IMG/VR virus record: IMGVR_UViG_3300042562_002114
Coordinates: 1-34,225 of that record
Length of the DNA stretch: 34,225 nucleotides
Reading direction: 5' to 3' (one strand)
DNA from: a virus
The notes beneath the pieces were generated by a model. That model ran no database searches. It saw only the letters and a program-made list of their open reading frames with translations, and was not told where the DNA came from. The position numbers and the translations under genes were made by a program. Shown piece after piece: positions 1-34,225 of the stretch (position 1 is its first letter; each line of letters opens with the position of its first letter).

Positions 1-2
1 CA

Positions 3-98
3 ATCACCGTTTCTAATCTCACTTATTCGTCGGCCACTGTCGGGGCTAATCTCGTATACAGCTTTACATCGGGCAACGGCACAATCTCAATCGCATAA
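3..98 (+). CDS. C-terminal end of a probable tail fibre or other virion protein (5' truncated)
   Basis: An open frame enters from the left edge and ends at a TAA at 96-98. The visible 31 residues are rich in Ser, Thr, Gly and hydrophobic residues in a beta-strand-like pattern (ITVSNLTYSS, then NGTISIA). The stop overlaps the AAGGAG ribosome binding site of the next gene, which fits operon-coupled coding. Because the next gene looks like a fibre-assembly protein, a tail fibre or baseplate protein is the best inference. The fragment is too short to identify a family. Confidence 0.5.
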   Translation: MTVSNLTYSSATVGANLVYSFTSGNGTISIA

Positions 99-107
99 GG
101 AGCAATC

Positions 108-683
108 ATGCAATATTGCCAAGTATCGCCAAACGGTATCTCCAGCCCACAGTGGCTACCACAGTCTTTCACGACTGTATCCAATTTCAACGCCCTCGAT
201 GATGCATCCTTAGCCACATACGGCTATTACCCATACATTCCATCGCCCATCCCAGCGTACAACCCTGCCACCCAACGACTTGATCAGCATTTCGCAGTCA
301 ACGGCTTTACCGTGACCGACATATATATTGTCGTTGATCTGACAGCGGAAGAACAGCAATCGTACGTCATCCAAAGGCTCACCGAGATCGGCAACGGTAT
401 CGGCTCATTCTTGGATCAGGCAGTGTCTGTCAAGCAATACGATAGCATCCTTTCAGCCACAAGCTGGACACTCTCAAACATCACCACCTACAAGTCTGAA
501 GGTGACGCTGCAATCGCTTATCGTGACTCGATTTGGAGCTTGTTTTACAGCATGGTCCAGGCTGTTCAAGCGGGTACTCAAGCTGTACCAACCGCGGGCG
601 AATTCTTCGCCAGCCTTCCACCGCTCTGGCCTGTAAACAACGGCAACGGAACATCCAACGGAACAGCTAACGGGCCAATCTGA
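108..683 (+). CDS. Tail fibre assembly-like protein
   Basis: 191 residues, ATG start preceded by AAGGAG at 97-102. The C-terminal half has the pattern seen in phage tail-fibre-assembly (DUF4376-like) proteins: YDSILSATSW, a Ser, then EGDAAIAYRDSIWSL and, near the end, P..GEFFASLPPLWP. The N-terminal part has short aromatic, proline-rich segments (YYPYIPSPIP). Members of such families act as fibre-specific chaperones or remain with the fibre. The preceding truncated gene would then be the fibre. The extreme C-terminus is a low-complexity Asn/Gly/Thr tail. Assignment rests on pattern similarity by eye, so the exact family is uncertain. Confidence 0.55.
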   Translation: MQYCQVSPNGISSPQWLPQSFTTVSNFNALDDASLATYGYYPYIPSPIPAYNPATQRLDQHFAVNGFTVTDIYIVVDLTAEEQQSYVIQRLTEIGNGIGSFLDQAVSVKQYDSILSATSWTLSNITTYKSEGDAAIAYRDSIWSLFYSMVQAVQAGTQAVPTAGEFFASLPPLWPVNNGNGTSNGTANGPI

Positions 684-892
684 TGACCTTTAGTGCCGCT
701 GCTAAGAACTTCGTGTTCCTGATCACAGTTGCAATCGTGCTGCTGTTGGTTGATCTGATCAAGTGGCAAAGCGGCGGCACAACCTGGAGCGAGGCGATCT
801 GGGAAGTTAATCAGCATTCACTCAGCTTTGCTCTCGGCGTAGGAATCGTTCTGGGTCACTGTTTCACTGTTCCAAGAGGGCTATCCAAATGA
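683..892 (+). CDS. Small two-helix membrane protein, holin-like
   Basis: 69 residues. Start overlaps the upstream stop (TGATG). Two hydrophobic segments are visible, at about residues 7-27 (FVFLITVAIVLLLVDLI) and 47-63 (LSFALGVGIVLGHCFTV), separated by a short polar loop. Size and topology fit a class II holin, a pore-former that releases the lysin, but such small proteins have little sequence identity and the role is inferred from topology and position after the fibre genes. It belongs to a tightly packed run of small genes (overlaps of 3-4 nt). Confidence 0.6.
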   Translation: MTFSAAAKNFVFLITVAIVLLLVDLIKWQSGGTTWSEAIWEVNQHSLSFALGVGIVLGHCFTVPRGLSK

Positions 893-1134
893 CCGGACGC
901 GAATTACTCGACTGGCTCAGGGGCAAACCCAAAATAACGCCAGAGGAACAAGCAAAACGTCTCGCACGGCAAAATGCAATTCAGCGATACAACGCAGACT
1001 CCAGACGGCACGCCCAGTTGGTCACCCAGCTTGTCAATGCCCCTCCACCAGTTCTTCAAAACTATCTGGACGACCCAAACTACACCTGGAACCCCAGCGT
1101 TATCCCAGTGCCACCCAAACCAAGGCCAATTTGA
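889..1134 (+). CDS. Hypothetical small basic protein
   Basis: 81 residues, starting in an ATGA overlap with the preceding gene. The first 45 residues are highly charged and helical (ELLDWLRGKPKITPEEQAK), followed by a proline-rich end (PVPPKPRPI). No motif is recognised. It is translationally coupled at both ends: its TGA overlaps the ATG of the nuclease gene (TGATG). It may be a structural or regulatory partner of the neighbouring membrane proteins, but nothing in the sequence shows this. Confidence 0.6.
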   Translation: MTGRELLDWLRGKPKITPEEQAKRLARQNAIQRYNADSRRHAQLVTQLVNAPPPVLQNYLDDPNYTWNPSVIPVPPKPRPI

Positions 1135-1490
1135 TGCCAGAACCAGTCGTCAACTACACCTACGCAGCCAGGCTTGAACGAATCATCGACGGTGATACGG
1201 CAGTCTTAATGATTGACCTGGGTTTTGACATGCAAACACGGCAGCACGTGAGACTTAAGGGCTACAACGCTCCAGAAATGCACAAGTCGCTCGCAATGGA
1301 AGGTATTAGAGCCAAGGCTGAACTGGAAACGCTTCTATCGGGCAAGCAATTGGTAATCACAACCACCCAGGACTTCCAGCAGACCTTTGCTCGCTATCTG
1401 GCCGAAGTTTACGTGATCCACCAAACCGGCATCGAATCTGTGTCAGAACATATGATCAAATCTGGATTCAACGTAAAGCAGGGGGAATGA
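1134..1490 (+). CDS. Staphylococcal nuclease-like (thermonuclease) protein
   Basis: 118 residues. A TTG at 1131 is possible, but the ATG at 1134 overlaps the previous stop and is preferred. The SNase fold signature is clear: RIIDGDTAVL (Asp19, Asp21), VRLKGYNAPE (Arg40, Glu48) and QTFARYLAEVYV (Arg87). These match the catalytic Arg35, Glu43 and Arg87 and the Ca-ligand Asp21 of staphylococcal nuclease. The second Ca ligand (Asp40 in the family) is Asn45 here, which may alter metal affinity. The family cleaves DNA and RNA. There is no obvious signal peptide, so action inside the host or after lysis is possible. Confidence 0.85.
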   Translation: MPEPVVNYTYAARLERIIDGDTAVLMIDLGFDMQTRQHVRLKGYNAPEMHKSLAMEGIRAKAELETLLSGKQLVITTTQDFQQTFARYLAEVYVIHQTGIESVSEHMIKSGFNVKQGE

Positions 1491-1491
1491 C

Positions 1492-1752
1492 ATGAGCGAA
1501 GACGAACTGAACAATCTGCCGAGCCTTCAGGGCTACATCAACGTCGAAGAGCTTAAATCAACGCTCCTAAAGGCTTTCGGTGCTGGATCTGCATCTGCTT
1601 TGGTTCTGACCCTTTTAACCGTGATACTCGAGAACCTCAGCAAGATTTATGTAGGTCCGGCAGCAGCAGTCGTGATTTCAGTCGCATCCGCTTTGGCGGC
1701 ATTGATTAAGGCTCATCAGGTTGGGATGAAGTATTTACAAGAGGGCGAGTGA
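1492..1752 (+). CDS. Two-helix membrane protein, holin-like
   Basis: 86 residues. An acidic N-terminus (MSEDELNN) is followed by two hydrophobic segments, at about 34-50 (ASALVLTLLTVILENL) and 54-76 (VGPAAAVVISVASALAALI), and a charged tail (KYLQEGE). This resembles the layout of phage holins with two helices. It starts one base after the nuclease stop, with GGGGG upstream. Holin identity is inferred from topology, and three or more neighbours have the same profile. Confidence 0.6.
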   Translation: MSEDELNNLPSLQGYINVEELKSTLLKAFGAGSASALVLTLLTVILENLSKIYVGPAAAVVISVASALAALIKAHQVGMKYLQEGE

Positions 1753-1763
1753 CAGGTTATAAT
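1734..1763 (+). promoter_or_regulatory. Sigma70-like promoter
   Basis: TTTACA at 1734-1739 and a perfect TATAAT at 1758-1763, spaced by 18 bp, just upstream of the membrane-protein gene at 1788. The -35 lies inside the end of the preceding gene. It would give the second half of the accessory/lysis region its own start of transcription. Confidence 0.55.
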
Positions 1764-1787
1764 ATGCTTATATGAAGAGGCCTAAAA

Positions 1788-2123
1788 ATGTCGTCTTCCG
1801 TCGCCACCGTGTCAGCACACGACCGCACCGCACCCCAAGACCTCAAACGGATCTTGCCGATGCAAACCCCCGACCCTTCGTTCGATCTCCTGAACCCAAA
1901 TGTGGGGTGGGTAATCGGTCCAATTGCTGTTGCAACGAGCTGGGTGGAGGCGAATCTAGTGCATGTCGATCTGAGCTGGGCAGAGTTGCTTTACAGCGTT
2001 GCGGCTGTGATATATGCGTCTGCGGGCTTAGTGACGAGCTTCAAAGAGCGGAAGCAATCAAAAACCTCCCCGACATCCACATCCTCTTCGACTGATACAG
2101 ACAAAACAATCGACCTGAAATAA
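1788..2123 (+). CDS. Small membrane protein with charged C-terminal tail
   Basis: 111 residues, with an AGAGG ribosome binding site shortly before the ATG. A polar N-terminus (about 38 residues) is followed by hydrophobic segments at about 39-53 (VGWVIGPIAVATSWV) and 66-84 (LLYSVAAVIYASAGLVTSF), then a Lys/Ser/Thr/Asp-rich soluble tail (TSTSSSTDTDKT). Topology fits another holin- or antiholin-like protein. An overlapping frame from 1772 is an arginine/cysteine-rich shadow and is not called. Confidence 0.55.
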   Translation: MSSSVATVSAHDRTAPQDLKRILPMQTPDPSFDLLNPNVGWVIGPIAVATSWVEANLVHVDLSWAELLYSVAAVIYASAGLVTSFKERKQSKTSPTSTSSSTDTDKTIDLK

Positions 2124-2187
2124 CCTCTGTCCCAGAAGGGTAAGGTGATCTAAGTGCCGGTTGGTCAAACGGTTCTATCTGCCTAAT

Positions 2188-2200
2188 CACTTGAAAGGTG
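2188..2200 (+). repeat. Leader motif CACTTGAAAGGTG, copy 1
   Basis: The 13-mer CACTTGAAAGGTG contains the ribosome binding site AAAGGTG and can fold as a 5-bp hairpin (CACTT/AGGTG, loop GAA, one G-T pair). The same 13-mer recurs at 11608-11620, again directly upstream of a start codon. Confidence 0.5.
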
Positions 2201-2207
2201 AGCAATC

Positions 2208-2447
2208 ATGTTTATCGAAACAGTTTTTCTCTACGCCGCACAGCCAGAATGCCCTAAAGGCAATTGCAAGCCAGTCCAGTCGGTTACGACAACAACTACG
2301 GTTGAAAAGACTGTATCACCGCTGATCACTCTACCTCCTCGCCCAGGTAATGGTGGTCGTCGCCCGAGGCTATTTCTTTTCAATCGCAAGCCAGCGGCAA
2401 CACAAATGAATTACATCTACATCTGTCCCAACGGGGCGTGTAAATAA
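2208..2447 (+). CDS. Hypothetical protein with two CPxGxC motifs
   Basis: 79 residues. Not a known family to me. Its distinctive feature is a pair of near-identical cysteine motifs, CPKGNC at about residues 15-20 and CPNGAC at 73-78, flanking a Thr-rich stretch and an Arg/Pro-rich middle. The first 12 residues are hydrophobic (MFIETVFLYAAQ) and could be a short signal-like segment. The paired motifs could bind metal or form disulphides in an exported protein. Its stop overlaps the next ATG (TAATG). Confidence 0.55.
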   Translation: MFIETVFLYAAQPECPKGNCKPVQSVTTTTTVEKTVSPLITLPPRPGNGGRRPRLFLFNRKPAATQMNYIYICPNGACK

Positions 2448-2629
2448 TGTTTACCCAACTCATCATACGCCTGATGACCCCACTAATCGTGGAAGTGATC
2501 AAGGAACTGCTCCAGCAACTCGCCAGGGGCGAAGTCGTAAGCCTCAACGAGGAAACGGTTAAAGCCGCAATGGTTCAGCGTGAAGACGCTATTTCCAAAG
2601 CAGTAGCCGCAGCGACAGCTGGCCTGTGA
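2447..2629 (+). CDS. Hypothetical small amphipathic protein
   Basis: 60 residues, starting in a TAATG overlap. The first 28 residues form a probable amphipathic or membrane-surface helix (FTQLIIRLMTPLIVEVIKEL), and the rest is charged and then Ala-rich (AVAAATAGL). No motif recognised. It sits in the run of small membrane genes and overlaps the following GTG start (GTGA). Confidence 0.5.
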   Translation: MFTQLIIRLMTPLIVEVIKELLQQLARGEVVSLNEETVKAAMVQREDAISKAVAAATAGL

Positions 2630-2763
2630 TACGGGTGTTAGCCACTTTCGGATACATCATACTTGGAATTCTTATCGGTTTGTCCTTGTGCCTCTACTGG
2701 TCTATGGATGACGACTGGTATGAGAAGTGGGAACGCCAGGACAAGCCGGAAGGGTGGGATTGA
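2626..2763 (+). CDS. Very small single-helix membrane protein
   Basis: 45 codons starting at a GTG that overlaps the previous stop (GTGA). Residues 6-25 are one strong transmembrane helix (TFGYIILGILIGLSLCLYW), followed by an acidic, Trp-rich soluble tail (DDDWYEKWERQDK). The gene fills the gap between its neighbours exactly, which supports it. It could be a holin, antiholin or spanin component, but nothing decides between these. Confidence 0.5.
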   Translation: MIRVLATFGYIILGILIGLSLCLYWSMDDDWYEKWERQDKPEGWD

Positions 2764-2765
2764 TT

Positions 2766-3269
2766 ATGCTTTTCGCTGCACTGATGCTACTTGGGCAAAC
2801 CTCGATCCCCTCTTTCAACGTACCTCCGGTAACGGAAGTCTCCGTTGTTTTTGTAGATCGCGGTAGAACATACGTTGTCGGCACACAATCTGGAACAGTC
2901 AAGGCTTATGACGGACAGGAGAATCCTGATTCCGAGAAGAGACCCGTTCCACCGAGCCTGACAGGCCTTGCAAACGAGTTCTGGTCCATAGTGACCATTA
3001 CTGTGCCTGACAAGGCAAAACGCAAGCAAGGGGCATTAGCCCTCGACAAATCGATACAGATCACTGAAGCACAGGCTGGAGCGTTGGGCCTTGACATGGC
3101 TCAGATCATCGGAGTATTGGCAAAGAGTGCTGACGACAATGGCATTCGGACTCATTGGTCTGGCGTGGCTCTTGGCGATCTGCTTGCAAGCAAGGGATAC
3201 AAGACACGCGAAGAACTGCTGGCGGCATTAGCTGAAATCAAGAAAGCCTGTGAGGAGTTGAGCAAATAA
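2766..3269 (+). CDS. Hypothetical protein with N-terminal signal or anchor segment
   Basis: The ATG at 2766, two bases after the preceding stop, gives 167 residues. A GTG at 2727 would add 13 residues but overlap the small membrane gene. The N-terminus MLFAALMLLGQTS is a short hydrophobic signal- or anchor-like segment. A beta-rich part follows (EVSVVFVDRGRTYVVGT), then a helical C-terminus (EELLAALAEIKKACEEL). This suggests an exported or membrane-tethered protein, possibly a spanin-like or structural component. No family recognised. Stop and next start overlap (TAATG). Confidence 0.55.
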   Translation: MLFAALMLLGQTSIPSFNVPPVTEVSVVFVDRGRTYVVGTQSGTVKAYDGQENPDSEKRPVPPSLTGLANEFWSIVTITVPDKAKRKQGALALDKSIQITEAQAGALGLDMAQIIGVLAKSADDNGIRTHWSGVALGDLLASKGYKTREELLAALAEIKKACEELSK

Positions 3270-4108
3270 TGCGAATACTCAATCTAGGTGCTGGAGTTCA
3301 GTCAACCACACTCGCTTTGATGGCAGAAATTGGCGAGATTCCTAAGTACGATTACGCTGTTTTTGCTGATGTTCAATCCGAGCCTAAATCCGTATATTCG
3401 CACTTGGAATGGTTGAAAAGCCAACTGAGCTATCCAGTGATAGTCAGGAGTCGAGGCAGTTTAATTGATAACATCAAAAACGGCATAAACGGGGATGGTC
3501 ATAGGTATATCTCAATTCCAGCATTCACGGGCGACGAAGGTAAGCTGGGTGGTGTCGTCAGAAGGCAATGCACGAATGAGTACAAAATCGTTGTCGTTGA
3601 GGAAGCAATTCGCCGTGACATTTTGAATTTACCAAAGTGGGGCAGAATTCCCAAAGGCGTAGACATAATCCAAAGTTTCGGCCTGTCTTATGATGAGCAA
3701 AAACGAGTTCTCAGCGTCCAGAGAAACCACGCTCATAAGCCATGGAAAGTCGAATTCCCGCTCTACGAACTCGAAATGAGCCGATCCGACTGCGTCAAGT
3801 GGCTTGAAGATTACGGGGTTCCGCACGTTACTCCACGTTCAGCATGCACGTTCTGCCCTTATCACAGCAATGTGGAGTGGCAGCGGATGAAGACTGAAGA
3901 TCCCGAGTCATGGAATCAGGCTGTAGAAGTTGACCGCATGCTGCGAGATAAAACAATGAGATGCAATCAAGGTATGCGTGACCAGCTTTGGATACATAGA
4001 TACTGCAAGCCTTTAGACCAGATAGATTTCGAGAAAGACACAAGATTTGCGGCAGGACAATCAGCTTTCTCGTTTGCATCTGAATGCGAAGGGATGTGTG
4101 GCGTATGA
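3269..4108 (+). CDS. PAPS reductase-like (PP-loop) protein
   Basis: 279 residues. The N-terminus has the nucleotide-binding PP-loop of the adenine nucleotide alpha-hydrolase/PAPS reductase superfamily in the form LNLGAGVQSTTLAL (residues 4-17), followed by the acidic AVFADVQSEP segment. Cysteines at 101 (RRQCTNEYK), 175, 193 and 196 (ACTFCPYHS) could hold an iron-sulphur cluster or zinc, as in DndC-like members. Phage members of this family are common, but their substrate is usually unknown. Sulphur activation, nucleobase modification or a role in DNA protection are options. It is coupled to the peptidase gene by an ATGA overlap. Confidence 0.75.
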   Translation: MRILNLGAGVQSTTLALMAEIGEIPKYDYAVFADVQSEPKSVYSHLEWLKSQLSYPVIVRSRGSLIDNIKNGINGDGHRYISIPAFTGDEGKLGGVVRRQCTNEYKIVVVEEAIRRDILNLPKWGRIPKGVDIIQSFGLSYDEQKRVLSVQRNHAHKPWKVEFPLYELEMSRSDCVKWLEDYGVPHVTPRSACTFCPYHSNVEWQRMKTEDPESWNQAVEVDRMLRDKTMRCNQGMRDQLWIHRYCKPLDQIDFEKDTRFAAGQSAFSFASECEGMCGV

Positions 4109-5013
4109 CACCCTATGACGCCCTCAATTTCGGTTTCGGCTGGCACAAAGACCCTCAGGAAGTCGCTCGAATCGTCTCCGAAAACGGAATTCAAGGCTTT
4201 TCCGCAACTGCTCCCCACCTCATGGACTCCGCTCCCACTGGGCCTGTCATACTGACAAAGTACATGGACATGGTCTGGGGCAAAGACAAATGGATCTACA
4301 ATCAAGGCTCATGCGGATCATGCGTTGCTAACGGTGCTGCTATGGCGGCAGAAATCCTTGTGGCCGAAGACATAACAGATAAAGGTGCTGAGAACCCCGG
4401 TCGCCTTGACTGCATGTCCATCTACTGGGGTAGCCGTGTCGAAATCGGTGGTGGAAGACTTTCAGGGGAAGGCTCTGTCGGAGCTTGGGCGGCTCAGTAT
4501 TTGCAGAAATATGGGGTTCTCCCCCGTAAGAAATATGCATCCGTAGATCTTACGAAATACAGTGCCGCACTCTGCTGCTCAAGTTATGCCCGTAAAGGTG
4601 TTCCAGACGACCTCGAACCAACGGCGAAGCTGCACCCAATCAAGTCTTACGCCAAGGTTGACTCCTGGGATGAACTGGTCAGTGCGATCACGTCTGGCTA
4701 CCCCGTCACGGTTGCTTCCGATCAAGGGTTCAGCTATACGAGAGACGCAAACGGATTCTCAGCCCCCAAAGGCTCATGGTCGCACCAGATGATCATCATT
4801 GGGATTGACCTCTCGGACGAGTCCGCAGTGATCCTCAATTCATGGGGCAACGACTGGATCTCAGGCCCGAAACCCGACTGGATGCCCGCTGGAAGTTTCA
4901 AGGTCCGCAAGAAAACTGCGGAAAGCATGCTTAAAGAGGGCGATTCCTGGGCTTTCAGTGACCTGACTGGCTGGCAACGCAAAGAAATCCCCTGGGCGAA
5001 ACTCAATTGGTAG
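4105..5013 (+). CDS. Papain-family (C1) cysteine peptidase
   Basis: The ATG at 4105 overlaps the previous stop and gives 302 residues. An in-frame ATG at 4084 is less likely. The papain active site is complete: YNQGSCGSCVANG with oxyanion Gln67 and nucleophile Cys73, His227 in SWSHQMIIIGID, and Asn245 in LNSWGNDW. The N-terminal 55 residues contain a segment like the mature N-terminus of C1 enzymes but no long inhibitory propeptide and no signal peptide. Papain-like enzymes cleave proteins. In this position, next to candidate holins and with no recognisable peptidoglycan hydrolase nearby, a role in lysis of a protein-rich envelope or in virion maturation is an inference. Confidence 0.85.
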   Translation: MTPYDALNFGFGWHKDPQEVARIVSENGIQGFSATAPHLMDSAPTGPVILTKYMDMVWGKDKWIYNQGSCGSCVANGAAMAAEILVAEDITDKGAENPGRLDCMSIYWGSRVEIGGGRLSGEGSVGAWAAQYLQKYGVLPRKKYASVDLTKYSAALCCSSYARKGVPDDLEPTAKLHPIKSYAKVDSWDELVSAITSGYPVTVASDQGFSYTRDANGFSAPKGSWSHQMIIIGIDLSDESAVILNSWGNDWISGPKPDWMPAGSFKVRKKTAESMLKEGDSWAFSDLTGWQRKEIPWAKLNW

Positions 5014-5120
5014 CCTGGTCTTTGTTCCTGCTGTATTTCTACCTGTACGTGATTCTCAACACCATCGCTCTGGCAATAGGGACCATCAGACATGCCTCAA
5101 GAACCAGACGACGACGATGA
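5007..5120 (+). CDS. Very small membrane protein (possible, TTG start)
   Basis: A 37-codon frame starting at TTG 5007. It encodes one transmembrane helix (SLFLLYFYLYVILNTIALAI) and an arginine-rich tail (RHASRTRRRR), the charge pattern of small phage membrane proteins. It fills the 78-nt gap after the peptidase and overlaps both neighbours (7 and 29 nt). The non-ATG start and absence of a strong ribosome binding site make it uncertain. Confidence 0.35.
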   Translation: MVAWSLFLLYFYLYVILNTIALAIGTIRHASRTRRRR

Positions 5121-5412
5121 AGTCACAAAGAAGTCTCCAATTGATTCACTTCTGGTCGATCTCGAGCAAATTGACGTTCAAGATAACGAAGGCTTTCAGG
5201 CCTGTGTCCTGCATCACTCCCGACTGCAATCGCTCTTGGGTGTTTGGCTACATGCCTCTCAAATGCAGTTGAGCAGCGAAGACGACCTGGTCATGGACGA
5301 ACTCCGTCAGCAACTAAAGCTCCTCTTGGCCGATCAAACCCACGACAAATACCTGAAGACGGTCAGCGTGTTTCGTGCAGGAGACTACACGGCAGAACCA
5401 GGAAAAATTTAG
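5092..5412 (+). CDS. Hypothetical acidic protein upstream of the capsid module
   Basis: 106 residues, ATG start. A strongly acidic N-terminus (MPQEPDDDDE) is followed by mostly helical sequence (LRQQLKLLLADQ). No motif recognised. It is the last gene before the promoter at 5414-5443 and so closes the accessory operon. Its position directly ahead of the protease gene suggests a head-related or small regulatory protein, but there is no direct evidence. Confidence 0.6.
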   Translation: MPQEPDDDDEVTKKSPIDSLLVDLEQIDVQDNEGFQACVLHHSRLQSLLGVWLHASQMQLSSEDDLVMDELRQQLKLLLADQTHDKYLKTVSVFRAGDYTAEPGKI

Positions 5413-5413
5413 T

Positions 5414-5443
5414 TTGCATCAACAATTGTTTATCTGTTAATAT
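5414..5443 (+). promoter_or_regulatory. Promoter of the capsid operon (extended -10)
   Basis: TTGCAT at 5414-5419 and TAATAT at 5438-5443 (18-bp spacer), with TGT directly before the -10 (TGTTAATATATA, 5435-5446). The same 12-mer with a similar -35 (TTGCCT) occurs at 31241-31272 ahead of the packaging genes, which suggests a shared late-promoter sequence. The gap lies in an AT-rich intergenic region before the GTG start at 5481. Confidence 0.6.
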
Positions 5444-5480
5444 ATATAGGTGAGTATCTATCCATTGCGAGGAAAATATC

Positions 5481-6239
5481 GTGTCTGAACCGGAACTAAG
5501 TCTGGTTTACAAGCTGGCCCCAGCACCGAGGGTTGATAATTCCGACTCTGGCGGGTTCGCTGGCTATGCTTCGACATTCCATTTCCTTGATTATCATGGC
5601 GACATTATCGCACCAGGTGCTTACAAGGCTGATATCCAGAGGTTCATGTCCAAAGGGTTTATCGGTGGCGTGAATCACGACCATGCGAATCCCATCGGCA
5701 AGCCAGTCGAACTCTTTGAGGATGCCAAAGGGCTGTTCCTCGAGGCAATTCTGGTGGATACGGTCAAAGCTCAGGAAGATCGCAAGCTCATCACGTCAGG
5801 CGTTGTCAAGGAATTGTCGGTGGGCATTATCCCATTGCAAATCAAGCGAATGACCAAGAAAGAGACTCTTGACTATTGGAAAAAGGCTGGATACAGCCCA
5901 TCCGAAGAAGAACTGATGCGAGCCGAGAGCGGTTCACGCCTGATCAAACGAGCAAAACTACTCGAAATTTCACCAGTCGCACTCGGTGCAAACGAGCAAA
6001 CAGCTATCTCGTCCTTCAAATCTGGGCGAAAGATCTCTCAAACAACGGCAGACCTACTGGCCCAAGTGTGCGCCCAGGTCAAAGCCTCTTACGAAATGCT
6101 TGAAACTCTGCTTGTCGATGCCGGAATCAAATCCGAATCGGAAGAAGAAGAAGCCGAAGCTCCGGCCCAGGCAAAAATTGCAGTTGAAGACCCATTAAAC
6201 GACCTTCTCGAAGCGTTTCGCGCCTACATCAAGGAGTAA
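5481..6239 (+). CDS. HK97-family prohead (capsid maturation) protease
   Basis: 252 residues, GTG start with GCGAGGAAA upstream. Serine protease of the U35/S78 type, which cleaves the delta domain of the capsid protein inside the prohead. The motifs are in order: GGVNHDHANPIGK with catalytic His66, KELSVGI with Ser113, and LLEISPVALGAN with Glu162. The C-terminal 60 residues are an acidic, low-complexity tail (SESEEEEAEAPAQ), which may be scaffold-like or self-cleaved. It is followed at once by the major capsid gene, the usual order. Confidence 0.92.
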   Translation: MSEPELSLVYKLAPAPRVDNSDSGGFAGYASTFHFLDYHGDIIAPGAYKADIQRFMSKGFIGGVNHDHANPIGKPVELFEDAKGLFLEAILVDTVKAQEDRKLITSGVVKELSVGIIPLQIKRMTKKETLDYWKKAGYSPSEEELMRAESGSRLIKRAKLLEISPVALGANEQTAISSFKSGRKISQTTADLLAQVCAQVKASYEMLETLLVDAGIKSESEEEEAEAPAQAKIAVEDPLNDLLEAFRAYIKE

Positions 6240-6244
6240 TACCC

Positions 6245-7585
6245 ATGGCAGCATCGCCAAAATTGCGTGCTGAGTTCAAAAGTGCCTTTGCTGAGGCTGA
6301 AGCACTTCGGTTGAACGAAGATCGCAACGACGACCAGACAGCTCGCTACAAGGCAATCTTGCAAGAGACCCTGCCTACGCTCAAAGCCAAAATCGACGAA
6401 GCCGACGCCCTCGACTCCGTAAACCTCGATTCCTATCGCGACCTGACAAACAAGTCTGTTGGCACACCTTACAGTGGCTCAACACGCTCTGCCGGGTTCA
6501 CAACGATCTCGGATTCAGGTGAGGTCCAAGACGATGGTCTGGGCATCCTGACAGAGAAACAAAACAAGTCGATCTCGACTCCAGAATACGCCCGAGCCTT
6601 CAAGGCTTTCCTCCACTTCGGTGAAGACAAGCTCAAGAACAACTACGCTCGGACATTCAAAACGCTGGTCGAAGGCATCGACGAAGGTGCTGGCTATTTC
6701 GTACCACCTGACATGCTCAACGAAGTCATTCAGCGTAAGCCAGCCCCAACAACCCTGCGAGGTCGTGTTCGTCAGATCACCACCAACAGCAACCGTGTTG
6801 TCATGCTGCGTACCACCTTCCGCGACGATGTCTATACCAGCCCAATTCAGGGCATGTGGACAGGCGAAGCCGGAACACCAAGTGCTTCCCTTGAGCCAAC
6901 CTTCGGCGAAGTTTCGATCCCAGTTCATGAATACATGGGCCGGATTTCGATGTCCAACACGCTCTTGGAAGACTCAGGATTCAACCTGGAATCCTACTTC
7001 AATCAAGAGTTGCAAACCTGGCTTGATCTCCACTACGAGAAGCACCTTGCTTACGGTACGGGTGTAGGCCAACCTCGGGGTATCTGGAACTCGATTTCCA
7101 GCAGTTCGGGTGGCGAGGCAGGTAAATTCGGCTTCGTGACTGCATCTGGTTCTAGCTCGACGCTGGACGCTGATACGGTTAAATCCATGCGGTTCAGCAT
7201 TCTGCCTCAATACGCTCAACCAAACTTCAGCTTCGTGATGCACCAGCAAACAGCGAAGACTGTGAGCCTGTTCAAAGCGTCCAACGGTCAGTACCTGTTC
7301 CAGAGCGGTCAGAACTTCCCTGGCATCGTCCAGCCGATTCCTGACTCGATTGACGGGTTCCCAATCAGCTACTGCCAGTTCGCTCCTCTTCAGGGTACGA
7401 GTGGTAACGCAGTTGCGTTCTTCGGATCGCTTCAAGGCGTGTTCATGCCGATTCGTATGGGCTTATCCGTACGGGTTTTAAATGAAATCGAAGCCGTGAA
7501 CAATCGCCGTGTTTACCTCTTCCGTTTGCGTTGGGGTGCAGACACAATCCAAGAACAATACGGCAAATTCATCAAGGTATCTTGA
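6245..7585 (+). CDS. HK97-fold major capsid protein
   Basis: 446 residues with AAGGAG at 6231-6236 before the ATG. The first about 100 residues are charged and helical (delta domain, a built-in scaffold expected to be removed by the upstream protease). The N-arm follows (EYARAFKAFLHFGED), then the typical core: PPDMLNEVIQR, the RGRVRQITTNSN strand, the GRISMSNTLLEDS segment, the YGTGVGQPRGI motif and the C-terminal P-domain strands (RVYLFRLRWGAD). Length and order fit the Phage_capsid family. Cleavage would leave about 340 residues. Confidence 0.95.
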   Translation: MAASPKLRAEFKSAFAEAEALRLNEDRNDDQTARYKAILQETLPTLKAKIDEADALDSVNLDSYRDLTNKSVGTPYSGSTRSAGFTTISDSGEVQDDGLGILTEKQNKSISTPEYARAFKAFLHFGEDKLKNNYARTFKTLVEGIDEGAGYFVPPDMLNEVIQRKPAPTTLRGRVRQITTNSNRVVMLRTTFRDDVYTSPIQGMWTGEAGTPSASLEPTFGEVSIPVHEYMGRISMSNTLLEDSGFNLESYFNQELQTWLDLHYEKHLAYGTGVGQPRGIWNSISSSSGGEAGKFGFVTASGSSSTLDADTVKSMRFSILPQYAQPNFSFVMHQQTAKTVSLFKASNGQYLFQSGQNFPGIVQPIPDSIDGFPISYCQFAPLQGTSGNAVAFFGSLQGVFMPIRMGLSVRVLNEIEAVNNRRVYLFRLRWGADTIQEQYGKFIKVS

Positions 7586-7608
7586 TATAAGCACAAGAGG
7601 AGAACCAT

Positions 7609-8115
7609 ATGTCACGTCATAATCAGCTCTTAAGTGGTGTTCAAGTCAAGCACCTTGTGTTTACCTCGGGAAACAGCTCGTCTGTTCAGGTAAACAGTGC
7701 CAACGGACTCTTCGGTGGGGTGACCTTTCTGGTCAACTTCGCCCTAGCCGCATCCTCGGCAATCAAGGTTCAGGAATCAGCCGATGGCACGACATGGAAC
7801 GACCTTACGGTCGGTTACCAAGTGTCCACTACATTTGGCACGCCAATTACTGCTGTTCCTGCTGTTCCTGGTGCTGCAATCTCTGCATCTGCTACGACAG
7901 CGGCGACAAACCAGTTCCTGGCGATCAGCGTCAACCACCCAGGCAAGGACACGGCTGTCCAAGTGTCAAACACAACCGCTTTTGTGAGCAAGCCTTACAT
8001 GCGTGTTGTAGCGACCACTGGGACTGCCACTTACGGTGTTGCATTGCTGCACAACTCCAATCTGACTCCGGTTCCGCAACCTGATGTTGCCATCGAGACC
8101 AAGGGAACCAACTGA
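7609..8115 (+). CDS. Probable capsid decoration or accessory head protein
   Basis: 168 residues, strong ribosome binding site AGAGGAGAACC before the ATG at 7609. Almost entirely beta-strand-like and rich in Ser, Thr, Ala and Val (SGNSSSVQVNSANG, TAVPAVPGAAISAS). No cysteines and no catalytic motif. Its place directly after the capsid gene and the strong ribosome binding site suggest an abundant head protein such as a decoration or cement protein. Family not identified. A stable hairpin follows the gene. Confidence 0.6.
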   Translation: MSRHNQLLSGVQVKHLVFTSGNSSSVQVNSANGLFGGVTFLVNFALAASSAIKVQESADGTTWNDLTVGYQVSTTFGTPITAVPAVPGAAISASATTAATNQFLAISVNHPGKDTAVQVSNTTAFVSKPYMRVVATTGTATYGVALLHNSNLTPVPQPDVAIETKGTN

Positions 8116-8135
8116 TTCCCACCTTTCGGCCCTCT

Positions 8136-8157
8136 GGGGCGACCTTCGGGTCGTCCC
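8136..8157 (+). terminator. Stable UUCG hairpin, possible attenuator
   Basis: GGGGCGACC-TTCG-GGTCGTCCC forms a 9-bp stem (one G-T pair) closed by the extra-stable TTCG tetraloop, followed by TTT only. The T tract is short, so partial termination or mRNA end stabilisation is more likely than full termination. It separates the high-output capsid/decoration genes from the low-copy connector genes. Confidence 0.6.
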
Positions 8158-8186
8158 TTTGGGTTCGAGAGCTTTAAGGAGACCCC

Positions 8187-8858
8187 GTGGATATTCTGCT
8201 GACTCTAACCGAATGCCTGACGTATATTCCTTCACTAGCGGATGCTCCATCGGCTACTGTACAGGTCTATATCGACGCTGCTTCGAGATCAGTAGAGAAG
8301 TTCTGCAACCGGATCTTCCTATCGGACACAGTCACCGAGCGTTACGTTATCAATCAAAGTCAGCGTATCTACCTCCGCAGAACGCCAGTTACAAGTGTTT
8401 CCCGAGTCGCAATCTACCAGCAGTCCGACCCTGTCAAGGGCGATTCCTGCGGCTACGTGGACAGCTATAACTCCAGCGAAACAAACCTGACCGAAACAAA
8501 GCTGGACATCAATCTCGAATACGTTCTCGAGCCGTCTACAGGCGTGCTTACATTCGTCAATCCATATATAAACAGATTTAAGTCATTCATCAAGCAAGAT
8601 AACCCGTACAGTTTGCAATATTTTTACACAGTCGATTACACGGGTGGCTTTGACTATTGCCCAGAACCTGTAAAACTCGCAATTGCCCAGCTGGTCAACG
8701 GGATGTACTCTTCTTCAAAGTATGATGGCTCGCTCCAGTCCGAAAGAATTGGCGATTACTCATACACGCGATCTGGTGCTACACCCTTTCTTACAGCAAA
8801 GCATCCCGCTGCTAACCTTTTAGCTCCTTACGTGAGGTATTCGGTCAATGGCATTTGA
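8187..8858 (+). CDS. Head-tail connector (adaptor) protein
   Basis: 223 residues, GTG start with TTAAGGAGA upstream. The pattern is that of gp6/gp15-type adaptor proteins that bind beneath the portal: an N-terminal helix pair (LLTLTECLTYI, VQVYIDAASRSVEKFCNR), a beta-rich insertion, then a helix with AIAQLVNGMYSS and the characteristic SERIGDYSYT motif near residue 190. Next comes a head-closure gene overlapping by 11 nt, the expected partner. No portal is seen in the window. Confidence 0.8.
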   Translation: MDILLTLTECLTYIPSLADAPSATVQVYIDAASRSVEKFCNRIFLSDTVTERYVINQSQRIYLRRTPVTSVSRVAIYQQSDPVKGDSCGYVDSYNSSETNLTETKLDINLEYVLEPSTGVLTFVNPYINRFKSFIKQDNPYSLQYFYTVDYTGGFDYCPEPVKLAIAQLVNGMYSSSKYDGSLQSERIGDYSYTRSGATPFLTAKHPAANLLAPYVRYSVNGI

Positions 8859-9171
8859 CGACTTCCTCAACCAGACAGCCGTGATCAGCGAACTGCAATC
8901 CCTAAAGGATGTTCAGGGCGGCGTGTATCAATCTTGGATACCCGTTCTGACAGTCAAATGCCTCGTTCAGCCCAGGTCCGGTGGTGTTGACCGTGAAGAT
9001 GCCAAAGACGGTTCTGCTGCAACGCATAACATCCTGCTCAAAGGCTCTCGTAACCTTACGGCACGCAATCAGATAAAGGTTGGAACATATGTTTATAACG
9101 TGGTAAGATGTAATGACTGGAATTCTTTGAGCCATCACACAACCGCTGAATGCGTAGTGGAGACATCCTGA
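8848..9171 (+). CDS. Head closure (head-tail adaptor) protein
   Basis: 107 residues, overlapping the adaptor gene end by 11 nt. Size and beta-rich pattern fit SPP1 gp16/HK97 gp7-type stoppers: FLNQTAVI near the start, GGVYQSWIPV, and a C-terminal IKVGTYVYNVVRC strand pair. These proteins seal the filled capsid and join it to the tail. Order adaptor, closure, gp10-like, tail terminator is the usual one. Confidence 0.75.
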   Translation: MAFDDFLNQTAVISELQSLKDVQGGVYQSWIPVLTVKCLVQPRSGGVDREDAKDGSAATHNILLKGSRNLTARNQIKVGTYVYNVVRCNDWNSLSHHTTAECVVETS

Positions 9172-10022
9172 TGGATATTAACTCCGCAATGAAACTGATA
9201 AATCAGATCGCGAAGAGCGGCGTAACGTCCGGTTCCAGCCAGAGCATGCCCCAAAAGGCCTCGAAGCAATGGGTCTCAGACAACAACGATGTTCACAGGA
9301 TAAATTCCGCTGCCTTGGATGCTGTAGCAGAACACGCAGTAAAACGGGTCAAGAGATCCTTGAGCGAGAAATACCCACCTTCATCTCAGCCCGGCGAAGC
9401 CCCTGCGAGAAGAACTGGAACGCTCCACGATTCAATCCACTGGAGAAGAGGCGTAGAATCCCGTCAATTCCCAGGACCAGCCAGCAATTCTGCCAGTGAT
9501 GAAAAGCGATTTGCTTCTAAAAAGCCAGCGGATTACGCATGGCGAGAAAAGATTCAAAGAGAAGGCTTCAGCGACAAATCGATGATTACGCCTTATCCCG
9601 CTCGGAAGCCACCCTCCATTGGAACGCGAATCATCCAGGTAAATCCTCGGGCGGTAGATAGCTCAGGACGCAGTCGTCTCGAGTATTACAGCTATTACCT
9701 TGAATCAGGCTGGTGGTCCAAAGGGAACGATGGATTCGGCGATAAACGACCTGAAAGCGAAGGCTCAGGCAAGAAAATCAAGCGGCAGTCCGTCCCTAAG
9801 AGCGAGAAGCGGGATGGCCCGAAGTGGAACCCACCCAGGCCTTACCTCTCGAGGCTAGCCTGGCCGGGAATTGCAAAGGAACTGGAGGGAGTCTACAAGG
9901 ATTACCTCAGAGACAAACTTCCTGCTGCATTCAAATCGCTCGCAGATAAAGCGACCCTCAAGGTCACTTACAACCGTGGTCTTCGTGTTCCGTACATTTC
10001 CGACAACAAAAATCGTCTCTAG
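9171..10022 (+). CDS. HK97 gp10-like head-tail/minor tail protein, enlarged
   Basis: The ATG at 9171 overlaps the previous stop (TGATG) and follows GGAG; an ATG at 9150 is less likely. 283 residues, about twice the usual gp10-like length. Family hallmarks are RRTGTLHDSIHW near residue 80, YYSYYLESGWW in the middle and PPRPYLSRLAWPGI near residue 228. Extra Lys/Ser/Arg-rich insertions separate them. The family acts at the head-tail junction during joining. Confidence 0.7.
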   Translation: MDINSAMKLINQIAKSGVTSGSSQSMPQKASKQWVSDNNDVHRINSAALDAVAEHAVKRVKRSLSEKYPPSSQPGEAPARRTGTLHDSIHWRRGVESRQFPGPASNSASDEKRFASKKPADYAWREKIQREGFSDKSMITPYPARKPPSIGTRIIQVNPRAVDSSGRSRLEYYSYYLESGWWSKGNDGFGDKRPESEGSGKKIKRQSVPKSEKRDGPKWNPPRPYLSRLAWPGIAKELEGVYKDYLRDKLPAAFKSLADKATLKVTYNRGLRVPYISDNKNRL

Positions 10023-10037
10023 AGGCGGGTCTCGTAA

Positions 10038-10601
10038 ATGCCAACCTCAATTGGATCTGAAACAGGTAACGGTACTACTACAGGGGGAACCTCTATGCCC
10101 ATCACAGCTTCCGGCGTAATCAACGCAACAACCACCATGACCCTGACCGATTCGGACGTGAACAGCACATCCACGGTTACCCAGAGCAACTCGCTTTCCT
10201 CTGTCGCTAGGCCTTCTACCGGACCTCCGGCGACCCCAACAGCAACTGAGCAGACCTACATGTACGCCAACCGCATATTTAAAAAGACCTACACGGCTAT
10301 TGCGGCTAACGCGACAACAACGGTTTCGCTCTCATCGTTTCCCGACCTGTTCTGCAATACTGGCACGATCTCCAAGATCAACTCAGTATCGGTGAAGAAC
10401 ACCTCGAATATGCCTGTCAATTTTGTCTTCAACGACCTGACAGGAACAACTGGCGACATCATTAAAGTTCCGGCTTATGGATATGTGCAAGTGGGTGCAG
10501 CATTAGACGGGATCACCGTTGCCGCAGCCAACTTCACTCTTCAGTGTGCCACTGCTAACGCTACAGCCGACGCCCAGGTCACAATTGCCTTTCAACGATG
10601 A
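10038..10601 (+). CDS. Hypothetical virion protein, Thr/Ala-rich
   Basis: 187 residues. The first 75 residues are low-complexity Ser/Thr/Gly (GSETGNGTTTGGTS), followed by a beta-rich domain with KINSVSVKNTSNMP and VPAYGYVQVGAAL. The beta pattern looks like a small jelly-roll or Ig-like structural module. An internal ATG at 10095 could be an alternative start. It lies between the gp10-like and tail-terminator-like genes, so a neck or decoration role is inferred. Confidence 0.55.
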   Translation: MPTSIGSETGNGTTTGGTSMPITASGVINATTTMTLTDSDVNSTSTVTQSNSLSSVARPSTGPPATPTATEQTYMYANRIFKKTYTAIAANATTTVSLSSFPDLFCNTGTISKINSVSVKNTSNMPVNFVFNDLTGTTGDIIKVPAYGYVQVGAALDGITVAAANFTLQCATANATADAQVTIAFQR

Positions 10602-10966
10602 TTCCATTTGCCCAGATCGTCAACCGCTGGACAGCCACTTCAGTAGCTCCGATGTATGTCGGGGCTATTCCTGAAGGTTTGTTCCCACCTTACGCAGCAC
10701 TAAACGTAGTGCAAAGCAATCAGGTGACACTTAGCGGAAACGCGATACTCTGGACGGAGTCTCTTTTGCAACTGAGCGTGGCTCATACGACATTGGCCGA
10801 CTGCGAGTCACTGGCTTCAATAGCAATCCAGACATACGACCGTACGAAGTTTGAAGGGGTTGCTGACATGACTTTGCTCAATCGAGCCACATCTTACAGC
10901 GAACAGCCTAACCTTACAGGCAATCGCATATGGACAGCGACTTTGGAATTCCGAGTCAGACACTAA
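10598..10966 (+). CDS. Tail terminator/completion-like protein
   Basis: 122 residues, starting in an ATGA overlap. An N-terminal helix (MIPFAQIVNRW), a central helix with LADCESLASIAIQTYD and a terminal strand ending in LEFRVRH fit the layout of tail completion proteins that cap the tube. It directly precedes the tail tube gene, the expected position. Sequence-level evidence is weak. Confidence 0.6.
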   Translation: MIPFAQIVNRWTATSVAPMYVGAIPEGLFPPYAALNVVQSNQVTLSGNAILWTESLLQLSVAHTTLADCESLASIAIQTYDRTKFEGVADMTLLNRATSYSEQPNLTGNRIWTATLEFRVRH

Positions 10967-10987
10967 TATCCCACCAAGGAGACTCCG

Positions 10988-11602
10988 ATGGCTACGCCAA
11001 GACCAACGCCAGTTGACAAATACGCTCTAGGGCGAAACAGTTTTGTTGAGATGTGGTTCCTACAACCTGGCACTGCCGACTCTTATGTCGCCTTTTCGAT
11101 CTGCATCTCTGAGGGTAGCGTGTCCTTGGACACTGATACTATTGAGATTAACTCCAACTGCCAAGCGGGTTGGAAAGTGAAACTTCCTGGGCTAAAGTCA
11201 GGCACGGCATCGTTTACAGGCTATATCGCCTCTTCAATCGAGGGGACTCCTGGGCCAGGTGCAGCACTTGATTTTGACTCAGATACAGACAGAGATAAGC
11301 ACGACATTATGCAGTACCTGGGGGAACCCTGTTACTTCTATGCCTACTCGCTTCAGTCGCCAAGTCAAACTTCTGGGGAATTCGGACTTCAGTCCGACAG
11401 TTCAGATGAAGTGCCATTTGCACTGATTCCTCAGGGGAGTTCGCTCTTAGGTGACGAGCAAGTCAACGGGTTCTTCAAGACTGGCTCTGTAACGATCAGT
11501 CCAGACGATGCTGTCAAGGTATCTATGTCCGTTGAGCTATCCGGTAAGCAGACCATCCAAGGCTTCGTTGCCGTTGGAGCGATGCTCCCAGCCCCTGTTT
11601 AA
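10988..11602 (+). CDS. Major tail tube protein
   Basis: 204 residues with CAAGGAGAC before the ATG. The pattern of siphovirus tail tube proteins is visible: an early GRNSFVEMWFL strand, SGTASFTGYIASS, PCYFYAYSLQS and the C-terminal GSVTISPDDAVKVSMSVELS stretch, typical of the beta-sandwich that stacks into tube rings. Followed by the tail assembly chaperone genes and tape measure, which fixes the role. Confidence 0.85.
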   Translation: MATPRPTPVDKYALGRNSFVEMWFLQPGTADSYVAFSICISEGSVSLDTDTIEINSNCQAGWKVKLPGLKSGTASFTGYIASSIEGTPGPGAALDFDSDTDRDKHDIMQYLGEPCYFYAYSLQSPSQTSGEFGLQSDSSDEVPFALIPQGSSLLGDEQVNGFFKTGSVTISPDDAVKVSMSVELSGKQTIQGFVAVGAMLPAPV

Positions 11603-11607
11603 TCATC

Positions 11608-11620
11608 CACTTGAAAGGTG
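11608..11620 (+). repeat. Leader motif CACTTGAAAGGTG, copy 2
   Basis: Identical to 2188-2200. Contains the ribosome binding site for the chaperone gene at 11630 and can form the same small hairpin. Confidence 0.5.
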
Positions 11621-11629
11621 GGATCTACC

Positions 11630-12079
11630 ATGTCAGAAGCATTTTACATCGACAAGCTGGCTAACTCTGGAATCGAAGTCAAGATGGCAGGGGCGACCTT
11701 CAGGGTTCGTCAGCTTACACTTCGCGATCAGGGCGTACTTCAGGCAATCATCCGCAAACTGCAACCATTCCCATCAGAAAAGGCCAAGAAGTTGGTCATC
11801 GGAATGGATAAGCAAGTGGCGGGAGATGTGATGAAGGAAGCCCTGAAAGCTGACCTTTTCTATCCGACTCCGGTGGCATCCCCAGAAGGATTGCAATTAC
11901 TGGTCAACTCGGACGAAGGCCAGAAGGCACTCTTGAAAGCCGCAATCGGTCGGAACGAAGGTGTCTCTGATTCCACGATTGAAGATCTGTACGGGGAACT
12001 CTCCTACGCAGAATTCATGCGGATTGCCGCCATTGCAGTCTCTGGGGAAGATCCAGACAACGACCCAAAAGCGGAATGA
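11630..12079 (+). CDS. Tail assembly chaperone, gpG-like
   Basis: 149 residues from ATG 11630 (an upstream GTG at 11618 overlaps the ribosome binding site and is disfavoured). Sits between the tube and tape measure genes, where gpG-type chaperones are found. Helical, with FRVRQLTLRDQGVLQAI and LSYAEFMRIAAIAV. The end of the gene carries the -1 slippery heptamer CCCAAAA, so a minority of ribosomes would make a 214-residue gpGT-like fusion with the next frame. These proteins coat the tape measure during tail assembly and are absent from the finished tail. Confidence 0.8.
   Translation: MSEAFYIDKLANSGIEVKMAGATFRVRQLTLRDQGVLQAIIRKLQPFPSEKAKKLVIGMDKQVAGDVMKEALKADLFYPTPVASPEGLQLLVNSDEGQKALLKAAIGRNEGVSDSTIEDLYGELSYAEFMRIAAIAVSGEDPDNDPKAE
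12064..12070 (+). promoter_or_regulatory. -1 ribosomal frameshift site CCCAAAA
   Basis: C CCA AAA is exactly the X XXY YYZ form relative to the frame that starts at 11630 (codon CCA begins at 12065). Slipping by -1 gives CCC AAA AGC GGA ATG and continues into the 12076-12273 frame. It lies 7 nt before the zero-frame stop at 12077-12079. Confidence 0.8.
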
Positions 12080-12273
12080 GCAGCGGTTCGCATAAAGGTG
12101 ATTCAGGAATGAATTATCAGAAGTTGATCAAGAATCTCGTTGTCGATGGACATATGTCTTTCCATGAGGTTCTTGATTTAACTCCTTTACAGATCGCTGC
12201 TCTGATGGCTGAAAACACGATACCGCCAGGCGAAGTTGATCCAGATCTATACCGGAGACATGTAAATGGCTGA
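12076..12273 (+). CDS. Tail assembly chaperone, gpT-like frameshift extension
   Basis: 65 codons in the -1 frame relative to the gpG-like gene, open back through the CCCAAAA site. The sequence VLDLTPLQIAALMAENTIP has the short helical pattern seen in the second part of tail chaperones. Probably expressed mainly as the C-terminal part of the fusion; independent starts at 12076 or 12109 cannot be excluded. Ends overlapping the next gene by 8 nt. Confidence 0.7.
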   Translation: MSSGSHKGDSGMNYQKLIKNLVVDGHMSFHEVLDLTPLQIAALMAENTIPPGEVDPDLYRRHVNG

Positions 12274-13960
12274 TCAAGCACCCTGGCCTATTGACCCACC
12301 AACCCCGACTGCTGGCGTAGGGAATGTGCTTCTTGCCCCAGGCAAACTGGCTAGACCTCCTGATGAGCCGAAAAGCGACAAAGACGGCGGGACTCTGGGC
12401 CTCAGGTTTATTGGCAGTGACATTGTAAGCTCGCACACGAAATACTGGTTCCCTGACATGACTGGCTGGCGGGTTTCTTATGGTGAACATGGGCCTGAGA
12501 ATTGCCAACAGACGTGGATCGCGCCTTGGTTTGTAAGCCCAGACCCAAATTACGCAGACCCCGAGTTCACTCAAGACCCTGACGGTTATTGGGCGCTGCC
12601 CTGGGCGATCAGGCAATTGATGTCATGGAATCGAGAACGGTACGACCATTACAACACGTTTTGGGACAACGACATTGACGAACAGGAAGAGATTCCTGGC
12701 TACCACACGTTTAATAGAGGTAAGAACTCGTATAGAAGGCTTGTCGTCACTGGTGTCGAGTTGGTCCCTCGCCCAGATTTGATGGATACAGCATCTGACA
12801 TGAAAGCTGTTAAAGACGGAGAGTTTTCGACCATAGGCGTGATGTCGTTGTCGCGGCTTGCCGAAGATCAGTGGAGTGATTCTGGTGACGAAAGCCTAAG
12901 GTATCTAAAGTACGTTGAGTATGTCCAAAATCAACTTCGGGTGATTGGTGATGCAGATGGAGTGACCGAAGACAAGGATTGGCAGCAGAGATTTCCTCGT
13001 ATGAGATCGCAGTACTGGCAAGTCAATCTGACATGGGGTCCAGATCCTTACATCAATCGCTACGGCATTCGTTACGCCAAGATGGAGATCCAGCCATCCT
13101 TGAGAATGGAATCGCTTAAGAACGTACCTATGGGAGTTGTGCCTACAGATCAGTACGGGCAACCCGCATTTAGCTCAGTTGATCCAGGATACGAACTTAA
13201 AAAACCAGATAATTCAACTTTTTATGACGAACGACCAGGAGTTGCTCCTGGAACGATAGCCAAAGGCAGATCCGACTGGATACAAGGCGTCTCTACTGGA
13301 TTCCCGGTCAGAGAACCACAGGTTACGATTCGGCTCACTTACCCATGGGTTTCTCTTGAAAATCTGCTGAAGCATGGTCCAATCGGAAATCCCGCCCAAC
13401 TCAAAGCAGATGAAGCAGAGAGGCTTGCCTCAGTCGGACCCATGATGATTCCTGAAGGGCTGTACTTAGGGTGCGTCAACAAAGACTCATTCCTCGGCTA
13501 TAGCCGTGGTCGCGTGCTATACAATTCCGCAGAAGTCTCCGAATCAGTCAGCCCTATCACGGGCAAGATTGGTTACAGGGTCATGCATGAATTCCTGATT
13601 AATCCTAACATGGAATGGAATCAGACGAGGTACACAGGCGACTACGAACCTTACATGGACCCTAAGTCATTCTACCTCAAAGAAATCGACCCTCTCTCTG
13701 TCGGCCATGACTCAATATTCCAGTTTGGTAACGGACAGGCCAATCCATCATGGAAAACGGGTTTTGTTGTCCAGCTTCAGGGAAGGACAGGCAATGAGCG
13801 AGTTTATCGAGTCAAGTCCAACCAAAACACAGGTTATCAAGCCGTATACCCTTATCCGTACAAGCAACTAAACGATCTGCTCTACTACGGACTCGATAAC
13901 ACCGTCAAAAAAGATGGCGACACAGTCATATTCGATCCATTCTCTACACTAGAGGGCTGA
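12266..13960 (+). CDS. Large unknown protein between tail chaperone and tape measure
   Basis: 564 residues, ATG with CCGGAGAC upstream. I do not recognise it. It is rich in Trp, Tyr and Pro (KYWFPDMTGWRVSYG, PYPYKQLNDLLYYG) and looks mainly beta-structured with no transmembrane helix, signal or catalytic motif. In most siphoviruses the tape measure follows the chaperone directly, so a long gene here is unusual. It is co-oriented and tightly spaced (8-nt overlap before, 3-nt gap after), so it is probably a virion tail component or tail-tip/accessory tube protein. Confidence 0.75.
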   Translation: MADQAPWPIDPPTPTAGVGNVLLAPGKLARPPDEPKSDKDGGTLGLRFIGSDIVSSHTKYWFPDMTGWRVSYGEHGPENCQQTWIAPWFVSPDPNYADPEFTQDPDGYWALPWAIRQLMSWNRERYDHYNTFWDNDIDEQEEIPGYHTFNRGKNSYRRLVVTGVELVPRPDLMDTASDMKAVKDGEFSTIGVMSLSRLAEDQWSDSGDESLRYLKYVEYVQNQLRVIGDADGVTEDKDWQQRFPRMRSQYWQVNLTWGPDPYINRYGIRYAKMEIQPSLRMESLKNVPMGVVPTDQYGQPAFSSVDPGYELKKPDNSTFYDERPGVAPGTIAKGRSDWIQGVSTGFPVREPQVTIRLTYPWVSLENLLKHGPIGNPAQLKADEAERLASVGPMMIPEGLYLGCVNKDSFLGYSRGRVLYNSAEVSESVSPITGKIGYRVMHEFLINPNMEWNQTRYTGDYEPYMDPKSFYLKEIDPLSVGHDSIFQFGNGQANPSWKTGFVVQLQGRTGNERVYRVKSNQNTGYQAVYPYPYKQLNDLLYYGLDNTVKKDGDTVIFDPFSTLEG

Positions 13961-13963
13961 TCC

Positions 13964-16768
13964 ATGTCCAACTCAGTCAATATCACGGGATCAGACTTCG
14001 GCGAACTGACAAAAGCTCTCTCCACGATCAACAGGGTAGCGGCGAAAGCCAACGCCAAGATTGACTCGATGTTCCAGCTTAACTTCAGTGGATCAAAACT
14101 ATTTTCCTCTCTGGATGCCCTGAACGGTAAACTCGCAGTCGCCAGAATCCGCGCCGATGGTCTCGCCACAGCCCTCAAAGGACTCAAAGGAATCGGGTCG
14201 ATCAAGGTTCTCTCTGGTGGTGGGTCTGGTGGATCAGGAGGCACAGGTGGTGGTGGAGGTGGAAAGGGAAAGAGTGGCTTCTGGGTAGCCAGCAACGGCA
14301 CTTTCATGAACCCATCTGGAGACCTCAAGAACAACTTCGCCTCCAGTCTCCATGCTATGCTTCAAGCGGACAAGTTTAATAAGAAGATGGAGATGAAAGC
14401 CGCAAAGGATGCGTTGTCTGTTGAAAAGCTGAAAGGTCGGCAAGGGTCGGCTTACTTTGTTGGTCCAATCGACCAAGGCATAGCCCAGAAACGATACGAC
14501 GCAACAATTGCAAGAGCCAAGGAACGTGACGCTAAGGCAGCAGAGAAGGCAGCAAAAGCCAGCGAAAGAGCAGCAGCACAGCAAGAAGAAATGGCAAGAA
14601 AGTCTCGCAACAAGCTGATCTCGGATTCTTCTCCTGGCAATACTCTCGGTAATCTCGCGACAAGCTCATGGAGACGTAAGCTCGCACTCAAAAGTCTCTT
14701 TGATCTCCAATCAGCCAAGGGTTTGCTCAACGGTGGCTCAGGTAACCCGCTCATGGTCTCACGCTTCGGGAATCCCGGTCAGATGCCCCTGATGAGCCGT
14801 TTCCGAGTTTTTCAGCGTCCATTCCCAGGCTCAGAACGCAATCCGTTTGCCCTCGGCGACGCTGCCAACATCATGAACAATGGTGTTTACTCTGCTGGTC
14901 GTGGTATTGAAGGCCTATTTAAGGGTATCACCTCCGTTGGCACTGACTCTGTAAGAACCTTGGCGGGTTTCACGCAGATTGGATTGGCGGCAGCAACATC
15001 TTTAGGCAGTATGATTCCGGTTGTCGGCCCATTTGTTTCCATGCTCGGCCAAGGCTTGATGACAGGCTTAGACATCGCTTCCAAATCGCTAACCTTTTTT
15101 GTGGACTCGCTTTCCAAAGCCGTGGGCGGGATTATCAACTTTGTTACGAACCTGACCCTTGGTGTCAGCGGAATTCTTTCTCGAGCCGTACAAGCCGCAT
15201 CTACCCTGACAGAACTAGAGAATGCCGCAAAGGTTTACGTGGGTAAAGGTTCCGGTAAGTTGATCGACACTTCGATGGACTACCAGGCAAGATACGGGAT
15301 CTCGGCAACAGATTCGCTCAGGCTCATGACACGTATCGCAGGACAAGTTCGCCAAACAACATCGCTTTCCAGTGATCAGTCAGCCCAGGCTGCCGTGGAT
15401 ATTTTCAAACAAGTCGCAGAGGCAGGATCAGTCCTGAACCTTTCAACCGACGACATGGGCAAGATGATTCAGTCGATGATTGCAGGAAGGTATACGCCAG
15501 GTAGACGGATGGGCGTGACAGTCTCTGCCCCCATGCTGGATCAAATCTCGAAGAACGATACTTCTCGCGGTAAGCCAGGGACGATGTTTGAAGGCCGGAC
15601 GATGTCATTCCTGTCAGAATTCAAGCGTCAAACGATGCCGTTCACAGGCGACTTGGAGAAAACGCAGTACGAATTTGCCAATCAGCAGCGTAAGATTCTC
15701 GGTCTGTTCGAGGGCATGTTTGTCCAATTAGGACGGGTTGTTGAGCCATTTGCCAAGGGCTTGTTGATTGTCAGTAACACTCTGTTGACTACCGTATACG
15801 ACAAGCTCAAAGGGTTTGCAGAAGGTGCTAAGGCATCTATTGAGGACATTCGTGCTGGAGGGTCTGGAGGTGGATTCGGCTCTGCCTTAAGATCATTTGT
15901 ATATGCTGTATCGCGTGCTGGCGACTACGTGTATGCCTTCGGGCAAGCTGCGTATGATGCCAGAGACACGATCATGGAGTATGGCAAAGTATTTGGTACT
16001 ATGGTTTTGCTCGTTGCTAAAGACCTTGCTGTTTATGGACTCCGAATGACCAGCGTAGTTATCAAGATTGTCGAGGCGATCAGCAATTTGCTTCCTTCAA
16101 TAACAGACATGACCCGTGCGTTAGTGCTTGGAGCGGAATTTACAGCTAGGCAAACAGGCATGCAGTCTCCAGGCCAGAAGGAAGCGGATAAGAAATATTA
16201 TGAAGACCAATTATTGGTAGACAGAACGAAACAGAGGCTGAGAGGCTTTCAGGGTGGCGACCGATTCATGAGGGACAATGTGTCTGGGGAACAGATGTCT
16301 AAGGAGCAACAGCTTGCCAAAGCAGCCCAGAAACGCCTCGATGCTGTCGCGTCAGGAATCCCTAGATCTTTTGCCTATGGAACAGAGAATGCTCCCGCCA
16401 TTACACTCGGTGATTCCGTTGCTAAGTTTGCGGATAAACTGAAAAGCGTCAACAATATTGGCGACTTAAAAAATATTTTCGGTAATGTCCCCGACTCAGG
16501 TGCATTGGAGGCAGTTATGAAAAAACTCTCCATGTCCACAGAACGCGAAGCCAAGTTCCAACCGCTCCCGCCAATGGCTGAAAAAGGCCGACTCTCAAGC
16601 TACTTCTCCCCATCTGCATTCCGAGACGAGATCGCTGGTTCTGACCGTCAAATGCTCACCGCAGCAGAAACAACCGCAGCTAACACCAGCATGCTTGTGG
16701 AATTCCTCAAGCCCAAAAACAACGCAAATATCGAGCAACGGTTCCTTCCAGGTATGACAACAAGATAA
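13964..16768 (+). CDS. Tape measure protein
   Basis: 934 residues, with AGAGGG before the ATG. Longest gene in the window, following the chaperone module. A helical N-terminus is followed by a glycine-rich linker (SGGSGGTGGGGGGKGKSG, about residues 86-104), an Ala/Lys/Glu-rich coiled coil (AKERDAKAAEKAAKASERAA), hydrophobic helices at about 345-395 (SMIPVVGPFVSMLGQG) and again around 640-720. The family sets tail length and is threaded into the host with the DNA; at about 1.5 angstrom per residue it predicts a tail near 140 nm. Confidence 0.9.
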   Translation: MSNSVNITGSDFGELTKALSTINRVAAKANAKIDSMFQLNFSGSKLFSSLDALNGKLAVARIRADGLATALKGLKGIGSIKVLSGGGSGGSGGTGGGGGGKGKSGFWVASNGTFMNPSGDLKNNFASSLHAMLQADKFNKKMEMKAAKDALSVEKLKGRQGSAYFVGPIDQGIAQKRYDATIARAKERDAKAAEKAAKASERAAAQQEEMARKSRNKLISDSSPGNTLGNLATSSWRRKLALKSLFDLQSAKGLLNGGSGNPLMVSRFGNPGQMPLMSRFRVFQRPFPGSERNPFALGDAANIMNNGVYSAGRGIEGLFKGITSVGTDSVRTLAGFTQIGLAAATSLGSMIPVVGPFVSMLGQGLMTGLDIASKSLTFFVDSLSKAVGGIINFVTNLTLGVSGILSRAVQAASTLTELENAAKVYVGKGSGKLIDTSMDYQARYGISATDSLRLMTRIAGQVRQTTSLSSDQSAQAAVDIFKQVAEAGSVLNLSTDDMGKMIQSMIAGRYTPGRRMGVTVSAPMLDQISKNDTSRGKPGTMFEGRTMSFLSEFKRQTMPFTGDLEKTQYEFANQQRKILGLFEGMFVQLGRVVEPFAKGLLIVSNTLLTTVYDKLKGFAEGAKASIEDIRAGGSGGGFGSALRSFVYAVSRAGDYVYAFGQAAYDARDTIMEYGKVFGTMVLLVAKDLAVYGLRMTSVVIKIVEAISNLLPSITDMTRALVLGAEFTARQTGMQSPGQKEADKKYYEDQLLVDRTKQRLRGFQGGDRFMRDNVSGEQMSKEQQLAKAAQKRLDAVASGIPRSFAYGTENAPAITLGDSVAKFADKLKSVNNIGDLKNIFGNVPDSGALEAVMKKLSMSTEREAKFQPLPPMAEKGRLSSYFSPSAFRDEIAGSDRQMLTAAETTAANTSMLVEFLKPKNNANIEQRFLPGMTTR

Positions 16769-16776
16769 GGTGGCAA

Positions 16777-17241
16777 ATGGGCGACTATTGGAAACCAGGC
16801 GAGGGTATTTCAGCCAGTAAGCTGAACCGCAACTCAGCCAGCACGAACGCAGTCAATTACTCGGGAGGTGGGTCGTTCAGCAAGAATGGCTCTACGTTCG
16901 CTTCAGCAGTACCCGACATTGGGCCGGAATGCTTTGTTGTTGCCGTTGACGAGGTTCACAGGGAAGAGATTGACTCCAAGGTCGGTGGAACCCCTACAAG
17001 GTACATTTACAGCCACAGCTGGACAGCGGTGACTTTTGATACGTTGAGAGGTTTATGGAAGAGAGACAATACGAGGAGGGGCCATTGGTCGGTTGATCCG
17101 CTCTACATGGTTACACCCAATGAGCAACTGACCCCGTCAGGTGACGGTAAGCGGTATGGAGATAGCAAAGAGTTCTTCTTGACTGCTGTCTACTCGGTTC
17201 AACGAGATCCTCACACCGGGATTTTATTTTTTTTTTCCTAA
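16777..17241 (+). pseudogene. 5' part of a distal tail protein gene, split by a T10 tract
   Basis: 154 codons with AAGGTGG before the ATG. The frame reads into a run of ten T (17227-17236) and then stops at TAA 17239-17241. If the run were nine T, translation would continue without a break (FFFPKSGIQCAVPNDPG) into the frame that holds the rest of the protein to 19147, giving 789 residues. So this is the N-terminal part of one gene, interrupted by a single-base homopolymer change, a sequencing error, or a site of programmed slippage. The N-terminal sequence (DYWKPGEGISASKLNR) resembles phage tail-tip/fibre starts. Confidence 0.75.
17227..17236 (+). repeat. T10 homopolymer at the reading-frame break
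   Basis: Ten consecutive T preceded by ATTTTA and followed by CC. A change by one base (to nine) or two (to twelve) joins the two reading frames. Such tracts are hot spots for polymerase slippage, both in replication and transcription, and for sequencing error. Confidence 0.9.
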
Positions 17242-19147
17242 GAGTGGCATCCAGTGCGCTGTCCCAAATGATCCAGGCTGGCCTGTTTATCTATTCGGCT
17301 TTAGCGGGATCATGGAATTCGGTTACATCGACTTGGTTGACCCAGACACGGGCGAGTATTACTTAAACCCATCGATACCTGATAAAGATGCTGTGACGCA
17401 CATCCAAGACTTTAAGGTGGGCCGGGTTGTGGCTCACGATGAGGATGGCAACTCAAAGGTCTATCAGTTCCGAGGATGGTCTGGATGGTATTTTCAGGCC
17501 TCAGCGTCTACAGCCGCAATAGATGTCAATGTAACCCAGCAATCAGAACTAAATCCAGGAACAAATCGGTCGGGATGGAAGGATATTGTAGAGTACTGGT
17601 ACAACAGACCGCAATTCGTATCTCCTCCAGTGCATGACGGCAAAGAGTTTTTCGGGATCGACTACCTTTTTAGGGGTCTGACAGAATTCGAGGGACACTC
17701 ATTTGGCGAATATGTTCAGTCGTATGTAGATTCAAATGGAAATTACGTTTTTCCGTCGTTTCGTCGCATGCCTGGCCCAATTCGGATGAGTTACCTATAC
17801 GGTCCTCAAGGTGACAGCGCAAACAGAATTAATCACCAGCTTCGGTTTAGCTTGTCAGGTAAATGCAACGTCATGCTGCACGGGAGGTTTCCTGGGATTC
17901 GCGACTGGAGTTCTGAATTCGGATCTTACATCCTACCCAGCAAAGCGACGACCATGCTCCTTAAACCTGGCTCAGACAATCTGATTTTGATAGATGGTCG
18001 CAACGCGATCCGAATCCGACTTAACGGCTGGCATGCTCATTTCGGCGATCATATCATGAAGCCAGAAAATAATTTCCCATCGTTTTACGCTGGTGGTGCT
18101 GGGAACTTCCTTACCTACGGCTACCCTTTCTCTACTCCATGCGAGGATGCAAATTACGGAGATGACACGTCAGAGAGAAGCCTCGACGAAAATGGAAACT
18201 GGGCGTACGGATCTGCTTTTGAGTTGAGCGGAGGTCACCACTTCCACATCGGTCGATGGATCGAGGCTAACCAGACTAAGGGGTTGGATCGTTTCAATAT
18301 TAGAGCTGTTGCAAAAGCATGGAAAAAACTACCTGGAGATTACAATCCACCCGAATCGACTGGACTCCCACGGCTCAACAGGCCAGACCCCTACAGCGTC
18401 ATCCTAAAGACAGAAGGGGATCGTCCAGCTGACGAGGTCGTCTACACGACTGCTACTCCTAGAAAGACGGTCCATGAATTTGACCCCGACCACAATGAAT
18501 ATGGGATCGAATGCGACCCGACTTATGCCGATAGCATGGGCTTCATCTTCAACTTCAAAGAACCGCTAAACAATTACGGGTATGTTCACATCAGTTGGTA
18601 TTACGATGGGGTGCTGATCGGAGTTAACTTTAGAGCGGCAGTTGGAGGCGGGGCAGACTCGTATATTACTGGCGGGAATTACGCTTACGCTATTCCTTGG
18701 AAGGCGACCGATAAATCCTTGTTCCCTGGCTATGGGGGCGACTTGCCAATTCCTCCATCGGAGAAAGACCCTGATCATGAAGGCGCACCGCTAAATGGTG
18801 AGTACGAAGCCTATCTGGTATGCATCCCGTTCGGACCTAACAATACGGACTTCTTACCGACATGCGGATTCCATATACCTCCTGATGGGAAGGGTTCAGC
18901 CGGGAAGCCATACACCTTTATCCCATGGACTTACTTGCCTCGGGTCAATTTTTCTGGTGCTTCGATCATAAAAACTGTCACTCTCGACTGGGGCGATGGA
19001 CTTGCAGACGCATGCTCCCTCGATACACCCATCAAGCACCAGTGGGATACTGCTGGAGACTACACGATCAGCATGGAAGTCACTTACACAGAAGCGTCAG
19101 GGCGTGGACCGGACAGATCAAAAACCTATATCAGGGTCGCACCATAA
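17237..19147 (+). CDS. 3' part of the distal tail protein, with PKD-like C-terminal domain
   Basis: Open from CCT 17237 (first ATG at 17312), 636 codons. Rich in Gly, Tyr, Pro, Asp and aromatic beta strands. The last about 60 residues form a PKD-like/Ig-like domain: KTVTLDWGDGLADAC, then HQWDTAGDYTISMEV. PKD-type domains in phage tails bind surface carbohydrate or spread protruding domains. Position after the tape measure fits a distal tail, tail-tip or receptor-binding protein. Probably continuous with 16777-17226 as one gene. The stop overlaps the next ATG. Confidence 0.75.
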   Translation, partial: PKSGIQCAVPNDPGWPVYLFGFSGIMEFGYIDLVDPDTGEYYLNPSIPDKDAVTHIQDFKVGRVVAHDEDGNSKVYQFRGWSGWYFQASASTAAIDVNVTQQSELNPGTNRSGWKDIVEYWYNRPQFVSPPVHDGKEFFGIDYLFRGLTEFEGHSFGEYVQSYVDSNGNYVFPSFRRMPGPIRMSYLYGPQGDSANRINHQLRFSLSGKCNVMLHGRFPGIRDWSSEFGSYILPSKATTMLLKPGSDNLILIDGRNAIRIRLNGWHAHFGDHIMKPENNFPSFYAGGAGNFLTYGYPFSTPCEDANYGDDTSERSLDENGNWAYGSAFELSGGHHFHIGRWIEANQTKGLDRFNIRAVAKAWKKLPGDYNPPESTGLPRLNRPDPYSVILKTEGDRPADEVVYTTATPRKTVHEFDPDHNEYGIECDPTYADSMGFIFNFKEPLNNYGYVHISWYYDGVLIGVNFRAAVGGGADSYITGGNYAYAIPWKATDKSLFPGYGGDLPIPPSEKDPDHEGAPLNGEYEAYLVCIPFGPNNTDFLPTCGFHIPPDGKGSAGKPYTFIPWTYLPRVNFSGASIIKTVTLDWGDGLADACSLDTPIKHQWDTAGDYTISMEVTYTEASGRGPDRSKTYIRVAP

Positions 19148-19491
19148 TGGCTCACACATGCGTATGCACAGAACCAGGCACTTGCAGTTTCTTCAAACGA
19201 GAGATGAGCGATACCGATTACGATATCTGCCGCAACTGCTTCAATAACAAGTCTCGAGCCTCCATCGTATCCCAGTGGTACAAAGAAAGAGGCCGAAAGC
19301 TCGGCATACTCAACGGTTGTGCCTTAAAGGGCGATCCAGTTCTCAACGAGTTTGGCAACCAAAAGATTCGCAGAACATGCGGATGCGGTGGTCAGAAATC
19401 AGAGATTCCCCTCTTCCAGTGCCATCACCCGCAGCCCAGAACAGCTGAAGAAGACTGCGAAAAGAGATGCACTGACTACACAAGTTTTTAA
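19147..19491 (+). CDS. Cysteine-rich, zinc-binding-like small protein
   Basis: 114 residues, starting at the overlapping TAATG. About a dozen cysteines are arranged in pairs: CVCTEPGTC, ICRNCFN, TCGCGGQK and FQCHHP. This suggests two or more zinc knuckles or disulphide-bonded modules. It is the last gene of the virion operon. Function unknown; cysteine-rich small proteins in this position can be tail-tip or host-specificity accessories. An overlapping frame that extends upstream to 18925 is not supported. Confidence 0.65.
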   Translation: MAHTCVCTEPGTCSFFKREMSDTDYDICRNCFNNKSRASIVSQWYKERGRKLGILNGCALKGDPVLNEFGNQKIRRTCGCGGQKSEIPLFQCHHPQPRTAEEDCEKRCTDYTSF

Positions 19492-19497
19492 AAAGTC

Positions 19498-19512
19498 GCC
19501 CATCCCTTGGGC
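19498..19512 (-). terminator. Hairpin terminator of the leftward early operon (motif copy 1)
   Basis: Read on the minus strand: GCCCA-AGGGA-TGGGC followed by GACTTTTT, an intrinsic-terminator-like arrangement downstream of the RuvC-like gene. The 15-mer matches two other minus-strand hairpins (24110-24124 and 30223-30237) in the form GCCC-NANGGAT-GGGC. The 145 bases between it and 19657 hold no convincing gene on either strand. Confidence 0.6.
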
Positions 19513-19656
19513 CACAGAAACTGCTTGCTATCGCCTCTCGATTGGATCAGTCGTGCTGGGTCACTGCAACTTGAATGTCTTAGCCGCTCGCCAGCAAAAC
19601 ACAGCTATAGCACCGACCAAATTGATGCAAACATCGGCGTACAGTCTCTGGATGTC

Positions 19657-20142
19657 TCACCAACGACTCTCAATGATTCCCGAGTTCTTCAGGGATCTTG
19701 CGTAAACTGCTACGCACAAAGCGTCCGCTGGGCCATCCTTGAGCTTACCTTGATCAGGCCACCGTTGCTGGCAGTAGATGATCGAGCGAGCTTTGCCCAA
19801 CTTCTTATCCAGCCCCTTGAACACAGCAGATTGCCAGACCTGAGGCCGGACTAGGGCAAATGGACTGTCAAGAGTGCAAAGCACAGCCTGTAAGCCTCCA
19901 AAGCTCATGCCGAAAGTAAACATGCTTGTCACGCCTTGACCAGGCATTGCACTTACCTTTTCAATCACTGAAAAGTCCGGTTCCCATTCTTTCACAAGAG
20001 TCGCGACAGCATGAAAATCAATGCTCGACCCTTTCTCACCTTTGACCACAGGCATGGACTGAGTATGCAGGATGTCTCCGTATTCGTTGACAGCTGATAT
20101 CCCACCCTTCAAGCCTGGATCAAAACCTATGTAAACAGCCAT
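19657..20142 (-). CDS. RuvC-like Holliday junction/branch nuclease
   Basis: 161 residues on the minus strand. RNase H-fold resolvase signature: YIGFDPGLKGG with Asp8, VIEKVSAMPGQG with Glu61, and DGPADALCVAVYA with Asp136 and Asp140, the four acidic metal ligands. Phage RuvC-like enzymes cut branched DNA before packaging. It closes the leftward early operon, directly abutting the DUF3310-like gene. Confidence 0.85.
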   Translation of the reverse strand: MAVYIGFDPGLKGGISAVNEYGDILHTQSMPVVKGEKGSSIDFHAVATLVKEWEPDFSVIEKVSAMPGQGVTSMFTFGMSFGGLQAVLCTLDSPFALVRPQVWQSAVFKGLDKKLGKARSIIYCQQRWPDQGKLKDGPADALCVAVYARSLKNSGIIESRW

Positions 20143-20469
20143 TTATCTGCCCAGCTTTCTGCGTTCGATGATTACCAGGTCGTATGCTTTTCGTCTACCC
20201 AGAGTGTCTGGCACATCATGCCACCACCATTGGAACGACTCCATGTCCGTTTCTGTCTCACCCTCTTTGACTCCCATCCGAAACAGATGCTCCAGAGCAG
20301 ATATCGCACAGTGGTAAGGCCAGCCGACAATCCCATGACTCCACAGCAGTGTGGTCAAGTCAGTCGCTGAGAACAGCCAAAAAGGCCTTCCATCGGCCAG
20401 TCGGTAATACTCAGGGCAATTGCTGATTCGACTGTGCGTATATTGTTCGCTTTCCGACGAGCTTGCCAT
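20143..20469 (-). CDS. DUF3310-like (SaV-type) phage protein
   Basis: From ATG 20469, 108 residues; an upstream ATG at 20511 would overlap the previous gene by 101 nt and its extra sequence looks like out-of-frame shadow. The core EYYRLADGRPFWLFSATD, then HCAISALEHLFRMGVKEG and MESFQWWWHDV, follows the pattern of DUF3310: a small helical domain common in phage replication regions with a conserved K/R-GxK turn. Function unknown. Ends one base before the RuvC-like start. Confidence 0.65.
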   Translation of the reverse strand: MASSSESEQYTHSRISNCPEYYRLADGRPFWLFSATDLTTLLWSHGIVGWPYHCAISALEHLFRMGVKEGETETDMESFQWWWHDVPDTLGRRKAYDLVIIERRKLGR

Positions 20470-20653
20470 TTTCTTTAATCTCGTATCGTTTGAGTGCAAC
20501 GCCTTCCGCATCCCTCTGTGTCAAAACCCGATTTGTCAGATCGATTTCCACAGAATGGAGCTTATCAGCCTTGGCGGGATTCTTTCGTTTCAAGTCCTTG
20601 TAGGCCTGAATTTCAAGCCCATCCTTAAACACTTCCAGATGAAAGTTGATCAT
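20411..20653 (-). CDS. Hypothetical small early protein
   Basis: 80 residues, ATG immediately after the stop of the preceding small gene (TAAATG), with TAGGAG 10 nt upstream. Basic and beta-rich (HSVEIDLTNRVLTQRD, ALKRYEIKENGKLVGKR). No family recognised. Overlaps the next gene by 59 nt. Confidence 0.6.
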   Translation of the reverse strand: MINFHLEVFKDGLEIQAYKDLKRKNPAKADKLHSVEIDLTNRVLTQRDAEGVALKRYEIKENGKLVGKRTIYAQSNQQLP

Positions 20654-20794
20654 TTATATTATACTCCTATACAAGGCGATTTTCTCCACTTCAAGCCTGT
20701 TTTCAGCCAGTGGTAGCCACCAGTTGAAATTTAATTCCGGTCGCTCTTCAGAAACCTCGCCAATCAGAGTGATCAATCGAATGCATAGGTCCAT
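20654..20794 (-). CDS. Very small hypothetical early protein
   Basis: 46 residues, starting four bases after the thyX stop, with AGAAAGG as a ribosome binding site, and ending with TAA directly against the next ATG. Acidic/hydrophobic mix with ERPELNFNWWLPLAENR. The perfect fit between neighbours and the ribosome binding site support it; function unknown. Confidence 0.55.
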   Translation of the reverse strand: MDLCIRLITLIGEVSEERPELNFNWWLPLAENRLEVEKIALYRSII

Positions 20795-20797
20795 GGC

Positions 20798-21595
20798 TTA
20801 AACCTTTCTGTGGTCAAATCGTAAAGACTCATACCCATCAACATCAATGAATATGTGCATATCTTGAAAGACGCTTGTTGCATAGACGTACAGCTCTCGA
20901 GCTATCGCCACAGCAAGTCGCCTGATCTCAAGGTCAGCGTGAATCGAACCCCTCTGCTCGAGGATATTTCGCCATGCCCTTAGATTCCCAGACATGAACA
21001 GGTGCGTTTCAATCGAGTTTGGCAGAACAGATCTCGCAGCTTCGCGAGCCTTTTTGCGAATATATGTCAATGCTTCACGGTCAGCTGTCTCGTCAGGATG
21101 ATCATCCTGCCATCTCCGGCTGATAGCTGTTGTGCAGACATTGAGCATCCGGTCATAAGAGGCAGACGCAGCAGTCACTTCTGATTTGAAGCATTGCTCC
21201 GCAACAAGATCTCTAATGATCAGAGGTGGAACAATGTATCCCAAGTTGTCAGGCTCAACGTATCTTTGAGATAGCTGCGAGAAAGCCGTTCCAGCCCTGT
21301 GACGGATCAACTCATGAGTCAGGCTGCGTGAAACACCTGTGATCAATAGACCAACGTAGGAGTGTTCCAGGACGCTTCCATGACCAACCTCGAGTATATG
21401 CCCAATGTAACCCCTATTGCCTCCAGGACGAGGGTTTTTGAACGATTGGTAGCATACTCGGCCAGCGAACTCAGGGATGTGGTCCAAGCTGTGTGTATTC
21501 TGGGCGTGCATGCCTGACGCATATTCTTTAAGATCGTAGTCTCGGAAAACCGACACTGTTGCAACCTTTACTTTGGGTTCGTATATCAACTGCAT
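20798..21595 (-). CDS. thyX: Flavin-dependent thymidylate synthase
   Basis: ATG at 21595 gives 265 residues; an upstream start at 21670 would overlap the previous gene by 85 nt. ThyX makes dTMP from dUMP using FAD and methylene-tetrahydrofolate. The signature RHRAGTAFSQLSQRY is present at residues 98-112, in the form with SQLSQRY seen in mycobacterial-type enzymes, and ends match (GNLRAWRNILEQRGS, HADLEIRRLAVAIAREL). It boosts dTMP for phage DNA synthesis. The start overlaps the upstream stop by 10 nt. Confidence 0.95.
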   Translation of the reverse strand: MQLIYEPKVKVATVSVFRDYDLKEYASGMHAQNTHSLDHIPEFAGRVCYQSFKNPRPGGNRGYIGHILEVGHGSVLEHSYVGLLITGVSRSLTHELIRHRAGTAFSQLSQRYVEPDNLGYIVPPLIIRDLVAEQCFKSEVTAASASYDRMLNVCTTAISRRWQDDHPDETADREALTYIRKKAREAARSVLPNSIETHLFMSGNLRAWRNILEQRGSIHADLEIRRLAVAIARELYVYATSVFQDMHIFIDVDGYESLRFDHRKV

Positions 21596-21879
21596 GAGCT
21601 TGCCCTTTGTGCTGTTACGTAGGATTGAAATGCTTGAATTGCCAGCTTCCTCGATGGATGACCTTCCCACTCCAAAAACCCAAAGGCTTGATCTTTAGCA
21701 AAGACTCCATCGACAAGCACGTAAACTGTCAGGTAATGCAAATCCTGCTCGTCATAGTAGAAGATCTCGGCCTTATAAGGCTCATCCACCAGAGTGATCG
21801 TAGCCCCGTCTATCGTTGACCATCTGTTGTCTGGCTTCATTTCTCTGCCTGGCTCTCCAACCTGGTTCTTTTCCAGCAT
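21586..21879 (-). CDS. Hypothetical early protein
   Basis: 97 residues, strong ribosome binding site (GGAAGAGAAG) before the ATG. Middle part is beta-rich and acidic (KAEIFYYDEQDLHYLTVYVLVDG). No family recognised. Its first 98 nt overlap the end of the preceding gene in a different frame, so either this start is too early (ATG 21840 is an alternative) or the overlap is real. Confidence 0.55.
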   Translation of the reverse strand: MLEKNQVGEPGREMKPDNRWSTIDGATITLVDEPYKAEIFYYDEQDLHYLTVYVLVDGVFAKDQAFGFLEWEGHPSRKLAIQAFQSYVTAQRASSCS

Positions 21880-22075
21880 TTCTTCTCTTCCTTTCTCTCA
21901 ACTTCGCGCTGCGAACACCGTTGACATGTCCCATTTCCTGCAACTCACAGGGGGGCAACGGCACTTTCTCATCCATTAATTCCGATGACGGGCATCTCGT
22001 TGTCAATCTCATGTGAGCCGACACAAAAGCCAGTCGCTTATCCATTGCTTTCATATACTCGCGGGTGTACTCCAC
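21782..22075 (-). CDS. Hypothetical basic early protein
   Basis: 97 residues from GTG 22075, preceded by AAGGAG with good spacing just after the helicase stop. N-terminal half helical (REYMKAMDKRLAFVSAHM), C-terminal half very Arg/Lys-rich (KLRERKRRNAGKEPGWRARQ), suggesting nucleic-acid binding or, alternatively, frame shadow in the part that overlaps the next gene by 98 nt. The strong start supports the first half. Confidence 0.5.
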   Translation of the reverse strand: MEYTREYMKAMDKRLAFVSAHMRLTTRCPSSELMDEKVPLPPCELQEMGHVNGVRSAKLRERKRRNAGKEPGWRARQRNEARQQMVNDRRGYDHSGG

Positions 22076-22086
22076 TGCGAATCTCC

Positions 22087-23682
22087 TTACTCTTGCGATC
22101 CAGCCTGGTTCGACCTGTACTTTTGTATTGCTTCTGCTGCCTGTCCAAACTGCAATCCCCGAGCCTTTTCAGGCTTCATCCCCAGTGAAATGAGGTAGTT
22201 CAACTGTTTGATCGAACACAACCCTGAGTTTCGTCTGTCAATGATCTGGCCGATCAACTGCGAAGCCTGACGTTTCGTCATGTTGTTGACATCTGCCATT
22301 CCAGACTTGTTCAGGAAATCCTTCTGCGAGGGAGTCGCAAGCTCCCCGAATCGATTGGCGTTGGTTAGCATGGCTCGGGATACACCCAAAGAAGCCGCAA
22401 GCTCAAATGGATTGATCTCGACCCGCCGATAACTCATGTCCAGCCTGGCAACCGGAACCTTGATCTCCTGTCGTTGTTTACGTTCCGTCTTGGCTCGCTC
22501 CACGGCTTGCCACAGATCAACACCCTCTCCGACCAACTCCTCAGCACGCTTGGAATCAACCTCCTCACAATCTGTCAACGAGCTTGGCCCAATTAGGTCC
22601 ATGTCTGTCGTGTGTGAGAAATCCAGAATCAAACAGTCCGATTTCCCCTTGCAAAGCCTTGTCCCTCGACCCACCATCTGGGCATAAGCGATCCGGCTTC
22701 GAGTCGGCTTTAGAACAACACAGTCTGTAGGCTTGTCGTCAAACCCCTCGGTAAGGATCTGGCAGTTGACAAGGATCTTTGTGAGTCCGTTTTTGTAACG
22801 CTGTATCGTGCTGTCGCGGTCAGGCTTATCGCCGGAAACCCAGTCGCTGGAATGTCCCAGTTGCTTTAAGGCATCAGCCATGGCGATAGACGAGCCAACA
22901 TCAGGCATGAAGACAATGATCTTCTTTCGGTCCTCAATCTCTTTGCTGATCGCGTTCGCTAATAGCTCGATGGCTGGCTGGATCTTACGACCAAGATCTC
23001 CCTGAGCGAAGTCGCCATTCTTGCCCGTTGTTTTGCACCCCCTCAGGTCAACCCCCAAAGAACACCGGACAAACTTGACGGGTGACAGAAATGGGCCAGC
23101 AGGATCATGGATCGCGTCATAAAGCGAGTAGCTGTAGACAACTTCCTCGAAACGCTTCAGACTCTGTCCATCAGGCCGATCAATCGTTGCAGTGACCCCA
23201 ACAAGTTTTGAGTCAGGGAAGTGGTCGTAAACGGATGAGTATGTTTTATTGGATTCTCCTGCGTGATGGACTTCGTCCGTAATGATCAACTGGAAATCGC
23301 CTGGCTGATACCGCTTGCATCGCTTGGTCATTGACTGAATGGTTGTGCAAACCACATGCGGATCGCCCAGGGCAAACCCGTGATGGGAACCCTGCTCACG
23401 ACCCACCATCAGTCCGCACAGTTCAAACGTGTCAATCGCTTGTTTTACAAGTTCCGTTCTGTGGACTGCGAACAAGGCTCGAGAGATAAACCCCTCCTCA
23501 ATCAACTGACGAATCAGAATACCTACGGTTACGGTCTTTCCCGTTCCGGTCGCCATCTGGAGAATTCCAGCCTTATGATCGTCCTCGTAAACCCATGACC
23601 TAATCTTATCAATCGCCTCATCCTGATACGGATAAGTTGAAAACTCGCAATCCATTAACGCAGAATAGGTTAGCTCACGCAT
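22087..23682 (-). CDS. SF2 DEAD/DEAH-type helicase
   Basis: ATG 23682 (8-nt overlap with the previous stop, GGGGGAC upstream) gives 531 residues. Superfamily 2 motifs in order: Q-motif-like YPYQDEA, Walker A MATGTGKT (43-50), DEVH (136-139), GVTAT (162-166), VNCQILTEGFD (305-315) and motif VI QMVGRGTR (335-342). The C-terminal region has the phage-helicase extension SQKDFLNKSGM, then TKRQASQLIGQII and IKQLNYLISLGM. It unwinds DNA in the phage replication/recombination module along with the prim-pol protein. Confidence 0.92.
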   Translation of the reverse strand: MRELTYSALMDCEFSTYPYQDEAIDKIRSWVYEDDHKAGILQMATGTGKTVTVGILIRQLIEEGFISRALFAVHRTELVKQAIDTFELCGLMVGREQGSHHGFALGDPHVVCTTIQSMTKRCKRYQPGDFQLIITDEVHHAGESNKTYSSVYDHFPDSKLVGVTATIDRPDGQSLKRFEEVVYSYSLYDAIHDPAGPFLSPVKFVRCSLGVDLRGCKTTGKNGDFAQGDLGRKIQPAIELLANAISKEIEDRKKIIVFMPDVGSSIAMADALKQLGHSSDWVSGDKPDRDSTIQRYKNGLTKILVNCQILTEGFDDKPTDCVVLKPTRSRIAYAQMVGRGTRLCKGKSDCLILDFSHTTDMDLIGPSSLTDCEEVDSKRAEELVGEGVDLWQAVERAKTERKQRQEIKVPVARLDMSYRRVEINPFELAASLGVSRAMLTNANRFGELATPSQKDFLNKSGMADVNNMTKRQASQLIGQIIDRRNSGLCSIKQLNYLISLGMKPEKARGLQFGQAAEAIQKYRSNQAGSQE

Positions 23683-24088
23683 AATACCCATGTCCCCCGC
23701 ATCCATTGCAATGAGCAATCATGGGATCTTCGCCTGTTCCGTTGCAGATTCCGCACACTCTCCAGTTCTTGGGCGACCTGATAATAGGGCGTTGCAATCT
23801 GGATAGTAGTGGACCAGGCGTATCGCCTTCGGCATTGAGCAAACAGACCTGAGCCATGTTTAGAAGTTCATTGGCTACCTTATGTAGATATAACCATGCG
23901 TTCATGTCACGGGCAAGAGCAGACCTTTTAGGCTTGGCTAATCGCTCGTAAATGTACTCGTATTGCCGCTCATCATCATCCTTGTGAGGCTCAAAAGCCT
24001 CTCGAATCACGCTGACTTTTAACTCTGTCTCAGGCACAGCCTTTTCAGCGTCCGAAAAAGCATCCCTGATTTTTTGATCTGCGGTCAT
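23675..24088 (-). CDS. Early protein with DnaJ-like zinc finger
   Basis: ATG 24088 with CAGGAGG at ideal spacing gives 137 residues. Mostly helical, charged N-terminal part, and a C-terminal CxxCxGxG pair (VCGICNGTGED ... HCNGCGGHGYY) like the zinc module of DnaJ proteins. Could help assemble replication proteins, or bind nucleic acid. Overlaps the helicase start by 8 nt. Its leader carries a GCCC/GGGC hairpin with a GGAU loop. Confidence 0.7.
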   Translation of the reverse strand: MTADQKIRDAFSDAEKAVPETELKVSVIREAFEPHKDDDERQYEYIYERLAKPKRSALARDMNAWLYLHKVANELLNMAQVCLLNAEGDTPGPLLSRLQRPIIRSPKNWRVCGICNGTGEDPMIAHCNGCGGHGYYA

Positions 24089-24109
24089 GGTTCTGCCTCC
24101 TGAAAAGTT

Positions 24110-24124
24110 GCCCATCCATAGGGC
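24110..24124 (-). promoter_or_regulatory. Leader hairpin with ANGGAU loop (motif copy 2), possible CsrA site
   Basis: On the minus strand GCCC-TATGGAT-GGGC, followed by AACTTTT and then the CAGGAGG ribosome binding site of the 24088 gene. The loop ATGGAT fits the CsrA-type target core (ANGGA in a hairpin loop) and the ribosome binding site has a second GGA about 17 nt further on. A weak attenuator is the alternative reading. Confidence 0.45.
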
Positions 24125-24140
24125 GTTCCCACCAACATCA

Positions 24141-24815
24141 TTAGAAGCCAAACGTCATAGCCACATTAGGATCTTTTGCAGGGGCTGGAGGTGCGGGTGC
24201 TGGTGGAGGTGGAGTGAAGTCCACTTCTGACCCCTTGACCTGTTGACCCATGGCAAACGCTGGCTGGCTTAAATTGCCGCCCGTCTTCCGCTTGAACTCC
24301 TTGGACTGCATTGCAATCCGAGCCAGCCACTCAGGCAGAGAAGCCGTTTGGTCCTCGTCAACGCACCATGAGTACTCTGCAACCTGTGAATTGAAAGTGC
24401 TGGTCGTTGGGAAAACACGGGAGATATTGGAGTAAGTCTCTCCATTCTTTTTGCTTACTGAGTGGGTGAACACGACAGAAACAAATCTGCCGACAATCGT
24501 TTCGATTTTGAATTCACCAGCCTCTGTGTTGTTTAATGGTTTGGCAATCACGTTTTCAACCAGCTGTCGCAGCTTGGATGTAGCGTACATCGACGCACCA
24601 TAATCCATCCACTTCGTCACTGGCCGACCACCTGTCGTTTCTGGAGGAAACTCAAACCCAACCTTGATGGTGCGGGACTCTTTCGTGATCCCCTCGAAGG
24701 TTTTCGGGTGCGAGCCAACGTCAACGACTGCAAAGATTTTGCCCAGATGAGTTCCTTCGGGCATAATGTGTCGAGCTTTTTCGTCAGACTTCGTATAGTC
24801 AGATGCGTAATTCAT
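24141..24815 (-). CDS. Probable single-stranded DNA-binding phage protein
   Basis: 224 residues from ATG 24815 (TGATG overlap with the primase stop). N-terminal domain with PEGTHLGKIFAVVDVG, SRTIKVGFEFP and VGRFVSVVFTHSVSK strands looks like an OB-type barrel. It is followed by a flexible Pro/Ala-rich linker (TPPPPAPAPPAPA) and a hydrophobic tip (AMTFGF), the layout of SSB proteins, though the tip is not acidic. Genes of this type recur beside phage primases and exonucleases. Could be an annealase partner for the YqaJ exonuclease. Confidence 0.6.
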   Translation of the reverse strand: MNYASDYTKSDEKARHIMPEGTHLGKIFAVVDVGSHPKTFEGITKESRTIKVGFEFPPETTGGRPVTKWMDYGASMYATSKLRQLVENVIAKPLNNTEAGEFKIETIVGRFVSVVFTHSVSKKNGETYSNISRVFPTTSTFNSQVAEYSWCVDEDQTASLPEWLARIAMQSKEFKRKTGGNLSQPAFAMGQQVKGSEVDFTPPPPAPAPPAPAKDPNVAMTFGF

Positions 24816-25669
24816 CAAATCCCTCTTATCGCCGCAACTGCGGCTTCAATCGAGTCAAATGCGTGAAGTGCAACCAATGCACCCCAGAAATCCATAGAAC
24901 CAACACTAGTCCAGACTACCGATCCATCAACTCGCACAGAGGCACTGGGCCGACTATCATGCGGGTCACCTGGTCGATAGCATGGAATCCATCCAGCCTG
25001 ATTGGGCCTTCCGGCCAGTCTCAAGCCATAACTCTGCAAGATAGAGAGTTTTTCAGGTATCTCATCGGATGGGCAAAGAGAACGAGACGCAGAAAATGTC
25101 AATGATCCTGTAAAAGGTTGCTTCTTCTGAGTCGTTTTGTCTTCGATTTCACTGAGCAACCACTGCGGCGCGATGCCACATTTGCCCGTGAGCGGGTTGA
25201 CTGAACCCGTCCATTTGTACATTTTCCCAGAGCCGTACTGAGTAGGAGGGCAGGAAGCAAGCCTTCTGTCACCAAGGACGAGGATTTCTTCGTGTTTGCC
25301 AGTTCCTTGCCACAGACGCACGTTGGGGATTGGTCGGGAGTACCAGTGAGGTAATCTGAGCCAGATGTGCAAACCACCCCCGCCAGTACTAACTTGCCAA
25401 GTTCGCGGTAAAGACGGTCGAGTTTGAAAGAATTCACGGATCATATCCTGCGGACCATCCAGGTCCAGTACGAGTAAACGTGACGCCAGCCCTGGCAATG
25501 CAGCAATATTCTTAGGTGATAAATCTTTCATGGCCGACAGTGGAAAACCGCTCCAATATTGGGACGTTTGAATCAATGGCATTTTTTGTTCAGAAGACAT
25601 GGGAACCGTATTGATCCCATGGTTCTTAAGAACTTTTATCCATTCGAGAGTGAGGGAGTTTTTTCCCAC
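24815..25669 (-). CDS. Bifunctional primase/polymerase (prim-pol) domain protein
   Basis: GTG 25669 (GGGGCG 8 nt upstream) gives 284 residues; TTG 25687 is possible. Prim-pol N-terminal domain: KVLKNHGINTVPM, metal motif VLDLDG (Asp69, Asp71), STGGGGLHIWLR with His101, and RRLASCPPTQYGSGKMYKW. The C-terminal part (about 225-275) has the spacing of a CHC2-type zinc ribbon (GWIPCYRPGDPHDSRPSASV, WTSVGSMDFWGAL), but most metal ligands are missing. Makes primers at the phage origin. Start overlaps csrA by 44 nt. Confidence 0.8.
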   Translation of the reverse strand: MGKNSLTLEWIKVLKNHGINTVPMSSEQKMPLIQTSQYWSGFPLSAMKDLSPKNIAALPGLASRLLVLDLDGPQDMIREFFQTRPSLPRTWQVSTGGGGLHIWLRLPHWYSRPIPNVRLWQGTGKHEEILVLGDRRLASCPPTQYGSGKMYKWTGSVNPLTGKCGIAPQWLLSEIEDKTTQKKQPFTGSLTFSASRSLCPSDEIPEKLSILQSYGLRLAGRPNQAGWIPCYRPGDPHDSRPSASVRVDGSVVWTSVGSMDFWGALVALHAFDSIEAAVAAIRGI

Positions 25670-25844
25670 AATTTGGTCGCCCCACAATTTCAGAACGGGC
25701 CACCTGAACGTCTAATTCTGCTTCGATGCCAACCCGAATCTTATTCAAGCCGCACCTTTCCACGTAGTAGACTTTAGCTAAAAGCCTTCCGTCTGCACCG
25801 AAGAATTCGATTGATTCACCTGGATTCCGAGTCAATACAAGCAT
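25626..25844 (-). CDS. csrA: CsrA/RsmA-family translational regulator
   Basis: 72 residues, ATG with the ribosome binding site AGGAGG. CsrA binds GGA motifs in mRNA leaders as a dimer and blocks or aids translation. The match is strong: MLVLTRNPGESIEF (Arg6), KIRVGIEAELDVQVARSEI (Arg50), the two RNA-contacting ends of the family. The insertion FFGADGRLLAK lengthens an early loop, and the tail (about 15 residues past the usual end) is extra. It lies within the early operon, overlapping the prim-pol gene. A phage copy could reprogramme host or phage mRNAs. Confidence 0.92.
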   Translation of the reverse strand: MLVLTRNPGESIEFFGADGRLLAKVYYVERCGLNKIRVGIEAELDVQVARSEIVGRPNCGKKLPHSRMDKSS

Positions 25845-25847
25845 GGT

Positions 25848-25862
25848 TGATCCTCCTGATCA
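25848..25862 (-). promoter_or_regulatory. csrA leader hairpin containing its ribosome binding site
   Basis: On the minus strand TGATC-AGGAG-GATCA: perfect 5-bp arms with the AGGAG ribosome binding site in the loop, three bases before the csrA ATG. GGA displayed in a loop over a ribosome binding site is the classic autoregulatory arrangement of CsrA. Confidence 0.55.
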
Positions 25863-25869
25863 GTTCTTA

Positions 25870-26373
25870 TCAGACAACAGGTTGTTGAGTAAGTCGTTCC
25901 GTCATGACCAATGGACCCACGCGACCAGCATCCCACAAGTCGGCAAGAGCTTTACCCTGCTTCTGGAAATCCGTTTCCGAGCCATCGACAAAGCATTTGT
26001 ACCAGTGCTTGACAAGCCCTTGTGGAGCAACAGCCAGTTCCTGAGACTTAGCCAGCAAGAAATCCCTGAAAGGTTTTTCAGGTTTGATCACGGTTGGCTC
26101 TGAAGCGGCCTGTTCAATCAGATTCTGCTTAACCTGTGGGGCAACAGGGGCGTTATCTCGACCAATTTCTTCGGCGATCTGTTGATCCACAGCTTTTTGT
26201 ACACGGTCATAAATGTTCCCCAATAGCTCAGGGAAACGCTCGTCCGTAACCATCCCCAGATCAACCGACATTTCGATTTGGCAATTTGCTTCGTAAGAGC
26301 TAAACTGTGGCCTACCAACCTTTTTGGCAATCCCAGCACGCACCAAAACAACTGCCTGATTTTTTAAATCCAT
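25870..26373 (-). CDS. Hypothetical first gene of the early operon
   Basis: 167 residues, ATG with GGAGTCC upstream. N-terminal part with RPQFSSYEANCQIEMSV strands and a long helix (FPELLGNIYDRVQKAVDQQI). The C-terminal half is helical and charged. No family recognised with confidence. Being first after the operator region, and ahead of csrA and primase, it may be a DNA-binding or replication protein. Confidence 0.6.
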   Translation of the reverse strand: MDLKNQAVVLVRAGIAKKVGRPQFSSYEANCQIEMSVDLGMVTDERFPELLGNIYDRVQKAVDQQIAEEIGRDNAPVAPQVKQNLIEQAASEPTVIKPEKPFRDFLLAKSQELAVAPQGLVKHWYKCFVDGSETDFQKQGKALADLWDAGRVGPLVMTERLTQQPVV

Positions 26374-26426
26374 TACTGGACTCCGTTGTTAAGACCTCTT
26401 GTCATCCCCCAGTTGGGATAGTGAAG

Positions 26427-26453
26427 ATTATCGGTCTACGCAGAACTTGTCAA
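26427..26453 (-). promoter_or_regulatory. Candidate promoter of the leftward early operon
   Basis: On the minus strand TTGACA (26448-26453) and GATAAT (26427-26432), 15-bp spacer. The consensus -35 and a 5/6 -10 fit, though the spacer is short. Transcription would start about 45 bases upstream of the 26373 ATG. Confidence 0.45.
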
Positions 26454-26616
26454 TAACATTCCAGAAAAAATTTTCGGTATTCTCGAAAACAGCTTAAAAC
26501 AAGCAGGATATCGTGGAACCGAAAATATCCATTCATCGAACCTCTGACAAAAATATTCTTGTAAGGCTAGGGGTCAACGCCGAGATGTCCAGGAAAAAAT
26601 TTTTTAGACTTTCTTG

Positions 26617-26645
26617 TTGACAACGGTCATAGATTTGGCTACTAT
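26617..26645 (+). promoter_or_regulatory. Strong sigma70-like promoter of the regulator gene
   Basis: TTGACA (26617-26622), 17-bp spacer, TACTAT (26640-26645). Start of transcription would be about 26652, leaving a leader of about 58 nt to the ATG at 26710. The best -35/spacer combination seen in the window. Confidence 0.65.
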
Positions 26646-26709
26646 TTGATTGACGCAAACGAATGGCGTCTTTACTAGGTGTGTCTCCAAAGGGAAGGGT
26701 CGTATAGAT

Positions 26710-26967
26710 ATGGCTACTTTAAGTTCTGGACCTCGCGTAAATGCTCGTTCAACCCCTCGTATCCACGAAGGGATCAAAAAGAACTGCATTGAATTATCTG
26801 AGCGAGGATTGGTTTTTGAAGGTCGGCAAGTTTCAGCTGAATCCCTCGTCTCGGCTCTACTCAAATGTTACCTGGATCTGACAATCGACGAGCAAGTTCA
26901 AATGATGAGACCAGCCCTCAAAGAACTCGAACGAGAACTTGAAGAAATGGATCAAGATTTTTCTTGA
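26710..26967 (+). CDS. Small ribbon-helix-helix-like DNA-binding protein, candidate repressor
   Basis: 85 residues, ATG after AAGGGAAGGG. Basic N-terminus (GPRVNARSTPRI), then a strand-helix-helix pattern (HEGIKKNCIELSERG, VSAESLVSALLKCYLDL) like RHH/CopG-type proteins, and an acidic coiled tail (ELERELEEMDQDF). It lies alone after a strong promoter, divergent from the early operon and upstream of integrase: the position of a lysogeny repressor or excision control gene. No close family identified. Confidence 0.55.
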   Translation: MATLSSGPRVNARSTPRIHEGIKKNCIELSERGLVFEGRQVSAESLVSALLKCYLDLTIDEQVQMMRPALKELERELEEMDQDFS

Positions 26968-27002
26968 CAGTCAGGTGGTCAAAGCCGTAATTTCACTCTT
27001 GT

Positions 27003-27023
27003 CCCGTCGAGCTGTTCGGCGGG
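27003..27023 (+). terminator. Hairpin after the regulator gene
   Basis: CCCGTCGA-GCTGT-TTCGGCGGG: 8-bp stem (one G-T pair) 36 nt after the regulator stop. No T tract follows, so its terminator role is unproven. Confidence 0.4.
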
Positions 27024-27153
27024 AATTCCAACGACCCAGATTTGTCCAATACGTTCCAGGCACTTGACTGACGCTCAGGTTGTGTCCCCACAGAGCCTTA
27101 TCCTTCAGCCAAGTTTGTTCATCTTACTTTGAGATAACAAATGCTGACACTGG

Positions 27154-28206
27154 ATGAAAGCGTATTGGCAGAGAATGCGAGCAATTCCTATGGACGGACG
27201 TAACGAACCATTCTATCGTAAATCGCGTAAAGCATGGTACTTGCAAGTAGGTAAACGTCAGATAAAGCTGGCAGAAAGCAAGGCAGAAGCCTGGGCTAAA
27301 TGGCACTCGTTGATGGCGGGTGTACCGACTCGGGAAGGCTCAAAAACCACCGTTAAATCAATGTGTGAGGCCTTTATTTCTGACATCAAAACGAGTCGAT
27401 CTGAGAGAACATGGCAGTGGTACGAGGGGTATACCAAGAAGTTAATCCAGTACGTGAAAGGAGATACGACGGCAGAAAGTGTCAGTATGAGCGAAATATC
27501 TCTCATGATATCGACCCAGCGAACGTGGAAGGCTAACTCACGACGAGGCTTTGCCATAGCCATCAAGCGAATATTCAGCTGGGCGAAAAAGAACAGACTG
27601 ATCGAGATCAACCCTATTGAGTACCTCGAGAAGTGTCCACCGGAATCACGGGAAGAGTATGTCACTCCTGAGCAGTGGAACTACATCGAGTCAAGCACGC
27701 CTGATTCCCCGCTGAAGGACTTATTGATTCTGGCATGGGATACGGGCATGAGACCTCAGGAACTCGTCAGGATCGAAGCCAGGCACTTCCGTAAGGATGA
27801 TCGCATAGTTGTCTTTCCTGCCGCCGAGGCAAAGGGTAAGAGGCATCCCAGGGTCGTCTACATCGCAAGTGACAGGGCAGTTCGGATACTTGACAGTTAT
27901 GCTCAGAAGAAGCCTGAAGGCCCAGTTCTGGTCAACTCTCGGGGTCTGCCTTGGGACAGGTTCTCTGTCAGAAAGGGTTTGGGTCGCCTGAACGAGAAGC
28001 ATGGCATCAAGATCCACTTGGGAGCATTCCGTAAAGGTTACTGTACACAGGCTCTGCAAAACGGAGTTGATCCCGTGACATTGGCGAAGCTGATGGGCCA
28101 CAGGGATGTGACGATGATCATGAAGGTCTACTCGCAGGTCCACCAAGACAAGGAGTACATGGCCGAGTCGGCGATGAAGGCGAAGGGGCTGGCTAAACCA
28201 AGTTGA
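27154..28206 (+). CDS. Tyrosine integrase
   Basis: 350 residues (from ATG 27154; ATG 27190 also possible, no clear ribosome binding site). N-terminal arm/core DNA-binding domain, then the catalytic domain with Arg200 (TGMRPQEL), Lys227/229 (EAKGKRHPR), box II GAFRKGY with Arg293, LMGHRD with His316 and nucleophile Tyr326 (MKVYSQV). The first His of box II is replaced by Gly290. Catalyses integration/excision at att sites. The inverted-repeat region just downstream is the likely attP region. Confidence 0.9.
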   Translation: MKAYWQRMRAIPMDGRNEPFYRKSRKAWYLQVGKRQIKLAESKAEAWAKWHSLMAGVPTREGSKTTVKSMCEAFISDIKTSRSERTWQWYEGYTKKLIQYVKGDTTAESVSMSEISLMISTQRTWKANSRRGFAIAIKRIFSWAKKNRLIEINPIEYLEKCPPESREEYVTPEQWNYIESSTPDSPLKDLLILAWDTGMRPQELVRIEARHFRKDDRIVVFPAAEAKGKRHPRVVYIASDRAVRILDSYAQKKPEGPVLVNSRGLPWDRFSVRKGLGRLNEKHGIKIHLGAFRKGYCTQALQNGVDPVTLAKLMGHRDVTMIMKVYSQVHQDKEYMAESAMKAKGLAKPS

Positions 28207-28267
28207 CCCATGTCAGGACGCGAGTTCGCGTAAACAAGGTAAAACATTCAGGTAAAAGGGTTTACGG

Positions 28268-28319
28268 CAAAAGTGCGAGAGATTTTGAAAAATATTTCAA
28301 AAATTTTTTCGCACTTTTG
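28268..28319. repeat. Nested inverted repeat downstream of integrase, candidate attP/operator
   Basis: Outer arms CAAAAGTGCGA (28268-28278) and TCGCACTTTTG (28309-28319) are a perfect 11-bp inverted repeat; inside it TTTTGAAA-AATA-TTTCAAAA (28283-28302) is another perfect 8-bp one. A very AT-rich cruciform. As RNA it would be a hairpin after int and may also terminate transcription. The 348 bp from 28207 to 28554 carry this, the C14 tract and a promoter, but no convincing gene. Confidence 0.55.
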
Positions 28320-28404
28320 TCCAAAAATCTCCTCTATACTCGCTATAAGTGTTGGAGGGTGTGTGGTGTGCGAATCAAGTGTACTAAAGCGTGCAGATTG
28401 CCTA

Positions 28405-28418
28405 CCCCCCCCCCCCCC
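28405..28418 (+). repeat. C14 homopolymer tract
   Basis: Fourteen consecutive C, 13 bases upstream of the -35 of a promoter-like sequence at 28432. Tract length variation could alter promoter activity (phase variation), or the run may be an assembly weak point. Confidence 0.9.
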
Positions 28419-28431
28419 AATATTTTACCTC

Positions 28432-28460
28432 TTGACTAGTGTCTTGATGTTCAGTAGTAT
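28432..28460 (+). promoter_or_regulatory. Sigma70-like promoter
   Basis: TTGACT (28432-28437), 17-bp spacer, TAGTAT (28455-28460). Predicts a leader of about 90 nt to the ATG at 28555. Confidence 0.5.
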
Positions 28461-28554
28461 ACATCCGCGCAGACCAAGCTGTTTCATTCACGATGAATGT
28501 TGGCTCGATTTGGCGATACCTATTTGCACCTTCGACTGGATAGAAAGTGTTTGC

Positions 28555-28902
28555 ATGTCTACTTTGACATTCGGTATGGGCCTGGAAATTGTTAACGAAT
28601 CTCATGTTGTTGCGACTTGGTCGAACTGGAGAGGGGGTGAACCTTGCCCCAAGGATTTTGCTCTGGCTCTGGTGGGCAACTTTGCTGATGACTCTCTGCC
28701 TTGTGCTTGGATAAAGAACTACTTAAGATCTCCTGGTGAAGTCGCTTACGGTGATGGGAACTGGCTGATACCGACTTCGGATGGAAGATTGATGCACATG
28801 GATGGATCTTTGAGCGACGAGACCGAGTATGGACCTGTGAGCCTCACAGAAGCCGTACTTGACATGATCGCTCTAATCCGTAACCCAGTACTGGCTGCGT
28901 GA
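28555..28902 (+). CDS. Hypothetical protein (post-integrase cargo gene)
   Basis: 115 residues from ATG 28555; the frame is open further upstream (ATG 28447) but through sequence that includes the promoter. Trp/Gly/Asp-rich, beta-like (VVATWSNWRGGEPCPKD, YGDGNWLIPTSDGRLMHMDG), ending in a helix (LTEAVLDMIALIRN). No motif recognised. It lies between att-like repeats and a second RHH-like gene, a spot where phages often carry lysogenic-conversion or immunity genes. Confidence 0.5.
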   Translation: MSTLTFGMGLEIVNESHVVATWSNWRGGEPCPKDFALALVGNFADDSLPCAWIKNYLRSPGEVAYGDGNWLIPTSDGRLMHMDGSLSDETEYGPVSLTEAVLDMIALIRNPVLAA

Positions 28903-28958
28903 TTGACTTCAACGGACTGGTTTGTGAGAATGGATTCTCATCTCTAAGGGATAGAAAC

Positions 28959-29372
28959 ATGACTCAGAAGCCAGAGAAGAAGAAGTACAAGACAAACAAT
29001 CGCCCAACAGGTAGGAGGTCTGCCTCGCGGCGGGCCTCTATTGTTATGCCGGAAGCTCTTTGGGCAAAGCTCAAGCAGATTAGCCTGGATGGTCGTACAA
29101 CGATCAACGATGTGATTGTTTCGGCCATGACTGAGAAGTATGGAACAGCTACGGAATCGGAGATCAAAAAACTTATCCCAGGCTCGAAAGCAATCGCTAT
29201 CCCGAGCGTTCAGAATGTGCCTCTGCGACCGTGGGAAAATTGCGTCATCAACACGCATGCCATGGACATGCCCACAGAAACAGAAAAGGCCAACCCTGTT
29301 AAGGGTCAGCCCAAAGCAATGGATATTTTTCGGAAGGCCTTCAAAATCAAATCAGGAAATTCGAGCAGATAA
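28959..29372 (+). CDS. Ribbon-helix-helix-like DNA-binding protein
   Basis: ATG 28959 with AAGGG upstream gives 137 residues (a GTG at 28899 overlaps the previous stop). Strongly basic N-terminus (KPEKKKYKTNNRPTGRR), then the RHH pattern RASIVMPEALWAKLKQISLDG and TTINDVIVSAMTEKYG. C-terminal about 60 residues are unassigned. Candidate regulator. Its end overlaps the convergent yqaJ gene end by 21 nt. Confidence 0.6.
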   Translation: MTQKPEKKKYKTNNRPTGRRSASRRASIVMPEALWAKLKQISLDGRTTINDVIVSAMTEKYGTATESEIKKLIPGSKAIAIPSVQNVPLRPWENCVINTHAMDMPTETEKANPVKGQPKAMDIFRKAFKIKSGNSSR

Positions 29373-30203
29373 TCTTTTGGCGACTACCCTTTGACTGCTC
29401 GAGGTTTCAAAATAATTTTGCACGAGTTCTGGATTGTCACTCTCCAGTTTTTTTGAGTTGAGCCGTTTGGTCTGTGTCGTTGTGATGTCAAGCTGGTATT
29501 TTGAAGACTGGCTTTTCAATTCGCTAGGACAACCCATGGCTTCGACGATTTGCTGACGAAGAATATCTTTCCTGATCCCAAGATCCTTGATCTGGTCCTG
29601 GATGTGGCAGTATTCTTCGAGCAAGTCTTCCGGCAATTCCTTTTCTACTCGCTCGACTCTACTGTGTTCCGGCGGGATTTCGGTTACAACATGGTTCATC
29701 CAGAATTCTTTTCCAGCCTGGACAGCTTCGGTCAATTTGGCTTGATGGTCTGCGATGTGGATCGGATAGGATTCAAACGCAAGATCCTTGGTGGACCAGA
29801 CGACCAGATAGCCTTGATCAACACCAGCAACCCACTGCTGCCAGAGAACCTGGATGACGTAGTAATCGGGAGGCGTGTTGTAAATTGATGTGCCAATCGT
29901 CTTGGCTTCAATCACAGCTTTCTCGCCGTTTACAACAGCCATACCGTCAAGAGTGCAACCAGCCCAATCTTCGAGCCAGTGACGCATGCGTTCTTGTTTG
30001 CGAGTGACGGTCGTATTGAACCGCTTTTCAAACTGAGTGAGCACGAAGTCTTCCGTATCAAGCCCCAGTTGCATCTTGCCTGTCGGGATTGAATCCTCTT
30101 TAGGATAGGTTTTTCCATGCCAGACTTTGAATTTGTCGCCGAATGGCGAGATGCCTAAAACACAGGCGATTTCCGAAGCACCGAGATAGTTATGGCGTTG
30201 CAA
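29352..30203 (-). CDS. YqaJ-type recombination exonuclease
   Basis: 283 residues from TTG 30203, 7 nt after AAGGAA. PD-(D/E)XK nuclease of the YqaJ/lambda-exonuclease kind: LGASEIACVLGISPFG, GLDTEDFVLTQFEKRF (Glu51), CTLDGMAVV (Asp86), IEAKT (Glu99, Lys101), and QVLWQQWVAGVDQGYLVVW (Gln118). It resects dsDNA ends for single-strand-annealing recombination. No recognisable RecT/Erf annealase is next to it. The leader has two competing hairpins around the ribosome binding site. Confidence 0.88.
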   Translation of the reverse strand: MQRHNYLGASEIACVLGISPFGDKFKVWHGKTYPKEDSIPTGKMQLGLDTEDFVLTQFEKRFNTTVTRKQERMRHWLEDWAGCTLDGMAVVNGEKAVIEAKTIGTSIYNTPPDYYVIQVLWQQWVAGVDQGYLVVWSTKDLAFESYPIHIADHQAKLTEAVQAGKEFWMNHVVTEIPPEHSRVERVEKELPEDLLEEYCHIQDQIKDLGIRKDILRQQIVEAMGCPSELKSQSSKYQLDITTTQTKRLNSKKLESDNPELVQNYFETSSSQRVVAKRLSARIS

Positions 30204-30205
30204 GT

Positions 30206-30237
30206 GGCAATTCCTTAGAATTGCCCATCCATTGGGC
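30206..30237 (-). promoter_or_regulatory. Two overlapping, mutually exclusive leader hairpins (motif copy 3), yqaJ RNA switch candidate
   Basis: On the minus strand hairpin A is GCCC-AATGGAT-GGGC (30237-30223) with an ATGGAT loop. Hairpin B is GGCAATTC-TAAG-GAATTGCC (30225-30206), whose loop and arm hold the AAGGAA ribosome binding site. They share bases 30223-30225, so complete formation of one shortens the other. Binding of CsrA to the GGAU loop could shift the balance. This is inference from pairing only. Confidence 0.5.
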
Positions 30238-30248
30238 GGGGAGGACGG

Positions 30249-30944
30249 TCAGGATTCAAAAATAGTTTCGTGATGAGATTCGAGGAATGCGATTGGGAAG
30301 GAGTTAACCTCACCGTGACGCTCATCAGGAACCTTGCCAATTCTTACGCCTTGCAGTCTTGCCAGTTTGCTGGCTGTTCGTCCCCACTTATTGGCTAAGT
30401 GCTGAGGAGCGGAGATGTCGTTCAGTCGGCAGTAGCCTTTGATCGTGTTGTAGCCAGTGCCTGAGCCAGATTCGCTCTCAAGACGCAAGACACGGGATTC
30501 TACTTTTAACTGTCTCTGCTCGATCTCGACCATCATCTGGACTTGTTGAAGCAGGGCTTGAGCAGGAGACAAGTTTCTCTTGATGCGTTCAAGCTCTTCT
30601 TCAGCCTGGTGGAGTTTTGCCCGTGTCCGGTATCCTCGTTCCGTTTGGCTGGAAGAGATGTAGTGCTTGAAGACGTTGTAAGACATTCGCCATGTCTCGA
30701 CCTCTCGCTTTGCACCACTGCCAATCCCGACCATTCCTAAAATTTTAGTAAACTCGATTTCTGTTGCCAGACCATAGTTTAAGAGATGTTCTCTGACTTG
30801 TAGAAATCTCGCTTTTGCGTTGTCCTTTCGAGTCGATCCATCCAGATCCCAGACTTCCTCGAACTCAATCGGGGTTGAATCCTTGGGGGCTTGAATCCAC
30901 GTTTTGGCGACTACGACCAGGTCATTGTTCTCTTCTGTCAACAC
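30249..30944 (-). CDS. Antirepressor-like phage protein with coiled coil
   Basis: GTG 30944 (GGGGAGG at ideal spacing) gives 231 residues; ATG 30959 lacks a good ribosome binding site. A helical coiled-coil middle (KLHQAEEELERIKRNL, VEIEQRQLKVESRVLRLE) precedes a C-terminal domain of the kind found at the end of phage Rha/antirepressor proteins: TGYNTIKGYCRLNDI, KWGRTASKLARLQGVRIGKV, DERHGEVNSFPI. Such domains bind DNA or partner proteins. Lies upstream of yqaJ in the same transcript. Confidence 0.65.
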   Translation of the reverse strand: MLTEENNDLVVVAKTWIQAPKDSTPIEFEEVWDLDGSTRKDNAKARFLQVREHLLNYGLATEIEFTKILGMVGIGSGAKREVETWRMSYNVFKHYISSSQTERGYRTRAKLHQAEEELERIKRNLSPAQALLQQVQMMVEIEQRQLKVESRVLRLESESGSGTGYNTIKGYCRLNDISAPQHLANKWGRTASKLARLQGVRIGKVPDERHGEVNSFPIAFLESHHETIFES

Positions 30945-31040
30945 TGCTTTCCTCCCCATCCTGTAGTAAAAGTGAAAGGCTGGACCAGGCCGAGCGTGTC
31001 CTGAGGATCATACCGAAGAAGTATGCGACCTGGCAGCCAA

Positions 31041-31113
31041 CCCACGGGACAGGATTTGAACCTGCTTCGCTTGGGAATCCATTCCCACCTCGTCACCTAT
31101 TGACGACCCATGG
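31041..31113 (-). tRNA. tRNA or tRNA-like element, isotype unresolved
   Basis: 73 nt on the minus strand with a 7-bp acceptor (CCATGGG/CCCGTGG, one G-T pair) at exact tRNA distance, a D-like stem (GTCA-ATAGG-TGAC) and a full T-arm (GCAGG-TTCAAAT-CCTGT). The anticodon arm fits poorly: the best stem TGGGA/TCCCA leaves a 6-base loop ATGGAT. CCA is not encoded. Either a degenerate tRNA, an unusual one, or a tRNA-derived attachment remnant. The plus-strand frame here translates to GTGFEPAS, a familiar artefact of tRNA genes. Confidence 0.45.
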
Positions 31114-31188
31114 ATACAGACGTGTCATGACTCCAGTCAACCGGAAACCCATAGGGAATGGGGCTGAACCAGAACGTCCGATGGCATA

Positions 31189-31217
31189 AATGTACACAAT
31201 TTCACAGAATATGTCAA
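31189..31217 (-). promoter_or_regulatory. Leftward promoter of the tRNA-like/yqaJ transcript
   Basis: On the minus strand TTGACA (31212-31217), 17-bp spacer, TACATT (31189-31194). Predicted start near 31182, upstream of the tRNA-like element. The 331 bp from 30945 to 31275 hold this, the rightward promoter, the tRNA-like element and a further paired region GGCTG..CCAGG/CCTGG..CAGCC (30979-31038, plus strand), but no protein gene. Confidence 0.55.
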
Positions 31218-31240
31218 CACAAAAAGTAACACGATTTAGA

Positions 31241-31269
31241 TTGCCTATATCGACATAACATGTTAATAT
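31241..31269 (+). promoter_or_regulatory. Promoter of the packaging operon, close to the start codon
   Basis: TTGCCT (31241-31246), 17-bp spacer, TAATAT (31264-31269), in the context TGTTAATATATA shared with the capsid promoter. The ATG at 31276 is 7 bases beyond the -10, so the mRNA would start at or next to the start codon (leaderless). Confidence 0.6.
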
Positions 31270-31275
31270 ATACAT

Positions 31276-31473
31276 ATGAATGAATGCTTATCTGTTCTCG
31301 TTGTCGAGCCTGATAGGGTGATTGACCCTGTCGAAATGGCACTCTATATCGCTGCTGGAGCGGAGATGGGTGCTGTGCCGGAAATCGTTGTGGACATTAT
31401 TGAACAGACGCTGGAATCCGACTCCATCGAGGAAGCGACAAGCAATTATGGCAAAGAAATCAGCCCTATCTGA
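31276..31473 (+). CDS. Small acidic protein, first gene of the packaging operon
   Basis: 65 residues, acidic (VVEPDRVIDPVEMALYI, IEQTLESDSIEEATS). No ribosome binding site; instead the promoter -10 lies just upstream, so leaderless translation is predicted. No family recognised. Overlaps the terminase small subunit start by 26 nt. Confidence 0.5.
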   Translation: MNECLSVLVVEPDRVIDPVEMALYIAAGAEMGAVPEIVVDIIEQTLESDSIEEATSNYGKEISPI

Positions 31474-32209
31474 ATCCGGCGAAACGCCTAAAAAGCGTGG
31501 ACGACCACCAAAAACAACTGTTCATAAAGCTGAGATCGAAACAGAAGTCGAGCCACCTCCTAAAGTTAAGCCTAAGAAGGCTGTTAAGGTTCCTAATCTT
31601 GATACTCGTTACGACTTTAGCGATGACGTTGAAGCCAATCTGGAATTGATGACGACGAAGCCAGCGTTCCTGACTCGCAAGGGATTGGCTAACAACCAGC
31701 CTCAGAAGAAGATACGTAATCACTGGGCTAAGATTATCGAGTCGGCAAAGATGGGTTATGAGATCAGTGCAATCGCTAAAGCTATCGGTGTTCACCGCAA
31801 AACGCTCTGGCTGTATATGAAGAAGAACCCGCAGCGAAAAGTAGATTTTGATAATGCCCAGAATGCGACCAGAGACTTGTGTGTAAACGTGATCCTGGAT
31901 GCTGCCAAGAAGGGGAACTGGATTCCTGCGGCATGGTGGCTTGAGCGTACCAGAGGAATGGAATTCGCCAAACCTGAGGTCAAGTTGCAGTTCTGGGATC
32001 GTCAAATGTCAAACGACCAGGTTGAGCAAAGGATCGCAGGAAAAACACTGTCAGAAATTAGTTCAGAACTCTCGAAGCAGTACCAGGGGAACGAAAATGT
32101 CAAAAAATATGTCGATGGATCAAGACGACTTCCGGCTGGAACGGATGAATCAGAACTCCCTGTTCTCGCAGCTTCGGAAGGAAAAGACGGGTCGTCGTCA
32201 GATACATAA
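31448..32209 (+). CDS. Terminase small subunit
   Basis: ATG 31448 gives 253 residues; in-frame starts further up (from 31322) overlap the previous gene extensively and look spurious. N-terminal Lys/Pro-rich tail (KKRGRPPKTTVHKAE), then a helix-turn-helix (MGYEISAIAKAIGVHRKTLW) for DNA recognition, and the central GNWIPAAWWLERTRG motif typical of small terminases. It selects phage DNA for packaging and activates the large subunit. Its last 113 nt overlap the large-subunit gene. Confidence 0.8.
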   Translation: MAKKSALSESGETPKKRGRPPKTTVHKAEIETEVEPPPKVKPKKAVKVPNLDTRYDFSDDVEANLELMTTKPAFLTRKGLANNQPQKKIRNHWAKIIESAKMGYEISAIAKAIGVHRKTLWLYMKKNPQRKVDFDNAQNATRDLCVNVILDAAKKGNWIPAAWWLERTRGMEFAKPEVKLQFWDRQMSNDQVEQRIAGKTLSEISSELSKQYQGNENVKKYVDGSRRLPAGTDESELPVLAASEGKDGSSSDT

Positions 32210-33377
32210 TGTAAGTACCTTTACTCCACAGCAGTTGCAGTTCTGGGTCTCTCCGTCCAAGCAGAAGTTTTTTGTGGGTGGAGTTGGTGCTGGGAAGACT
32301 CGCGCTGGTGTGATCGAGATTATGAACCAGCCTAAAGGGACGCTTACGATTGTCGTTGCACCGACTTTCACGATCCTGAAGGACTCCACGTTCCGTATGT
32401 TTGAAGAGCTTTACGGTCAGTCTGGGCTGATCATGAGCCACAACAAAACGGATATGGAAACGAAGGTCAAAGGCGACCGGACAATTCTCTGGAGATCTGC
32501 GGATAAGCCGGACCGTCTGCGTGGAACGAATGCCGGGGCTGTGTACATGGATGAGGCGTCGTTCTGTGACGAGGATACTTATAAGGTTCTGCTGGGCCGC
32601 TTAAGAAAGAATCCAGGTAAGTTATGGGCGACATTTACCCCTCGGGGGAAAAACAGGTGGGAATACCGAGCCATCCAGGCTGGCATTGCTGAAATGATTC
32701 ATGCTCCATCTTACTCCAACACCTTCAACCCTGACTTCTTCGTGCAAAGCCTTAAGGCAGCGTATGATGGGGCTTTCTACAAACAGGAAGTCGAAGGGCT
32801 ATTTTGCGATACGGACGGGGCTTTGATGAAGTCATCGTGGATCAGACCATGGCAAGGGCCGATTCCCGAGAGGCTCATTATGTGTCGGAGTTGGGATTGT
32901 GCTGCCACTGTGGGAAGAAGGTCGGATTACACGGTTGGGACTCTGATGGGCCTGATTCCTGGTACTGAGAAAGTGATCATCTTTGACCAGATTCGCCAGC
33001 AATACTCGGCTGAGGACGTTGATCCAAAAATCTCGCAAACATCGGATGAGGATGGACCTGAAACAACGATTGTGATTGAGGTCGAGCCTGGATCGGCTGG
33101 CAAACGGTTGTTGCAGCATCAACTAAAGAATCTGGCCGGAAGGCGTGTTGCCTGGAGTTCACCTGGGTCAAACAAATTGACAAGGGCAGTTCCTTTTAGC
33201 CGCGCGGCATCAGCTGGAAACATTTTCTATGTTCTTGGTGGCTGGACGGATGCATGCTTCGAGGAGATCGATTCGTTTACTGGGACTCCTGCGGATGTAC
33301 ATGACGACTGCGTGGATAGTATCTCGTTAGGATATACGCATTTATGCGGCAACATGAGAAGAGTGATTGCTGTATGA
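32097..33377 (+). CDS. Terminase large subunit
   Basis: ATG 32097, preceded by AGGGGA, gives 426 residues. ATPase with Walker A GGVGAGKT (61-68), Walker B AVYMDE (148-153) and coupling motif TFTP (179-182). RNase H-type nuclease with SWDCAA (Asp267) and VHDDCVDSIS (Asp404, Asp407). It pumps and cuts phage DNA. Followed by a methyltransferase, not a portal. The overlap with the small subunit is unusually long (113 nt, different frame). Confidence 0.92.
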   Translation: MSKNMSMDQDDFRLERMNQNSLFSQLRKEKTGRRQIHNVSTFTPQQLQFWVSPSKQKFFVGGVGAGKTRAGVIEIMNQPKGTLTIVVAPTFTILKDSTFRMFEELYGQSGLIMSHNKTDMETKVKGDRTILWRSADKPDRLRGTNAGAVYMDEASFCDEDTYKVLLGRLRKNPGKLWATFTPRGKNRWEYRAIQAGIAEMIHAPSYSNTFNPDFFVQSLKAAYDGAFYKQEVEGLFCDTDGALMKSSWIRPWQGPIPERLIMCRSWDCAATVGRRSDYTVGTLMGLIPGTEKVIIFDQIRQQYSAEDVDPKISQTSDEDGPETTIVIEVEPGSAGKRLLQHQLKNLAGRRVAWSSPGSNKLTRAVPFSRAASAGNIFYVLGGWTDACFEEIDSFTGTPADVHDDCVDSISLGYTHLCGNMRRVIAV

Positions 33378-33922
33378 TTGACAAGGCTCAGAAATACAGT
33401 TGCATACTCGCTGATCCACCGTGGCCGATGAGAATGGCTAGCCAACGAAAGAGGTCGAAAGAGGGGAAGAAGCCAGATTCTCTGCCTTATCCCACACTGA
33501 GCCTAGAAGATATATGTAAGTTAGGTGTTGGAAGTCTGGCTGAACCCGGGTGTCATCTCTGGCTTTGGACAACGAACAGCCACCTTAAAGAAGGGTTCCA
33601 TGTCATGGAGTCCTGGGGGTTTAAGTACCTTGCTCCTATTCATTGGGTAAAGCCCTCTGGAATGGGGAACTGGTTTATTCATAGGACACAAACCCTTTTG
33701 TTTGGCTACAAAGAGAAATGTGTGTTTCCGCTTGGAAGGTACAAGCCAAATGTGTTGTTTACAACTGACCCTGTGAGGCACAGCCAGAAACCAGACGAGT
33801 CATACAGGTTGATCGAATCTATTAGCCCTGGTCCTCGCCTTGAGTTGTTTGCTAGACAGAAAATCGACGGATGGGATTCTTGGGGCAACGAAGTAGAATG
33901 CGACACAGTGATTGCTGTTTGA
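33374..33922 (+). CDS. MT-A70-family DNA adenine methyltransferase
   Basis: ATG 33374 in an ATGA overlap with the terminase stop gives 182 residues. Signature DPPW (ILADPPWPMRM) near residue 13, followed by the family pattern CHLWLWTTNSHL, APIHWVKPSGMG, QTLLFGYKEKC and PGPRLELFARQKIDGWDSWGNE. It methylates adenine in DNA (N6), likely protecting phage DNA from host restriction or marking it during packaging. Confidence 0.88.
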   Translation: MIDKAQKYSCILADPPWPMRMASQRKRSKEGKKPDSLPYPTLSLEDICKLGVGSLAEPGCHLWLWTTNSHLKEGFHVMESWGFKYLAPIHWVKPSGMGNWFIHRTQTLLFGYKEKCVFPLGRYKPNVLFTTDPVRHSQKPDESYRLIESISPGPRLELFARQKIDGWDSWGNEVECDTVIAV

Positions 33923-33981
33923 CATGAGATCTGGTATATTTCGGCGTTGACATATTTACCGCATCTACCAAAGGTTGAATC

Positions 33982-34225
33982 GTGACGAACTGGATAACAA
34001 TTGTGGGGCGTGATAAACGCTCCTGCATCTACTGTGGGATCAACGACTTAACCGTCACTGTCTCTATTGTCAATAATGACAAGGAGGCTTTGGCGGGAAA
34101 CTCGGCTGTTGTTTGCAAGGAATGCCGGAAAGCAAAAATTAAAAAGTCGCTAGGGATGCCTGGGGCTAGAGCTTTTGCTGCCGAGATCAAGCGTAGGAAC
34201 AAGATGGCAGGGATTGCCAATAGCG
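33982..34225 (+). CDS. Zinc-finger, HNH-like protein (3' truncated)
   Basis: GTG 33982 with AAAGG upstream; runs off the window after 81 codons. Two CxxC pairs (SCIYCGIN and VCKECRKAKIKKS) with the spacing of HNH endonuclease zinc modules, but the usual His-containing strand between them reads VTVSIVNND, with no His. So it may be a nuclease-dead homologue or a plain zinc-ribbon protein. Following a terminase with such a gene is common in phages that use an HNH partner for packaging. Confidence 0.55.
   Translation, partial: MTNWITIVGRDKRSCIYCGINDLTVTVSIVNNDKEALAGNSAVVCKECRKAKIKKSLGMPGARAFAAEIKRRNKMAGIANS

Follow-up and report, generated by a model that had tools for sequence, protein, structure and literature searches.

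In the lysis cassettes of tailed phages (holin, endolysin, spanins), small membrane proteins stand beside one enzyme, and the enzyme at this fixed slot can be replaced by one of a very distant family. The cassette described here resembles them in both respects. Unlike them, it carries a papain-type enzyme in every case seen, together with an exported modular partner, and no peptidoglycan hydrolase is recognised. Papain-type peptidases are already annotated in phages, as Peptidase_C1 or C1A, among the proteins of PHROG 16701 and the uncultured Caudovirales entries of BFVD; for these proteins, as far as we found, neither a partner gene nor a cassette context has been described. A literature search, with subscription papers mostly outside its scope, found no published description of the cassette. 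The enzyme itself is closest to peptidase family C1A (papain), of which xylellain (3OIS) is the nearest solved structure, and shares with this family the Gln-Cys-His-Asn site, the Q-x5-C spacing, the NSWG motif and the papain fold. It differs from the known members in its identity of only about 20-28% to them, in its own N-terminal extension of about 60 aa with a conserved LNFGFGW, and in its C-terminal GDS...LNW region.

The window, i.e. the whole stretch of DNA analysed, comprises the 34,225 bases of an IMG/VR virus record and lacks the portal gene; in the near relatives G001 and G002, portal and fibre genes precede the sequence that corresponds to window position 108. At 31040-31114 on the minus strand, ARAGORN reports a tRNA-like gene whose anticodon is incomplete.

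A papain-type protease and its gene cassette

The last gene of the cassette, at 4105-5013 on the plus strand, is an intact open reading frame of 302 codons encoding a papain-type (C1A) cysteine protease of 302 aa, hereafter family I. A sequence-only reading had claimed a complete papain-like peptidase at this place, and the claim is confirmed: the catalytic codons are those of Gln67 (4303-4305), Cys73 (4321-4323), His227 (4783-4785) and Asn245 (4837-4839), and Pfam Peptidase_C1 (PF00112) matches above its cut-off of 20.7 bits, with a score of 30.1 (E 6.4e-7, and 7.7e-9 when the whole record was searched). PHROG 16701, named 'peptidase', matches as well (E 3e-10). No substitution of these four residues occurs in 11 phage and plasmid homologues, at identities down to 27%, or in a set of 23 sequences that includes cellular C1 peptidases. 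Among 12 near relatives the mean dN/dS of the gene is about 0.05, and relatives at 93-100% identity differ mostly by silent changes; as judged from these substitutions, the gene is under strong purifying selection, and it is no chance ORF. The start at 4105, which gives an ATGA overlap, is favoured by the relatives, and the alternative in-frame ATG at 4084 falls within the upstream gene. The Pfam scan of the protein gave only Peptidase_C1 and a sub-threshold C39, with no match to CHAP, NlpC-P60 or the I29 pro-domain. Neither a signal peptide nor a wall-binding domain was recognised in it.

Structure prediction, which had been proposed as a check, gave a confident papain fold. The AlphaFold2 model, built on a 22-sequence alignment, has a mean pLDDT of 82.6 and a pTM of 0.85 (an earlier model from 5 sequences, with a pLDDT of 45.5, was dropped), and its best PDB match is xylellain (E 1.7e-11), followed by procathepsins and cathepsins. 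In the model Cys73 opens the long helix 72-93, His227 lies on strand 221-235 and Asn245 comes right after strand 240-244, a predicted placement that is the one expected for papain. The profile score above cut-off, the order and spacing of the residues and the papain fold all place this predicted peptidase in family C1A, and its papain-type identity is solid.

The cassette is encoded on one strand within the structural-gene operon, and its order is two-TM protein, nuclease, small membrane proteins, exported partner, protease. In the window, where all these genes are on the plus strand, a gene of unknown function (108-683, 191 aa) follows the fibre/LamG genes. Next to it lies that of a 69-aa protein with two hydrophobic segments (683-892), which has a weak match to holin PHROG 5308 (E 0.044). 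A staphylococcal-nuclease-like protein is encoded at 1131-1490; in related cassettes the N-termini of several homologues resemble signal peptides, and the gene is frequent before the partner, yet missing from many cassettes. Then follow an 86-aa protein with two predicted TM helices (1492-1752), a 111-aa membrane protein with about one TM segment that is present in most cassettes (1788-2123), a 79-aa protein with CPKGNC and CPNGACK motifs that is kept in close relatives (2208-2447), and a 60-aa protein conserved in the cassette, whose N-terminal stretch is weakly hydrophobic (2447-2629). By eye, small cysteine proteins of similar look to the 79-aa product occur in G013 and in plasmid pPLIM01. 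The exported partner is encoded at 2727-3269, with a probable true start at ATG 2766. Candidate holins had been placed upstream of the protease by the sequence-only reading: small membrane proteins are indeed found there, and two-TM proteins are adjacent, but only the 683-892 product has any holin match in PHROG. Because this one membrane protein alone matches, and weakly, the label 'holin' is a guess.

Between partner and protease the window carries a PAPS-reductase-like gene (3269-4108), which we regard as an insertion and do not count in the function of the cassette. The same insert is present in G003 and L021 and absent from G001 and G002, the rest of the cassette being unchanged. In a few loci (L166, L167, L173) this junction carries accessory genes as well, named by eye as methylase, acetyltransferase-like or PAPS-reductase-like, and the short gene overlaps are mostly kept.

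The upstream partner and its exchange with the protease

The sequence-only reading missed the exported partner and the unit of exchange that it forms with the protease. The partner consists of an N-terminal signal or anchor with a short beta-like segment (VVFVDRGRTYVVGTQSGTV), a proline-rich linker and a C-terminal domain, which in the window is of the type specific to family I proteases; its N-terminus is predicted to be a signal peptide or a membrane anchor. No solved structure resembles it convincingly. When 12 divergent loci were aligned by their protease genes, it lay upstream of the protease in every one, usually with a 4-base overlap, and a six-frame search found it in 17 of 18 records, the 18th of which begins inside the protease gene. 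In G004 a partner homologue at 14086-14622 has one in-frame stop in the matched stretch, possibly reflecting a different start or stop, a decayed copy or a sequencing error.

Loci fetched with the protease necessarily contain it, and therefore the swap test was anchored on the gene at 108-683, with which 80 loci were fetched. The partner is present in 54 of them, and in 51 of these a papain-type protease is encoded downstream of it, with the 4-base overlap in 45. Two of the three other loci end within 500 bases, and in the third (L022) the protease is cut by the contig end. Thus, a papain-type protease follows the partner wherever the partner is present and there is enough downstream sequence. 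Only 15 of the 51 downstream proteases belong to family I; the other 36 form a second family, family II, which scores higher than the window protease against Peptidase_C1 (45 bits), has Q58, C64, H197 and N219 invariant in all 36 and has no signal peptide either. The family I profile misses family II, and a profile-profile comparison aligns the two with 75% probability. A 595-kb uncultured megaphage record (LR756511.1, 481834-482511) also encodes a relative of the family II protease, 31% identical. Downstream of the family II protease in L110 and L173 there is a Mu-F-like minor head gene of 579-583 aa, as against about 300 elsewhere, with an insertion after FPPFHPGC that looks intein-like and was so named by eye (VLGETPVITSG..., TPNHMILTPSGW).

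The N-terminal parts of the partner are homologous between the family I and family II groups (z 12-16 against shuffled sequences), whereas the C-terminal parts are not (z -1 to 1). Moreover, the type of C-terminal part tracks the protease family in 15 of 15 cases for family I and 36 of 36 for family II, that is, in 51 of 51. Since the C-terminal part changes with the protease while the N-terminal part stays homologous, the C-terminal domain and the protease are exchanged as one unit, a conclusion that we consider solid; the exchange point therefore lies in or near the proline-rich linker. The sequences cluster, the 36 of family II into 20 clusters at 95% identity and 6 at 90%, and the 15 of family I into 3 at 95%, so that the independent cases are fewer than 51. 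It must also be taken into account that joint inheritance of neighbouring domains is no proof of physical contact between partner and protease. A thioredoxin-like nature of the family II partner C-terminal domain, suggested by a resemblance seen by eye, found no support.

Relatives, probable host and search for lytic enzymes

The proposed search for homologues and their neighbourhoods, besides revealing the constant upstream partner, retrieved 28 IMG/VR loci at 42-100% identity. The window protease had no match among 50,697 GenBank phages, nor did its homologues from G014 or pPLIM01 when used as queries. A first scan of bacterial and archaeal genomes found no homologue, and a second only general C1 peptidases at 23-28% identity. 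The sole match among 72,556 plasmids was pPLIM01 of Planctopirus limnophila DSM 3776 (NC_014149.1; L106, 1-37010), at 28% identity. This plasmid has terminase, portal, ClpP-type head protease, capsid, tail and integrase genes, a nearly full tailed-phage set, and thus looks like a phage-plasmid; in the genome paper it is described as a plasmid, without mention of phage (PMC3035269). Its protease homologue keeps the four active-site residues and, unlike the window enzyme, has an N-terminal TM helix of its own, which predicts that the enzyme is placed in or across the membrane. As in the window, the gene before it encodes a membrane protein of the partner layout, with TM segments, a lipobox-like LAGC, a proline-rich linker and a small C-terminal domain; no sequence homology to the partner was detectable, and it was not accepted as a partner homologue. 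A small exported-looking cysteine protein follows the protease homologue. CsrA-like regulator genes occur in pPLIM01 and in G008 (L030), G011 (L051) and G014 (L056).

On the basis of this one 28%-identical plasmid homologue and of the cassette layout, the virus family probably infects Planctomycetes. Homologues of the major capsid protein, terminase and tail proteins matched only distant, mixed phages and were set aside as a guide to the host. A high protein content has been reported for planctomycete envelopes (PMC3035269). Later work found peptidoglycan in the phylum, being reported in Planctomycetia according to work cited in PMC10632474, and in P. limnophila most peptidoglycan synthesis genes are dispensable (PMC10632474). 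A thiol protease as lytic enzyme would fit a host with such an envelope.

The lack of a recognisable peptidoglycan hydrolase near the protease, part of the sequence-only reading, was borne out by Pfam and six-frame searches, and no conventional endolysin was recognised elsewhere in the genomes covered. Two distant relatives, G008 (35,982 bases) and G011 (37,226 bases), have direct terminal repeats of 127 and 99 bases, respectively, and are therefore taken as complete. Pfam scans of called proteins found no peptidoglycan hydrolase in these two, in G013 and G014, which are nearly full-length, in the window supplemented with part of its missing region from G001, or in pPLIM01. Six-frame searches of 11 records with Amidase_2, Phage_lysozyme, Peptidase_M23, CHAP and SLT gave nothing above cut-off, and Amidase_2 and Phage_lysozyme were also absent from 12 further records carrying the gene at 108-683. 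An SLT match in G013 was judged to be noise, being sub-threshold (11 bits) and falling within an overlapping ParB-like ORF. A peptidoglycan hydrolase divergent enough to escape profile searches could be hidden among the short unknown proteins.

Possible roles of the cassette

A complete papain-type enzyme, an exported partner and no recognised wall-degrading enzyme together lead us to propose that the cassette may open or modify a protein-rich envelope by proteolysis. Considering the active site, the predicted fold, the purifying selection, the constant pairing with the partner, their joint exchange and the lack of a recognised hydrolase, we give an even chance to a cassette for lysis or envelope opening in temperate tailed phages of planctomycetes, with the protease as the component that cuts protein. 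The late operon would make holin-like small membrane proteins, the exported partner and the protease. The partner would cross the inner membrane by its own signal or anchor; the signal-less proteases of families I and II may reach the periplasm once the membrane proteins open the inner membrane, and the pPLIM01-type enzyme would get there by its N-terminal anchor. The C-terminal domain of the partner, held on its proline-rich linker, might then bind the cognate protease and anchor, activate or restrain it, and the protease would cut envelope proteins late in infection, in the role filled elsewhere by a peptidoglycan hydrolase. The bolder form of this proposal, a protein-based lysis in which a papain-type protease and an exported, exchangeable adaptor domain replace the endolysin and no peptidoglycan hydrolase takes part, is tentative. 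The sequence-only reading had already suggested a protease as lysis enzyme for hosts with protein-rich envelopes: its observation is confirmed and its interpretation partly supported, since the envelope idea gains weight from the only plasmid homologue being on a planctomycete phage-like plasmid and no endolysin is recognised, while lysis itself is something we infer. Neither of the two findings named there as refuting it, a conventional endolysin gene or homologues linked to head assembly only, was obtained in the genomes covered.

The position of the cassette, directly after the fibre/LamG genes in most relatives, could also mean that a virion-borne protease, together with the fibres, breaks down a surface layer of protein and thereby lets the tail reach the membrane, for which the reported protein-rich envelopes would be a suitable target. 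We consider this not very likely, since the signal or anchor of the partner and the TM helix of the pPLIM01 enzyme suit insertion into the producing cell and not into a virion, and in G014 the cassette precedes tail genes, away from the portal region. The adjoining fibre and capsid genes might instead point to a protease that processes fibre or head proteins. The cassette does precede HK97-type capsid genes in most relatives; however, S78 or ClpP-type head proteases are separately present in the HK97-type relatives and in pPLIM01, and in G011 the unchanged cassette is followed by a scaffold/coat-like set that has an SPP1-type portal but lacks an S78 protease. Because it occurs with different head types, linkage is not to head assembly only, and a general head-maturation role, one form of the virion protein processing considered by the sequence-only reading, was rejected as unlikely. 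An exported partner, moreover, makes little sense for virion assembly in the cytoplasm, and virion maturation is highly improbable.

The position, the holin-like neighbours and the lack of another recognised hydrolase would equally suit an endolysin of unusual family, in which the papain-type enzyme cuts the peptide cross-links of the peptidoglycan reported in Planctomycetia. The fold of the protease also matches phage proteins named N-acetylmuramidase (fragment) and peptidoglycan-binding-like, which suggests that C1 domains occur in proteins so named. Nevertheless, sequence and fold match protein peptidases of the cathepsin/xylellain type, which in a published classification cluster apart from NlpC/P60 and CHAP (PMC10318531), and with neither a CHAP match nor a recognised wall-binding domain we find such an endolysin unlikely. 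Integrases are encoded by phages of this group, and the partner and the nuclease homologues of several cassettes look exported, so that nuclease, membrane proteins and protease might have a periplasmic action directed at other phages, or alter the lysogen's surface. Such superinfection exclusion or envelope remodelling seems rather improbable, as the cassette lies in a same-strand structural-gene operon, suggesting late expression, and the nuclease is so often missing.

If the proposed envelope-opening role is true, the cassette would provide a tailed-phage lysis enzyme that cuts protein and not peptidoglycan, and a natural tool for the long-disputed question of what holds planctomycete cells together. 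The joint exchange of C-terminal domain and protease directly predicts which of these would bind each other, and with P. limnophila there is a genetically tractable host that has a homologue on its phage-like plasmid. Should lysis prove wrong, the pair of exported partner and papain-type protease still forms a conserved unit in a widespread group of uncultured phages, a unit that is, as far as we found, undescribed.
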